Assembly: GCA_903901975.1 (NCBI GenBank)
Contig: CAIUTB010000147.1
Location: 19,471-83,470 of the forward strand
Reading direction: 5' to 3'
Source: an uncultured Bacteroidales bacterium
GTDB lineage: Bacteria; Bacteroidota; Bacteroidia; Bacteroidales; Paludibacteraceae
DNA: 64,000 nt
Shown here: piece after piece, positions 1 to 64,000 of the stretch
Layout: each line of letters starts with the position of its first letter
Numbering within the stretch: position 1 is the stretch's first letter
Translations under genes and position numbers: made by a program
The notes under the pieces: model-generated
Database searches by the model: none
What the model was told of the DNA's origin: nothing
The model's input: only the letters and a program-made list of their open reading frames with translations

Positions 1-2
1 CG

Positions 3-89
3 CATCTAAAATCTGCAGGCATTCTTCAGGATGCAGTTCATTCTGATCATTGTCCGGTAGTAGTTGAACTAAGCGATTCTATCTGTTAG
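3..89 (+). CDS. xth: Exodeoxyribonuclease III, C-terminal end (partial, runs off the left edge)
   Basis: Frame 3 reads HLKSAGILQDAVHSDHCPVVVELSDSIC*, matching the conserved HSDHCPVV C-terminus of Xth/AP endonuclease family. Confidence 0.7.
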   Translation, partial: HLKSAGILQDAVHSDHCPVVVELSDSIC

Positions 90-177
90 CTTTAATTCTC
101 CAAAAATGTTGTTTTTAATGATAAAAAACAATAAATCTTACTGAAAGCAGTTCAAATGAGCTAAAATAAATTTAACT

Positions 178-1650
178 TTGTCAGTTCTAAAAATACTTGT
201 TATTATGCAATTCAATTTTTCCCGCTTACTTTTTGTACTTTCTTCCATTCTCATCCTAAGTTCGTGCCTGGATACAACTACTGTCACCACTACTTCGAGT
301 GATGCCACTTTTGTTTCAATGACTCTTGCCGGGAATGATTCTGTAAAAATGGCAAAATTCGCCTTGGATGCAACCGGAACGACCATTGTGAATATTGATT
401 CATTGCCTTTCGGGACAAGAATAGACAGCGTTTATCCTACATTTAGTTTTAAAAGTACAGGAGGTGCAAAATTACATTATCCAAATCCAACCGGTTTCAA
501 ATTCAAAAAAGATTCGGCAGCAGTTACCGGTAAAGATACGGTAGATTTTCGTCAGCCATCGATATGGATACGGAATTATGCAAGCGATGGCAAAACATAC
601 CTAAATTACAATATCCAGGTTAATGTTCATAAAGTTCAACCGGAATTATATGTATGGACTAAAGTGACTGACAATTTGAGTTCTGTAAATGCAACTTCCC
701 AGAAATCAATCATACTGAATGATAAATTTTATTATTATCTCAATGATGGCTCAGCGGCTTATCTGCATACTTCCACTGATGGTATATCATGGAGTAGTTC
801 TGTTACACCTGTCGGTCTACCCGAAGGATCGCCTCTTAATGATATGATTCAGTTTAATGGAAAGCTTTTCCTGACTCAGGACAGGTTAAATATTTACTCA
901 AGTGTTGATGGTTTAAACTGGACCCGAAAATCAGTAAGTAGCTTTAACTTCAAATCTTTACTTTTTGTGTTTAATGGTCAATTGTGGGCTGTAGTCCAGT
1001 CACTTAATGACGCAACTTACCATTTTGCCACATCAACCGATGGTGATGTATGGAATATGATTGGAACAATTCCTCCAAACTTTCCGGTGAATGATTTCTC
1101 AGCAGTTAGCATCGGCACTGTTACCGGAAAATCAAAAGTTTTGGTAGTTGGTGGCTATTCAGTTAATGGAGCATTATTAAAAAATAGCTGGAGCTCTGAA
1201 GATGGTATTTATTGGATTGATTTCAGTACTGAAAATCATTCGTTAGATTCTTTAGCAGCCGGGGTAAGCATTATTTCGTATGATAAAAAACTGTTATTAT
1301 TTGGGAAATATTATTTATTAAATAAACAGTTTTATCGGGAGTCGAAAGACGAAGGCTTGAGCTGGCAGAAACCAAGCCTTACTTACAATCAAATCAGACA
1401 GGGCTTTGTCGAAAAATCAGCTAAAACTCAAAAAGACACACTGGTTTATAATTATTACGAACCACATATTTATCAGTCTGTAGTGGTGGATAAGAACAAT
1501 AGTATTTTTCTAATAGGAGGATATTTAGACAAACTCACTCTTAGTATAAAAGGGGATAGCAGACAACGAAGTGCCGACAAAAATGCCGAAATTACTCCAA
1601 CAACAGATATCTGGACCGGTAAATTAAACCGTAAAAGTTTCGCCCGATAA
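178..1650 (+). CDS. DUF6242-like lipoprotein; real start probably ~205 (MQFNFSRLLFVLSSILILSSCLD)
   Basis: Long ORF with lipobox-like signal peptide (LSSC) and repeated exo-alpha-sialidase-like 'STDGxxW' motifs. Confidence 0.65.
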   Translation: MSVLKILVIMQFNFSRLLFVLSSILILSSCLDTTTVTTTSSDATFVSMTLAGNDSVKMAKFALDATGTTIVNIDSLPFGTRIDSVYPTFSFKSTGGAKLHYPNPTGFKFKKDSAAVTGKDTVDFRQPSIWIRNYASDGKTYLNYNIQVNVHKVQPELYVWTKVTDNLSSVNATSQKSIILNDKFYYYLNDGSAAYLHTSTDGISWSSSVTPVGLPEGSPLNDMIQFNGKLFLTQDRLNIYSSVDGLNWTRKSVSSFNFKSLLFVFNGQLWAVVQSLNDATYHFATSTDGDVWNMIGTIPPNFPVNDFSAVSIGTVTGKSKVLVVGGYSVNGALLKNSWSSEDGIYWIDFSTENHSLDSLAAGVSIISYDKKLLLFGKYYLLNKQFYRESKDEGLSWQKPSLTYNQIRQGFVEKSAKTQKDTLVYNYYEPHIYQSVVVDKNNSIFLIGGYLDKLTLSIKGDSRQRSADKNAEITPTTDIWTGKLNRKSFAR

Positions 1651-1677
1651 GGGGTTGAAATTCAGATAAATATAAAA

Positions 1678-1708
1678 GTGTCGGCTGTATTGTCGACACT
1701 TTTTTCAT
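1678..1708 (+). terminator. Hairpin terminator of the 178..1650 gene
   Basis: gtgtcg...cgacac followed by ttttttc. Confidence 0.6.
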
Positions 1709-1728
1709 TTAATACAGGATTTTTTCCG

Positions 1729-1736
1729 TACTTTTG
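1729..1736 (+). promoter_or_regulatory. Putative Bacteroidetes -7 box (TACTTTTG)
   Basis: TAnnTTTG match ~24 nt upstream of the ATG at 1760. Confidence 0.4.
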
Positions 1737-1759
1737 TAGCTTCAAAACCAAGTATATCC

Positions 1760-2083
1760 ATGTTCAAACAACCCAAGAATACAAGTACTTCCATCCGGTT
1801 TCGTCGCTGGAGCAGGGCTAAGTTTGCTATTTTCTGTAGTTTGTCAAGTGTGGTAAGCATTGGTTGCGTGGCGATTTCAATTGCCAACAAATCACTTCAG
1901 AAAGCAGTTGGTGTTTGTGCTGAATTGTCGCACAAAAACGGGTTTGAATCATCCGAAGAAACGATTGAAACCAGGGAGCACGAAGCTGCTTTACTTCAAT
2001 TAAAAGAAATATCATTATCAGAAATAACATTTGACAACGCTGCAGCGTGTGGTCATACATTTTTATATTTAGTATTCATCTAA
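1760..2083 (+). CDS. Small hypothetical protein upstream of the TonB receptor
   Basis: 107-aa ORF with IRFRRWSRAKFAIFCSLSSVVSIG motif, own promoter-like box, terminator hairpin starting at its stop codon. Confidence 0.5.
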   Translation: MFKQPKNTSTSIRFRRWSRAKFAIFCSLSSVVSIGCVAISIANKSLQKAVGVCAELSHKNGFESSEETIETREHEAALLQLKEISLSEITFDNAAACGHTFLYLVFI

Positions 2084-2126
2084 GCGGTTGAAACAGATTA
2101 AACTCTGTCTCAACCGCTTTTTATTT
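2082..2126 (+). terminator. Rho-independent terminator-like hairpin (possible attenuator) just before the TonB receptor ATG
   Basis: aagcggttgaaacaga-ttaaac-tctgtctcaaccgctt followed by tttatttt; ATG of next gene at 2135. Confidence 0.75.
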
Positions 2127-2134
2127 TAGTCATT

Positions 2135-4117
2135 ATGAGAAAAATAGTATTTTTTTGTGCCTTGTTTTCTATTTTAACTTTTGAGAATTTATCAGCTCAG
2201 GAAGAAAGTGATTCACTTACAGTCAATTTATCGGAACTTCAGGTTAATGCTTCTGCTAAGAAATTGTATTCCGAAATGGGAAGGATTCTGACCGTGATTG
2301 ATAAAACCGAAATAAAACGCTCGGCAGTTCAGAGCATCGATCAGTTGCTTGATTATGTGGCCGGAATCGATATTCGTCAGCGTGGCACAAACTCCACACA
2401 AGCTGATATTTCGATTCGGGGTGGTTCGTTCGACCAGGTATTGGTTTTGCTTAACGGCGTAAATATTACCGATCCGCAAACCGGGCATTTCAATTTGGAT
2501 ATTCCACTCAATCTGTCAGATGTAAGCAGGATAGAAATTTTAGAAGGTTCGTCAGCGCGAGTTCTGGGACCGAATGCATTCAGTGGGGCCATTAATATTG
2601 TAACTGAGAACTCAGACAAGCAATCGTTGAAAGCCGAACTTACCGGTGGTAGTTTTGTAACACTGGGGCAAACGGTTTCAGGGAATTTCAATCTGAATGA
2701 TATTCAAACTTTTGCGTCTATTTCACATAGCAGCAGCAATGGGTATATTAGCAGTCCAACCCCGAATTTCACTTATTTACAATCAATGTATGCATACAAT
2801 TTGAATGCTGGTGGAAATACCGATTTTAATTTTTTAAATGGTTTTGTTCATTCTTCCTTAAAAACCGATGCTTTTGGTAAATTTGAACTTCAATTAGCCG
2901 GTCAGATGAAAGATTTCGGTGCTAACAGTTTTTATACTTTAGCCTATCCAAACCAATTTGAGAGCACCAAGACCTTAATGGCTGCATTAAGTTGGTCATT
3001 GACAAGTGGGAACTGGCAATACAATGCTCAGGCATACTGGCGTCAGCATCACGACCGGTTTGAGCTATTCCGGAATTATGTTGGAGCAGCTTCGTGGTAT
3101 AAATTTCACAATTATCACATGACCGACATTAGCGGTGGAAAAGCTTCGGCGACCTATTCGTCAATACTTGGAAAAACAACCCTTGGAGTCGAAGTTCGTA
3201 ACGAACATATCTTTAGCAATGTGCTTGGGAATTCGATTGATTCGTTGCGTGCGCCTCTTGAGCTAAACGGCTTTTTCACTAAAGAAAATAACCGCCTGAT
3301 CGAAACCGGATTAATCGATCATTCAGTGAAACTTGGAAAATGGTATTTTTCGGCAGGAGCAGCTGCTACGAATTCAACTACTTTTGGAATGAATGGTTTT
3401 GGAGGTGTAGATATGGCGTATTCGTTTACTGATAATATCCGGATTTTTGCTGATGCAAATTCGGCTGTACGTCTTCCTACTTTTAATGATTTGTACTACA
3501 ATAATCCCAAGCAAAAAATAATAGCTAACCCAAATCTGCGACCTGAAAAATCGCAAACGATTGAATTAGGAACGAAAATCTATCAGGAAAACTGGAAGCT
3601 GGATGCAACTGTTTATTACCGTATGGGACAAAATGTGATTGATTGGGTTAAACTACATTCTGACTCAATTTGGCAAAGCAAAAATCTGACCAGTGTCAAT
3701 GCATTTGGTGGAGATGTTTCATTTGTATATTATTTCCAAAACGGATTTATAAAAAAACTTGGACTGACATATTCATATCTCCAAATGGATAAAAGTGCGG
3801 ACAATTATGATTCAAAATATGTGCTTGATTATCTGAGAAATAAATTTTCAGTAACAGTCGACCATGCAGTATGGAAGAAACTTTCCGCTTCGTGGAAACT
3901 GGTCTATTTCGACCGCACAGGAACATATTCCGATGCAAAAAATGTTTCACAAAGTTTCAAACCTTATGCCTTATTAGATACCCGTTTTCTTTGGGCTGAC
4001 AAAACATTTGATGTGTTTCTGGACGTGAATAACATCTTTAATTCCAATTATGCCGATTATGGTGGATTGACTCAACCCGGAATCAACTTCAATATTGGGG
4101 TTAGAAAGAGGATTTAA
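2135..4117 (+). CDS. TonB-dependent outer membrane receptor
   Basis: Signal peptide, plug domain (QSIDQLLDYVAGIDIRQRG, LLNGVNITDPQTGHFNLDIP), C-terminal beta-barrel. Confidence 0.88.
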   Translation: MRKIVFFCALFSILTFENLSAQEESDSLTVNLSELQVNASAKKLYSEMGRILTVIDKTEIKRSAVQSIDQLLDYVAGIDIRQRGTNSTQADISIRGGSFDQVLVLLNGVNITDPQTGHFNLDIPLNLSDVSRIEILEGSSARVLGPNAFSGAINIVTENSDKQSLKAELTGGSFVTLGQTVSGNFNLNDIQTFASISHSSSNGYISSPTPNFTYLQSMYAYNLNAGGNTDFNFLNGFVHSSLKTDAFGKFELQLAGQMKDFGANSFYTLAYPNQFESTKTLMAALSWSLTSGNWQYNAQAYWRQHHDRFELFRNYVGAASWYKFHNYHMTDISGGKASATYSSILGKTTLGVEVRNEHIFSNVLGNSIDSLRAPLELNGFFTKENNRLIETGLIDHSVKLGKWYFSAGAAATNSTTFGMNGFGGVDMAYSFTDNIRIFADANSAVRLPTFNDLYYNNPKQKIIANPNLRPEKSQTIELGTKIYQENWKLDATVYYRMGQNVIDWVKLHSDSIWQSKNLTSVNAFGGDVSFVYYFQNGFIKKLGLTYSYLQMDKSADNYDSKYVLDYLRNKFSVTVDHAVWKKLSASWKLVYFDRTGTYSDAKNVSQSFKPYALLDTRFLWADKTFDVFLDVNNIFNSNYADYGGLTQPGINFNIGVRKRI

Positions 4118-4120
4118 GAT

Positions 4121-4220
4121 GCCCCCTAAACCACTAAAGGGGGAATAATATGAAAACGGCTGTATTCACATTTGAATACAGCCGTTTCTTTTCTTGAAAG
4201 CCCCTTTTGTGGTTTGGGGT
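4121..4220. repeat. CCCCTAAAGGGG-type inverted-terminus element, copy E1
   Basis: gccccctaaaccactaaaggggga ... agccccttttgtggtttggggt, between convergent genes. Confidence 0.55.
4153..4190. terminator. Bidirectional terminator between the TonB receptor and fumarase
   Basis: aaacggctgtattc-acattt-gaatacagccgtttctttt. Confidence 0.8.
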
Positions 4221-5852
4221 CTAGCAAACCATTGTTGGTTTAATTAATTTGAAAAAATCATTTCCTTTATTATCCACCAGAATAAATGCAGGGAAGTTTT
4301 CCACTTCAATTTTCCAGATAGCTTCCATGCCCAATTCAGGGTATTCCAAACATTCTACTTTTTTGATATTTTGTTGTGCCAGAATTGCTGCCGGACCACC
4401 GATTGAACCCAGGTAGAAGCCACCGTGTTTATGGCAGGCATCCGTCACCTGTTGTGTGCGGTTTCCTTTGGCAATCATAATCAGGCTACCGCCATTTTCC
4501 TGGAGCAAATCAACATATGAATCCATACGACCGGCTGTAGTTGGACCAAACGAACCGGAAGGCATTCCTTTCGGAGTTTTGGCAGGACCAGCATAGTAAA
4601 TAGGATGGTCTTTCACGTATTGAGGAAGTGGTTTGCCCGCATCAAGTAATTCTTTCAACTTAGCATGCGCAATATCACGACCCACAACAATTGTACCGGT
4701 GAGCGATAAGCGTGTTGAAACAGGATAGTTTGACAAAGTTGCCAGAATTTCTTTCATGGGCTTATTCAAGTCAATTTTCACAGCGTTTCCTTCGCCTTCA
4801 TTGCGAAATTTATCAGGTATTAATGCGCCCGGATTATCTTCCATACGTTCAACCCACACGCCATCTTTATTGATTTTTCCTTTGATATTGCGGTCGGCAG
4901 AGCATGAAACGCCCATACCCACAAAACAGGAAGCACCGTGACGCGATAAGCGAACAATGCGTATATCGTGTGCAAAATATTTTCCGCCAAACTGAGCTCC
5001 AATTCCGGAAGCTTGTGCTTGTTTCAGTATTTTTTGTTCCATTTCCACATCGCGGAAAGCCTGTCCCAGCTCATTCCCTTCGGTTGGAAGTTCATCATAG
5101 TATTTCGTAGATGCCAGTTTTACAGTTTTCATACAAGCATCAGCCGAAGTACCACCGATAACAAAAGCAATGTGATAAGGAGGACAAGCCGCCGTACCTA
5201 ATGTTTTCATTTTTTCAGTCAGAAATTTCTCGAGTGATGTTGGATTCAGTAACGCTTTTGTTTCCTGAAACAGGTATGATTTATTAGCAGAACCACCCCC
5301 TTTGGCTATAAAAAGGAATTTGTATTCATTTCCATGACCGGCTATCAAATCAATTTGTGCCGGAAGGTTGGTGCCCGTATTTACTTCATCGTACATGTTC
5401 AAAGCTGCATTTTGCGAATAGCGCAGATTTTCATGAGTATATGTTTCGTAAATACCTTTCGACAAAGCTTCTTCGTCCGTTCCGTTGGTCCACACATTGT
5501 TGCCTTTTTTAGCGTAAACGGTAGCCGTTCCGGTGTCCTGGCAAAAAGGTAAAATTCCTTTCGCAGCAATTTCTGCATTCCGAAGCATAGTTAACGCCAC
5601 ATATTTGTCATTTTCGCTTGCTTCCGGATCGGCCAGAATAGCAGCCACTTGTGCCTGATGTTCGGGGCGAAGCAGGAATGAACAATCGCGCATAGCTGCA
5701 CGAGCCAACATTGTCATTGCTTCCGGTTCTACTTTCAGGATTTCCTGTCCGTCAAAATCCGATACCGACACATGTTCGTTGGTGAGTAAATAATATTCGG
5801 TTTTGTCTTTTCCCAGTGGAAACGTTTCCTGGTATTTAAATTCTTTAGCCAT
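4221..5852 (-). CDS. Class I fumarate hydratase (Fe-S, single chain)
   Basis: FumA/FumB-like: [46 protein letters not shown]. Confidence 0.9.
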
Positions 5853-5861
5853 ATCAATAAT

Positions 5862-5895
5862 TTACGATTTATAAATTTACAATTTACGATTGGAA
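5862..5895. repeat. AATTTACGATTT-type AT-rich repeat upstream of fumarase
   Basis: aatttacgatttataaatttacaatttacgattgg; similar copies upstream of atpG, atpA, atpH. Confidence 0.6.
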
Positions 5896-6000
5896 TATTC
5901 AAAAGCGACGCAATCACACAAAAAACTCTTTAATTGAAATTCTTGAGGTATTTTATAAAAGACTGGCTAACTTCAAGTCACTCTGTTAGTCTTCGTGTTG

Positions 6001-9000
6001 TTAAAATAGCGTCAACTGTCCATCTTCATCTTCCTTTGTCCGATAAATATCCTCTGTATCATCCGGTGTTTCTTCTTTTTTTCGTTTTGACTTTTGGGGC
6101 TTTGGAACAGTTGATTTTGGCCTATTTGTAATTATCTTGTTGGACTCATCATTTTCCTCCATTTCAACTTCAGAGTCAACTTCAGGATTTTCAACTACAA
6201 TTCCATTTACAATAAAGTTAACCTTATGTATTTCCGGTGCTATTGTTTGTGGTTCGACATTTACTTCTGGTTCTGCTTTTTTTTCGGGTTTTGGTTTCGG
6301 TTCTGCTTTTTTTGCAGGTTTTGCTTCAGTTTCTTCAACTTCAACTTCAACTTCAACTATTTCTTCTACCTCAGCTTCATTTTGAATCTCTTCAACTTCA
6401 ATTTCATCAACATTGTCTTCGTCTGGATCTTCAACTACCGAAGTTTTTGTCTCTTCTACTGGTTTAAATCTCACCGGTTCAAGTTCATTGATAGTAAGGA
6501 CTTCGAATGTCGACAAGCGTTTTCCTTTAGCTTTATAACTTTTCACGCCAATAAATTCGTCGGCATCCACTACCGATGCATCTCGGTAGGAATCGTTGCC
6601 GCCCATAATCACTTCAAAGCGAGGGAAATCAATATCTGTCATTAGTATCAGACGTGATTCAGGATTCTCACCCAGGAAGTTTTGTGGTTTAGATGAAGCT
6701 TCCAGTTGGAAGCGTTTCAGGTAATAAAATTTTTGATCAGCATCCCACAGGGCTACTGTCCACACCTTGTTGGAATCAAACTTTTCAATTACCTGAATAT
6801 CTTTGTCATAATGGTTATTCAGGTCAAAATTACTGGTATAGAAAGTTCCTTTACCCGAAACAACCAATATTGTATCTTCGCTCAGGTATTCGCCGAGATA
6901 TTCTCCTCTGCTATCGTAGTTTAGGCGCAACACATCGCGGTCGAACCAAACCTGCCGTCCGCCCAATGTAGAACCACCTTTTGTTTTCAAGGCAATTTTC
7001 AACACATCATTCTTGGTTAGCAAATTTCCCATCGACTGGCGACCTTTAATCGCGATATCGCTAAAATCTTTTTCGAAAACCAACTTGTTCAGTCGTGGTT
7101 TTGGTTTCAGGGTAATTCGGATAACTTCCGCTTCGGCATTTGGATTAGAAGTGAAATACACTACTTTTGAACCAGGCGTATCTTGCGTAATTTCATAATC
7201 TTTATCCCGGGTAATACCATTTACAGCAAAGCGTTTGATATAATAGGGACCGGTTTTTCCATCCCGATAAACGGCATTGTAAACCGTTCGTTTATCGTTT
7301 TTCTTGAAAACATCCAAATGTAAAATGTTTTTGCCCACAAAAATCTTGTCGGCGACTTTCAGCACTTTGTATTTTCCGTCTTTGAAAAAAATGATAATAT
7401 CATCAATATCAGAGCAATTGCATACAAATTGGTCTTTACGAAGCGATGTCCCGATAAAGCCTTCATCGTAATTCACATACAGTTTTTCGTTGGCCTCCAC
7501 CACTTTCGAAGCTACAATAGTTTCGAAATTACGAATCTCGGTAAGACGGGGGTGATCTTTTCCATATTTGGCTTTCAGGGCTTCGTACCACGCAATAGTA
7601 TACTGAACCAAATGAGCCAGGTGGTGGTCAATTTCATCAATTTTCTTCTGAATGGAAATGAGCATATCGTTCGCCTTGTCCGTGTCGAACTTGGTAATAC
7701 GCATCATTTTTATTTCGAGCAATTTCAGAAAATCTTCCCGAACGATTTCACGTATAAAATCTTTTTTGAAGGGCTCTAATCGCTTGTCGATATGCAGAAT
7801 AACCTCATCTTGCGACGTGCTGTCCTCAAAACCTTTATCTTTATAAATGCGGTTTTCGATAAATATTTTTTCGAGCGAAGTAAAGAATAATTGTTCTTGC
7901 AATTCAGCTTTTTGAATTTCAAGTTCAGCTTTCAATAAATCCTTAGTATGCTCGCAACTGATTCGCAACATTTCGCTCACTCCGCAAAAACGTGGTTTAT
8001 TATCGTGAATCACGCAACAGTTAGGCGAAATACTCAATTCACAATCGGTAAAAGCGTAAAGCGCATCAATGGTTTTGTCGGATGACGAACCGGGTAATAA
8101 ATGAACAAGGATTTCGACATTGGCAGAGGTATTATCATCCACTTTTCGAATCTTGATTTTCCCTTTATCGCTGGCTTTTATTATAGATTCAATCAGTTTC
8201 GAAGTATTCGAGCCAAATGGAATTTCAGTAATTGCGAGTGTTTTGTTGTCTAATTTGCTGATTTTAGCACGGATTTTTACCGCCCCACCACGTTCTCCGT
8301 CGTTATAACGAGCCACATCGATTGAACCACCGGTCTGAAAATCAGGCAAAAGAACAAACTCGTCACCCTGCAAATGGGCTATACAAGCATCGAGCAATTC
8401 GTTGAAATTATGAGGCAAAATTTTGGAATTCAACCCCACGGCAATCCCTTCCACACCTTGTGCCAATAGCAATGGGAATTTTACAGGTAGGGCAATCGGT
8501 TCTTTGTTACGGCCGTCGTAGGACGATTTCCATTCGGTAGTTTTCGGATTGAAAACGGTTTCCAATGCAAATTTCGATAATCGTGCTTCGATATATCGTG
8601 GAGCAGCTGCACCATCGCCGGTAAGTATATTTCCCCAGTTTCCCTGGCAGTCAATCAATAAATCTTTTTGTCCGAGTTGTACCAGGGCATCGCCGATGGA
8701 AGCATCACCGTGTGGGTGAAACTGCATGGTATGACCCACAATATTTGCCACTTTATTGTAGCGCCCATCGTCCAATCGTTTCATTGAGTGGAGAATACGG
8801 CGCTGAACAGGTTTCAATCCGTCGTAAATATCAGGCACGGCACGTTCCAGAATAACGTATGAAGCATAATCCAGAAACCAGTTCTGGTACATCCCCGATA
8901 GGTGATGCTTCACCGCATCATCGCTTATTTTTGGTACTTTATACGTTGAATGCACAGCAGATTCAGTCTCAACAGCAATGTCTTCGGCTACGCCTGTCAT

Positions 9001-9045
9001 TTCGTTTTCTTCGTTTTCCGCTTCAATAATTTCGTCTGTACTCAT
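6001..9045 (-). CDS. parC: DNA topoisomerase IV (gyrase-like) subunit A with long charged low-complexity C-terminal tail
   Basis: ASYVILERAVPDIYDGLKPVQRRILHSM, HPHGDASIGDALVQL, APRYIEARLSKFA motifs. Confidence 0.85.
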   Translation of the reverse strand: MSTDEIIEAENEENEMTGVAEDIAVETESAVHSTYKVPKISDDAVKHHLSGMYQNWFLDYASYVILERAVPDIYDGLKPVQRRILHSMKRLDDGRYNKVANIVGHTMQFHPHGDASIGDALVQLGQKDLLIDCQGNWGNILTGDGAAAPRYIEARLSKFALETVFNPKTTEWKSSYDGRNKEPIALPVKFPLLLAQGVEGIAVGLNSKILPHNFNELLDACIAHLQGDEFVLLPDFQTGGSIDVARYNDGERGGAVKIRAKISKLDNKTLAITEIPFGSNTSKLIESIIKASDKGKIKIRKVDDNTSANVEILVHLLPGSSSDKTIDALYAFTDCELSISPNCCVIHDNKPRFCGVSEMLRISCEHTKDLLKAELEIQKAELQEQLFFTSLEKIFIENRIYKDKGFEDSTSQDEVILHIDKRLEPFKKDFIREIVREDFLKLLEIKMMRITKFDTDKANDMLISIQKKIDEIDHHLAHLVQYTIAWYEALKAKYGKDHPRLTEIRNFETIVASKVVEANEKLYVNYDEGFIGTSLRKDQFVCNCSDIDDIIIFFKDGKYKVLKVADKIFVGKNILHLDVFKKNDKRTVYNAVYRDGKTGPYYIKRFAVNGITRDKDYEITQDTPGSKVVYFTSNPNAEAEVIRITLKPKPRLNKLVFEKDFSDIAIKGRQSMGNLLTKNDVLKIALKTKGGSTLGGRQVWFDRDVLRLNYDSRGEYLGEYLSEDTILVVSGKGTFYTSNFDLNNHYDKDIQVIEKFDSNKVWTVALWDADQKFYYLKRFQLEASSKPQNFLGENPESRLILMTDIDFPRFEVIMGGNDSYRDASVVDADEFIGVKSYKAKGKRLSTFEVLTINELEPVRFKPVEETKTSVVEDPDEDNVDEIEVEEIQNEAEVEEIVEVEVEVEETEAKPAKKAEPKPKPEKKAEPEVNVEPQTIAPEIHKVNFIVNGIVVENPEVDSEVEMEENDESNKIITNRPKSTVPKPQKSKRKKEETPDDTEDIYRTKEDEDGQLTLF

Positions 9046-9206
9046 GGGAAAGTATTATTTTATAGCCTCTTGTGCTTTATATTTTTCAAATTCAATCGAC
9101 AAAAATACAAAAAAAATAGTAACTTTGCACCTCCTTTTGAACTTGATTTTTATTCAAAAAATCTCAATTTAAATTTCTTGTAACTAGTAACACGTAACTA
9201 AATATT

Positions 9207-10754
9207 ATGGCTTCACAAGAAGATATTTTTAAAAAGCTGATAGCACATTCCAAGGAATACGGTTTTGTGTTCCCTTCAAGCGAAATTTATGACGGTCTGA
9301 GTGCCGTGTATGACTACGGTCAGAATGGTGTTGAACTGAAAAATAACATCAAGAAATACTGGTGGGACAGCATGGTGCTGCTTAACGAAAACGTGGTTGG
9401 ACTCGATGCCGCCATTTTTATGCACCCTACCACCTGGAAAGCTTCCGGTCACGTAGATGCATTCAATGACCCCTTGATTGATAACAAAGACAGCAAAAAA
9501 CGCTATCGTGCTGATGTTCTCATTGAAGACTTATTGGCAAAATATGACGATAAAATCAACAAAGAAGTTGAAAAAGCCGCAAAGCGTTTTGGCGAAAGCT
9601 TTGATGAAACCGTTTTTCGCTCAACCAACGAACGGGTGTTGGAAAATCAGACCAAGCGCAATGAAATTCATGGCCGTTTTGTTAAAGCACTCAACGATTC
9701 AGATTTGGTTGAATTAAAAGCTATTATTGAAGATTATGAAGTGGTTTGTCCGGTTAGTGGTACACGTAACTGGACTGAAGTTCGTCAATTTAATCTGATG
9801 TTCTCCACCGATATGGGTTCAACAGCCGATGGTGCTATGAAAATTTACCTTCGTCCGGAAACGGCACAAGGTATTTTCGTAAACTTCCTAAACGTGCAGA
9901 AAACGGGTCGTATGAAAATACCTTTCGGAATTTGCCAGATAGGAAAAGCCTTCCGCAATGAAATAGTAGCCCGTCAGTTTATATTCCGTATGCGTGAGTT
10001 CGAACAAATGGAAATGCAGTTTTTCGTTCGACCGGGCGAAGAAATGAAATGGTTTGAACACTGGAAAGAATTCCGTTTGAAATGGCACAAAGCTCTTGGA
10101 CTTGGTGATCAGAAATATCGTTTCCACGACCACGATAAATTGGCTCATTACGCCAATGCCGCTACCGATATTGAATTCGAAATGCCTTTCGGTTTCAAGG
10201 AAGTAGAAGGAATTCACTCACGTACCGATTTCGATTTAAGTAGTCATGAAAAATTTTCGGGCAAAAATATCAAATATTTTGACCCAGAGCTGAATGAATC
10301 TTATGTTCCTTATGTAATCGAAACTTCTATAGGAGTAGATCGCACATTCCTTTCTATTATGGCAGCTTCATATAATGAGGAATTGCTTGAAAATGGAGAA
10401 ACCCGTGTAGTGCTAAACATACCGGCAGTTTTAGCTCCAATCAAAGCAGCTATTTTGCCACTGGTAAAGAAAGATGGTCTTCCTGAAAAAGCCCGCGAGA
10501 TAATGAACGATCTGAAATTCGACTTCAAATGCGGTTACGACGAAAAAGATTCCATTGGTAAACGTTATCGTAGGCAGGATGCTATCGGAACACCATTTTG
10601 TATCACCGTGGATCATGACACACTGCTGGACAACTGCGTAACTATTCGTTACCGCGATACCATGTTGCAGGAACGTGTTGCCATTGCCGATTTACAGCAG
10701 ATTATCGGTGATTTGGTAAATATGAAGAATTTGTTTAAAAAGATTGTAGGATAA
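9207..10754 (+). CDS. glyS: Glycyl-tRNA synthetase (class II, single-chain type)
   Basis: SSEIYDGLSAVYDYGQNGVELKNNIKKYWW, PETAQGIFVNF, FRNEIVARQFIFRMREFEQMEMQFF. Confidence 0.93.
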   Translation: MASQEDIFKKLIAHSKEYGFVFPSSEIYDGLSAVYDYGQNGVELKNNIKKYWWDSMVLLNENVVGLDAAIFMHPTTWKASGHVDAFNDPLIDNKDSKKRYRADVLIEDLLAKYDDKINKEVEKAAKRFGESFDETVFRSTNERVLENQTKRNEIHGRFVKALNDSDLVELKAIIEDYEVVCPVSGTRNWTEVRQFNLMFSTDMGSTADGAMKIYLRPETAQGIFVNFLNVQKTGRMKIPFGICQIGKAFRNEIVARQFIFRMREFEQMEMQFFVRPGEEMKWFEHWKEFRLKWHKALGLGDQKYRFHDHDKLAHYANAATDIEFEMPFGFKEVEGIHSRTDFDLSSHEKFSGKNIKYFDPELNESYVPYVIETSIGVDRTFLSIMAASYNEELLENGETRVVLNIPAVLAPIKAAILPLVKKDGLPEKAREIMNDLKFDFKCGYDEKDSIGKRYRRQDAIGTPFCITVDHDTLLDNCVTIRYRDTMLQERVAIADLQQIIGDLVNMKNLFKKIVG

Positions 10755-10775
10755 TTTTTAAAAATATATTTTTTC

Positions 10776-10818
10776 AAGGGCGGGTTGACTGATTAGAGTC
10801 ATCCCGCCTTTTTTTGTC
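10776..10818 (+). terminator. Terminator of glyS
   Basis: gggcgggttgact-gattag-agtcatcccgccttttttt. Confidence 0.8.
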
Positions 10819-10962
10819 TTTTTTTCTTGCCCATCAAATAAATGCTATATAATCTGTCGTAAATAATACATTTTTAGAATAAATAATATTATATTTGCCT
10901 TTTTTATACTAGACATTATAATTATTTTTCAGTATCTATTAATACTTTAAATTGCTGATAAT

Positions 10963-13900
10963 ATGAAACATAACATTAAATTTTGCTATGTGTTTATAGC
11001 TGTACTCTTTTTTATAGCAAAAAGCTATTCGCAAGTAACAGTTAGTGGTTCAACAAGTGCAAACGGTACATACAGCAGACTTGGTTTGGCATTTACAGCG
11101 ATAAACGGAGCATCACAAACCGGAAACAATATCGTTATTATCCTAACTGCTAATATCACCGAAACAACTTCAGCCATATTGAATGCCGGATCATGGACAA
11201 GTTTAAAAATCCATCCAACTATTTCAGGACTAACTATTTCAGGAAGTTTGGCAACTCCGCTTATTGATTTAAATGGTGCAGATAATGTTTCACTCGACGG
11301 TCGGGTAAATGCCACCGGAAGTACAAAAGATCTAATTATTAGCAATACAAATACTTCAGCAACTGCCGGAACTTCAACTCTTCGCTTTATTAACTCTGCT
11401 GAAAATAATACAGTAAAATATTGTTATATTAAAGGAGCCCATAAAAGTACTGCAAGTGGTATTATTTTCTTTTCTACAGCGAGTTCAGGAAACGGAAATG
11501 ATGGTAATCTGATTGAATTTAATGATATTACAAGTGATGCTGTCGGACGAACTCTGACTGCTATTTATTCATCCGGTTCTGCATCCTACTCTAATAGCGG
11601 AATTTGCATCAGCAATAATAATATCTATAATTTCTGGAATGCTACAGCAAGCTCGTTTGCAATATTTTTGAGTGATAACACAACTGACTGTACAGTCACG
11701 GGCAACAGTTTTTACGAAACAACTTCACTTGTACCCACAGGAACATATATTTATCAAATAATCAGGATTTATACTGCGGGAACCTTGGGGAATAATTTCA
11801 ATATATCTAATAACTATTTTGGTGGAACGACCTCTCAATGTGGTGGGACTGCTTTAAGCCTTGGCAAAACAGGGACAATCAGATCTTTAACACTCGATCC
11901 GATCCGCCTTGGTGTCGGTACAGGAGCTGCCACTTCTGTTCAGGGAAATACAATAGCAAATATCAGTTTCCGAAGTTCAAATGCGGAACCATTCCGCGCT
12001 ATTTACGCAGTTTCAGGGGATTTAGATGTTGGTACAAGCTCTACTAATATCATTGGTGACCAGGCTTCGACCGGTTCCATCCTGATCACGGCTACAGCAG
12101 CAACAGCCAGTTCATACGGTATCTACTCAACAAGTACCGGAACTGTAAACATCTCAAATAATACATTTGGTTCCATCACCCTGGCCAATTCTACCTCTGC
12201 AAATGCCCATAATTTTTATGGGGTTAATCTCACCAATACAGTGGCAACAGTATCTGTTAGTGATAATATTATTGGTAACCCGCTTATTACCAATAGTATT
12301 AATGCCACTTCGGGCAGTACTTCCAATGCTCAGAGTGTGTATGGAATTTATAACATTGGAACTGGGACTGTCAGCATTACTGACAATATGATTTCCAACT
12401 TAACCAACGGAACTACAAATTCTACGGCTGCCACAGCAGGAGTTGTTAATGGAATTGCTTCCACTTCAGGAGCAAATACAATAACAGGAAATACTATCCA
12501 CGATTTAACCATTGCTAATCGTAATACATCAACAACCAATACAGCGTCAGTTTGTGGAATAGCTCTGACAGGCTCAACACTAAAAACAGTTTCTGACAAT
12601 ATTATTTACAATTTATCAAATTCATATACTGCTTTTGCAGGAAATGTCATCGGATTGTATTTTACAGGAAACACTGGCTCAAATGTTGTGTCAAGAAATT
12701 TCATCTATAATTTTTCAGTAACAGGTGCATCTTCCACAACAGCATCAATTTATGGAATAAAAATGGCTGCAGGTGCAACGACTTATTCAAATAACTTAAT
12801 CTGTCTGGGTGGAAATACCGCCACAACATTGTATGGAATTTACGAAACTGGAGCTGCAAATAATAACAATAGCCTGTATTTTAATACTGTATATATTGGC
12901 GGTAGTCTTTCTGCCGGAACAAGTAATAAATCGTATGCACTCTATAGTGCAGTAACAACGAATACCCGAAACTTTAGAAATAATATTTTTTCGAATGCAC
13001 GGTCTACTACCAGTGGATCCAGTTTACACTACGGTGCCTGGTTTAATTATGCCGTAAATACAAATCTGACACTGGATTATAATGATTATTATGCCTCAGG
13101 AACAGGTGGAGTTTTGGGTTATTTTAATGGTGGTAACAAAGCCTCATTGCCTATTGTAACGAGTCAGGATGCAGCCAGTTTAAGCTCAAATCCCAGCTTT
13201 ACTTCTGCCGGTTCAACAATTTCAACTGATTATCAACCCGGAGCAACACTCATTGCTGTAACAGGAACAGGCATTACAGCTGATTTTGATAATATAGTAA
13301 GAAGTGGCTCATCTCCAACTATGGGTGTCTGGGAATATTTCCCCAATCCAGTGGAAGTATGGAATGGAACGACTTATCATGCATCCTATTCAACCTTAAA
13401 AGGAGCTTTTGATAAAATTAATGACGGAACATGGACAGGACCATCAGGAGATTTGATTATTAAATTCAGAGGAAATACAACCGAGTCAGCAACCGCAGTC
13501 TTAAATGCAAGTGGCACAGGTTCTTCGAGTTACACACATTTACATATTTATCCTGCCCGAAAAGCAGTAAGCATCAGCGGTTCACTTGCTGCACCGCTGG
13601 TTGATTTGAATGGGTGCGATAATGTTGATTTTGACGGACGAAAAGATGGCACCGGCTCAAGTTCTGAATTCGTATTTACAAACACAAGCACTTCCGCCAC
13701 TTCCGGGACTTCCACTTTCAGATTCAGTAATGACGCTACAAACAACACAATTCAATACAGTACTATAAAAGGTTCCACAACCGATGCAGCAGCCGGTGTT
13801 ATTTTCTTTAGTACTACTGGCGGCACAACCGGAAACGACGGCAATACACTGGATAATAATTCCATTACAAACTCATCCGATGCAAACAGACCTTTGAATG

Positions 13901-16900
13901 CTGTATATTCTGCCGGAACGTCAACGAAGGAGAACAGTCAAAATACATTTAGTAACAATGACATCTATGATTTTCTAAACAGAGGAACGGCTTCTAACGG
14001 TATTAATCTGGGAACAAATTCTACTGGTTGGACCATCAGTAATAACAGTTTTTACGAAACTAACTCTTTCGTTCCCAGTTCCGGTGTGGCTTATAATGTC
14101 ATTCAGTTAAACAACACTTCGGGTGTAAACTTTACAGTAAGTGGGAATTCAATTGGTGGTATATCTTCATTTTGTGAAGGTTTGGCTTGGTCAAAAACAA
14201 ATGCCCAAAACAATACATTTAATGCAATTAATGTCAATGTAGGAACTGACACAGTAAGTAATATTCAGAACAATGTTATCCGAAATATTAGCTGGAGCAA
14301 TTCAGGTGCTGCAAGCTGGACTGGAATAAATATAGTTGCCGGAAAAGTTAATATTGGAACAACTTCAGGTAATGTGTTGGGAAGCTTAACCGGTATAGCG
14401 TCAATTACTGTAACTGGTGGTGCTACAGCAACAAACGTTTACGGTGTAAATATCTCAGGTACAGGTGTGGTTGACTGTGAGAATAATATAATTGCCTCAA
14501 TAACAGTTGCAAACGGATCGACACTTGCTTCAAATTTCTATGGAATTTACAAATCGGCAACAGCCGGAACAACCACAATAAATGGAAATACGATTGGCAA
14601 TATTTCCGTTTTAAACAGTATTAATGCAAGTTCAACAAGTACTTCCAATTCCCAATGGATGTATGGAATCTATACTGCCGGAACAGGAAACATAACTGTG
14701 AGCGGCAACACCATTGCCAATCTAAATAATGGAACAACCAATAGTAATGCAGGAACAGCCGGCTTAATCAACGGAATTACGTCAACTGATGGGACCTTGA
14801 CAGTAACAAACAATATCGTCAGAAATCTTTCTATTGCTAATGCCAACACTGCTACAAATAATAACGCATCAGTTATTGGAATTTCACTTACAGGAACCTC
14901 TGCCGAAAAAACTATTTCCCAAAATACAATTTATAATTTATCAAATACTTATGCCACTTTTGCAGGCAAAGTTACAGGGCTATACTATGAGGGCTATACA
15001 TCGGGGGCAAACGAAGTTTCTAAGAACTTTATTCACAGTTTGACAACTTCAGGTACTTCAGGTGCCACATTGACCGGAATTCAGATAGTATCAGGTGTTA
15101 CCACCTATTCAAATAATATTATCAATGTTGGAAGTGGAAATCGAAACGTGATTTACGGCATTTACGACACAGGAACTGCATCTCAAACCTGCAATCTGTA
15201 TTTCAATACTGTTTACATTGGCGGAGTTGCCTCAGGAGGCGCTAATAATTCGTATGCATTCTATAGTGCTGCAGCAAGTAATACCCGTAGTTACAAAAAT
15301 AATATCTTCTATAATGCCAGATATAGAAGTGGAGGTACGAGTTCACATTTCGCAGTTTATTACAATGTTACCGGAGTTTCAAATCTGACTTCCGACTACA
15401 ATGATTATTATGTTTCTGCCGGAACAGGAGCAGTATTAGGATATTATGGAGCTAACAGAACCAGCTTGTCTGCTTTTAAATCGGCCATTACACCACAGGA
15501 CCCCAACAGTTTAAATACGAATCCGACTTTCACTTCAGCTGGTTCAACCGTTGCTACTGATTATCAGTTGGGAGTGAATGTAAATGGTATTACCGGAACC
15601 GGAATAAGTGTAGATTATGGCTCAAATTCAAGAGGATCTACTACTACAGTTGGTGCATGGGAACGAAATCTGAATAAATGGAAGGGAACAACGAACAATG
15701 ACTGGAATACTTCTACAAACTGGACAGGTAACGTAGTGCCGGTTGCTGATGCAACTATTATTTTCGATGATGTACCTTTGCAACATTGTCAAATGGACCA
15801 AAACCGCTCGGTAAACAATATTATCAATGCGCAATCGACCTATAGATTGCTGACAAACGGATATAAACTGACTGTGAAAGGAAATCTGAATTTCACTAAC
15901 GGAGCTCAGATTGATGCTTCGGCCACAAATTCAACTGTAGAATTTGCCGGTGTATCGCAAATTATTCCTGCAGGGTCATTTTACAATGATGCCATGTATA
16001 ACCTGATAATTAATAATCCGAACAATGTAGTATTGAACGGAACGCTTCGCTTGTTAAATGCAATCACAGCAACTTTGGGACAATTGGATGCAACAACGTC
16101 ACAACCTGTCGTATCGTATGCGGGTTCAACAACTCAAACTATTGAAGGCGGCCGCTATCTGAATGACGAAGTTACGAAACTAACCATAGACAATGTAAGT
16201 GGTGTCCTGCTAAACACAGACTTTATTGTGGACAGCTTACTGACGGTTAATTCCGGTAAATATCTGGATATTTTAACTGAAACACAAATGAATGTGCAGG
16301 GCACGATTAGCAATAATGCCGGAACATCAGGAATTATTATTGAATCGGACTCTCTAACAGCCAATGGCAGCTTGATTTATCATAATTTGTTAAGTTCTCC
16401 AGTTCTGGCAACTGTAGTTATGTACACTAAAGCCTATTACGATGCAGGAGGACCAACAGGATACAAGTATAAATGGCAATATTTCGGGTCACCACTTACA
16501 AAAATACCTGCAAATCCAACTTTCGCAGGTTCATTTATCAGAAAATGGGTTGAATCGGGAACTACAATTTCCAATCACTGGGTCTCATTGTTAAACACTG
16601 ATTCTGTTACCGCATTTAAAGGCTATGAAATCACACAGGTAAATCCGAAGTTCATTGTTTTCGAGGGTCAACTTGTAAATAGTGATTATTATTCCGGCCA
16701 ACTACCCTATACATCCTCGGCACTCTATCCTGGTCAGAATGTACTAGCTAATCCCTATACCGCAGCGGTTGATATCAGAACGCTGAACTTCGGGTCACAG
16801 ATGGAATGGACGGTATATTTGTATAATACGGGTTCTTACAGCGACTGGAATAGTTCAGGCGGTGGTGTAACGCCCGGAAATTCTCCGGGACAATACACAG

Positions 16901-17754
16901 CTGTTCCTATCTTTACAGCCGGATTTGCCGGACTTCCGGTTCAGATTCCTTCTATGCAGGCATTTTTGGTAAAAGCAATGAGTAATTCAGTTAATGCCAC
17001 CCTGAATATTACATACGGTACTTCACTTATGAAAAATACCGATTTGCAAAGGTCTAAACGTCATTATACTAAATCAACTGTCACTACGGACAAATCATTT
17101 ACTATGATTGATGTAAAAGGATCTCGTTTCTCTGACCGGATGTGGATTTTCTCGGAACCAACTTGTTCTCCTTATTTCGATAATGGTTGGGATGGGGTTA
17201 AAGCATTTGGCTCGGTACTTTATCCACAAATTTTTGCTGTACAACCAGATGGAAATTACCAAACCAATTCAGTTGATAACATAAACAATACTGAAATCGG
17301 ATTTAATGCCGGTGAAGATTCGGTTTATGTACTTACTTTTACCCACGAAAATATGGCATCTCTTTATCCATCAATTTATTTGGTTGATTTGCAAAAAGAT
17401 TCTACGATTGACATTTCGCAAAGTGGAACTGAGTATTCATTTATTGCTCCTCATACCGCTAATCCGGTCACCCGATTTAAAATTGTAACTTCTACAGGAA
17501 TAACTACTGGTAAAAGCCTAATTAATAAGGATATATTAACCATATTCAGTTCGGGTCATACCATTTTTGTGCATAACTTAAGTGATACGGCCGGCAATCT
17601 GAAACTGTATGATATTTCCGGTCAGCTACTTCAGGAACTGCCTTTCAATGCTGATGGCATTACAACTTTAGCCCTAAATTTAGTTTCAGGATTATATGTA
17701 GCAAAATGCAGCGTCAACAACAATGAGCTTGTAAAAAGAATTATCCTGAATTAA
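10963..17754 (+). CDS. Very large secreted surface protein: tandem right-handed parallel beta-helix modules plus C-terminal T9SS-type sorting domain
   Basis: 2263 aa; signal peptide; many NxISxNxI-type repeats; C-terminus LKLYDISGQLLQELPF...SGLYVAKCSVNNNELVKRIILN. Confidence 0.8.
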   Translation: MKHNIKFCYVFIAVLFFIAKSYSQVTVSGSTSANGTYSRLGLAFTAINGASQTGNNIVIILTANITETTSAILNAGSWTSLKIHPTISGLTISGSLATPLIDLNGADNVSLDGRVNATGSTKDLIISNTNTSATAGTSTLRFINSAENNTVKYCYIKGAHKSTASGIIFFSTASSGNGNDGNLIEFNDITSDAVGRTLTAIYSSGSASYSNSGICISNNNIYNFWNATASSFAIFLSDNTTDCTVTGNSFYETTSLVPTGTYIYQIIRIYTAGTLGNNFNISNNYFGGTTSQCGGTALSLGKTGTIRSLTLDPIRLGVGTGAATSVQGNTIANISFRSSNAEPFRAIYAVSGDLDVGTSSTNIIGDQASTGSILITATAATASSYGIYSTSTGTVNISNNTFGSITLANSTSANAHNFYGVNLTNTVATVSVSDNIIGNPLITNSINATSGSTSNAQSVYGIYNIGTGTVSITDNMISNLTNGTTNSTAATAGVVNGIASTSGANTITGNTIHDLTIANRNTSTTNTASVCGIALTGSTLKTVSDNIIYNLSNSYTAFAGNVIGLYFTGNTGSNVVSRNFIYNFSVTGASSTTASIYGIKMAAGATTYSNNLICLGGNTATTLYGIYETGAANNNNSLYFNTVYIGGSLSAGTSNKSYALYSAVTTNTRNFRNNIFSNARSTTSGSSLHYGAWFNYAVNTNLTLDYNDYYASGTGGVLGYFNGGNKASLPIVTSQDAASLSSNPSFTSAGSTISTDYQPGATLIAVTGTGITADFDNIVRSGSSPTMGVWEYFPNPVEVWNGTTYHASYSTLKGAFDKINDGTWTGPSGDLIIKFRGNTTESATAVLNASGTGSSSYTHLHIYPARKAVSISGSLAAPLVDLNGCDNVDFDGRKDGTGSSSEFVFTNTSTSATSGTSTFRFSNDATNNTIQYSTIKGSTTDAAAGVIFFSTTGGTTGNDGNTLDNNSITNSSDANRPLNAVYSAGTSTKENSQNTFSNNDIYDFLNRGTASNGINLGTNSTGWTISNNSFYETNSFVPSSGVAYNVIQLNNTSGVNFTVSGNSIGGISSFCEGLAWSKTNAQNNTFNAINVNVGTDTVSNIQNNVIRNISWSNSGAASWTGINIVAGKVNIGTTSGNVLGSLTGIASITVTGGATATNVYGVNISGTGVVDCENNIIASITVANGSTLASNFYGIYKSATAGTTTINGNTIGNISVLNSINASSTSTSNSQWMYGIYTAGTGNITVSGNTIANLNNGTTNSNAGTAGLINGITSTDGTLTVTNNIVRNLSIANANTATNNNASVIGISLTGTSAEKTISQNTIYNLSNTYATFAGKVTGLYYEGYTSGANEVSKNFIHSLTTSGTSGATLTGIQIVSGVTTYSNNIINVGSGNRNVIYGIYDTGTASQTCNLYFNTVYIGGVASGGANNSYAFYSAAASNTRSYKNNIFYNARYRSGGTSSHFAVYYNVTGVSNLTSDYNDYYVSAGTGAVLGYYGANRTSLSAFKSAITPQDPNSLNTNPTFTSAGSTVATDYQLGVNVNGITGTGISVDYGSNSRGSTTTVGAWERNLNKWKGTTNNDWNTSTNWTGNVVPVADATIIFDDVPLQHCQMDQNRSVNNIINAQSTYRLLTNGYKLTVKGNLNFTNGAQIDASATNSTVEFAGVSQIIPAGSFYNDAMYNLIINNPNNVVLNGTLRLLNAITATLGQLDATTSQPVVSYAGSTTQTIEGGRYLNDEVTKLTIDNVSGVLLNTDFIVDSLLTVNSGKYLDILTETQMNVQGTISNNAGTSGIIIESDSLTANGSLIYHNLLSSPVLATVVMYTKAYYDAGGPTGYKYKWQYFGSPLTKIPANPTFAGSFIRKWVESGTTISNHWVSLLNTDSVTAFKGYEITQVNPKFIVFEGQLVNSDYYSGQLPYTSSALYPGQNVLANPYTAAVDIRTLNFGSQMEWTVYLYNTGSYSDWNSSGGGVTPGNSPGQYTAVPIFTAGFAGLPVQIPSMQAFLVKAMSNSVNATLNITYGTSLMKNTDLQRSKRHYTKSTVTTDKSFTMIDVKGSRFSDRMWIFSEPTCSPYFDNGWDGVKAFGSVLYPQIFAVQPDGNYQTNSVDNINNTEIGFNAGEDSVYVLTFTHENMASLYPSIYLVDLQKDSTIDISQSGTEYSFIAPHTANPVTRFKIVTSTGITTGKSLINKDILTIFSSGHTIFVHNLSDTAGNLKLYDISGQLLQELPFNADGITTLALNLVSGLYVAKCSVNNNELVKRIILN

Positions 17755-17775
17755 AGGAAAGGAAAATATCGGATG

Positions 17776-17810
17776 AAAAATGGGCGATTAATAATCGCCC
17801 ATTTTGTGTC
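17776..17810. terminator. Bidirectional terminator
   Basis: aaatgggcgatta-at-aatcgcccattttgt between convergent genes. Confidence 0.75.
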
Positions 17811-17824
17811 GATTGAGAATAATA

Positions 17825-18565
17825 TCAATTATGAATCACCTTACCACTTCCTGTTATCGAAATATCTAATGTTGGTGTACCTGAATAAATGATATTGCCT
17901 GAGCCTGTAATGCTTGCTTTCAGCAGATTGCTTACTCCCACGTTGATGTTACCGCTACCACTTATGTTGCATGTAGCTGATACAGCATATAGGTCGGAGA
18001 GAAATAAATTACCGCTACCCGAAATGGTACCAGTTAGCAGACTAACATATCCTTTTGCAGTGATGTTTCCACTACCTGCAATACTGGCATTCAACTTTGC
18101 TATATTAAGGCTCTGGTTTGCTTTGATATTTCCACTGCCCAGAATAATAGCCGATTGAAAATCTTTAAAGGCCGAATTCAGGTTTATGTCGCCACTACCC
18201 ATAAGAGTAACTGCAGTAAGTGAATCCGGCATGGTGATAGTTACTTTAGCCTGACTGTTTGTCAATAGCGTGTAAACTGGATCGGTAGAAATTTGCAAAA
18301 CATGATTGCTAACTTTAACCGAAAGATACTTTACAAGGTTTTCGTAGTCAGAAACCTCCACTTTGAACGAATCACCTTTTACGATGTCCACTTTGGCAGC
18401 ATTATTAAGTGAAACGGATTGAAAACTCGTCAAAGGGCGCACTTGAGTTACAATACTTCCCTTGCCGGTTATGCCAAACAAATCACTAATACAGGAACTA
18501 AATACAATTGTAAATAATAGCAAGAGTGCTAAATGAATTTTTTTTCTACTGTTCATACGAATCAA
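17825..18565 (-). CDS. Head GIN domain (DUF2807) lipoprotein, putative adhesin-like
   Basis: Signal peptide with SSC lipobox; repeated SGSGNI motifs. Confidence 0.85.
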   Translation of the reverse strand: MIRMNSRKKIHLALLLLFTIVFSSCISDLFGITGKGSIVTQVRPLTSFQSVSLNNAAKVDIVKGDSFKVEVSDYENLVKYLSVKVSNHVLQISTDPVYTLLTNSQAKVTITMPDSLTAVTLMGSGDINLNSAFKDFQSAIILGSGNIKANQSLNIAKLNASIAGSGNITAKGYVSLLTGTISGSGNLFLSDLYAVSATCNISGSGNINVGVSNLLKASITGSGNIIYSGTPTLDISITGSGKVIHN

Positions 18566-18659
18566 ATTTAAAGTTAATTATTATTATAAATAAAGATTTT
18601 TAAATAATCACAACAATAATGCCAAAAAAATGTCAGTCTGTAAACACAAACTGAGCCAA

Positions 18660-18695
18660 AAAAAGCTGCCTCAACATTTTGTTGAGGCAGCATCA
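18660..18695 (-). terminator. Terminator of the 18761..19825 gene
   Basis: minus strand: gctgcctcaaca-aaa-tgttgaggcagctttttttgg. Confidence 0.8.
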
Positions 18696-18760
18696 GGATA
18701 AAAAGAAAACTAATACGTAAAAAAACCAATAAACTAAAGAAAATAAACAAACTAAACAAT

Positions 18761-19825
18761 CTAATTTATGATAATGCTAACAGATACTTTATCGGTGGTT
18801 GTTACTCCTGTGGCTATGTAAGTTCCAGCTTTTAGTCCGGTGTTGATGGTAGTACTGGTCTTTGCATTGAAGCTAAATGTTTTTTGCAATACACCACTTG
18901 AAGCAAGATAAATGCTCAAAGTTCCTTTTGACGTATCGGTATTCTTCACGGTAACCGTTTTGGCAGAATTGGTTATAGTGATTTTGTGAACAACTGGAGG
19001 TGGAGCAGTCACACTTCCTGTTAGTGCTACGTTTAAAGCAGCAACATTAGCTGTGGTAACCGAAATGTTTTCTGAATAAGTATTGGCTGTTAATCCTGAT
19101 TTCAGACGAACATAAACCTTGGTTGAAGCCACAGTTCCGTTTGCAGGAGTTACGGAAAGAGTCGAAGTTGTAAAACCTGTACCCGAAGTCAACGATATTT
19201 CATAATCTGCGGGTGGAGTTACAACTAAATTAGTGGTCAGATTAGCTCCCGAAACACTAAATGAATTTTCGGTCGATGGACCTGCACCCTGAATGTATGT
19301 GAAATTGGTTAAAGAGCTAGCAGAGCAAGTGGCAGTTGAAGGATTAGCCTTTACAGCTAGCAGCTTAAAACGCCTTACCGGACTTGAATTAGTGGCTGAA
19401 AAAGTGTATTTTGTCCCCGTTGTGTAAATACTTACTGTTACATTTGCTACCGAGTCAACAAGATATAAACCTGAGTAAGTTGGTGATAAAGCCTGAGTTG
19501 AGATAGTCATCGTATATTGAGTATCAGCTCCTGCCTGAAATGCGATATAGGTGTTGTTCATATCAGGTACTGCATCTACCTGAAAATTGCCTACTGCTTC
19601 TACTGCATACATTTGAGTTGCTACTGTTCCGGTCATTTTATAACCATCCCAGCCATTGTCGAATCCGCGTGTAGTACCTGGAATTGCAAATACCCACATT
19701 TGGTCTGAAGTTGTTGTTCCCTGAACATCGATTTGTATACCGGTGTAAATAACAGAAAAACCTTGTAATGAGATTAATAATAAAGTCAAAGTTACAAGCA
19801 TTGATTTGAAGTTAGTTGTTTTCAT
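18761..19825 (-). CDS. T9SS-type secreted protein sharing a 'DNGWDG' domain with the 2263-aa protein
   Basis: Signal peptide; SDQMWVFAIPGTTRGFDNGWDGYKM...; C-terminal GTLSIYLASSGVLQKTFSF...AGTYIATGVTTTDKVSVSIIIN. Confidence 0.7.
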   Translation of the reverse strand: MKTTNFKSMLVTLTLLLISLQGFSVIYTGIQIDVQGTTTSDQMWVFAIPGTTRGFDNGWDGYKMTGTVATQMYAVEAVGNFQVDAVPDMNNTYIAFQAGADTQYTMTISTQALSPTYSGLYLVDSVANVTVSIYTTGTKYTFSATNSSPVRRFKLLAVKANPSTATCSASSLTNFTYIQGAGPSTENSFSVSGANLTTNLVVTPPADYEISLTSGTGFTTSTLSVTPANGTVASTKVYVRLKSGLTANTYSENISVTTANVAALNVALTGSVTAPPPVVHKITITNSAKTVTVKNTDTSKGTLSIYLASSGVLQKTFSFNAKTSTTINTGLKAGTYIATGVTTTDKVSVSIIIN

Positions 19826-20440
19826 TATAGTACGTTATTAAGTGAATAAGTAATAATTTTTCATACTGATATATTGCATTCAAATTCAGTTGAAATTGTT
19901 GATACAAATATATTGCTATATTATTATTACGTTGATATCCAGCTAATTGTAGTGTTTCAACAACATCTTGTAGTAAATACTATGAAATATTATTTAATGC
20001 TTTATTTATCAATTGAAGCATTTGGAAGTACCTCTGGTGGGTCAAATTGGCTGATAGTAGAAGAAATAATAATTAAAATAGTATAAATGTCATAAAAATT
20101 AATTAATATGAACATTGACTGGAAAATCTATTACATAAATATCTGTCAATATAAGTTTAAATTGACTCTCTTTTAGTGTTTCTGCCTAAATGAAATCATA
20201 ATCAATAAATTCACATTAACCATATATAACATTAAAGCCTACACGGATAACACAAATTAATAATATTGGTTTTATTAGAATGATCGTAAATGGTCTAAAA
20301 TAGGCTTATTAGTGTTAATTGGACGTGGGGACGAAAATATCGATTAAGTTTGTACTACATATTATGACAAATATATTTAATTAAATAGTCGGAATAAGTA
20401 CAGGTTTGAATATATCCTGTTGATATAGTGTGTATTAAAC

Positions 20441-20476
20441 GACAGAAGGAGTTGCAAAACTTGCAACTCCTTCTGT
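20441..20476 (-). terminator. Hairpin downstream of atpG
   Basis: cagaaggagttgcaa-aac-ttgcaactccttctg. Confidence 0.6.
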
Positions 20477-20494
20477 TAATTGTGTAGATTTTTC

Positions 20495-21361
20495 TTAGTT
20501 TTGACCAAATGAACCGCCTACAATATCTAGTAATTCGTTGGTAATGGCTTGTTGGCGTGATTTGTTATATTGCAGTGAAAGTTCCTGAAGTAAATCGGTA
20601 GCATTGTCGGTGGCCATTTGCATGGCAATGGTTCGTGCGGCATGTTCCGAAGCATTTGAATCAAGCAAAGCGGTATAAATCTTCAAACGAAGCACCATAG
20701 GGACCAATTCCGACAGAATCGTCGGGCGGTCGGGTTCTACAATATAATCGAGTGCCACTGCGCCTTTTACGGGTTTAGAAAGCTGAATGGGCAGAAAAGT
20801 TTCGTTGGTAAGCTTCTGTGTACTTTTACTCACAAAGTGGTGATAAATCAACTCCACCTTATCAATATCCTTATTCAGAAACATCTGAATTAAATCATCC
20901 GATAAGCTCAAACTGGCTGCATAACTTGGTTTGTCTGCCATAGCTTCGAAGTTAGCCTCCTGTTTAAACCCGAGTTTAGTACAAACTTTAGCAATTTTCT
21001 TGCCTACCGGAAAAATCAAAAGATGCTCACGACCTACTGAATGGTATTTTTCAACTGTCTGAACCAATTGTTTGGCAACATTGGTGTTGTAAGCACCACA
21101 CAAGCTTGAGTTGGACGAAAAAACAACTATCGCCACCCGTTTTACTTCGCGGGTTTCGGAAAAAGCAGAAGAGTTGTCTTCTCCTGCACTCAAAAAGTTG
21201 TTCAGCACTCCGTTCAGACCTTGCTCATACGGAAAGAAATTCTCGATGGTCTTTTGCGCTTTACGCAATTTAGCCGAGGACACCATCTTCATAGCCGATG
21301 TAATCTTCTGAGTCGACTTAACCGACTGAATACGTGATTTTATTTCCTTTAATGAAGACAT
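20495..21361 (-). CDS. atpG: ATP synthase F1 subunit gamma
   Basis: LKEIKSRIQSVKSTQKITSAMKMVSSAKLRKAQ; C-terminal YNKSRQQAITNELLDIVGG. Confidence 0.95.
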   Translation of the reverse strand: MSSLKEIKSRIQSVKSTQKITSAMKMVSSAKLRKAQKTIENFFPYEQGLNGVLNNFLSAGEDNSSAFSETREVKRVAIVVFSSNSSLCGAYNTNVAKQLVQTVEKYHSVGREHLLIFPVGKKIAKVCTKLGFKQEANFEAMADKPSYAASLSLSDDLIQMFLNKDIDKVELIYHHFVSKSTQKLTNETFLPIQLSKPVKGAVALDYIVEPDRPTILSELVPMVLRLKIYTALLDSNASEHAARTIAMQMATDNATDLLQELSLQYNKSRQQAITNELLDIVGGSFGQN

Positions 21362-21402
21362 TCTTTAATTTACGATTTATTCATTTACGATTTACAATTG
21401 GA
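21362..21402. repeat. AATTTACGATTT-type AT-rich repeat upstream of atpG
   Basis: aatttacgatttattcatttacgatttacaattgg. Confidence 0.6.
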
Positions 21403-21424
21403 AAACGTAAAATAACAAAATAAC

Positions 21425-21567
21425 CTGCCCCAAGCCCCTAAAGGGGATGTAAAATTACCTCGTCTCTTTATCTGGTTAATTAAATACATTTATTCCCGCA
21501 AACCACTCTTTAAGTCCCCTTCAGGGGAACCAACGGTCAGCGACCGAAGGGAGATAATTAGGGGCAG
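21425..21567. repeat. CCCCTAAAGGGG-type inverted-terminus element, copy E2 (atpA/atpG junction)
   Basis: ctgccccaagcccctaaagggga ... aagtccccttcagggg...ggggcag. Confidence 0.6.
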
Positions 21568-21578
21568 TTTACTACCAA

Positions 21579-23171
21579 CTATTTACTAACCGCAAGTCTT
21601 TTAGCAACCTCAGCAGCTACTTTTTCTATAATTCCGGTTACCTCGTCGTTGATAGTTCCTTTTTTGAGAACATCCAATACGTTGGCCTGATGCGACAATT
21701 CGAGTACCATCAGGAATTCTTTCTGGAAATCCTGAACTTTGTTTAATGGAACTGATGACAGCAATCCGTTTGTACCGCAATAAAGCACTGCTACCTGTTT
21801 TTCAACAGTCATTGGTTCGTGCAATGCCTGAACCAACAGACGCGTGTTCTTTTGTCCTTTATCAATAGTCATAGCTGTTACCGCATCCATATCGCCACCA
21901 AATTTGGTAAACGCTTCCAGTTCGCGGAACTGTGCCTGATCCATTTTCAATGTTCCGGCCACTTTTTTCATGGCTTTAATCTGTGCGTTACCACCCACAC
22001 GCGAAACCGAGATACCCACGTTGATAGCCGGACGGTTACCCTGATTGAACAAGTCGGTGTCAAGGAAAATCTGACCGTCTGTAATCGAAATTACGTTGGT
22101 AGGAATATAAGCTGATACGTCACCGGCCTGAGTTTCGATAATTGGTAATGCAGTCAACGAACCGCCACCGATTACTTTTCCTACCAAACTTGGAGGTAAA
22201 TCATTCATTTGCTCAGCCACTTCCTGTTGTGTAATCACACGGGCAGCTCTTTCGAGAAGGCGAGAGTGCAGATAGAAAATATCGCCGGGATAAGCTTCAC
22301 GACCTGAAGGACGACGAAGAATCAGCGAAACTTCGCGGTAAGCCACAGCTTGTTTCGACAAATCATCGTAAACAACCAAAGCATGACGACCGGTGTCGCG
22401 GAAAAATTCGCCGATAGATGCTCCGGCAAATGGAGCGTAATATTGTAAAGCAGCTGGATCGGAAGCGGTCGACGAAACAATAACCGTATATTCCATTGCT
22501 CCGTGCTCCATCAGGGTGTTGTAAATAGCAGCCACAGTAGAACCTTTCTGACCAATAGCCACATATATACAATAAACAGGATCACCTGCGTCAAAATTTA
22601 CTCTTTGATTAATAATAGTATCAATCGCCACACTGGTTTTTCCGGTCTGACGGTCGCCGATAATCAACTCACGTTGTCCACGTCCGATAGGAATCATAGC
22701 GTCAACAGCTTTCAAACCTGTCTGTAAGGGTTGATTTACGGGTTGTCTGTAAATTACTCCTGGAGCTTTGCGTTCCAACGGCATTTCAAGCATCTCGCCG
22801 CTGATTTTACCTTTTCCATCCAGCGGTTCGCCAAGTGGATTGATAACGCGTCCGAGCATTCCTTCGCCAACGTTGATAGAAGCCACACGGTTGGTACGTT
22901 TCACGGTGTAACCTTCCTTAATCAGGTTGGTCGGTCCAAGTAAAACTGCCCCTACATTATCTTCTTCGAGGTTCATTACGATGGCTTTGATACCGTTCTC
23001 AAACTCGAGCAGTTCATTCGCTTCTGCATTGCGAAGTCCATAAATACGAACCACACCATCGCTAACCTGCAGCACAGTACCTACTTCGTCAAACTGAACG
23101 CTGGTATCAATTCCCTGGAGTTGCATCCGAAGTATTTCGGATACTTCGCTCACCTTAATATTATCAGACAT
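21579..23171 (-). CDS. atpA: ATP synthase F1 subunit alpha
   Basis: [40 protein letters not shown]-like motif. Confidence 0.96.
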
Positions 23172-23278
23172 CTTTTATTAATTTACAATTTATTAATTTA
23201 CGATTTACAATTGCTTTCTGAAACATTGCACAATTTATTTTTCAATCGTAAATTGTACATCTTTCAATCGTAAATTCG
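23172..23278. repeat. AATTTACGATTT-type repeats as an inverted pair in the atpH/atpA junction
   Basis: aatttacgatttacaattg ... caatcgtaaattgtacatctttcaatcgtaaatt. Confidence 0.6.
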
Positions 23279-23833
23279 TTAAACGGTTTTTTTGTTTTTC
23301 TCAATGTATTCCTGTCGAATGCGTCGGAGCTGACCGGAAACGCTGGCATCCCAACGCACAAAGTCCACTTCGAATAAAAAGCCACCCAAAATTTCAGGGT
23401 CAACCAGCTTTTCTATTTCAATGGTTCCGCTAGTGGTGTTTTCAACCAAAGCTTTTAATCGTTTTTCTGTTTCAGCATTCACCGGCGTAGCGGTTGTAAG
23501 CTTGCCAAAATGAATGTTTTGTTGCTTGCGGTATAAATCGGTGAACTTCAGTGCAATTTCGTGCAAATGCTTTTCACGGTTATTTTCCATAATCAAATCC
23601 AGAAAACGTTCGAACGAATTACTGACTTTTCCACCGGCAGCCAACAGAATGATTTTCCGCTTTTCGGCATTTGCCAACACGGGATTGTCAAGCACAGTCC
23701 GCAATTCGTTGAATTGGAAATAGCTTTTAATCACTGATTTCGTTTCTACATAGACGCGATCCTGCTCTTTGCTCACATTAGCAAAATCAAGCAGTGCCTT
23801 GGCGTAACGAACCGGTATGAGTCCTGTATTCAT
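23279..23833 (-). CDS. atpH: ATP synthase F1 subunit delta
   Basis: VRYAKALLDFA...; C-terminal DPEILGGFLFEV; position in operon. Confidence 0.9.
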   Translation of the reverse strand: MNTGLIPVRYAKALLDFANVSKEQDRVYVETKSVIKSYFQFNELRTVLDNPVLANAEKRKIILLAAGGKVSNSFERFLDLIMENNREKHLHEIALKFTDLYRKQQNIHFGKLTTATPVNAETEKRLKALVENTTSGTIEIEKLVDPEILGGFLFEVDFVRWDASVSGQLRRIRQEYIEKNKKTV

Positions 23834-23867
23834 TTACAATTTATTCATTTACAATTTACGATTGGAA
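23834..23867. repeat. AATTTACGATTT-type AT-rich repeat upstream of atpH
   Basis: catttacaatttattcatttacaatttacgattgg. Confidence 0.6.
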
Positions 23868-23952
23868 GAACCAATCTACAATTCAACCAGTTAACTCGCT
23901 CGGCTCTGCCGCTTGGCTCGCCAAGAATTAACCAGTTAACCAATCAACTAAC

Positions 23953-24453
23953 TTACGATTTAGAGATATTAATCTCGTCGAGCAGGCGGTTTATCATTCC
24001 CATCTGTTCGTCTTTTTTATCCAATTGTCCACGAATTACTTTTTCAGCAATATCCACTGATAATTCAGCAACCTGGCGGCGAATGTCACGAATAGCATCT
24101 TCTTTTTCAATCAGAATTTGCTTGCGGGCTTCTTCCACTAACTTAGCAGCTTCGATTCCGGCCTTTTCTTTGGCATCTTTTACCAATTGGTCACGCATCT
24201 GAGCAGCTTCGTTCATTATCTTCACCTGTTCTTTGCGGGCATTATCCACAATGGTTTCGCCCTGCGCTTTCACCACTGCCATTTGCTCATACGTTTGTTT
24301 GGCAATAAGCAAGGACTCGTCGATATAGGTTTTACGGCTTTCCACCATTTTGATAATAACGGGGAAACCAAACTTCGTCAGAATAAATACAACTATTCCA
24401 AACGAAATTAACATCCAGAAAAGTAATCCGGATTCAGGCAATAATAAAGCCAT
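23953..24453 (-). CDS. atpF: ATP synthase F0 subunit b
   Basis: N-terminal TM helix then long charged helix (EEARKQILIEKEDAIRDIRRQVAELSVDIAEKVI). Confidence 0.93.
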   Translation of the reverse strand: MALLLPESGLLFWMLISFGIVVFILTKFGFPVIIKMVESRKTYIDESLLIAKQTYEQMAVVKAQGETIVDNARKEQVKIMNEAAQMRDQLVKDAKEKAGIEAAKLVEEARKQILIEKEDAIRDIRRQVAELSVDIAEKVIRGQLDKKDEQMGMINRLLDEINISKS

Positions 24454-24530
24454 AACTCTTTAATTAATAATTCACAATTAATAATGCATAATTCGCCAAG
24501 TCCCCCTTGGGGGATTTAGGGGCTGCCTGA

Positions 24531-24785
24531 TTACAGAATAAATCCGCAAACAACGATAGCAAACAAAGCTACAGCATCAACAAGAGCAGCAGCAATAATC
24601 ATGGCCATACGAATATCACCACCGGCTTCCGGTTGGCGTGCGATTCCGTCCATAGCTGAACCACCGATACGACCAATACCCATACCTGCACCAATTGCAG
24701 CAAGACCTGCGCCTAAACCTGCACCTAATTTAGCTAAACCTGCACCAGCACCTGCGGCAGCGGCAGCTTGTAATAAAATTGACAT
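24531..24785 (-). CDS. atpE: ATP synthase F0 subunit c (ORF track start 24818; likely start MSILLQAAAA)
   Basis: Glycine-rich hairpin protein GAGLGAGLAAIGAGMGIGRIGGSAMDGIARQPE...LVDAVALFAIVVC. Confidence 0.94.
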   Translation of the reverse strand: MSILLQAAAAAGAGAGLAKLGAGLGAGLAAIGAGMGIGRIGGSAMDGIARQPEAGGDIRMAMIIAAALVDAVALFAIVVCGFIL

Positions 24786-24810
24786 TAACATAACTTTTCT
24801 GTTTATTAAT

Positions 24811-24919
24811 GGCTCCAAACCCCTAAAGGGGCTTAAAAACCAAGTTTATAATTTAATTTTTATCTATATCTATTTTTATAATTTCAAAAACAAGTCCCCT
24901 TTAGGGGATTTAGGGGCCA
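24811..24919. repeat. CCCCTAAAGGGG-type inverted-terminus element, copy E4 (atpB/atpE junction)
   Basis: ggctccaaacccctaaaggggctt ... aagtcccctttaggggatttaggggcc. Confidence 0.65.
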
Positions 24920-24922
24920 CTT

Positions 24923-26002
24923 TCAATGTTTATGATGTGGCTCAACGCGTGCCAATCCGATAAATACGGCTGATAACATGGTAAAAATATAGGCCTGAAT
25001 GTAGGCAACCAGCAATTCTACAAATCCGATAAACACGCTGAAGAAAATGGAAACTCCGGTCATACTTGCATTCATTCCCACTCCTAACTTCACGGTTACA
25101 AACACCAGACAGGTAAGCCCCAATACAATGGAGTGACCAGCCAAAATATTGGCAAAAAGTCGGATCATTAATGCGAAAGGTTTTGTAAAAATTCCCACCA
25201 GTTCGATGATTGGCAACATGGGCGGCACTTTCAACCACAGCGGTACATCCGGCCAGAAAATTTCTTTCCAGTATTCTTTAGAACCTCCGATATTTACAAT
25301 CAGAAATGTGATAACAGCCAGCACCAAAGTAATGGCTATATTTCCTGTTACATTTGCACCTCCGGGGAAAATCGGAATTAATCCTAAAATGTTGTTTGTA
25401 AAAACAAAGAAGAAAACCGTCAGCAGATAAGGTGCATATTTTTCATAACCCTTACCAATACAAGGTTTAATCACATCGTCGTTGATGTTCATTATAAACA
25501 TTTCCATCACACCTGCAAAGCCGGATTTGGATTGCAACGGGTTCTTTTTGTACGAACGTGCCACATACATTATGCAGACAATCATCAGAATGCTGCTGAA
25601 CAACAGCGCAAAAACGTTTTTGGTAATCGAAATATCGAACGGACGAATTTCTTCGTCTGCCGCATTTTTCTCAACAATCTTACCTTTATATTTTCCTTCT
25701 TCAGGAATGGAGAATCCTTCGTACGAAGGAGATTCGTGGAAAACCGACGACAGAAACACATGCCAGCCACTGATTTTGCTGTAAAGAATTACCGGAAGCG
25801 GAATAGAAATTTCATGCTCACCCACTTTGGTGATATGCCAAACATACGAGTCGGAAACATGTTCCAAAATAAATGCACGAACATCCAATTGTTTTTCCTT
25901 CTGTTCCTCTTTTTTCTGCTCAGGCTCATTGGCATAAGCCCCTGCAACCGGAATTAAAACGGCAAGGAGTACAAAAAGTAATATTTTATGTAAACGATTC
26001 AT
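24923..26002 (-). CDS. atpB: ATP synthase F0 subunit a
   Basis: Multi-TM; KPFALMIRLFANILAGHSIV, IGFVELLVAYIQAYIFTMLSAVFIG. Confidence 0.95.
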   Translation of the reverse strand: MNRLHKILLFVLLAVLIPVAGAYANEPEQKKEEQKEKQLDVRAFILEHVSDSYVWHITKVGEHEISIPLPVILYSKISGWHVFLSSVFHESPSYEGFSIPEEGKYKGKIVEKNAADEEIRPFDISITKNVFALLFSSILMIVCIMYVARSYKKNPLQSKSGFAGVMEMFIMNINDDVIKPCIGKGYEKYAPYLLTVFFFVFTNNILGLIPIFPGGANVTGNIAITLVLAVITFLIVNIGGSKEYWKEIFWPDVPLWLKVPPMLPIIELVGIFTKPFALMIRLFANILAGHSIVLGLTCLVFVTVKLGVGMNASMTGVSIFFSVFIGFVELLVAYIQAYIFTMLSAVFIGLARVEPHHKH

Positions 26003-26398
26003 TTACTCTTCTTTTTTGATTTGTTTCTCGATAGAATAAAAAATATAGGTTTCCAACCCGATATATACAGCGTAATAGGATGCAAATACGAATCCAAATA
26101 ACCGGATATCTTTACGTACTATAAAATAAAAAGCCAGCATATATGCCATTGCCATCACCAGTTTTGCCAGTTTCAGCACCATGTAAACATTCACCAGTTT
26201 TTTGGCTTCAATCTTGTAATTTTTGACCAGAATCAGTATCGTCGAAATACCTAACAGAAAGAAAACAGCCGGAATATAGGGATACCATGTGAATATTTCA
26301 GTCGGATACAGGCTTTTGAGTATTCCCCAACCGGTCCAGCCAATAAGTAGCATGGCCAACGCAAATAAACTCAACAACCTATTCGATACTTTCTGCAT
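26003..26398 (-). CDS. Small membrane protein in the AtpI position of the atp operon
   Basis: MQKVSNRLLSLFALAMLLIGW..., four hydrophobic segments, between atpC and atpB. Confidence 0.6.
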   Translation of the reverse strand: MQKVSNRLLSLFALAMLLIGWTGWGILKSLYPTEIFTWYPYIPAVFFLLGISTILILVKNYKIEAKKLVNVYMVLKLAKLVMAMAYMLAFYFIVRKDIRLFGFVFASYYAVYIGLETYIFYSIEKQIKKEE

Positions 26399-26402
26399 AT
26401 TC

Positions 26403-26642
26403 TTAAACAGATTCGATACAAACCGTAACCGTATTATTGCTGACTTCAGCAAAACCACCCTCCACAATCAGTTCTGTTTCAATTTTATCAGCAGTGTAGC
26501 TCACTTTTCCTTTCGTCAAAGAAGAAATAAGCGGTGCATGATTTTCCCACACCGTAAAAAGCCCACTCGTTCCGGGCAAAGTTACCGAAGTAACATCACC
26601 TGAAAAATAAATTTGTTCTGGAGTGATTATTTCTAATTTCAT
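26403..26642 (-). CDS. atpC: ATP synthase F1 subunit epsilon (short form)
   Basis: MKLEIITPEQIYFSGDVTSVTLPGTSGLFTVWENHAPLISSL. Confidence 0.92.
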   Translation of the reverse strand: MKLEIITPEQIYFSGDVTSVTLPGTSGLFTVWENHAPLISSLTKGKVSYTADKIETELIVEGGFAEVSNNTVTVCIESV

Positions 26643-26674
26643 AATTCTTAAGTCCCCTTTATGGGATTAGGGGT

Positions 26675-28228
<1,554 letters not shown>

Positions 28229-28300
28229 TTATTTTGTCAAAAACAGACGCAAAAGTACACAAAAAGTTTCATTTTGAAAAAGTTTTAGGCGTTTAATTTC

Positions 28301-28328
28301 TGAAAACAATTACAATATTGTTTTCATT
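28301..28328 (-). terminator. Inverted repeat downstream of nhaD
   Basis: tgaaaacaat-taca-atattgttttca. Confidence 0.5.
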
Positions 28329-28333
28329 GAATT

Positions 28334-29614
28334 TTAATGTGAACTATATTCAATCGCCATATAAGTAACAGCTCCTGCAATATAACCCAATAAGGCCAAC
28401 CAGCTGATTTTCTTCAGATACCAGAAAAAATTAATCTTTTCCATGCCCATGGCAGCCACTCCGGCAGCCGAACCAATAATCAAAATACTGCCTCCTGTTC
28501 CGGCACAATAGGCTAGAAATTCCCAGATATAACTATCTATTGGATATTGAACCATGTTGTACATTCCTTGTGTCGCAGCAACTAACGGAACATTGTCAAT
28601 TATAGCCGAAGATAAGCCAATAGTCATAACAATGACGCTCAGGTTTCCAATAGAATCAGTCAACCATTTTGCCATGAAAATCAAAACTCCGGCTGATTCA
28701 AGTGTTGCAATGGCCAATAAAATCCCGAGAAAAAATAGGATACTTGAAATATCTATTTTATGAAGAGCGCTGACAAGTGTGAGATGTTTTTTCTTTTCCA
28801 AGTCGCGTTTACCGTGCATAAGTTCAGTCACAAGCCACATAAAACCCAGACTGAAAAGCATTCCCATAAAGGGCGGAAGGTGGGTGATAGTTTTAAATAC
28901 CGGAACAAAACCTAGGGAAAGAATTCCCATAATAAGAATTACTTTCTGCTGTTGACGTGTGTGTTGCTTTTCTATGAAATAGGTTGAAACCGCAGCCCGT
29001 TCAATCTTTCCTCTTAGTTGAAAAGAAATTACGACCAACGGAACGAGCAAACAAACCAGACTTGGAATAAAAAGCTTCAACATTATATTGGCGGCAGAAA
29101 TTTGTCCGCCAATCCACAACATAGTGGTGGTCACATCGCCAATCGGTGTCCAGGCACCACCGGCATTGGCAGCAATAATTACAATACCCACAAAAAGCAT
29201 TCGGTCATCGTCTTTGCGGATTAGTTTTCGGAGCAATGATACCATGACGATGGTAGTGGTCAGGTTGTCGAGAATGGCGGAAAGGAAGAAGGTGATAAAA
29301 CTGATTATCCAGATTAACCTTCGCTTGTTGGTGTGTCTGATAAGCTCGGTAATAATTTCGAAACCATCGTGAGCATCAATTAACTCTACAATAGTCATTG
29401 CACCTAACAAGAAAAAAAGAATACCAGAAATATTACCCAAATGAGAAAGAAGTTGTTCGTTGACCAAGGATTTATCTGCCGAGGCAATTATGTAAACTGC
29501 CCACATAAGCACTCCAATTAATAAAGCCGAAGCGGTTTTATTGATTTTGAGTCTATGCTCAAGTATAATGGCAGCATAGCCCAGAACGAAAATAAGAACT
29601 AGAATAATAATCAC
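28334..29614 (-). CDS. nhaD: NhaD-type Na+/H+ antiporter
   Basis: DNLTTTIVMVSLLRKLI, NAGGAWTPIGDVTTTMLWIGGQI, SSAIIDNVPLVAATQGMY. Confidence 0.88.
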   Translation of the reverse strand: MIIILVLIFVLGYAAIILEHRLKINKTASALLIGVLMWAVYIIASADKSLVNEQLLSHLGNISGILFFLLGAMTIVELIDAHDGFEIITELIRHTNKRRLIWIISFITFFLSAILDNLTTTIVMVSLLRKLIRKDDDRMLFVGIVIIAANAGGAWTPIGDVTTTMLWIGGQISAANIMLKLFIPSLVCLLVPLVVISFQLRGKIERAAVSTYFIEKQHTRQQQKVILIMGILSLGFVPVFKTITHLPPFMGMLFSLGFMWLVTELMHGKRDLEKKKHLTLVSALHKIDISSILFFLGILLAIATLESAGVLIFMAKWLTDSIGNLSVIVMTIGLSSAIIDNVPLVAATQGMYNMVQYPIDSYIWEFLAYCAGTGGSILIIGSAAGVAAMGMEKINFFWYLKKISWLALLGYIAGAVTYMAIEYSSH

Positions 29615-29686
29615 TTTTCAATAATATTTAAAACATCAATCAATTAAATGCAAATAGAATATAGTCTGATTTGATAAAAAGTCTGA

Positions 29687-30682
29687 TTAGTTATATTTTT
29701 CCAAAAACTTACCAAATGCTTTCTTTGCCTGTCCGCTTTCGAGTGATTCGGCTGATTCTGCTTTGCATTGTTCAAGTGGTTTATATGAACTACGTGTTTG
29801 AATAGCAAAAGCTGAGTTGATTATCACCGCATTTCGTTGCGCTTCGGTGGCTTTATTATCCAGTACGTTCATAAATATCCGAGCCGCTTCGTCTACCGTA
29901 TTTCCACCCCAAAGTTCCTCTTGTTTAAGTGTTTTAAAGCCTAATTGTTCAGGTGTATAAATGAATTCACCATTATTATTCATCACTTTACAAGAATCAG
30001 TCAACGATATTTCATCATACCCATCCAACGAATGCACAATAGAATACTGACAACCCAAATTCTGATAAATATAATTGTAAAGACGCATCATTTTGAGGCT
30101 ATAAACACCTAAACATTGATATTGAGGTTTCACTGGACTAATAAGTGGTCCGAGTACATTAAAAAACGTACGAACGCCTAACCCTTTACGCACAGGAGCT
30201 ACGTTTTTCATGGCTGGATTGAAAAGTGGAGCATGCAAATAAGCAAAACCGGAATCTTCTAACGAATGTTTAATTACGTCAATATCAGTTGTAAATTTGG
30301 CACCGTAATACTCCAATACATTCGATGAACCGCTTACCGAAGTAGCTCCGTAATTACCGTGCTTAGCCACTTTATAACCGGCACCCGCCACAGCAAAACA
30401 GCTACAAGTGGAGATATTGAATGTATTTTTCCCATCACCGCCCGTGCCTACAATATCAAGCGCATCAAATTCCGATAAATCCATCGGGATAGCCAAATCT
30501 AACAACGCATTGCGAAAGCCAATGACCTCGTCGAGTTCTATACTGCGCATCAGATATACTGAAATAAATGCAGCAATCTGTGCATCGTTGTATTTTCCGG
30601 CAGCAATATTGGTCATCACTTCAGCGGCTTCCTGACGTGTAAGCGATTGATGATTAAACAGTTGATTAAGTATTTGTTTCAT
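29687..30682 (-). CDS. trpD: Anthranilate phosphoribosyltransferase
   Basis: DIVGTGGDGKNTFNISTCSCFAVAGAGYKVAKHGNYGATS. Confidence 0.95.
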   Translation of the reverse strand: MKQILNQLFNHQSLTRQEAAEVMTNIAAGKYNDAQIAAFISVYLMRSIELDEVIGFRNALLDLAIPMDLSEFDALDIVGTGGDGKNTFNISTCSCFAVAGAGYKVAKHGNYGATSVSGSSNVLEYYGAKFTTDIDVIKHSLEDSGFAYLHAPLFNPAMKNVAPVRKGLGVRTFFNVLGPLISPVKPQYQCLGVYSLKMMRLYNYIYQNLGCQYSIVHSLDGYDEISLTDSCKVMNNNGEFIYTPEQLGFKTLKQEELWGGNTVDEAARIFMNVLDNKATEAQRNAVIINSAFAIQTRSSYKPLEQCKAESAESLESGQAKKAFGKFLEKYN

Positions 30683-30688
30683 AAATCT

Positions 30689-30809
30689 GCCCCCTAACCC
30701 CCTAAAGGGGGAATAATAAATAATATTTTACTTTAATTTTAAAAATAAATAGTTGGATAAAGCGTGAATTCTGTACCACCAAAACTCCCCCTTTAGGGGG
30801 TTGGGGGGC
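30689..30809. repeat. CCCCTAAAGGGG-type inverted-terminus element, copy E6 (trpG/trpD junction)
   Basis: gccccctaaccccctaaagggggaa ... aactccccctttagggggttggggggc. Confidence 0.7.
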
Positions 30810-31461
30810 TTGCTTCCAACCAATTCTTCAGCATTTGCTCCCCATCAGGTGTCAAAACCGATTCCGGATGAAACTGAACACCGCGCACATCATAGGTTTT
30901 ATGTGACAATGCCATAATCATTCCTTCTTCGTCAACAGCAGTAATGGTCAAACATTCGGGCAAGGTCGATTTTTCAGCTGCCCACGAGTGGTAACGTCCT
31001 ACTTCCAGTTGTTTTGCCAACCCGTTGAACAGCACATCCTCTTCCAAAACATTCACCATAGAACTTACGCCGTGATGCACGTCGGTCAGGTTTATTAATG
31101 TTCCGCCAAATGCTTCCGCAATGGCTTGTTCGCCAAGGCAAACGCCCAAAATTGGTTTTGTTGGCGCATAGGTGCGAATCACCTCCAGTAGAATGCCTGA
31201 TTCCGACGGAACACCAGGTCCCGGCGAAAGGATAATTTTATCAAATCGTGCAATGTCTTCCAATGCTATCTGGTCGTTGCGGTGCACTTCCACGTCGGTG
31301 TATCCCAACTTTTTTACGGCGTGTACCAGGTTGTAGGTAAACGAGTCGTAATTATCGAAAACTAAAATAGAGATGCCCCCAACCCCTAAAGGGGAGTTGA
31401 AGTTAGTATCGTTTTGTATTTTTTCTTCTTTATCAATCATATCAATTAATTTTAAAATCAA
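30793..31461 (-). CDS. trpG: Anthranilate synthase component II (glutamine amidotransferase); likely start at MIDKEEKIQ (~31440) inside a repeat element
   Basis: ILVFDNYDSFTYNLVH, LSPGPGVP, ILGVCLGEQAIAEAFGG, GVQFHPESVLTPDGEQMLKNW. Confidence 0.93.
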   Translation of the reverse strand: MILKLIDMIDKEEKIQNDTNFNSPLGVGGISILVFDNYDSFTYNLVHAVKKLGYTDVEVHRNDQIALEDIARFDKIILSPGPGVPSESGILLEVIRTYAPTKPILGVCLGEQAIAEAFGGTLINLTDVHHGVSSMVNVLEEDVLFNGLAKQLEVGRYHSWAAEKSTLPECLTITAVDEEGMIMALSHKTYDVRGVQFHPESVLTPDGEQMLKNWLEASPPTP

Positions 31462-31500
31462 TAGTAATATTTCTTATTCCCCTTTAGGGGTTAGGGGGCC
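31375..31500. repeat. CCCCTAAAGGGG-type inverted-terminus element, copy E7 (trpE/trpG junction)
   Basis: gcccccaacccctaaaggggagttgaagttagtatcg ... ttcttattcccctttaggggttagggggcc; internal sequence closely similar to E8. Confidence 0.8.
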
Positions 31501-31502
31501 GT

Positions 31503-32975
31503 TTAGTGTGTTGTTGCTGTCATTATTGCCTTTTTTAGCGCTGCCAGTTTATTATTTACTTCCTGCAATTCGCTTTCCTCGTCCGATTTGGCAACAATGC
31601 CGGCACCAGCCTGATAGTAAAGTGTATTGTTTTTGCTGACAAAAGAACGAATGGTAATAGCCTGGTTGAAACTTCCGTCGAAGCCAATATAGCCCAAACA
31701 ACCGCCATAAGGACCACGGTCGTGTGGTTCAATCTGATCAATCAGTTGCATGGCTTTAATCTTTGGTGCTCCCGAAAGTGTTCCGGCAGGGAAAGTATCG
31801 GCAAAAAGTTTGATGATTTTGGTGTCGGGTTTTAGTTTGCCGCTTACGCTCGAAACCAAATGCAACACGTGCGAATAATACTGTACTTCGCGGAATACTT
31901 CTACTTCTACGTGGTCGGCGTTGCGACTTAAGTCGTTGCGGGCCAAATCTACCAACATAACATGTTCGGCATTTTCTTTTTTGTCAACTCGCAATTTTTC
32001 AGCCAGTTGAAAATCCTTTTCATCGTCGCCAGTGCGGCGGAATGTTCCGGCAATAGGTTTGATATAGGCTTTTTGTTTCTTGGCATCCACCACAAGGTGA
32101 GCTTCAGGCGACGAACCGAAAATACGGAAATCACCAAAGTTGAAATAGAACAAATAAGGTGACGGATTTACCGAACGCAAGGTGCGATACAACATAAAGT
32201 CATCACCCTTGTATTTTTGATAAAAACGGCGCGAAAGAACTATCTGGAAAACATTCCCTTTGAAACATTCTTTTTTTCCCTGTGTTACCATTTTTTTATA
32301 ATCTTCGTTCGAAATATCCGATTTTTCCTCGCCAATAGCCTGAAATTCGTAAGTGGCGATATTATTATTCGACAATATCTCTTCTATATCAGCAATGGCT
32401 GACGTTTCACCTTCGAGCAGATTTTCGATAATTGTCAGTTCGTTATTGAAATGGTTTACGGCAATAATGTACTTAAAAAGTATGTAATGCAAGCCCGGCA
32501 TACTTCCAGGAACAGTTTCGCGCGCTTTCAGTTTCACATCCTCAAAATACTGAACCGATTCGTACGACGAATAGCCGAACAGGCCATTCACACCAACCGG
32601 ATTGTCGTTCTTTACCAAATCAACCGATTTCAGAAAAGCATCGAAACGCTCAGCTACAGTCAGTTTGCCGGTAACCGGCGTTTCAAGCTTTGAACCGTCA
32701 GGATATTCCTCTTTAATCACAAACTGATTCACCGAAATGCCACCAATCGGACAAAAGCCGATATACGAATAACTGTTCTCAACCCCGTGATAATCGGAAC
32801 TTTCCAACAGCACCGAGTTAGTATATAAATCGCGTATCTTGAGATAAATTCCTACCGGCGTCTGCAAATCGGCCAGCATCTTTTTTGAGTTTACGAATAG
32901 TTTCAAAGAACCCCCAACCCCTAAAGGGGAGTTGGATCTAGTATTGTTTTGTATATTTTCTTGTTTATCAATCAT
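31503..32975 (-). CDS. trpE: Anthranilate synthase component I
   Basis: FQIVLSRRF, SSPEAHLVV, PIAGTFRRTGDDEKD, VDLARNDLSRNA, GTLSGAPKIKAMQLIDQIEP, GPYGGCLGYIGFDG. Confidence 0.95.
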   Translation of the reverse strand: MIDKQENIQNNTRSNSPLGVGGSLKLFVNSKKMLADLQTPVGIYLKIRDLYTNSVLLESSDYHGVENSYSYIGFCPIGGISVNQFVIKEEYPDGSKLETPVTGKLTVAERFDAFLKSVDLVKNDNPVGVNGLFGYSSYESVQYFEDVKLKARETVPGSMPGLHYILFKYIIAVNHFNNELTIIENLLEGETSAIADIEEILSNNNIATYEFQAIGEEKSDISNEDYKKMVTQGKKECFKGNVFQIVLSRRFYQKYKGDDFMLYRTLRSVNPSPYLFYFNFGDFRIFGSSPEAHLVVDAKKQKAYIKPIAGTFRRTGDDEKDFQLAEKLRVDKKENAEHVMLVDLARNDLSRNADHVEVEVFREVQYYSHVLHLVSSVSGKLKPDTKIIKLFADTFPAGTLSGAPKIKAMQLIDQIEPHDRGPYGGCLGYIGFDGSFNQAITIRSFVSKNNTLYYQAGAGIVAKSDEESELQEVNNKLAALKKAIMTATTH

Positions 32976-33034
32976 ATCAATTAATTTTAAAAATCAATAG
33001 TAATATTTCTTATTCCCCTTTAGGGGTTAGGGGC
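32909..33034. repeat. CCCCTAAAGGGG-type inverted-terminus element, copy E8 (trpB/trpE junction)
   Basis: cccccaacccctaaaggggagttggatctagtattg ... ttcttattcccctttaggggttagggg. Confidence 0.8.
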
Positions 33035-33069
33035 TCTTTTTCTTCCTCCCCTTTAGGGGTCGGGGGATG

Positions 33070-34302
33070 TCATTTAAAATGTTTCACATAAGTATCCATA
33101 TCTTTATCACCACGCCCTGAAACGGTGATAACCACAATATCGTCGGGTTTAAAAGTAGCTTTTTCTTTTTTGAGCAATGCAAGTGCGTGTGCCGATTCAA
33201 TGGCCGGAATAATTCCTTCCAAACGGGTCAACTCAAAGGCGGCTTCCAATGCTTCATCATCATTAATGGCATGCACTTTGGTACGACCAACCTGCGCGAA
33301 ATATGCATGTGCAGGTCCGATTCCAGGATAATCCAATCCTGCTGAAATTGAATAAGGTTCCGTAATCTGACCATCTTCGTCCTGCATCAGCAATGTGCGA
33401 AAACCGTGAATAATTCCAACAGTTCCAATGCTTATCGTTGCAGCAGTTTCACCGGTTTCAACGCCCATGCCACCCGCTTCGGCCGAAATTAGTTGAACGC
33501 GTTCATCATTTATATAATGATAATAGGTTCCCATGGCGTTACTTCCACCACCCACACAGGCCATCAGGTAATCGGGATAATCGCGACCAATCTGCTCCTG
33601 TAACTGCCATTTTATTTCCTCACTGATAACCGACTGGAAGAATCCAACCATGTCGGGATACGGATGTGGCCCAACTGTTGATCCAATAATATAAAATGAA
33701 TCGGGATTTGAGCACCAATAACGGATAGCTTCGTTGGTGGCATCTTTCAGTGTACAGTTCCCACTGGTCACAGGTTCAACCGTTGCACCCAACATGCGCA
33801 TTTTCTGCACGTTCAAAAACTGACGTTCCACATCCGTTTTGCCCATAAATACAATACACTCCAACCCCATTAATGCACAGGCTGTAGCAGTTGCCACACC
33901 GTGTTGTCCGGCACCAGTTTCGGCAATAATGCGGGTTTTGCCCATGCGTTTTGCCAACAGAATTTGTCCTAAGGCATTGTTGATTTTATGTGCACCGGTA
34001 TGGTTCAAATCTTCCCTTTTGAGGTAAACATTTGTGCCATATTCTGCTGATAAACGCTTTGCTAAATACAGTGGCGAAGGCCGCCCTACGTAGTTTTTAA
34101 GCAAGTCGTAATATTCGGCTTTGAAGGAAGCATCTTTTTTAATGGCGTAAAAAGCTTCTTTGAGTCGCTCAACAGTTCCATGCAAAATCTCAGGAATGTA
34201 GGCACCTCCAAATTCGCCATAATAGCCGTTGTTATCAATACCCCCAACCCCTAAAGGGGAGTTGAAGTTAGTATTGTTGTTTGTATTTTTTTCTTTGTTC
34301 AT
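33070..34302 (-). CDS. trpB: Tryptophan synthase beta chain
   Basis: GYYGEFGGAYIPE, KREDLNHTGAHKINNALGQILLAKRMGKTRIIAETGAGQHGVATAT, GGGSNAMG. Confidence 0.96.
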   Translation of the reverse strand: MNKEKNTNNNTNFNSPLGVGGIDNNGYYGEFGGAYIPEILHGTVERLKEAFYAIKKDASFKAEYYDLLKNYVGRPSPLYLAKRLSAEYGTNVYLKREDLNHTGAHKINNALGQILLAKRMGKTRIIAETGAGQHGVATATACALMGLECIVFMGKTDVERQFLNVQKMRMLGATVEPVTSGNCTLKDATNEAIRYWCSNPDSFYIIGSTVGPHPYPDMVGFFQSVISEEIKWQLQEQIGRDYPDYLMACVGGGSNAMGTYYHYINDERVQLISAEAGGMGVETGETAATISIGTVGIIHGFRTLLMQDEDGQITEPYSISAGLDYPGIGPAHAYFAQVGRTKVHAINDDEALEAAFELTRLEGIIPAIESAHALALLKKEKATFKPDDIVVITVSGRGDKDMDTYVKHFK

Positions 34303-34352
34303 ATAATCTTAAATAAACAGTTGTAATTTAACTCCCCTTTAGGGGTTAGGGG
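34241..34352. repeat. CCCCTAAAGGGG-type inverted-terminus element, copy E9 (trpB 5' end)
   Basis: cccccaacccctaaaggggagttgaagttagtattg ... actccccctttaggggttaggggt-like end. Confidence 0.75.
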
Positions 34353-34358
34353 TCAAAC

Positions 34359-34394
34359 AAAAAAGGCTTATCGTGAGTCCGACAAGCCTTTTTG
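34359..34394 (-). terminator. trp attenuator terminator upstream of trpB
   Basis: minus strand aaaaaggcttgtcg-gactca-cgataagcctttttt. Confidence 0.85.
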
Positions 34395-34441
34395 TAATAT
34401 CTTATTATTTCGACAATTTACATAGGTGTTACATCTCACGA

Positions 34442-34498
34442 TTAGCTAATCTGCAAGTGCCACCACCAAAATTTGTTTATTGTCAAAATTGTATTCAT
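34442..34498 (-). CDS. trpL: trp leader peptide MNTILTINKFWWWHLQIS
   Basis: 18-codon ORF with three consecutive Trp codons, followed by an antiterminator segment (ATCGTGAG) complementary to the terminator hairpin (CTCACGAT). Confidence 0.85.
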   Translation of the reverse strand: MNTILTINKFWWWHLQIS

Positions 34499-34522
34499 TT
34501 CTTTTTGATTTAATATCGGGTA

Positions 34523-34553
34523 CAAAGATGATAAATTATTTTTATTTGTGCAA
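34523..34553 (-). promoter_or_regulatory. Putative trp operon promoter (TTG-N20-CATCTTTG)
   Basis: Minus-strand near-match to the Bacteroidetes -33/-7 consensus just upstream of trpL. Confidence 0.5.
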
Positions 34554-34778
34554 GAAAAATGTCATTTTTCAGATTATTTAAACCTTTTGTTTTTCATTAG
34601 ACAAATATCCTATGGAAATGCGGGATTTATTATCTTCATCTTTCTGAATCAATAATACTTTCTTTATCTGATAAGTTTTACTGGATTACAATTTAACAAC
34701 TACCATTTTATGTTGAAAGTGCCGTGTTTGAATAGATTTTAAGAATGAACAATTAAAAACTTTACGAATATTAGAAAA

Positions 34779-36755
34779 TTAATTAATTTTCGGCTTTGTA
34801 CTCACAGTCAAATCATTCTCCTTCATTCGTCTTTGGTATGTTTGTAAAATTGCCTTTAATTGCAACTCCATTTTATCAGCTTGTATTTTATCTTTACTAA
34901 GTAGGTTTACTTTCTGCATTCTGTCCTGCTTATAATTATACAATGCAGTTGCTTTTACTCCATTAAACTGAAAAAGATATTCATTCGAATAAAAACTATA
35001 GACTCCATTTTCATCGTTTGTACTAAAAGCATTTTCTGATTTCCTGTGAAATACATCGGTCCCAAAAGCTACAAATGGCAAATCATAACCCAGGAATCCT
35101 AATATAGAAGGCTTAATATCAATTTGTTGAGCAATTTCTTTTCTATATTCTGCAGCAATACCAGCAGGATAGTAGAAGATAATCGGAACAGCGTGCAATC
35201 CGATATCGTTTTGGTAGATTGGCTGGTTGGTAGCATTCGTATGATCGCCCGTTATAACGAAAATTGTGCGTTTGAACCAGGGCATTTTGCGTGCCTTTTC
35301 AAAAAAATGTTTCAATGCAATATCCGTATACCTCACACATTTATGAATTGGAAGCGTTCCTTCTTTCAATTCGTTCTTATAACTTTCAGGAATTACATAA
35401 GGATGGTGTGAACTTGCTGAAAACAAGCTGGTTATAAAAGGTTCGTGAAAAGTATTCATTTTGTCGGCAAAATACTGAAAATACGCTTCATCCCAAATAG
35501 CCCATGTTCCGTCGAAATCTTTAGTACTTCCATATTCGGTCATACCAAAGTAATCTTTAAAACCACTTGTTTTTGCAAATGCCCAAAACCCCATTGAACC
35601 ATTTGGAGCTCCATGAAAAAAAGCAGAATAATACCCTTTTTTTGCCAATTCACCTGCCAGACTGAGCACCTGATTATTCCCGTAATCACCTACAAAATAT
35701 GGTTCACCCACCCTTGGAATTGAAGCCAGTACCGAAGGAATAGCGTCAATTGATTTTCGACCATTGGCTAAAGAAGTTTCAAAAGTAAGACTTTTAGCTA
35801 TTATAGAATCTAAAAATGGGGTATATCCCTTATAATCTTTGCCTATAAGCTCTTTATTCAGTGACCCGATATATTCACGACCAAAACTTTCCAAAATAAG
35901 CACCACCACATTCAGTTTTTTCATTTTGCTTGTTTTTGGTGGATAATATACTGTTGCCTGGATGCGCTCAGGTTCATTGGAATCTTTAAAATAAGCGAAA
36001 TCTGGAAGGCTATTATTCTCGATGGTTCGAATAAGTGTAAATGGAGTATTCAGGATAAATGATGATTCAATCGGTTTGTTTACATATTGATTTGCATTAC
36101 TGATAGTTATTGGCCGTACATACCGGCCTATACCTCCCCGAATTCCAATAACCGTAGATGCTATTGCCGTTAAAAAAACCAACACATTTACAGTCCAATA
36201 GATCCAGCCTGGTTTCAGCTTTGTTTTTTGATTGTGTGAACTGTAGACGAAATATAAAATTGGGAAAAAACTAAATGCCAAAACCACCAAAATCCAGTGA
36301 TCAAGCATTGCATCAGCAAAGATTTTTAGCAGGTTATCGGTGTGCGAAAACTCATTGAAAATACTCCAGGTTGTTCTTCTTTGTGAAAACTCAAAATAGA
36401 TTGTATCTACAATGTTTAAAATCAATGCAAAACCATTTGTAATTACAAAAATCCATTGAATTGTTTTCGTAAAGTACTTTTCTTTCCTCCATGAAACTGG
36501 TAAGGGAAAAAATGCCAAAAGTATATAAAGTAGATTAACGTATAGAATCCCTGACAAATCAAATTGTAATGACCCTTTTATTAGCAAAAACCAATCATTC
36601 TGATTAATACTTGTGAAATACTTTGCATTGTAGCATACAAACACGATACGGGTCAGCATATATAATGCAAACAGTAAAATTGTGTTTTTTAGTATTGCCA
36701 AATAGTACTTCCAACTGGAAGAATTTTCTGATTTTAGGCCTTTATACATATTCAT
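34779..36755 (-). CDS. LTA synthase family sulfatase / phosphoglycerol transferase-like membrane protein
   Basis: N-terminal multi-TM; NVVVLILESFGREYIG; ITGDHTNATNQP; SSHHPYVIPESY. Confidence 0.85.
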   Translation of the reverse strand: MNMYKGLKSENSSSWKYYLAILKNTILLFALYMLTRIVFVCYNAKYFTSINQNDWFLLIKGSLQFDLSGILYVNLLYILLAFFPLPVSWRKEKYFTKTIQWIFVITNGFALILNIVDTIYFEFSQRRTTWSIFNEFSHTDNLLKIFADAMLDHWILVVLAFSFFPILYFVYSSHNQKTKLKPGWIYWTVNVLVFLTAIASTVIGIRGGIGRYVRPITISNANQYVNKPIESSFILNTPFTLIRTIENNSLPDFAYFKDSNEPERIQATVYYPPKTSKMKKLNVVVLILESFGREYIGSLNKELIGKDYKGYTPFLDSIIAKSLTFETSLANGRKSIDAIPSVLASIPRVGEPYFVGDYGNNQVLSLAGELAKKGYYSAFFHGAPNGSMGFWAFAKTSGFKDYFGMTEYGSTKDFDGTWAIWDEAYFQYFADKMNTFHEPFITSLFSASSHHPYVIPESYKNELKEGTLPIHKCVRYTDIALKHFFEKARKMPWFKRTIFVITGDHTNATNQPIYQNDIGLHAVPIIFYYPAGIAAEYRKEIAQQIDIKPSILGFLGYDLPFVAFGTDVFHRKSENAFSTNDENGVYSFYSNEYLFQFNGVKATALYNYKQDRMQKVNLLSKDKIQADKMELQLKAILQTYQRRMKENDLTVSTKPKIN

Positions 36756-36784
36756 GGTTTGCCAATACCTTTGTTCACTAACTA

Positions 36785-37071
36785 ATTATTTGTGAGAATA
36801 TCGGTTCGATTTATATCAACGGCAAAGAGTACATAAGTCTAAAGTACTATATTGCAAAGAGTATAAACCCCGACTTTTGGAATCCGAAAACAAATCGTGC
36901 CAAAGGTACAAAAGATTTTCCTGAATATCCTGAATTTAATAATCGTTTAGATGTTATTGAATCGACTATAAACAGCGTATTTCTAAAGTTTGAATTGTCG
37001 AACGATACAACATTCAATTGTTTAATCCACTTTTACATTGTTGAGTTTAGATACAATAGAAATCATATTTA
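36785..37071 (+). pseudogene. Tyrosine recombinase remnant (arm DNA-binding domain only)
   Basis: Frame without a start or catalytic domain reads IGSIYINGKEYISLKYYIAKSINPDFWNPKTNRAKGTKDFPEYPEFNNRLDVIESTINSVFLKF. Confidence 0.6.
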
Positions 37072-37188
37072 ATTTTGAAATGAATGATTGAAAATAGTTT
37101 TTAAAATTAGAACAATAGTATTAAAATAAAATCGTATTTTTGCATTCTACAGATGCAATTTGTCCGGTTTCAAATTCAAATTACAGGA

Positions 37189-37715
37189 ATGGAATTACAA
37201 ATTATACAGAATAAGATATACGAACCAATGGTCAGCGTAGCTAAATACGAGGACAACGTGTTATGTTGGACTTCGATTTAGCTGATTTGTACGAAACAGA
37301 AACAAAGCGTCTGAAAGAAGCTGTTCGTAGGAATATCAAGCGTTTTCCTCCTGATTTTATGTTTGAGTTAAGTCCAAAAGAATGGGAAATCTTGAGGACG
37401 CAATTTGCGACCTCAAGATGGGGCGGTGTTCGTTATCAACCATTTGCCTTTACCGAGCAAGGTGTTGCAATGCTGGCAAGCATATTAAAAAGCGAAAAAG
37501 CAATCGAAGTAAATATACAAATTGTCAGAGCATTTGTAATACTTCGTCAGTATGCTCTCGGTTATGCCGAACTCAACCAAAAGTTGGAAACCTTTATGCT
37601 CGAAACCAATATGCAATTCAGCGATATTTATCAGGCACTGACCGAAATGGCAAGCCAAACCGAAAAAGATCAAAAACCAATTCCGCCAATTGGACTATTG
37701 GCGTATGAGAAATAA
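37189..37715 (+). pseudogene. ORF6N-domain protein, apparently frameshifted near its N-terminus (ORF in track 37263..37715)
   Basis: MELQIIQNKIYE then frame break, then (I)RGQRVMLDFDLADLYETETKRLKEAVRRNIKRFPPDFMFEL. Confidence 0.7.
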
Positions 37716-37720
37716 TAATT
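37616..37720 (+). repeat. ~105-bp direct repeat, copy 1 (ORF6N 3' end)
   Basis: Nearly identical to 38821..38925, ~4 differences by eye. Confidence 0.9.
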
Positions 37721-38768
37721 GATTAAAAAGTTCCCAACTATGAATATTGAATTATCAAAAACCCAGTTCATTACTGAAATTAAGGAAAAAGTACGACAAG
37801 CGCAGTACGAAGCCCTAAAAGTAGTGAATGTACATTTGATTGATTTATACTGGGAAATTGGGAAATCAATATCCGAGAAGCAAACATTAGGTTGGGGTAA
37901 GTCTATTGTTCCTACACTGTCGGATGAGTTGAAAAGAGAATTTCCTGAAACAACCGGATTTTCTAGCACCAACTTGTGGTATATGGTTCAGTTTTACAAT
38001 GAATACTTCAATCAGCCAAATCTCCAACCACTGGTTGGAGAAATTAGCTGGTCGAAACATTTGGTAATTCTATCAAAGTGTAAAGAAAATCAACAGCGTG
38101 AATTTTATATACTTGCAACAAAGAAATTTGGTTGGACAAAAGATGTATTGAATCATCAGATAGAGAATAAAACATTCGAAAAATACTTGTTACACCAAAC
38201 GAATTTTGACACCGTATTACCCGAAAAAATTAAGAATCAAGCTTATTTAGCAGTAAAAGACCATTACAACTTTGGTTTTTTGGAAATGTCAAACGAACAT
38301 TCTGAATATGAACTTGAACAGGCATTGATACAAAACATTCGGCAGTTTTTATTGGAACTTGGCTCTGATTTTTCGTATGTGGGAAATCAGTACAAAATTG
38401 TGCTAAGTTCTAAAGAATATCGAATCGACTTATTGTTGTTTCATCGCCGATTGCAATGCCTTGTGGCTATCGACCTTAAAATTGGAGAGTTTGAACCGGA
38501 ACACAAGGGGAAAATGGAATTTTATTTATCGGTACTGAATGATAAAGTGAAGCTTGAACATGAAAATCCTTCGATTGGGATTATTATATGCAAAGATAAA
38601 GATAGAACCATTGTGGAGTATTCGCTTCAAACAGCAACACTACCCATTGGCGTGGCAACATATAATACCGGAACAAAATTACCGTTAGCATACAAATCAG
38701 TATTGCCATCGCCCGAAACGATTAGCAAAAAACTAATTCAATTTTTACAACAAATTAACGAGAAATAA
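37719..38768 (+). CDS. DUF1016 / PDDEXK nuclease domain protein (YhcG family)
   Basis: YWEIGKSISEKQ, FSSTNLWYMVQFYNEY, LVAIDLKIGEFEPEHKGKMEFYLSVLND. Confidence 0.9.
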   Translation: MIKKFPTMNIELSKTQFITEIKEKVRQAQYEALKVVNVHLIDLYWEIGKSISEKQTLGWGKSIVPTLSDELKREFPETTGFSSTNLWYMVQFYNEYFNQPNLQPLVGEISWSKHLVILSKCKENQQREFYILATKKFGWTKDVLNHQIENKTFEKYLLHQTNFDTVLPEKIKNQAYLAVKDHYNFGFLEMSNEHSEYELEQALIQNIRQFLLELGSDFSYVGNQYKIVLSSKEYRIDLLLFHRRLQCLVAIDLKIGEFEPEHKGKMEFYLSVLNDKVKLEHENPSIGIIICKDKDRTIVEYSLQTATLPIGVATYNTGTKLPLAYKSVLPSPETISKKLIQFLQQINEK

Positions 38769-38775
38769 AAACTTG

Positions 38776-38827
38776 AAAAATAAACAGACAATAAACTAAT
38801 TTTCAACATATTAAAATAGCATTCTGC
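38776..38827 (+). repeat. ~52-bp direct repeat, copy 1
   Basis: aaaaataaacagacaataaactaattttcaacatattaaaatagcattctgc, similar to 39821..39874. Confidence 0.8.
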
Positions 38828-38925
38828 GATATTTATCAGGCACTGACCGAAATGGCAAGCCAAACCGAAAAAGATCAAAAACCAATTCCGCCAATTGGAC
38901 AGTTGGCGTATGAAAAATAATAATT
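38821..38925 (+). repeat. ~105-bp direct repeat, copy 2 (orphan ORF6N tail)
   Basis: Nearly identical to 37616..37720 but with no ORF6N gene body in front. Confidence 0.9.
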
Positions 38926-39011
38926 TTAAAGCTAACGAATTCGTAACCTTTAAAAGTCCGATAGTTTTTTCAATTCAATAAAACGAAAATCATAATTAAC
39001 GCATAAAACAA

Positions 39012-39845
39012 ATGACCAAAAGTAAAACCATAAACATTGAAGACAAGGAAATACTGATTTATTCAAAGAATAATGAAGATTTTATTTCTCTTACTGATAT
39101 GGCTCACAGTCAGTTGGAAGATGTTGTAATTATCAAATGGCTGAGCTTAAAAAACACCATAGAATATATTGGCGAATGGGAAGCTATGTACAATCCCGAT
39201 TTTAATTATACCGAATTCGGTACAATTAAAAATGCTTCAGGTGGTAATAACTTTGTGTTATCTGTTAAGCAATGGATTGAGAAAACAAATGCTGTAGGGT
39301 TGACTGCCAAAGCCGGAAGGTATGGTGGAACGTATGCACACAAAGATATTGCATTTCATTTTGGGATGTGGATTAGTCCTAAATTCCAATTGCTACTTGT
39401 AAAAGAGTATCAACGCCTCAAAGACGATGAAAATGACCGTTTAAAATTAGAGTGGAGCTTTCAACGAACATTGTCGAAAGTGAATTACATTATACATACC
39501 GATGCAATTAAAGAAAACCTGATTCCGACTGAATTAACTCCGCAACAAATCAGTTATGTTTATGCCAATGAAGCAGATATGCTCAATATGGCTTTGTTTG
39601 GCAAAACTGCAATGCAATGGAGAACAGAGAACCCAACATTGAAAGGTAACATTAGAGATACAGCAAACATTGAACAATTGGTGGTACTATCCAATATGGA
39701 AAGTATGAATGCAGTACTAATTCACCAGGGCTTATCACAGTCGGATAGATTGAAAGAACTGAATAAAATGGCAATTATGCAAATGAAATCTCTTTTACAC
39801 AATACTGAAATTCAAAAACTAAAAGATAAACAGACAATAATTTAA
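39012..39845 (+). CDS. KilA-N domain-containing protein
   Basis: DFISLTDMAHSQ, IIKWLSLKNTIEYIGEWE, AGRYGGTYAHKDIAFHFGMWISPKFQLLLVKEYQRLK. Confidence 0.9.
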   Translation: MTKSKTINIEDKEILIYSKNNEDFISLTDMAHSQLEDVVIIKWLSLKNTIEYIGEWEAMYNPDFNYTEFGTIKNASGGNNFVLSVKQWIEKTNAVGLTAKAGRYGGTYAHKDIAFHFGMWISPKFQLLLVKEYQRLKDDENDRLKLEWSFQRTLSKVNYIIHTDAIKENLIPTELTPQQISYVYANEADMLNMALFGKTAMQWRTENPTLKGNIRDTANIEQLVVLSNMESMNAVLIHQGLSQSDRLKELNKMAIMQMKSLLHNTEIQKLKDKQTII

Positions 39846-39874
39846 TTTTCAACATTTTATAAATAGCATTCTGC
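39821..39874 (+). repeat. ~52-bp direct repeat, copy 2 (KilA-N 3' end)
   Basis: aaaagataaacagacaataatttaattttcaacattttataaatagcattctgc. Confidence 0.8.
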
Positions 39875-39883
39875 TATTGTTCG

Positions 39884-40009
39884 CTTCACCGAAACCTAGG
39901 AAATTTCATTTAAGCGACACACAAAAGATTAATAAGCAAAATGCTCATGCCAACCGGCGTGGGCTTTTGAATTATCTTTGTGTGTAGGCTTCCTAGGGCC
40001 TCGGTGAAG
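39884..40009. other. Long near-continuous hairpin (~126 nt), possible structured RNA or mobile palindrome
   Basis: cttcaccgaaacctaggaa/ttcctagggcctcggtgaag outer arms; acacacaaaagat/atctttgtgtgt middle; caaaatgctcatgcc-aacc-ggcgtgggcttttg apex. Confidence 0.7.
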
Positions 40010-40082
40010 GGTGATGATTTAGTCCACGCTTTTTTTGTGGACATAATTTATCTGAATGATGGCTGATGCGTAAGCTGAAGCC

Positions 40083-40199
40083 ATGAATAACAATACCAAA
40101 CAACAGTCTAAAAACCACCTTAATGAGGGTTTCACTCCAAGTGAAGCCCTCATTTGCATGTATTTACCTATAACAAAATACAAAATATGCCAACATTAA
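40083..40199 (+). CDS. Small 38-aa ORF overlapping the mod start
   Basis: MNNNTKQQSKNHLNEGFTPSEALICMYLPITKYKICQH; stop overlaps the ATG at 40187. Confidence 0.3.
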   Translation: MNNNTKQQSKNHLNEGFTPSEALICMYLPITKYKICQH

Positions 40200-41950
40200 A
40201 CTGGATAGGTAAAGATAAGGTAGTAAACCATCATCACGATGTTCCGTTTCGGGTATTAGACCACAAATATGGGTTTAATGACGAAAAAGGAGAACAATCT
40301 GTTGAAGTCAAAAGTGGAAATAAAATTATTCATGGTGATAACTTAGAAGCTCTAAAAGCTTTACTACCCGAATATGAAGGACGTATTGATTGTATTTACA
40401 TTGATCCGCCATATAACACGGGAAAAGAGAAATGGGTGTATAATGACAATGTAAAAGATAAACGAATTGAGAAATGGTTGGGAGAAGTTGTTGGTGTTGA
40501 GGGTGAAGACTTTACCCGCCATGATAAGTGGCTGTGTATGATGTTTCCACGATTAAATTTATTATACAAACTTTTGAAAGATGACGGACTATTCTTTTGT
40601 TCAATTGATGATTACGAGCAAGGGAATCTAAAGCCAATGCTTGATATAATTTTCGGACATCAAAACTTCCTAAACAACATTATATGGCAGCGAGCCTACT
40701 CACCAATCAATACAAAAAAGAGATTTTCTGCAAACCATGATTTTGTGATGTGTTATGCGAAAAACAAATCACAAGTAAATCTACTGTTACCAAGAACAGA
40801 AGATGCAAATGACAGGTATTCAAATCCTGATAATGACCCAAGAGGTTTATGGACTTCTGGAGATTTATCAGTTGGTCCTGTTGTCGAAGAAAAAGTCTAT
40901 GAAATTATAACTCCTTCAGGAAGAAGTGTATGGCCACCAAATGGCTACTGTTGGAGATTAGATAAAGTCAGATTTGAAGTTTTTAAAAAAGACAATCGAA
41001 TTTGGTTTGGTGAGAACGGTGATATTGTTCCTCGTATAAAAAGATTCATCTCTGAGGTTAAAGATGGAATTACTCCAATGACCGTTTGGACATACTCGGA
41101 GGTTGGTCATACACAGGATGCCAAAAGAGAAATAAAAGAATTATTCCCGAATTCAAAACTTCCATTTGAAACCCCAAAGCCAACGAAACTAATGGAAAAG
41201 ATTCTTTCGTTAAAGAATAATCCAAACACCATTGTATTAGACTCTTATGCTGGTACTGGGTCAACTGCACATGCAGTTTTGAACTTAAATAAAAGGGATG
41301 GTGGTAATCGGAAATTTATACTTATTGAACTTGAAGATTATGCAGAAGATATTACCGCAAACAGAGTAAAGAAAGCAATACAAGGGTATGAATACATTGG
41401 AAATAAAAGGACAATACTTAAAAGCTATTCTGTAAACCTCACAAATCTGAAAAAATCGAAGAAAATAATTGAGGAATTTGAATTGTATAAATTGAATGAA
41501 AAGTATTCAAATGTAACGCTCGAATCTGACAATGGGAATATAGCTATTATTGGTGAAGAAAGTATTTCGGGAATGACGGAAGGAACAGGTGGTAGTTTCG
41601 ATTTTTACGAATTAGGAGCACCTATTTTCAACGAAGACCAAAACCTGAATGAAGAAGTTGGCGAGCAAAAAATACGGGAATATATCTACTATACAGAAAC
41701 CAAACAACATCTTGAAAAAGAACAAGTAGCGGAACAGAAATACTTGCTTGATAATTATAACAATACAGGCTATTATTTCTATTACGAAAAGGAAAAGTTC
41801 ACTACTTTAAGTGTTGATACTTTGAATATTGTAACGGAAATAGCAGAACAATACCTGATTTATGCCGACCATTGCTTGCTCGACAAGGATTATATGATGG
41901 CACGAAACATTATTTTCAAAAAAATACCACGAGACATAAAGCGATTCTAA
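40187..41950 (+). CDS. Type III restriction-modification DNA methyltransferase (Mod)
   Basis: IDCIYIDPPYNTGKEKW (DPPY motif), LDSYAGTGSTAHAVL (SAM motif); directly followed by res; start taken as MPTLNWIGKDKV. Confidence 0.92.
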   Translation: MPTLNWIGKDKVVNHHHDVPFRVLDHKYGFNDEKGEQSVEVKSGNKIIHGDNLEALKALLPEYEGRIDCIYIDPPYNTGKEKWVYNDNVKDKRIEKWLGEVVGVEGEDFTRHDKWLCMMFPRLNLLYKLLKDDGLFFCSIDDYEQGNLKPMLDIIFGHQNFLNNIIWQRAYSPINTKKRFSANHDFVMCYAKNKSQVNLLLPRTEDANDRYSNPDNDPRGLWTSGDLSVGPVVEEKVYEIITPSGRSVWPPNGYCWRLDKVRFEVFKKDNRIWFGENGDIVPRIKRFISEVKDGITPMTVWTYSEVGHTQDAKREIKELFPNSKLPFETPKPTKLMEKILSLKNNPNTIVLDSYAGTGSTAHAVLNLNKRDGGNRKFILIELEDYAEDITANRVKKAIQGYEYIGNKRTILKSYSVNLTNLKKSKKIIEEFELYKLNEKYSNVTLESDNGNIAIIGEESISGMTEGTGGSFDFYELGAPIFNEDQNLNEEVGEQKIREYIYYTETKQHLEKEQVAEQKYLLDNYNNTGYYFYYEKEKFTTLSVDTLNIVTEIAEQYLIYADHCLLDKDYMMARNIIFKKIPRDIKRF

Positions 41951-41951
41951 T

Positions 41952-44603
41952 ATGGAAATGAAATCATATCAGCAGGGCGTAATAAACGATTTATCAGATT
42001 TTATTGCAGAACTGGAAAAGACAGAACAATTAAATGCTGCTTTCTCACGGTTTTGGGAAAGTAAAGGAATTGTTTTGCAAACATTGGAAGATAAACATTT
42101 AAAACCGTACGATAATTCGATTAAAGGTATACCGCGTGTTACAGTGAAAGTTCCTACTGCCGGAGGTAAAACGTTTATAGCATGTAATGCACTGAAGCCC
42201 ATTTTCGACAGTTTTCCTCCCGAAAATTTGAAAGTTGTTGTCTGGTTTGTACCTTCCGATACAATTCTGAAACAAACTTATAATAGACTTAACGACCCGA
42301 GTGATCCATATCGTCAGAAGATTGACAGTCATTTTGGAAGTGCAGTAAAAGTGTATAATAAAGAAAATTTGTTGTTTGGACAAGGATTTAATCCTGTGGA
42401 AGTGAAAGAACAACTCAGCATTTTGGTATTAAGTATTCAGTCATTTGTTGAAACCGTTCGACAAGGTGCACCACGTGCCTATCGCCAAAATGAAAACCTT
42501 GCGGAATTTCCCAAAACATTTCAATATCCACATAAATTGCTACCCGATATTGACGAAACAGCATTGATTCAAGTTATCTCACAATTAAATCCGGTAATAA
42601 TAATTGACGAAAGTCATAATTTTGAAGCTGATTTACGAATTGACTTGCTCAACAACATCAATCCGAGCTTTATTTTTGATTTAACTGCTACACCTCGTGA
42701 TAAAGGAAATATCATAAGTTTTGTAGATGCTATGAAGTTGAAAAAGGACAACATGGTTAAATTACCCATTATTGTTTACAACCAACCAGATACGAATGAA
42801 GTGATTACCAGTGCTATTCAACTTCAGAAAACACTTGAAGCGAGAGCAAAAATAGAAGAAGCAGAAGGTGGGAAATATATTCGTCCTATCGTGTTGTTTC
42901 AGGCACAACCTAAAAGTAATGATGACAATGTAACATTTGAAAAAATCAAAACCCAATTAGTTGAAATAGGTATTCCCGAACATCAAATAAAAATAAAAAC
43001 AGCACAAAAAGATGAAATTAAGAATATCAACTTAATGAGTCGTGATTGTGAAATTCGTTTTATCATTACAGTAAATGCACTGAAAGAAGGTTGGGACTGT
43101 CCTTTTGCATATATTTTGGCATCTTTGGCAAATAAAACCTCCTCTATTGATGTTGAACAAATTTTGGGTAGAATACTTCGTTTGCCATATGTCACAAAAC
43201 ACAAACAAGATTTATTAAATCTATCATACGTTTTTACTTCGTCTGCTAACTTTTTAGCTACTCTTGAACGTATTAAAGCCAGTTTGAACAATGAGGGCTT
43301 TAGTTCAAAGGATTTTAGATCAAAAAATAACTATGTAGAAGTTGAATCTACACCTATCTCACAACCATTAGGTAATCCAGATTTATTTAGTAACCCTGAA
43401 AATGGAACAGGATTAAATAACGAGCTCACAATAAATTCAGAAATTGAAATTAATGTTGAAACTATTAAGGAGTTAACTGAGCTGGAAAAATCACAAAATC
43501 AAACAGATGAATTGATTGATTTTGCAATTAATACAAACGAAACATATACGCAAACAATTGAAGAACTTGAAAAAGAAGAAAATTTAATACCATCTGAATT
43601 AATGGACAAAATAAAATCATATCCAATTGTAGAGTCGTTAAAAAACGAGGTAAAAGGAATAAAACTTCCATCCTTTCATAAAAAAGTCATTCAAACTTCA
43701 GTTTTTGAAACTGGTGGCACATATATTCCGTTGACAAAGAAATTATTGCTCGATGGTTTCAATTTGAGTATAGAAGACCATAAAATAGAGTTTACGAGAA
43801 CATCTTCGTTGATGTATGAAATTGATTTGGTTGAAGGACGTAAGGATGAATATGTACCTGAATATAGGAAAGTTGCCGATGGAGTAAAAGATGTTTTTGT
43901 TGAATATATAAGTACATTGTCACCCGAAGGAAAAATAAATCAATTAGCAAATCGTTTGGCTCAACAGGTTAGGAGTAACGATGAAATAGTGGAACCTCAG
44001 ATTATTGAATATATCAAAAAAACAATCGAAGGACTAAATAGTGAAAAAATAGCAGAAATATCAGGAGATATATATTTCTTCTCAAATCTTGTTAAATCAA
44101 AAATCCAGTCATTAACCGATAAATATGCAGAAAAACAATTTGAAACTTTACTTGCCAAAGGTACTGTTATTTGTAAGGAAACCTATGAGTTTCAAAAGAA
44201 AATCAGCCCAAACAAAACAGTGCAGGGGATTACTAAAAACTTGTATGTAGAAGAAGGCGAAATGAATGATTTCGAGAAAAAAGTAATTAATGAAGTGGCT
44301 AATTTGGATAGCGTGGTTTTTTGGCATCGTAATTTGGAAAGAGGAAAAGGATTTCAATTAAATGGATTTATAAATCATTATCCAGATTTCATTGTGAAAA
44401 TGAAAAATGGTATGATAATCTTAATTGAAACAAAAGGAGACCACTTAGATGGTTCGGATAGTTCACAAAAAATACGTCTTGGTAAAGAATGGGCTAATAA
44501 AGCAGGTGAAAACTATCGCTATTTTATGGTTTTTAATACTGCCAAATTAGATGGTGCAAAATCAATAGGTGAATTATTAGATATATTGAAAGTAATGAAA
44601 TAA
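41952..44603 (+). CDS. Type III restriction endonuclease / helicase (Res)
   Basis: VKVPTAGGKTFIACNAL (Walker A), IIDESHNFEADLR, LTATPRDKG, KEGWDCPFAYILASL. Confidence 0.93.
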   Translation: MEMKSYQQGVINDLSDFIAELEKTEQLNAAFSRFWESKGIVLQTLEDKHLKPYDNSIKGIPRVTVKVPTAGGKTFIACNALKPIFDSFPPENLKVVVWFVPSDTILKQTYNRLNDPSDPYRQKIDSHFGSAVKVYNKENLLFGQGFNPVEVKEQLSILVLSIQSFVETVRQGAPRAYRQNENLAEFPKTFQYPHKLLPDIDETALIQVISQLNPVIIIDESHNFEADLRIDLLNNINPSFIFDLTATPRDKGNIISFVDAMKLKKDNMVKLPIIVYNQPDTNEVITSAIQLQKTLEARAKIEEAEGGKYIRPIVLFQAQPKSNDDNVTFEKIKTQLVEIGIPEHQIKIKTAQKDEIKNINLMSRDCEIRFIITVNALKEGWDCPFAYILASLANKTSSIDVEQILGRILRLPYVTKHKQDLLNLSYVFTSSANFLATLERIKASLNNEGFSSKDFRSKNNYVEVESTPISQPLGNPDLFSNPENGTGLNNELTINSEIEINVETIKELTELEKSQNQTDELIDFAINTNETYTQTIEELEKEENLIPSELMDKIKSYPIVESLKNEVKGIKLPSFHKKVIQTSVFETGGTYIPLTKKLLLDGFNLSIEDHKIEFTRTSSLMYEIDLVEGRKDEYVPEYRKVADGVKDVFVEYISTLSPEGKINQLANRLAQQVRSNDEIVEPQIIEYIKKTIEGLNSEKIAEISGDIYFFSNLVKSKIQSLTDKYAEKQFETLLAKGTVICKETYEFQKKISPNKTVQGITKNLYVEEGEMNDFEKKVINEVANLDSVVFWHRNLERGKGFQLNGFINHYPDFIVKMKNGMIILIETKGDHLDGSDSSQKIRLGKEWANKAGENYRYFMVFNTAKLDGAKSIGELLDILKVMK

Positions 44604-44616
44604 GGATTTAAAAATA

Positions 44617-44648
44617 TTTGTTTGTATTCTTAATTTAATGTAGATTTG
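44617..44648 (+). promoter_or_regulatory. Putative promoter (TTTG-N20-TAGATTTG)
   Basis: Bacteroidetes -33/-7 consensus match upstream of the 372-aa ORF. Confidence 0.55.
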
Positions 44649-44689
44649 TTGCGGTATTTAAAAACAATGAGACTACAATCTAACCTACT

Positions 44690-45808
44690 ATGGATCAATC
44701 TTTATTCCCCGAATACAAACCGGTTGGTTTTACAAAGCCCTCAATGGTTTTGTATGTGGAAGACAGCTACAACCCTGAACTAAACGAATTCATTAATTCC
44801 AACTTCAAGCAAATTGTTGATACTTTTAATTCAAAAGATATTGACTTTTGTTACTTACCTTATTTGTTGCGTAACGAGAACTATCAGGCGGTTGTAAACT
44901 ATAATCGTCCTTACCTGCAACATGATTTATACAATGATTCTGTAGCAGAAGTTTATAGCAAAGTAAAACAACTTCTTGTTCAACCTTTTCAAGGGTCAGG
45001 GTTGGTATGGATAGAATCTGATAACAGTTCTTCAACACCTGCCATTGGCTTTCAACTCATTGAAGATAAATCATTGTTTGACCAGTTTAATTTGGCTGCT
45101 ACGGCTATTTATGAACTAAATGATGAAAAGGAGTTACGGGAATCAGATAACCAACCTTCATATAAACGCACACTCAGAGAGCCAAAGGCGAATTATAAAT
45201 TTGAAGATGAATTAGTTGAAGAAGAATCTAAACCATACGATAACGGTATCCGTTTTCATATTGTACGGGAAAATGATGCCGATGCTGAATTTGACGAACA
45301 AGCGTATAAATTAGCAGATGAAATTAGAGAAAAGATAAGACAATTAAAAGAATCCGGTTCATTAACTCTGATTGGTGATATCTTGGATGAAATACAAGGA
45401 GCAGCCAAAAAGCTCAGCACGGTTTTTATTACCAACGATTACCGTATTTTCTTGAAAGATTACGACATGAAAGAAGTCGTAATGTCGCCTTTACCGAAAA
45501 GTGTTTTTATCCTTTTCCTGCGTCACCCCGAAGGGATTTTATTCAAGCAACTTTCAAATTATCACGACGAATTACTTTCCATTTACCGGAATATTACCGT
45601 ACATGAAAACATAGATAGGGTTATGGAAAGTATTCGTGCCTTGACTGACCCATTGAACGACTCCATAAACGAAAAATGCTCCCGCATTCGGGCTGCATTC
45701 CTTGAAGTGATTGCTGAGAATTTAGCTCAACACTATTACGTTACCGGAAAGCGAGGCGAACCAAAAAAGATTATCTTAGATAGAAACTTCGTTGAATTTC
45801 AAAAATAA
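44690..45808 (+). CDS. Hypothetical protein in accessory operon
   Basis: 372-aa ORF; no family recognised; conserved-looking motif PLPKSVFILFLRHPEGILFKQL. Confidence 0.75.
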   Translation: MDQSLFPEYKPVGFTKPSMVLYVEDSYNPELNEFINSNFKQIVDTFNSKDIDFCYLPYLLRNENYQAVVNYNRPYLQHDLYNDSVAEVYSKVKQLLVQPFQGSGLVWIESDNSSSTPAIGFQLIEDKSLFDQFNLAATAIYELNDEKELRESDNQPSYKRTLREPKANYKFEDELVEEESKPYDNGIRFHIVRENDADAEFDEQAYKLADEIREKIRQLKESGSLTLIGDILDEIQGAAKKLSTVFITNDYRIFLKDYDMKEVVMSPLPKSVFILFLRHPEGILFKQLSNYHDELLSIYRNITVHENIDRVMESIRALTDPLNDSINEKCSRIRAAFLEVIAENLAQHYYVTGKRGEPKKIILDRNFVEFQK

Positions 45809-45905
45809 CTTTTCAAACTGAAATCTCTGCAACCCTTGTAAAAGTCCTAACCGCTTTTAAATACCACCTATTTTTGTGTCATTATTCATTTAAACCCACA
45901 AAAAT

Positions 45906-46547
45906 ATGGAAACTAAGCACTTAAAAATTGTTTTTATCATTGACGAAAGCGGCTCTATGCAAGGCAGCAACTCCGATGTAATTGGAGGATTCAATAGTTT
46001 TATCGAGAAACAGAAAACGGAGAACAAGGGAAAAATTACCGTTTCACTCTACAAGTTCAACAATTTGGTAACTCAGGTTATTAGCAATAAATCGGCAGCA
46101 AAAGTACGAAATCTCACTAATGAAGATTATACGCCAAGTGGCTTCACTGCTTTGTACGATGCCATTGGTCAGGCAATTCACGAAACGGACAAACAACTTT
46201 CCGCCAAGCTCGAAAAACAAAGGCCTGATAAAGTGATAGTAGTTATTATTACCGATGGTCAGGAAAACGCTTCAAAAGAATTTTCGGCTACAGCCATAAA
46301 ATCTTCTATCTCTACCCATGAAGAATTGTTACATTGGAGTTTTATTTTTCTGGGAAGTGGGTTGGATAACTTTCAGGATGCCGAAGCAATGGGCATTAAA
46401 AACAGAGCCAATGCTCCAGCTTGGAAATTGAAAAAGAATATCGATCATGTTGCGGAAAGTAGCATCATGTTTTGTATGTCACCCGAAACGGATGAAAAAG
46501 AAATAATTGAGAATTTAGTATCAGATTTGAACGACGATAAAAAATAA
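45906..46547 (+). CDS. von Willebrand factor A domain protein
   Basis: MIDAS motif FIIDESGSMQGSNSDVI; VVIITDGQENASKEF. Confidence 0.9.
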   Translation: METKHLKIVFIIDESGSMQGSNSDVIGGFNSFIEKQKTENKGKITVSLYKFNNLVTQVISNKSAAKVRNLTNEDYTPSGFTALYDAIGQAIHETDKQLSAKLEKQRPDKVIVVIITDGQENASKEFSATAIKSSISTHEELLHWSFIFLGSGLDNFQDAEAMGIKNRANAPAWKLKKNIDHVAESSIMFCMSPETDEKEIIENLVSDLNDDKK

Positions 46548-46552
46548 CAATT

Positions 46553-46867
46553 ATGGCAACAATAACGATAAGTCACGAAGAGTTGTTCAAATTATTGAAC
46601 ATGATGAAACCTTTTGTAAAGAAATACACCAAGAAAAAGGCAATGGGAATAATGCTTGAAGTTTCAATTGAAAAGGGAGCAATATCTATGTCAATTCCAA
46701 ATTGTAATATGAATTCCAAATGTGAGACCAAAGGATCAGGAAAATTTAGTATGCAATTTCAGTACTTTTATGAGGTAATTAAAGTCGCAAATGACAAAAT
46801 GGTTACTATTAGTACTGCTGAGAATAAAATCACAGTTGGTCAAACAAGTTTCAGAGTTCTAACCTAA
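46553..46867 (+). CDS. Small protein, possibly a single sliding-clamp-like domain
   Basis: 104 aa; pattern ISHEELFKLL...MGIMLEVSIEKGAISMSIPN...GKFSMQFQYFYEVIKVANDKMVTISTAENKITVGQTSFRV resembles one DnaN/PCNA domain. Confidence 0.6.
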   Translation: MATITISHEELFKLLNMMKPFVKKYTKKKAMGIMLEVSIEKGAISMSIPNCNMNSKCETKGSGKFSMQFQYFYEVIKVANDKMVTISTAENKITVGQTSFRVLT

Positions 46868-46879
46868 ATCAATACAATC

Positions 46880-47836
46880 ATGTCAAGAAACACAAATATC
46901 AGCGAAATCTTATTTCCGGTAGAATGTAAGCCGGTATATTTAGAAAATCAACGGAATCCTATTCACGGTTTCAAAGCTATTACTGCTGCAATCCCGGAGA
47001 AAGGAGAAGTTACATTTTCAGTGGTTTCAAATAACTACGAATTAATTTCCAATGCTGAAGCATTGGAAATGGGTAAAACTATTCATAAAAAACTATTTCC
47101 AGATGCAACTTCCAATAGTTTTGAAATTTTTAATATAATTTCACCTGATACCAAATCATTTTGTCAGATTGATATAATAGATAAAAACTATGCTTTAAAT
47201 ATCTGGGAGAAAGAAGTATATTTGCCTTTTATTCGTATTCAAAACAGCTATAACCGAACCCGAATGTTGAAATTTGATATTGGTTTTTGCAGGAAGTTAT
47301 GTGATAATGGAGTTATTTTTGAGCAAGGTACTGTTTCAGTCAATTTCAGACATACCAAAACCAGTTTCAAAGGAATGGATATAAATAAAATAGATGTAAG
47401 TCATTTAAAAAATCTGGAAGAAGACTTTATTAAAAAAGCGAATAAAAGCACAAAAATAAAAATACCAGGCAAATACTTCATTCCGCTTGCAGCTAAGGTG
47501 CTAAATCGTAATTTCAATCTTAAAGAAAAAAACGAACAAAAACGTCAAATAATTCTTGAAAAACTAAATGAATTTATCTTACAAATTGAATTGTATTCCG
47601 ACCGCTATATAAATACTGAGAATATGGGTGAAACGGCTTATGCTTTCTTTAATGTTATAACCGATTATGCAAGTAATAATGATAAACTACAGGCAAATGC
47701 AATTAATGGTTTACAGTCAAGTTGCGGTATTTGGTTGAATTTGATTGAATCAAAAGTATCTGAACCTAAATTTAGTTGGGAAATTGAAGTTAAAGATTAT
47801 CAATACTTGAATGACAGTAAAGAATTCAAACTATAA
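46880..47836 (+). CDS. DUF932-like (phage/plasmid-like) protein
   Basis: SVVSNNYELISNAEALEMG; FDIGFCRKLCDNGVIF; DUF932-type layout. Confidence 0.65.
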   Translation: MSRNTNISEILFPVECKPVYLENQRNPIHGFKAITAAIPEKGEVTFSVVSNNYELISNAEALEMGKTIHKKLFPDATSNSFEIFNIISPDTKSFCQIDIIDKNYALNIWEKEVYLPFIRIQNSYNRTRMLKFDIGFCRKLCDNGVIFEQGTVSVNFRHTKTSFKGMDINKIDVSHLKNLEEDFIKKANKSTKIKIPGKYFIPLAAKVLNRNFNLKEKNEQKRQIILEKLNEFILQIELYSDRYINTENMGETAYAFFNVITDYASNNDKLQANAINGLQSSCGIWLNLIESKVSEPKFSWEIEVKDYQYLNDSKEFKL

Positions 47837-47920
47837 AATGGAAAAAGCCCTTGAATGGTTAGAAATTACCCCTACCTTGTGAGTATCATTCAAACCAACT
47901 AATAGCTTAATTGTAAAACT

Positions 47921-47974
47921 CGATTAAATATCCAAACAGCAGACCAATTCCGCTGAGGTTGAATATCTAATCAA
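47921..47974 (-). ncRNA. Candidate short hairpin RNA (minus strand)
   Basis: gattaaatatccaaac/gttgaatatctaatc arms with inner agcaga/tccgct stem; minus-strand TACTTTTG box at 47983..47990. Confidence 0.35.
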
Positions 47975-48019
47975 GTAAGACACAAAAGTACATAAAGTTT
48001 TGAAAAACAAAATACCCAA

Positions 48020-48235
48020 ATGGACAAAGAACTAAAACCGAAATGGATAACAGACGAACAATGGGAAGCGAATCCCAATATTTATCATTGGGAACAATCA
48101 CTGGAAGCGATGCGGTCGCTAAAACAATTACAGAATCAACCTATACCAACCAGAGAACAAGTAATTCAGCAACAGCGACAAGCTCTGATAAACGCTGGTC
48201 TAAGCACGAAGGACTTCGACAGCTTGCACAAATAG
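48020..48235 (+). CDS. Small hypothetical protein overlapping the kinase ORF
   Basis: 71-aa ORF MDKELKPKWITDEQWEANPNIYHWEQ...STKDFDSLHK, natural composition. Confidence 0.5.
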   Translation: MDKELKPKWITDEQWEANPNIYHWEQSLEAMRSLKQLQNQPIPTREQVIQQQRQALINAGLSTKDFDSLHK

Positions 48236-48753
48236 CTTTTGAGAATGGTGCATGGATTGAAAGTATTACAGACCTGACAGAAGGCGATAGTATAAATAAT
48301 GGAACTGAAAACACCGTTTATCTATCCAAAGATGGAAGAAACGTAATCAAAGTAAACAATTTTTTCTTCTTAAACAAATATGATTTTGAATTCACTCACA
48401 CCAGAGATTTAAGATACTTCTTCAAAAGAATTTTAGTTCACAATCTTTTATTCCCTGATGTCTCCTATAAAATAATTGGCTTTACCAAAGACTTTTACGA
48501 TCAGACTTGTGCAGTATTACAGCAGTCATACATTCCAAACTATGAATATGCAATCAGGGAAAAAATTGATTCCGAATTAGAAAAAATGGGATTTATTAAA
48601 ACCGTTTTAGGGGAAGGAATAAACAAAGGATTAAACGGATTTACTAATGGAATTTATGAACTTACCGATGCAAGACCTCAAAATGTATTACAGGATGAGA
48701 ATGGGAAACTGCATTTTATTGATTTGGATATAAGTAGAATTTTAATTTTATGA
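48043..48753 (+). CDS. Polyvalent-protein-type kinase domain protein (N-terminal boundary uncertain)
   Basis: GTENTVYLSKDGRNVIKVNN (ATP-binding Lys strand) and DARPQNVLQDENGKLHFIDLD (catalytic/metal loop). Confidence 0.65.
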   Translation: MDNRRTMGSESQYLSLGTITGSDAVAKTITESTYTNQRTSNSATATSSDKRWSKHEGLRQLAQIAFENGAWIESITDLTEGDSINNGTENTVYLSKDGRNVIKVNNFFFLNKYDFEFTHTRDLRYFFKRILVHNLLFPDVSYKIIGFTKDFYDQTCAVLQQSYIPNYEYAIREKIDSELEKMGFIKTVLGEGINKGLNGFTNGIYELTDARPQNVLQDENGKLHFIDLDISRILIL

Positions 48754-49370
48754 GAAAAAAATCATTCATTGCTTTTGAGGGTATAGATGGAAGCGGTAAA
48801 AGTACTCAGGTTAAACTCTTGGTGAACAAATTAAAAGAGGAAGGACACAAAGTGTATTGTACTTCCGAACCAACTGACCGTCCAATAGCTGCAATGATTC
48901 GTGATATCTTTCAGCACAAAATGGAAGCCGACCACCGTACTATTGCAGGTTTATTTATTGCCGACCGTTTAGATCATTTGCTAAATAAATCAACAGGAAT
49001 TTTAAAGAAATTAGACGAAGGTTACACCGTAATAATTGATAGATACTATTTTTCCTCTTATGCGTATCAAGGTGTTCACATGTCATTAGATTGGGTTATA
49101 GAAGCCAATAAACAAAGTGCAGATTTACTTCGTCCTGACCTCAATATATTTATTGATATTGAACCTGACATTGCTATACAAAGAATCAATAAAGGGCGTG
49201 AAATAATTGAGCTTTATGAAACAAAAGAAAATCTCACCAATGTTCGAAACAAATTTTTTGAAGCGTTTGAAAAACAAAAAGAGCTAGAAAAAATATTTAT
49301 TACTGATGGCAACCGAAGTCATGATAATATAGCTTGTGATATTTGGAGAAAAGTTTCAGAAATACTTTAA
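48750..49370 (+). CDS. tmk: Thymidylate kinase
   Basis: FIAFEGIDGSGKSTQVKLL (P-loop), IADRLDH, VIIDRYYFSSYAYQG. Confidence 0.9.
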   Translation: MRKKSFIAFEGIDGSGKSTQVKLLVNKLKEEGHKVYCTSEPTDRPIAAMIRDIFQHKMEADHRTIAGLFIADRLDHLLNKSTGILKKLDEGYTVIIDRYYFSSYAYQGVHMSLDWVIEANKQSADLLRPDLNIFIDIEPDIAIQRINKGREIIELYETKENLTNVRNKFFEAFEKQKELEKIFITDGNRSHDNIACDIWRKVSEIL

Positions 49371-49410
49371 AATAAAATATTTTGATTTAATCTGAAGAGT
49401 TTCTATCATA

Positions 49411-49482
49411 AAAAAATAGCGGCCTGGAACTACCCAGACCTCAAATTGTGTTTAACCCACCAACGGCAAACCGTAGGAAAGT
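49411..49482 (-). ncRNA. Candidate small RNA (~70 nt) with its own promoter and terminator
   Basis: Minus strand: TTTTG-N19-TATCTTTG promoter (49487..49518), hairpin CCtACGG-TTTG-CCGTtGG, terminator GGTCTGG-GTAGTT-CCAGGCC GCTATTTTTTT. Confidence 0.5.
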
Positions 49483-49574
49483 GATACAAAGATATGTTTT
49501 ATTTTCAGATACTCAAAACAGCTCAAAAAACAGAGTACTTTTCCACATAATGTTCCCTAATTTGTCCTCTAAGT

Positions 49575-49617
49575 TAAAAACGCCAAACTATCTATTTTAT
49601 AATCAGGCGTTTTAATA
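49575..49617 (-). terminator. Terminator-like hairpin downstream of tRNA-Gln
   Basis: minus strand aaaacgcct...ggcgtttttaac, long loop. Confidence 0.4.
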
Positions 49618-49626
49618 TTAATAACG

Positions 49627-49697
49627 TTGTCTTACTAAGATTCGAACTTAGACAGGCAGATCCAGAAACTGCAGTGCTACCATTACACCATAAGACA
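49627..49697 (-). tRNA. tRNA-Gln (anticodon CTG)
   Basis: Minus strand TGTCTTA...GCAGT-TTCTGGA-TCTGC...CTAAG-TTCGAAT-CTTAG-TAAGACA cloverleaf. Confidence 0.85.
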
Positions 49698-49796
49698 ATA
49701 TATTATTAGGAATTGGATTGCAAAAGTACAATAACTTTTCAAACTGACAAAGTGATTTTGAATAAATTAAGAAGCCAATTATTGTCTGTATTTAAA

Positions 49797-49832
49797 AAAA
49801 CAGGCTTTCCAATTTGGAAAGCCTGTTCAGAT
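49797..49832 (-). terminator. Terminator of pckA
   Basis: aacaggctttcc-aattt-ggaaagcctgtt. Confidence 0.75.
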
Positions 49833-49858
49833 TATCTGACTAAAATCGTTTATTTATC

Positions 49859-51454
49859 TTACAATTGAGGTCCCGAAGGAATCAATGCTTTGGCTGCATC
49901 ATTGTCACAGTATTGTTCGAAATTCTTGATATATTTAGCAGCAAGTGATTTTGCTTTCGCTTCCCATTCGGTAACATCGGCATAGGTATCACGTGGATCA
50001 AGAATGCCAGCCTCAACATTGTTCAATGCTTTCGGAGCAACCAAATTCAAAACAGGAACTTTGATAGTTTCTGCTTTTTCGATTGAACCATCGATAATTG
50101 CATCGATAATTGCACGTGTATTTTTCAACGAAATACGTTTTCCTGTTCCGTTCCATCCGGTGTTTACCAGGTAAACTTTTGCACCGTGTTCTTTTGCTTT
50201 ACCAATCAAGGTTTTAGCATACATAGTTGGGTGCAACGTAAGGAATGCCTCACCAAAGGCCGGAGAGAAAGAAGGAACCGGCTCAGTGATACCACGTTCA
50301 GTTCCGGCTAATTTTGAAGTAAAGCCTGACAGGAAGTGATATTGAGCTGATTGCTCGTCCAAAATTGATACCGGAGGCAATACACCAAATGCATCAGCCG
50401 ACAGGTAAATAATTTTTGATGCATGTCCTGCACGTGAAGGAGATACGATTTTGTTGATATGATAAATTGGGTAAGAAACACGTGTGTTCTCTGTTTTAGA
50501 TGCAGCTGTAGAGTAATCAGGCGTACCATCAGCATTTACAGTTACATTTTCCAATAAAGCATCACGACGAATAGCTCTCCATATATCTGGTTCTTTGTCT
50601 TTCTCCAAATCAATTACTTTAGCATAGCAACCACCTTCGTAGTTAAATACGCCATTATCATCCCAACCGTGCTCATCGTCACCAATCAGGTAACGTTTTG
50701 GGTCAGCTGAAAGTGTAGTTTTACCTGTTCCAGACAAGCCAAAGAAAATAGCAACATCACCATCAGCACCTACATTGGCAGAACAATGCATAGATGCAAT
50801 TCCGCGTAATGGAAGGTAATAGTTTTGCAATGCAAAAATACCTTTTTTCATTTCACCACCGTACCAGGTACCACCGATAACCTGCATTTTGGTAGTCAGG
50901 TTAAACAAGGTAAACACTTCAGAGTTCAAACCTTGTTCTTTCCAGTTCGGGTTAGATGTTTTTGAACCATTCAAGGTTACGAAATCAGGCTCACCGTAGT
51001 TTGCCAGTTCGTAATGCGAAGGCCGGATAAACATGTTAGTCACAAAGTGAGCTTGCCATGCTACTTCCATGATAAATCGTACTTTCATACGGGTATCTTC
51101 ATTTGTACCACAAAAAGTATCTACTACATACAATTTTTTTGCAGAAGAAAGTTGTTTGGTAACCAGGTCTTTACAGTGGTCAAAAACCTCCGGAGTTGTT
51201 GGGCGGTTAATTGTTCCATCCCACCAAAGATGCTCATCCGTCACTGCATCTTTTACGAAAAATTTATCTTTAGGTGAACGACCGGTGAATTTACCAGTGT
51301 CAACCGACACAGCGCCTGATGTAGTTACTACTCCTTTTTCAAAACCTTCGTTTGCAGGGTCAATTTCTGCCTGAAACAATTCTTCGTAAGTTGGATTGTG
51401 AACAATTTCGAAATTGCCCGAAATGCCATACTTTGATAAATCTAAATTTGCCAT
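49859..51454 (-). CDS. pckA: Phosphoenolpyruvate carboxykinase (ATP)
   Basis: [62 protein letters not shown]. Confidence 0.97.
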
Positions 51455-51807
51455 TGTTTAAAATTAAATGATGTTATATTATTTTTCTATCTCTTTTGAA
51501 TTAAAAAAAAATGCATTTTTTGACGGTACAAAAGTACTATTTTTTTTTGTTGTACGAAATCAATTAAAGAAATATTTCCTTATTCCTGTATATTTTTTCA
51601 TTTGTACCAATAATATACAAATCCTAAGCGTGCAAATTGTTGGAAAACAGATATTTATAAGATTGCTGACTTTTGCAGCCTGGAAGGAACTATCAAAATA
51701 ATACTAGTAATTGAAAAGAAAATGCTTGATTCAGTATTCTGTGGAAACAAAATAATGTATACTGATGTATATTTATACATAATGCTCGATGAAAATGAAA
51801 TGAAAAT

Positions 51808-51845
51808 AAAAAAAACACCAATTCTCACGAACTAGTGTTTTTCCA
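51808..51845 (-). terminator. Terminator of the HU-like gene
   Basis: minus strand aacactagttc-gtga-gaattggtgttttttttattt. Confidence 0.6.
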
Positions 51846-51913
51846 CATTGCTGAAAAAAACAGCATTGACAAATCATAAATTCACTATGTTCAATTTCGA
51901 TTTGTTTTCATAT

Positions 51914-52441
51914 TTAGGAATTGCAGAGCCACTTTCTGAAAGCCATACCGCATGGCGGTTCAGAACTTAATTTTAAAGTCAAATTATTCGAGTCAATAAT
52001 ATTTTTATTTATTAATTTCTTCTCTGAAATGCGTAGAGATTTATCAATTATTTCTGATGCATTAGCCTGTTCTTCAAATAGTTGAATTTTAGTGTCTATC
52101 AGTGCTTTGCTTAATTCATATCCATATGAAATATTGACATCAAGCTTATTTAATGTCGGATTCCACATCTTATTTATGATAGCACCTTTTATTATTGGGC
52201 TTAATGTTAACAAGTTGGTATTTACCTCACTCCCTGAAGCAAGTAATTCTACTACTTTTTGGTTGAATGAATTAATAAGTTCTAAAGCATTTTCCTTGGA
52301 TATTTCCTTATTATTTTTCAATAACTCATCAATTATTTCAGAAACACCATATTTTCCATTCAGGATAACTTGTGCATAAAAATCATTTGCTTCCCTTGTC
52401 AAAGGATTTTTCTTTAGTTTAGCTTTTATAAATGTTTTCAT
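51914..52441 (-). CDS. HU-like DNA-binding domain protein (Bacteroidetes HU-DNA_bdg type)
   Basis: MKTFIKAKLKKNPLTREANDFYAQVILNGKYGVSEIIDELLKNN... Confidence 0.65.
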   Translation of the reverse strand: MKTFIKAKLKKNPLTREANDFYAQVILNGKYGVSEIIDELLKNNKEISKENALELINSFNQKVVELLASGSEVNTNLLTLSPIIKGAIINKMWNPTLNKLDVNISYGYELSKALIDTKIQLFEEQANASEIIDKSLRISEKKLINKNIIDSNNLTLKLSSEPPCGMAFRKWLCNS

Positions 52442-52521
52442 ACCATCTATTTTTATTTCAAAAATTTAAACAAGCTACATAAATTACGGAGCAGAACCCA
52501 ATCCGCCCCGTAATTAGTCAA

Positions 52522-52938
52522 TTACAATTGAAAATCTCCGCTAAGTTTTGTCGTACCGTACGAAACTTTCAAACTGTATTTTCCACTACTCAATCCATTA
52601 ACAGGGATTATCACTTCAGAAGTACTGAATGTGTCAACCACGGTTGAATAAACCACGTTCCCGCTTTCAGCCACTATGGAAACATAAGCTGTACCAACTG
52701 TAGCTCCGAAATCAACGATTAATTCTGTTCCTACCACATCGGCTGTTACAGCAATATAGCTTGAAGTAATAGTAGAAGAAGATGTTTTAAATTTCGTCAT
52801 ACTACTCATTGCAGGGCTTAATGGAAGTGTTCCAGTACCCGGATCATCTTTTTTTAGAACAATGTCAGCAAAAACAAACTGATTTGAAAACACACACAAA
52901 CACAAAATGAAAAGACCTGAGAATTTAAACTTTTTCAT
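52522..52938 (-). CDS. DUF3244-like secreted protein (start MKKFKFSGLF; ORF track start 52983)
   Basis: Signal peptide; GTAYVSIVAESGNVVYSTVVD...GLSSGKYSLKVSYGTTKLSGDFQL. Confidence 0.65.
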   Translation of the reverse strand: MKKFKFSGLFILCLCVFSNQFVFADIVLKKDDPGTGTLPLSPAMSSMTKFKTSSSTITSSYIAVTADVVGTELIVDFGATVGTAYVSIVAESGNVVYSTVVDTFSTSEVIIPVNGLSSGKYSLKVSYGTTKLSGDFQL

Positions 52939-53206
52939 ACAAATAATTTTTAGTGAGTTAAACCTGGAATTTACCCGAAGCATTAAAATGGTACTTCTTC
53001 AAGTTGCTAAGTTAGACACAGCAATACAAATCCCCAAATTTTGTGGCAAAAAAAAGTGCGACAAGCCGTTTTTTATATAGCTGATATGTAGCACATTATG
53101 TGTGGACAAATAGGAAAAAGTGGGACAAGGGAAAATTGAACAATTTAAACTGTTAAATATTTGTCAATTTCATACAGTCCGATTTGGAGAAACAAAGAAA
53201 AGTAAA

Positions 53207-54835
53207 TTAATTATCTTCAGATAAATTTAGAAGTAATTGTTCAAATTCTGTAGTTGTACTAAGCTGGAGTTTTTGGGTCATGCGTTGTTTCATTTTATAT
53301 AAACTCCTTTGTTGACATTCCAGAAGAACGATCATTTCGTTGGTAGGTACATTCAATAAGAATAGGCAACACCACATTATCTCCTTATGATTAATTTCAG
53401 GACTAAGGGTTTCCAATTCTGTAACTAAGTTGTTGAATGTTTTATTCATCAGTTTTTTAAAGGCATCCCAGTCGTCAAGTTGAAGTGAAGTATTGAATAA
53501 TTCTTTATAAATAAGTTCACGCTCCTGTAAATTGGCTTTTTTATAGGCAGCAGCCTGCAACGTTCTGTTTTCTTGAATTTTATGGATTAAACTATCTTTT
53601 AAAAAAAGCTGTTTTTCTGATAATTTTTCTTCAGTTTTTTCTAATTGTATTTGTTTGTTTCGGCTTCTGTTGCGTAATGTAAATACGATACTCAGACTTG
53701 TAAGTGTAATTAATAAAATAATAATAGCAAGTATAATTAGGGATTGTCGGGATTTACTTATAGCACTGCTTGTTTGATGCAAATCTTCGAGAACCGATGT
53801 TTTTGTTTGAGCTTCTATTTTTCGGACAGAATCTGTACATTCCTGAAATTTAGACATGTAGGCTGCCATTTCTTTTAAATCACCTAAGCTATATCTCGAA
53901 TTTGCTAAAATTCTGTAACATTCTCGCTTTGTTATAAAGTTTGCCGGATATTTCAATGAGTTCAAGGCATAAACCGTGGCTAAGTCATATTTATTGGTGT
54001 CAAAATATAAATCAGCAAGAATATAATTACGAATGGCATAATTACTCCCTTTAGAAGGAAATTTTAAGCTTTCACGAATAAAGTATTCAGCCGAATCAAA
54101 TCGCTTGGCATTATAAAAATTAATTCCAATCTCCTGATATGCACTACCGTGAAGAAAGGAGTCTTTACTTGATAATAATGTTTTAGTAAAATAATACCTT
54201 GCAGTTTTATAATCTTTTAGTAAGCGATACATACGCCCAATATCCAACATTTTATTATTAGCACTAATTGAGTCACCTCCTTTTACAAAAAACCCGAACG
54301 ATTTTAAATGTTTAGTGAGTGCTGCTTGAAAATCTGTTTGAATAGCACATATATCACCTAAATCCGAATAAATTTTTCCTAACAATTCAAAATCTTTATT
54401 TTGTATAATGTCTAATGATTTAAGATACAATACTGTCGCTTTATCAAATTGCTGCGCACTTTTATATAATCGGGCTTTATAATAATACGCAATAGCCAAA
54501 TGAACATTATCATTCGATTGTTCGTAAAACCTGACTGAAAAATTAACCACTGAATCGGGTTGGAGTGTTTTGCCGCTTTTATCTAATGCCTGAAAAAGAA
54601 GGATTCCGTATAACGCACGATCCGCATTAAGGAATGATTGGTTGGGATGCATTTGTTGCAAAATATATAATGCTGAATCAGGGTTGGAGTCCAAAATTTT
54701 CTGGGCTGTTTTCATCTCATTCGGCATGAGTGAACAACCTATCAGCAAAAAGCTCAACAAAAAGTTCAGAAAACAAACTTTTAATTTCATGCTCGTTTCA
54801 TGTAATCGTTGAAAAAAATAAAAATTTGATTGCAA
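53207..54835 (-). CDS. TPR-containing membrane-anchored putative transcriptional regulator
   Basis: Lipobox-like N-terminus, TPR units, one TM helix (LIILAIIILLITLTSLSIVF), C-terminal HTH-like region. Confidence 0.75.
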   Translation of the reverse strand: MQSNFYFFQRLHETSMKLKVCFLNFLLSFLLIGCSLMPNEMKTAQKILDSNPDSALYILQQMHPNQSFLNADRALYGILLFQALDKSGKTLQPDSVVNFSVRFYEQSNDNVHLAIAYYYKARLYKSAQQFDKATVLYLKSLDIIQNKDFELLGKIYSDLGDICAIQTDFQAALTKHLKSFGFFVKGGDSISANNKMLDIGRMYRLLKDYKTARYYFTKTLLSSKDSFLHGSAYQEIGINFYNAKRFDSAEYFIRESLKFPSKGSNYAIRNYILADLYFDTNKYDLATVYALNSLKYPANFITKRECYRILANSRYSLGDLKEMAAYMSKFQECTDSVRKIEAQTKTSVLEDLHQTSSAISKSRQSLIILAIIILLITLTSLSIVFTLRNRSRNKQIQLEKTEEKLSEKQLFLKDSLIHKIQENRTLQAAAYKKANLQERELIYKELFNTSLQLDDWDAFKKLMNKTFNNLVTELETLSPEINHKEIMWCCLFLLNVPTNEMIVLLECQQRSLYKMKQRMTQKLQLSTTTEFEQLLLNLSEDN

Positions 54836-54942
54836 AACTACAAATTAATTTTAGTAATAAACTGAGAAAATATACGAAACTATAGATATTCTTGTATTAT
54901 AACTTGAATTTTCAATTGAATAATTTAACAGGAAAGATTCTA

Positions 54943-55647
54943 TTAAGCCACAGCCAGAGTAAATATGCTCACTTTGATTCCTTCTGTTTTAAGCAAAGCA
55001 CTGACGCAGGCTTCAAGAGTAGAACCGGTTGTCAGAACATCATCTACCAATAATATATGCTTTCCCGCTAAAGTCGCAATATCGGTACATTCAAAAATTC
55101 CTTCGGTGTTTTCGTAGCGTTCAAAAACCGACTTCTTGGTTTGGGTTGTGTTTTCTTTATTGCGAACCAGAGTAGTAATGTCTTGTGGTTTCTCTAAAAT
55201 TTCCGACAATCCTTTGCCTATCCATTCGCTCTGATTGTATCCGCGTTTTTTGTATTTTTCAGGATGTAACGGAACCGGTATAATCACATCAACTGACATG
55301 AAATCTTCCGATTCCAATAAATCAACCGCTGCATATTGGCCAATTTTCCAACCAATTTCCTTATTTCCTTTGTATTTCAGTGCATGGAGTAATTTTTGGA
55401 ATGAAGAACCTTTCTGAAAAAAGAAAAAAGCTGTTGCTCTGTGTATCGGAACTTTTCCCCAAAAACGTTTTTCAATGGGGTTATCGGGATGACAGTGATA
55501 GTTGGTTTTGGGAATGGAACATAGACACGATAGGCAGATATGTTGCTCACTTTTGAGAAGATTCTCACCACAAACAACACATAAATTGGGATATAATAAA
55601 TTGAAAAAATGTTCCCAGAGATGGATGTTTTTCATACTAATTTCCAA
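54943..55647 (-). CDS. comF: ComF family phosphoribosyltransferase
   Basis: CVVCGENLLKSEQHICLSCL zinc-like motif; HILLVDDVLTTGSTLEAC PRPP motif. Confidence 0.9.
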   Translation of the reverse strand: MEISMKNIHLWEHFFNLLYPNLCVVCGENLLKSEQHICLSCLCSIPKTNYHCHPDNPIEKRFWGKVPIHRATAFFFFQKGSSFQKLLHALKYKGNKEIGWKIGQYAAVDLLESEDFMSVDVIIPVPLHPEKYKKRGYNQSEWIGKGLSEILEKPQDITTLVRNKENTTQTKKSVFERYENTEGIFECTDIATLAGKHILLVDDVLTTGSTLEACVSALLKTEGIKVSIFTLAVA

Positions 55648-55988
55648 ACTTTAGGTAGAAAGATTAATAACCCTACAATCGCTGCAATAAGTGCACTTAC
55701 TAAAACAGCACCGGCAGCAATGTCTTTACCGTTGCGGGCTAGCTCATGTTGTTCTGGGGAGAATAAATCAATCACGTTTTCAATGGCCGTATTCATCATT
55801 TCGGCTGTAAAAACCAACCCAAAACAGAACAGGCAGGCAAGCCATTCTGGAACACTAATTTGAAAATAAAACCCAGCCATAAGGACTAATAATGCCACAG
55901 CCAAATGAATCTTCATATTGGCTTCATTACTGATTACCAGCCAAATTCCACGGCCGGCATAACCAAAACTTTTTATACGCTTTTTCAT
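55632..55988 (-). CDS. dgkA: Diacylglycerol kinase family protein
   Basis: SFGYAGRGIWLVISNEANMKIHLA; EMMNTAIENVIDL; AAGAVLVSALIAAIVG. Confidence 0.92.
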   Translation of the reverse strand: MKKRIKSFGYAGRGIWLVISNEANMKIHLAVALLVLMAGFYFQISVPEWLACLFCFGLVFTAEMMNTAIENVIDLFSPEQHELARNGKDIAAGAVLVSALIAAIVGLLIFLPKVWKLV

Positions 55989-56119
55989 ACTGTTATTTGA
56001 TTAAATGTGATTGCAAATTACGTGAAAAATTTGCGAATGCTGACTACAAATTGCAAAAAAAATCCGACGAATCTGGTTGATTGTCGGATTTTATATTAAA
56101 ATGAAAAAATTGTTTCTGA

Positions 56120-56689
56120 TTAGCTAACCTTAACACGACCCAGATAAGATCCGTCACGTGTATCAATTTCAATCGTTTCGCCTTCGGTAATAAATAAAGG
56201 AACACGAACAGTAGCACCAGATTCAACAGTAGCCGGTTTCAAGGTGTTGGTAGCAGTATCACCTTTCATTCCAGGTTCGGTATAGGTAATTTTCATTTGA
56301 ACTTTTACCGGCATATCAGCGTACAGTACCGTATCGGTAGATCCATCCGAAACCACTTCTATAATCATTCCTTCGAGTAGAAAATCTACGCCATTAATAA
56401 GGTTTTTGCTTATAGGATGTTGGTCGTATGTTTCCTGATTCATGAAAATAAAATCTTCGGCTTCTTTATAAACGAATTGATAAGGGCGACGTTCTACGCG
56501 CACATCTTCAAGCTTTTCGCCGATATTAAAACGACGTTCAATAACGCGACCATCAACTACATCTTTGAGGGTGGTACGCATAAATGTATTGCCTTTTCCT
56601 GGCTTTACATGGAGAAATTCAACCACAAAATACAACTTTCCATCCATCCGGATGCAGGTTCCATTTTTGATATCTTGAGCATTCATCAT
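56120..56689 (-). CDS. efp: Translation elongation factor P
   Basis: QDIKNGTCIRMDGKLYFVVEFLHVKPGKGNTFMRT; IDTRDGSYLGRVKVS. Confidence 0.95.
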   Translation of the reverse strand: MMNAQDIKNGTCIRMDGKLYFVVEFLHVKPGKGNTFMRTTLKDVVDGRVIERRFNIGEKLEDVRVERRPYQFVYKEAEDFIFMNQETYDQHPISKNLINGVDFLLEGMIIEVVSDGSTDTVLYADMPVKVQMKITYTEPGMKGDTATNTLKPATVESGATVRVPLFITEGETIEIDTRDGSYLGRVKVS

Positions 56690-56825
56690 GAAGTAAAATT
56701 TTAAAAATTAGTGTATTGAGTGCAAAAGTACAATTATTATTCTAGATATCAAAACTGCTTGAATGACAGTGTCTTGTTACTAAACCGAACATTTACGGAC
56801 TACGTTCAATAAGGGAAGAGAATTA

Positions 56826-57554
56826 TTATACTTTTCTGTAAACCTCATTAAACGGAACACGGAATCTTTCACCCCAGATACCTTTGTTCCCATTTCTTAT
56901 TCCGCATGAAATTACCATATTTATCTCTGCCCCACGTGGCAGTCCAAGCAGTTTCTTCACACGTATTCCATCAAATCCCTCAAGAGGACATGTGTCGTAT
57001 CCTTCATTAGCCATAGCTATCATAAAGGTCTGAGCTGCCAAACCACAGCTCTTATGAATCACAACACGAGTATCTGCTTCAGATACAGTGGTAATAATAG
57101 GTCGGAATACATGTATGATATGAACAATTATTTTACGGATTACTCCCAGCAAGCCGAAAAACCGACCATAAATAAACGGCATTACTTTTCCATAATAAAG
57201 TTCCCTTCCTTTTATGCGCTTTTGCTGACGTTCAGCAGGACTGTTTCGGATAATATTTTCTTTTTCAAACACCAGAATATCTTTTGCTCTTTTGCGGAAC
57301 AGGTCGCGTCGGGTTACAAATACTACGGCCTGTTGTGCAGTTGAGGTTGCGCTTTGATCGAGGCAGAAATGTGATAGTTTCTGAAGCTCTTCTTTATCAA
57401 CGATGTGGTAAAATTCCCACAATTGCATATTCGAACTGTTAGGCGCTAAAGTCGCGAGTTCAATACAATGTTTTACTTTATCGGTATCCAGCTCTTTAGC
57501 CGGATCATAGTTCCTCACCGAACGGCGAAAATTTAATACTTCTTCCAGATTCAT
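56826..57554 (-). CDS. Nitroreductase family protein
   Basis: LNFRRSVRNYDPAKELD, LAPNSSNMQLWEFY, DTCPLEGFDG. Confidence 0.88.
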   Translation of the reverse strand: MNLEEVLNFRRSVRNYDPAKELDTDKVKHCIELATLAPNSSNMQLWEFYHIVDKEELQKLSHFCLDQSATSTAQQAVVFVTRRDLFRKRAKDILVFEKENIIRNSPAERQQKRIKGRELYYGKVMPFIYGRFFGLLGVIRKIIVHIIHVFRPIITTVSEADTRVVIHKSCGLAAQTFMIAMANEGYDTCPLEGFDGIRVKKLLGLPRGAEINMVISCGIRNGNKGIWGERFRVPFNEVYRKV

Positions 57555-57746
57555 ATTTAATATTATTTTTTTATACCCAGTTAAACGTATTTGAACAACA
57601 TCTTGTTTGCCGACACCTTATTATTTCTTACAGGATAAGTCAATACTATTCAAGTTATCGCTTCCCTGTCGTTTGTAACAATGGTATTTACAGCTTTTAC
57701 TCCCTTACAAAAAAGGGAGAATGCAAGTGTGATTTTTTTGTAGTTG

Positions 57747-59219
57747 CTATTTTTTAATTGGCTGCCATTGGTATGCACCAATATCGGGTTTATTGCCTGT
57801 CAGGCGGTTATTTCCATTCAGGTCGAGCGGAAATTGTGTAGCCACTGCAAGGTCAGCTTTGCCACGCACCGGTGAAACGGAATCAGGCATAAAGTTGAAG
57901 TAAGTTTTCTTTTCGTAGTCGTAGCGAATACTTTTGAAAAGGGTATCTTTTCGGTTATACCAACGAATGTTGCTAAATTGTGGTAATTTCAGCGAATCGG
58001 TTTTGCGGATATAACAATGATCGAAAACACCTTTATATTGGTCGAGAAAGCGGCTGGCCAGACTAAATTCATTTTCATAATTTCCACTGATAATACAGTT
58101 TCTGAAAATAGTTTCCATGGGTGAAACGCGATTTAGATTCATTATCATCACGGCTGGTTTTTTATCACGTGAAGTATGAGGTACAGTATTATTATCGAAA
58201 TAATTGGCAATGGTACTTTGCAAAAAAGTGTGTTTTCCTCCACTCAGATAAACGCTGTAACTACTGGTGTTCGAAATCTCGGAGTTCGTAACCAGCACAT
58301 TTCCATTCTGTACCACCAGACCGTAAACCATAAAATTATGGATGCGGCAATCGGCAATTTCAAGGTTCGGGACAGTATTGCGGTCGTTGTTTGAATAATA
58401 TATTCCCACATAACCGCTGTTCATGTTGACATGCTGTAACAAGTGATTACCGCCGTTCCATAGTAAATATACACCTCCCCACTGACCGGCTACATTATTA
58501 TATGGAAATGGTGTGGCAAACTTGATATTATCCAGTCGGTCACCCCGCATGATAATGGGACTATCTGCAGTTCCTTCTGCTTTCAGATTGCCATAAATCA
58601 TCATATTGGCATTATTGTGGAAATACAGTTTACAACCAGCTTTCAGGGTCAGGGTTTTAGCACTATCTAAAGTCAGATTGCCGAAAATCAGGTAGGGTTT
58701 CTCAGCTGTAAGGGTTGAATCGCTGAGAATTCGTTTGTTTCGCAACACTTTCATATCCTGACCGAAAGCCTGAAGTTTTACGTTTTGAATTGTTCCGTTA
58801 GTTTGGAAAACAATAGAATCCTGGATAAAAACAGGTGAATCGACATTTTGTGGATTTACCGTTACCGCCACAAAAATAAACATACTGTCATTGGCACGAA
58901 TCGTAATGTTGTTGAATTGATTTTCGGCATTCAAACTTCCATCCACATTGATTCTGAACGAGGAGTTTTTGCCACCTGCAATACCTAAATGACTTATATT
59001 CAATGCTAAATTATTGCGGTTGTAAATCATTATTTTCGAAGTAGCGCTACCAACAGTCGTAAAAACAGTATCGAAAGACAGAGTATCTGTGGAGAAAGTC
59101 AGCTTGTCTTTTGGGTTGGTCGAAATCAATTCATCGTTGCACGACGAGAAAGTGATCGTAAGAATAACGGCCATAAAAGCAAAGCAACGAAAGATAAATC
59201 GGGTTGGAAATGACTGCAT
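57747..59219 (-). CDS. Right-handed parallel beta-helix lipoprotein
   Basis: Lipobox (TFSSC); repeated beta-helix strands; C-terminal LDLNGNNRLTGNKPDIGAYQW. Confidence 0.75.
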   Translation of the reverse strand: MQSFPTRFIFRCFAFMAVILTITFSSCNDELISTNPKDKLTFSTDTLSFDTVFTTVGSATSKIMIYNRNNLALNISHLGIAGGKNSSFRINVDGSLNAENQFNNITIRANDSMFIFVAVTVNPQNVDSPVFIQDSIVFQTNGTIQNVKLQAFGQDMKVLRNKRILSDSTLTAEKPYLIFGNLTLDSAKTLTLKAGCKLYFHNNANMMIYGNLKAEGTADSPIIMRGDRLDNIKFATPFPYNNVAGQWGGVYLLWNGGNHLLQHVNMNSGYVGIYYSNNDRNTVPNLEIADCRIHNFMVYGLVVQNGNVLVTNSEISNTSSYSVYLSGGKHTFLQSTIANYFDNNTVPHTSRDKKPAVMIMNLNRVSPMETIFRNCIISGNYENEFSLASRFLDQYKGVFDHCYIRKTDSLKLPQFSNIRWYNRKDTLFKSIRYDYEKKTYFNFMPDSVSPVRGKADLAVATQFPLDLNGNNRLTGNKPDIGAYQWQPIKK

Positions 59220-59343
59220 ATTTTAAAAGCGAATTTTTCAGATAAATGGATTACGGTTCAATTTTACTGCAAATTTACGTCAAAAGATTACTTTATCATA
59301 ATAATGGGCTATATTTGTATTTTAAATTTTAAACGTTACCCCT

Positions 59344-59622
59344 ATGGCTAGTCGAAGAAAACTGAAAAACACCCTGAAATTTGTTTCATCGGAACTGATT
59401 ACCGATATTTATTTTCGCTGCCTGATGTCAAAGTCTATTGAAGATCAGAAAGTTGAGAATCTAGTGGTTGAAATCATGGATTTAACCCATCAATTCGTGT
59501 TGCGCACCAACCGCCCTGATGGCAAAGACAATCCCAAAATTGTAAAAGCCTATTTCCGCAAACTTTACTCCGACTGGCAAGTAGCTATGGATAAGGTTGT
59601 CAAAGAAATTGAAAAACTCTAA
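59344..59622 (+). CDS. Conserved hypothetical protein
   Basis: 92-aa ORF, plausible composition (MASRRKLKNTLKFVSSELITDIYFRCLM). Confidence 0.75.
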   Translation: MASRRKLKNTLKFVSSELITDIYFRCLMSKSIEDQKVENLVVEIMDLTHQFVLRTNRPDGKDNPKIVKAYFRKLYSDWQVAMDKVVKEIEKL

Positions 59623-59678
59623 GCTAACAAAGAAACAATCGTTACCCCGCTTGTTTCTTTTGTTTTAATACACTTTTA

Positions 59679-60464
59679 TCACTCAAAATTAAATGCTAAC
59701 GTCAGCATATGCGAAGTAAGACGGGTTAAGGGTATAGTCAGAAATTGTTGTTTATCATTAGCTACTGTTCCGTGATTCGGGTTATACATATTATTAAATC
59801 CAATGGAGTATTTCAGTTCCGGACAAAGTTTAAAAAACGAGAAATAAATATCACATCCCGCTCCAAATTCAGTAAAAAAATCCAACGGTTTGAGTAATAC
59901 CGGACTACCCTCGTTTGTTGCCAAATCATAGGATGCACCAGCCCCCCAAATAACATAAGGACGTATATTCCCTGCTCGCTCGGCACTATATTTAAGGTAA
60001 AAAGGCAAACTAACCGGAAGTGATTGAACAACAAGTGATTTCGTGCTGGAGTTACTAAAAGAATAGGTTAACTCGCGTGCTCCAAAATGTAAAGCAGGTG
60101 TAAAACGCAGATTCAAATAACGGTTCAACCGCAGATCTGTTATTATTCCAACTGAAAATGTTGGATTTAGACTGGAAACTCTGACCGAGTCTGCCGGTGA
60201 CACTGCAAAATCCATCGTTCCCAACCCAAGCGAAAACCCAAAATGAATTGGTTTTTGGTCAACATAAGGCAGATTTCCCTGTGCAACCATCGATGGCACG
60301 AAACCACACACAAATGATATGCTGATTATTAGTTTTTTAAATCGTCGAATTCTCATGTTAGCAAAACGTTTGTAGAGTACAAACGTAAAAAAAAAATGAT
60401 TATTGCACAATAGTTGAGGGTCGATACTAAAAAAAGGTTGTTTCCAAAGAAACAACCTTTTCAA
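59679..60464 (-). CDS. porT: PorT-like outer membrane beta-barrel protein (type IX secretion); likely start MRIRRFKKL
   Basis: Signal peptide; KPIHFGFSLGLGTMDFAVSP...; C-terminal beta-strand LTSHMLTLAFNFE. Confidence 0.75.
   Translation of the reverse strand: MKRLFLWKQPFFSIDPQLLCNNHFFFTFVLYKRFANMRIRRFKKLIISISFVCGFVPSMVAQGNLPYVDQKPIHFGFSLGLGTMDFAVSPADSVRVSSLNPTFSVGIITDLRLNRYLNLRFTPALHFGARELTYSFSNSSTKSLVVQSLPVSLPFYLKYSAERAGNIRPYVIWGAGASYDLATNEGSPVLLKPLDFFTEFGAGCDIYFSFFKLCPELKYSIGFNNMYNPNHGTVANDKQQFLTIPLTRLTSHMLTLAFNFE
60430..60463 (-). terminator. Terminator of the Pit transporter gene
   Basis: aaaaaaggttgtttc-caaa-gaaacaacctttt. Confidence 0.7.
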
Positions 60465-60479
60465 TCTGTTTAGTTAAAT

Positions 60480-61520
60480 TTATAGCATTCCTCCAAAAGT
60501 ATAATAAATCAAAGCTGCTAAAGCTGCACTTACAGGAATCGTCAGAATCCAGGCAATCAATAAGCTACGCGTTACACCCCAACGTACTGCCGAAAGTCTT
60601 TTAACAGCACCAACTCCAATGATTGAACCGGTAATGGTGTGTGTAGTACTAACCGGTATTTTAAGCATTTCGGTTATATACAAAGTTAATGCACCGGCAG
60701 TTTCAGCGGCAACACCTTCCAGCGGAGTAACTTTGGTGATACGAGACCCCATAGTTTTAATAATACGCCATCCACCCGACATAGTACCAATTGAAATAGC
60801 CGTAAAACAGGCAAAAGCAACCCAGTCAGGAATATCTTTAATGTTATGAACTCCAACATCAATACCATTTTTTGTTGCGGTAAAAAGTGCAACTGCTATA
60901 ATCCCCATAACTTTCTGTGAGTCATTCAATCCGTGGCCAATACTGAATAAGCCGGATGAAACCAATTGAAGTTTCTTAAACCAGTTATTCGCCTTATGAG
61001 GATTGACTTTTTTGAAAGAATATAAAATCAAAATAGTAAGTAAGGATGATATTATCATACCTATAAGGGGTGCTAAAACGATAAAAGAGGCAATCTTTAT
61101 GATAACATCCCCTTTAATGGCTTGAAAACCGGAAGTTGTATAGCCTGTTGCTATAATAGTACTCATAATTGCAGCACCTGCAAATCCCCCTATCAAAGTG
61201 TGAGATGAAGAGGAAGGTATTCCCAACCACCAGGTAGCTAAATTCCAAAGAATTGCAGCCACAATACCAGAGAATATTACCGGTAAGGTTACATAATTTT
61301 CAATTACAGCTTTCGCAACCGTATTTGCAATTCCAAATCCACTAAAATACTTGGCAATAAAAAAAGCGATAAAATTGAATGCTGCTGCCCATAAAACAGC
61401 CTTGAATGGCGTAAGAACTTTGGTTGAAACAATTGTGGCAATGGAGTTTGCAGCATCGTGAAATCCATTGATATAATCGAAAACCAAAGCAAGGACGATA
61501 ATGGTTATTAATAGCGTCAT
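60480..61520 (-). CDS. Inorganic phosphate transporter, Pit family
   Basis: DYINGFHDAANSIATIVSTKVL; PSSSSHTLIGGFAGAAI; PVSTTHTITGSIIGVGAVKR. Confidence 0.94.
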   Translation of the reverse strand: MTLLITIIVLALVFDYINGFHDAANSIATIVSTKVLTPFKAVLWAAAFNFIAFFIAKYFSGFGIANTVAKAVIENYVTLPVIFSGIVAAILWNLATWWLGIPSSSSHTLIGGFAGAAIMSTIIATGYTTSGFQAIKGDVIIKIASFIVLAPLIGMIISSLLTILILYSFKKVNPHKANNWFKKLQLVSSGLFSIGHGLNDSQKVMGIIAVALFTATKNGIDVGVHNIKDIPDWVAFACFTAISIGTMSGGWRIIKTMGSRITKVTPLEGVAAETAGALTLYITEMLKIPVSTTHTITGSIIGVGAVKRLSAVRWGVTRSLLIAWILTIPVSAALAALIYYTFGGML

Positions 61521-61539
61521 GTTGTTGATTTTCTATGAA

Positions 61540-62187
61540 TTATGCGTATTTAATAATAATTGTTTTGATAATTTTACCAACACTGTCGGCTGCATCAGTT
61601 GCTTTTTCCAATTCTGCCATAATGTCTTTCAACTTCACTAATTCAATGGCATCTTTCTGATTTTCAAATAAATCAATCAAAAAGTTCTCATATACTTCAT
61701 CCGCTTTATTTTCAATTGCATGAAGATCAACGCAATATTGAGTAGCTTTTTTTGCATTTTTTTTCAATACATCTAGTTCATCAACGGCTTTCCCAATACA
61801 AATCGCACATTCTTTAATGAATTTTGCCATTTGCACTGCAACTGCTGGAATTTCTTTCGGATTGTAAAGTACAATTCTTTTTGCGCAACTGTTAATAAAA
61901 TCAGTAACATCATCCAGTTTGTCAGCCAAATGATGAATATCTTCACGATCAAAAGGTGTGATAAAGGTTGAATTTAATTCGCTAAAAATTTTAGCAGATA
62001 AGGCATCACCTTTACGTTCCTGTTCTTTAATTTTTTTGTAATACTCAATGGCAGCTTCATGATCGCTGTTTTGAACACACTCAATAATTAAATCCGATGC
62101 GATCAAAATCACATCCGCCATCTCTTTTAAAATTGGAAAAAACTTTGTTTCTTTTGGCGTAAATTTGCTGAAAAATGAATTGTTCAT
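61540..62187 (-). CDS. DUF47 (PhoU-like) family protein
   Basis: TPFDREDIHHLADKLDDVTDFI; adjacent to Pit. Confidence 0.9.
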   Translation of the reverse strand: MNNSFFSKFTPKETKFFPILKEMADVILIASDLIIECVQNSDHEAAIEYYKKIKEQERKGDALSAKIFSELNSTFITPFDREDIHHLADKLDDVTDFINSCAKRIVLYNPKEIPAVAVQMAKFIKECAICIGKAVDELDVLKKNAKKATQYCVDLHAIENKADEVYENFLIDLFENQKDAIELVKLKDIMAELEKATDAADSVGKIIKTIIIKYA

Positions 62188-62550
62188 AACAAAATGGTTT
62201 GTGTAAATTTCAAGTTTATACTTTGTTTCTTAATTTATTTGCTTTTAAATTCAGGCTTGAATATCAGCCCTAAAAACTATGCAAATATACTAAAAACTAT
62301 TTTATGTTACAGTAATTTATCAATAAATTAATAGAATTGTAACATGGAGTTAAGTTGTTATATATGAGGTAGATGCCGGTGGTTAATTTGGATTCAATGG
62401 AAGAGTCTGATAAATTGTAAGAATCAGAACTTTGAAATTAACTTCAATCTGAAATTGGGTTAACGATCTTGTAAAATTCCGAACAACGTTAGAAATTATT
62501 TGTTTTTGAAAAAAAAGACTTAAAAGTTTTTTTAGGTCTGGAAAAAGTTA

Positions 62551-62558
62551 TACTTTTG
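62551..62558 (+). promoter_or_regulatory. Putative -7 box (TACTTTTG) for ferredoxin
   Basis: TAnnTTTG consensus ~36 nt upstream of the ATG. Confidence 0.45.
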
Positions 62559-62593
62559 CAAACTAATTAGTACTAACAAAAAAATAATTAAAA

Positions 62594-62761
62594 ATGGCTT
62601 ACGTTATTTCAGAAGATTGTATTGCTTGCGGATCATGTATCAGCGAATGTCCAGTTGAAGCAATCGCAGAAGGTGATATCTATGTAATTGACGCTGATGT
62701 ATGTACAGATTGCGGCACTTGTGCTGATGTTTGTCCTTCAGAAGCAATTAGTCCGGTATAA
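62594..62761 (+). CDS. 2[4Fe-4S] ferredoxin (55 aa; absent from the ORF track)
   Basis: MAYVISEDCIACGSCISECPVEAIAEGDIYVIDADVCTDCGTCADVCPSEAISPV; two CxxCxxCxxxCP motifs. Confidence 0.95.
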   Translation: MAYVISEDCIACGSCISECPVEAIAEGDIYVIDADVCTDCGTCADVCPSEAISPV

Positions 62762-62780
62762 TCCAGAATGCATAAAATGT

Positions 62781-62817
62781 AAAGACCTGTTTGCAGAAGC
62801 AAACAGGTCTTTTTTGT
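62781..62817 (+). terminator. Terminator of ferredoxin
   Basis: aagacctgtttgc-agaa-gcaaacaggtctttttt. Confidence 0.85.
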
Positions 62818-62841
62818 TTTAATGCCTATTTTCTGATCTCA

Positions 62842-63852
62842 TCAAGGTCTGTAGTCCGACAGTTCGAGCATTTTCTGGTAATTATTCTCGTTCATCAAAT
62901 CACGCAGACCCACATTCGTGTTTTTTTGCATATAGCTTTCAACAATACGTAATCCGATCCATGCTCCAAGCCTGCCCGGTGATTCCTGCGAGATTGTTGC
63001 TGTGAAAGGCGCATCATTCATATATTTCTTTATCAGCATCACATCGGTTGAAAATAAGTGTTGCTGGTCAATAATAGCTGCCCAGATGTGTTTTTCATTT
63101 TTCATACACCATTTTAATTGTTCGGCACTGTAACCTATAATTCCTTGAGGCTTTTCGTTGGGCATAAAAACCGACATCAAATATAAAACCTTGCCCCTGA
63201 AAAGCATATTATCTAGCAATCGATACTGTGAACTATTCATCGGAAACATTCTGAACAGCGTAGCCGACACCAAATCTGTGGTCAGGCATTCACGACGCAT
63301 ATTTTTTATCGTATATTCATAAGTCAAGCCTTTGTAGGCCGGGAAATCACTTCCAAGGTAATAATCCGTACCAATGGCTATAAATTGATTATTCATCATA
63401 ATGGAGCGATTGAAACCTGAGACAAAGAAATAAACTTCAGGCAATTTTACTTCCGGGAAATAATGATGGATGTTAGTATAAGCGTCAGAAACCTCTTTTT
63501 CAATATCTGAAATATCTGTAAAAGTTTGTAACGCCTTCTTGTTGACCGGAGCAAATGTTTTGTCTGTCAAAAATTTATAGAACAAGTTCCTCACAGCCGT
63601 GGTATCTTTAGCGGTAGTGTCCAATACATCGGATAAGAAAACAGGTAAAAACGTCCTATAGCGGGAATATAAACTGTCAACTCCGGCATTAAGTTTGGTT
63701 GTATCGATAGCGAGCAAGTCTTTATCAAAACGATGAATTTTGACCTCTACCCGATTTTTATTCGTGTCAATTTCAAATCTATTCTTTTTATTGCACGCTG
63801 AAAGTAACAGAACGAATCCCAATAGTGTAATCAATTGAAAACTTGTTTTCAT
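62842..63852 (-). CDS. gldB: Gliding motility lipoprotein GldB-like
   Basis: Lipobox LLLSAC; VEVKIHRFDKDLLAID; YFFVSGFNRSIMMNNQFIAIGTDYYLG; WIGLRIVESYM. Confidence 0.8.
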   Translation of the reverse strand: MKTSFQLITLLGFVLLLSACNKKNRFEIDTNKNRVEVKIHRFDKDLLAIDTTKLNAGVDSLYSRYRTFLPVFLSDVLDTTAKDTTAVRNLFYKFLTDKTFAPVNKKALQTFTDISDIEKEVSDAYTNIHHYFPEVKLPEVYFFVSGFNRSIMMNNQFIAIGTDYYLGSDFPAYKGLTYEYTIKNMRRECLTTDLVSATLFRMFPMNSSQYRLLDNMLFRGKVLYLMSVFMPNEKPQGIIGYSAEQLKWCMKNEKHIWAAIIDQQHLFSTDVMLIKKYMNDAPFTATISQESPGRLGAWIGLRIVESYMQKNTNVGLRDLMNENNYQKMLELSDYRP

Positions 63853-63871
63853 TTGCTGTTTCTGATTTTAG

Positions 63872-63921
63872 TGTAAGAAAAAAGCGCAAAGCAATATTTT
63901 ACAGTTGCATTTTGCGCTTTA
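63872..63921 (-). terminator. Terminator of the partial gene at the right edge
   Basis: aaagcgcaaa-gcaa...gttgc-attttgcgcttt. Confidence 0.5.
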
Positions 63922-63940
63922 AATCATATAGTTAGTTTAT

Positions 63941-64000
63941 TTATTTGCGTCCTTTGGTTGGGATTGCTTTTTGTTGTTCGCGTTGCATTTTTTCTAACCG
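63941..64000 (-). CDS. Partial CDS, C-terminus RLEKMQREQQKAIPTKGRK* (possibly YidC)
   Basis: Open frame running off the right edge; basic tail, identity tentative. Confidence 0.4.
   Translation of the reverse strand, partial: RLEKMQREQQKAIPTKGRK

Follow-up and report, generated by a model that had tools for sequence, protein, structure and literature searches.

A probable ribosome-mediated attenuator of the Bacteroid-trp family upstream of trpBEGD in an uncultured Bacteroidales bacterium

The window analyzed here, a stretch of 64,000 nucleotides from an uncultured Bacteroidales bacterium (contig CAIUTB010000147.1), carries on its minus strand a short Trp-rich reading frame and a hairpin ahead of four trp genes. 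This raises the question of whether the leader controls these genes and, if so, which segments of its RNA have to pair. An initial annotation, made from the sequence alone, had proposed a compact ribosome-mediated attenuator in a Bacteroidetes trp operon. The proposal was borne out by the conserved WWW and its spacing, by an antiterminator and a terminator that both covary, and by predicted pairing that depends on the position of the ribosome. Comparison and modelling thus point to a ribosome-mediated transcription attenuator of the Bacteroid-trp family, which very probably controls trpBEGD.

Elements of the leader

All elements of the leader were located on the minus strand. A promoter-like site of the Bacteroidetes type (34523-34553) consists of TTG at 34553-34551, a spacer of 20 nucleotides and CATCTTTG at 34530-34523, base for base as annotated upstream of the leader, and a block much like it occurred upstream of the leaders in most of the same-genus loci displayed. 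A sigma-70 scan gave nothing above chance, as expected for the phylum, whose promoter type is outside the coverage of the scan. The leader reading frame (34498-34442) encodes the 18 residues MNTILTINKFWWWHLQIS followed by a stop, again in agreement with the annotation, and holds three consecutive UGG codons at 34468-34460. Its WWW peptide is conserved in relatives.

The two strands of the putative antiterminator were assigned from sequence, covariation and folding. The 5' strand, GCUaAUCGUGAG, spans 34435-34446 with the core AUCGUGAG at 34442-34435, the first base of which is the last A of the leader's UAA stop (34442). The 3' strand, CUCACGAUaAGC, spans 34366-34377 with the core CUCACGAU at 34377-34370. 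The perfect complementarity claimed for the two cores was verified, and CUCACGAU was found to comprise the last 4 loop bases of the terminator and the first 4 bases of its 3' arm. The complementarity is slightly longer than claimed, with GCUaAUCGUGAG and CUCACGAUaAGC forming 11 pairs around one A-A mismatch.

The intrinsic terminator (34359-34393, from folding and covariation) reads AAAAAGGCUUGUCG-GACUCA-CGAUAAGCCUUUUU and then the end of the U run, the hairpin occupying 34393-34360 and the U6 34364-34359. Folded alone it was strong, with -18.4 kcal/mol compared to -4.4 +/- 2.2 kcal/mol in shuffles (z -6.4). The terminator pattern of the sigma-70 scan missed this hairpin, but direct folding shows it clearly. 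Besides the terminator, the fold of the full-length leader contains one further hairpin, the long protector hairpin (34407-34489), in which AUUUUGACAAU near the 5' end pairs with AUUGUCGAAAU near the 3' end. The protector hairpin appeared in the minimum free energy fold, in the structure of the Rfam model and in covariation within the genus. In the minimum free energy fold it encloses the Trp codons and AUCGUGAG, most of which is paired. The 160-nt leader as a whole folded at -43.6 kcal/mol, compared to -23.4 +/- 3.5 kcal/mol in shuffles (z -5.7). Of the mutually exclusive hairpins described in the initial annotation, the antiterminator and the terminator stood, as both use bases 34373-34370 and both covary, but a third structure, the protector hairpin predicted to hide AUCGUGAG in an untranslated leader, had been left out.

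Family membership and occurrence in relatives

The leader matched the Rfam family RF01692 (Bacteroid-trp) at 34518-34381 with 49.2 bits, only just over the gathering cut-off of 49, and along the whole model (positions 1-131 of 131). A reading frame with consecutive Trp codons within the hairpin and a site upstream of trp genes in Bacteroidota were found together with this score. The locus is therefore a member of an already known family and ordinary as a locus, and its kind is not new. Bacteroid-trp was listed as a cis-regulatory RNA in a comparative-genomics survey (Weinberg et al. 2010, PMC2864571), and the leader of the window shares with it the phylum, the position upstream of trp genes, the short Trp-rich reading frame and the central hairpin. 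An attenuator-like element of the same family was noted upstream of trp in Flavobacterium psychrophilum (PMC6414381), in a passage on the leader that gives no structure or test. A worked-out antiterminator or switch for Bacteroidetes trp leaders was not found in the open-access literature searched. The RF01692 model includes the protector hairpin and ends at AAAAAGGCUUGUC; because it stops there, in the 5' arm of the terminator, it is without the terminator's 3' arm and the antiterminator partner, both of which are added here and both of which covary. Two more RF01692 matches in the genome (E 2.5 and 4.3) were regarded as noise, and a match of rnk_leader (RF01771) over the terminator with 25.2 bits against a cut-off of 50 was attributed to chance.

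An extended model was built from 24 leaders aligned through the terminator, which was the only structure included. It found a single site in the genome of the window. Among relatives, the whole unit was detected in 45 of 48 genomes of the genus, a figure that leans on the partial training of the model on that genus, and in 121 of 295 genomes of the order and 79 of 398 in the phylum sample. RF01692 itself matched in 45 of 200 genomes of the family, and the extended model recovered six of the nine same-genus genomes missed by it. Named genomes carrying the unit include Bacteroides fragilis and B. finegoldii, with weaker matches in Pedobacter and Sphingobacterium. A Trp-rich leader was present at nearly all strong matches, and a trp gene followed within 700 nt in 134 of 146 inspected loci (trpB in 68, trpE in 62 and trpD in 4). 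The WWW leader peptide is conserved upstream of trp genes in dozens of genera, and leader residues outside the WWW and the RNA-constrained end vary among relatives. Antisense matches and weak matches lacking a Trp leader were discarded, as they were taken to reflect the near-palindromic terminator. Tandem Trp leaders, each with its own leader peptide and terminator, were observed upstream of trp genes at four loci, L206 (G219:C131), L207 (G410:C20), L215 (G396:C46) and L217 (G398:C36), and are apparent double attenuators.

This conservation bears on the least credible alternative, in which an unregulated early terminator or an sRNA-like transcript happens to contain a short reading frame. That reading would fit the strength of the terminator alone but is very hard to reconcile with the match to RF01692 and with a WWW peptide that stays in frame and at a constant spacing ahead of trp genes across dozens of genera.

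Covariation and folding of the antiterminator

Attenuation could be real without the proposed pairing. AUCGUGAG and CUCACGAU would then not be a working antiterminator, the stalled ribosome would act otherwise, through coupling lost or gained or through the protector hairpin alone, and UCGUGAG would be kept for another reason, e.g., as a C-terminal Ser codon and stop context. Close relatives leave room for this reading, as much of the antiterminator segment is nearly invariant among them and therefore gives no information on pairing there. Across the phylum, however, the segment and the terminator loop showed compensatory changes. These were counted in an alignment of 101 matches, comprising 100 distinct leaders across Bacteroidota, that was built without the antiterminator pairing. 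In the 100 leaders, 85.4% of cells were paired over the eight pairs of AUCGUGAG/CUCACGAU, compared to 27-49% with the partner slid by 1-3 columns, a control that keeps relatedness. Double-sided changes amounted to 43 cells, compared to 16.1 +/- 3.1 in shuffles, of which 0 out of 500 reached 43, and the covariation score was 0.234 compared to 0.177 +/- 0.007, with the shuffle control ignoring relatedness. Compensatory variants included UCGUGAG/CUCACGA, UCGUGAA/UUCACGA, UUGUGAG/CUCACAA, UCGUAAG/CUUACGA and CCGUGAG/CUCACGG. One pair was swapped from G-C to A-U in 15 sequences and another in 7, and swaps from C-G to U-A and from U-A to C-G also occurred. Pairing is the only evident reason why the loop bases should change in step with a segment that lies about 60 nt upstream. 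The terminator was paired in 98.6% of cells across the phylum, with double-sided changes at all 11 modelled pairs, and the protector hairpin in 89.9% within the genus, compared to 27-50% for slid partners; six of its pairs had double-sided changes.

The distance between the Trp codons and the segment speaks against the same alternative. Among 100 leaders, the UCGUGAG position lies 18 nt past the end of the last Trp codon in 42, 21 nt past it in 25, and 17, 19 or 20 nt past it in a further 21. In 54 of the 100 the segment opens with a Ser-UCG codon, so that the UGA or UAA stop begins at an offset of 3 nt and is followed by G. In the window and a group of close relatives the stop lies just before the segment, with the same spacing of 18 nt. 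This spacing is kept even though the stop is placed differently, so the constant quantity is the distance to the sensing codons, which fits what ribosome control demands. The stop only has to lie within reach, so that a ribosome terminating there covers the segment.

Nascent RNA was folded with the footprint of the ribosome held unpaired. At the point where CUCACG has just emerged, this constrained folding gave the antiterminator a probability of 1.00 whichever of the three Trp codons occupied the A site, compared to 0.00 when the RNA was free or the ribosome stood at the stop. This result held for downstream footprints of 9-15 nt. Since the segment adjoins the stop, the masking of AUCGUGAG in the stop state is in part built into the model. 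The annotated expectation that stalling at Trp codons frees the segment and that a ribosome at the stop covers it thus held in constrained folding, in which the antiterminator was accessible with the ribosome on the sensing codons and masked at the stop. Among relatives, 82 of 100 leaders showed the on/off pattern (>0.5 with the A site on the last Trp codon, <0.2 at the stop), with a free-RNA median of 0.002; the 18 of 100 that failed at identical settings favor an attenuator without this pairing. Shuffling the 6-nt loop of the window alone left P>0.5 in half of the variants. Single-sequence folding therefore lends weak support, and the argument is carried by covariation.

Once the 3' arm was exposed through GCC, the terminator won at equilibrium in every state, with -28.6 kcal/mol compared to -23.2 kcal/mol with the antiterminator forced. 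This too favors the alternative, and a switch by this pairing must therefore be kinetic. That stalling leads to the antiterminator, as first proposed, remained valid for the nascent transcript, in which the antiterminator is favored, but only before the 3' arm of the terminator is complete. To displace the antiterminator, the terminator would have to invade a helix that has already formed, and coexistence of the two helices would produce a pseudoknot with almost no connecting loop, which was judged unfavorable. With the phylum-wide covariation and the kept spacing on the other side, attenuation without the AUCGUGAG/CUCACGAU antiterminator was considered unlikely.

Proposed mechanism and operon context

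In the attenuator with a AUCGUGAG/CUCACGAU antiterminator, RNA polymerase would start a few bases past CATCTTTG and a ribosome would translate the 18-residue leader. With ample charged tRNA-Trp, the ribosome at the stop would cover AUCGUGAG, the terminator would form and transcription would end before trpB. With charged tRNA-Trp in short supply, the ribosome would stall on one of the three UGG codons, breaking the protector hairpin and freeing AUCGUGAG. As the terminator loop emerges, AUCGUGAG would capture CUCACGAU and thereby tie up the loop and the upper 3' arm, which would keep the terminator from closing before RNA polymerase passes the U run. In an untranslated leader, the protector hairpin would hide AUCGUGAG and termination would follow. 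Sequence and comparison establish that the elements exist, that they are conserved and that antiterminator and terminator covary; from this we infer the response to tryptophan, the stalling of the ribosome, the coupling of transcription and translation and the kinetic outcome, with coupling of ribosome and polymerase assumed for this organism.

The trp attenuator of E. coli forms 1:2, 2:3 and 3:4 hairpins, and its antiterminator takes the 5' arm of the terminator. Both systems have a protector hairpin, an antiterminator that becomes available when the ribosome stalls at Trp codons, and a terminator that forms with the ribosome at the stop. In contrast, the antiterminator here takes the terminator loop and 3' arm, and the leader stop mostly falls within or next to the antiterminator strand. 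The Rfam search gave no match above cut-off for the enterobacterial Trp leader, and the antiterminator of the window does not take the 5' arm. Throughout Bacteroidota, the likely topology is an antiterminator strand that contains or abuts the leader stop, whereby the terminating ribosome masks it directly, and that captures the terminator loop and 3' arm in a kinetic race, with the choice of UGA or UAA covarying with the terminator loop. The added value lies in the phylum-wide evidence for the antiterminator, i.e., for which two segments must pair, and its covariation gives exact, testable base changes. The corrected model extent, through the terminator, should find members missed by the RF01692 model. 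As a compact case of an antiterminator competing for the 3' side of a terminator, the leader is also useful for kinetic folding and for ribosome-polymerase coupling in the phylum.

In addition to the cis switch, and not in its place, the terminated leader RNA or peptide might also act in trans, as described for peTrpL of Sinorhizobium (PMC7298713). In its favor, the locus would yield a short, structured RNA and a small conserved peptide, and beyond this the idea draws on precedent from elsewhere; it was considered improbable, as the cis switch explains the conservation and the residues outside the WWW and the RNA-constrained end vary.

The first gene past the attenuator is trpB (tryptophan synthase beta, 33070-34302, minus strand, Pfam PALP), which starts 56 nt past the U run and whose product is 85% identical to TrpB of a Paludibacter MAG. 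This identity places the bacterium close to Paludibacter, its nearest named relative, within Bacteroidales. It is followed on the same strand, by Pfam assignment, by trpE (anthranilate synthase component I, 31503-32975), trpG (anthranilate synthase glutamine amidotransferase, 30793-31461) and trpD (anthranilate phosphoribosyltransferase, 29687-30682). The operon comprises trpBEGD only. Because trpA and trpC are located on another contig (G000:C55:10668-13007), the sole leader found in the genome does not control the whole pathway. A CitMHS-type transporter gene lies 3' of trpD in the same direction (28334-29614 of the window) and could be co-transcribed with the trp genes.

Three of these genes have their start codons within pairs of inverted palindromes, CCCCTAACCCCTAAAGGGG ... 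CCCCTTTAGGGGTTGGGG, that are spaced by about 90-100 nt, at 34241-34352 (trpB), 32911-33033 (trpE) and 31376-31497 (trpG) of the window. The copies before trpE and trpG are 93% identical, and the second palindrome reads NSPLGVGG in frame. The genome holds 54 exact palindromes, some of which open the N-termini of other reading frames, e.g., a glutamate racemase-like one. Within the genus, some TrpB N-termini begin MDYSIDNNGYYGEFGG without the element and others carry about 20 extra residues with SPLG.GG. These sequences suggest the in-frame insertion of a mobile palindromic element that supplied a new start codon.
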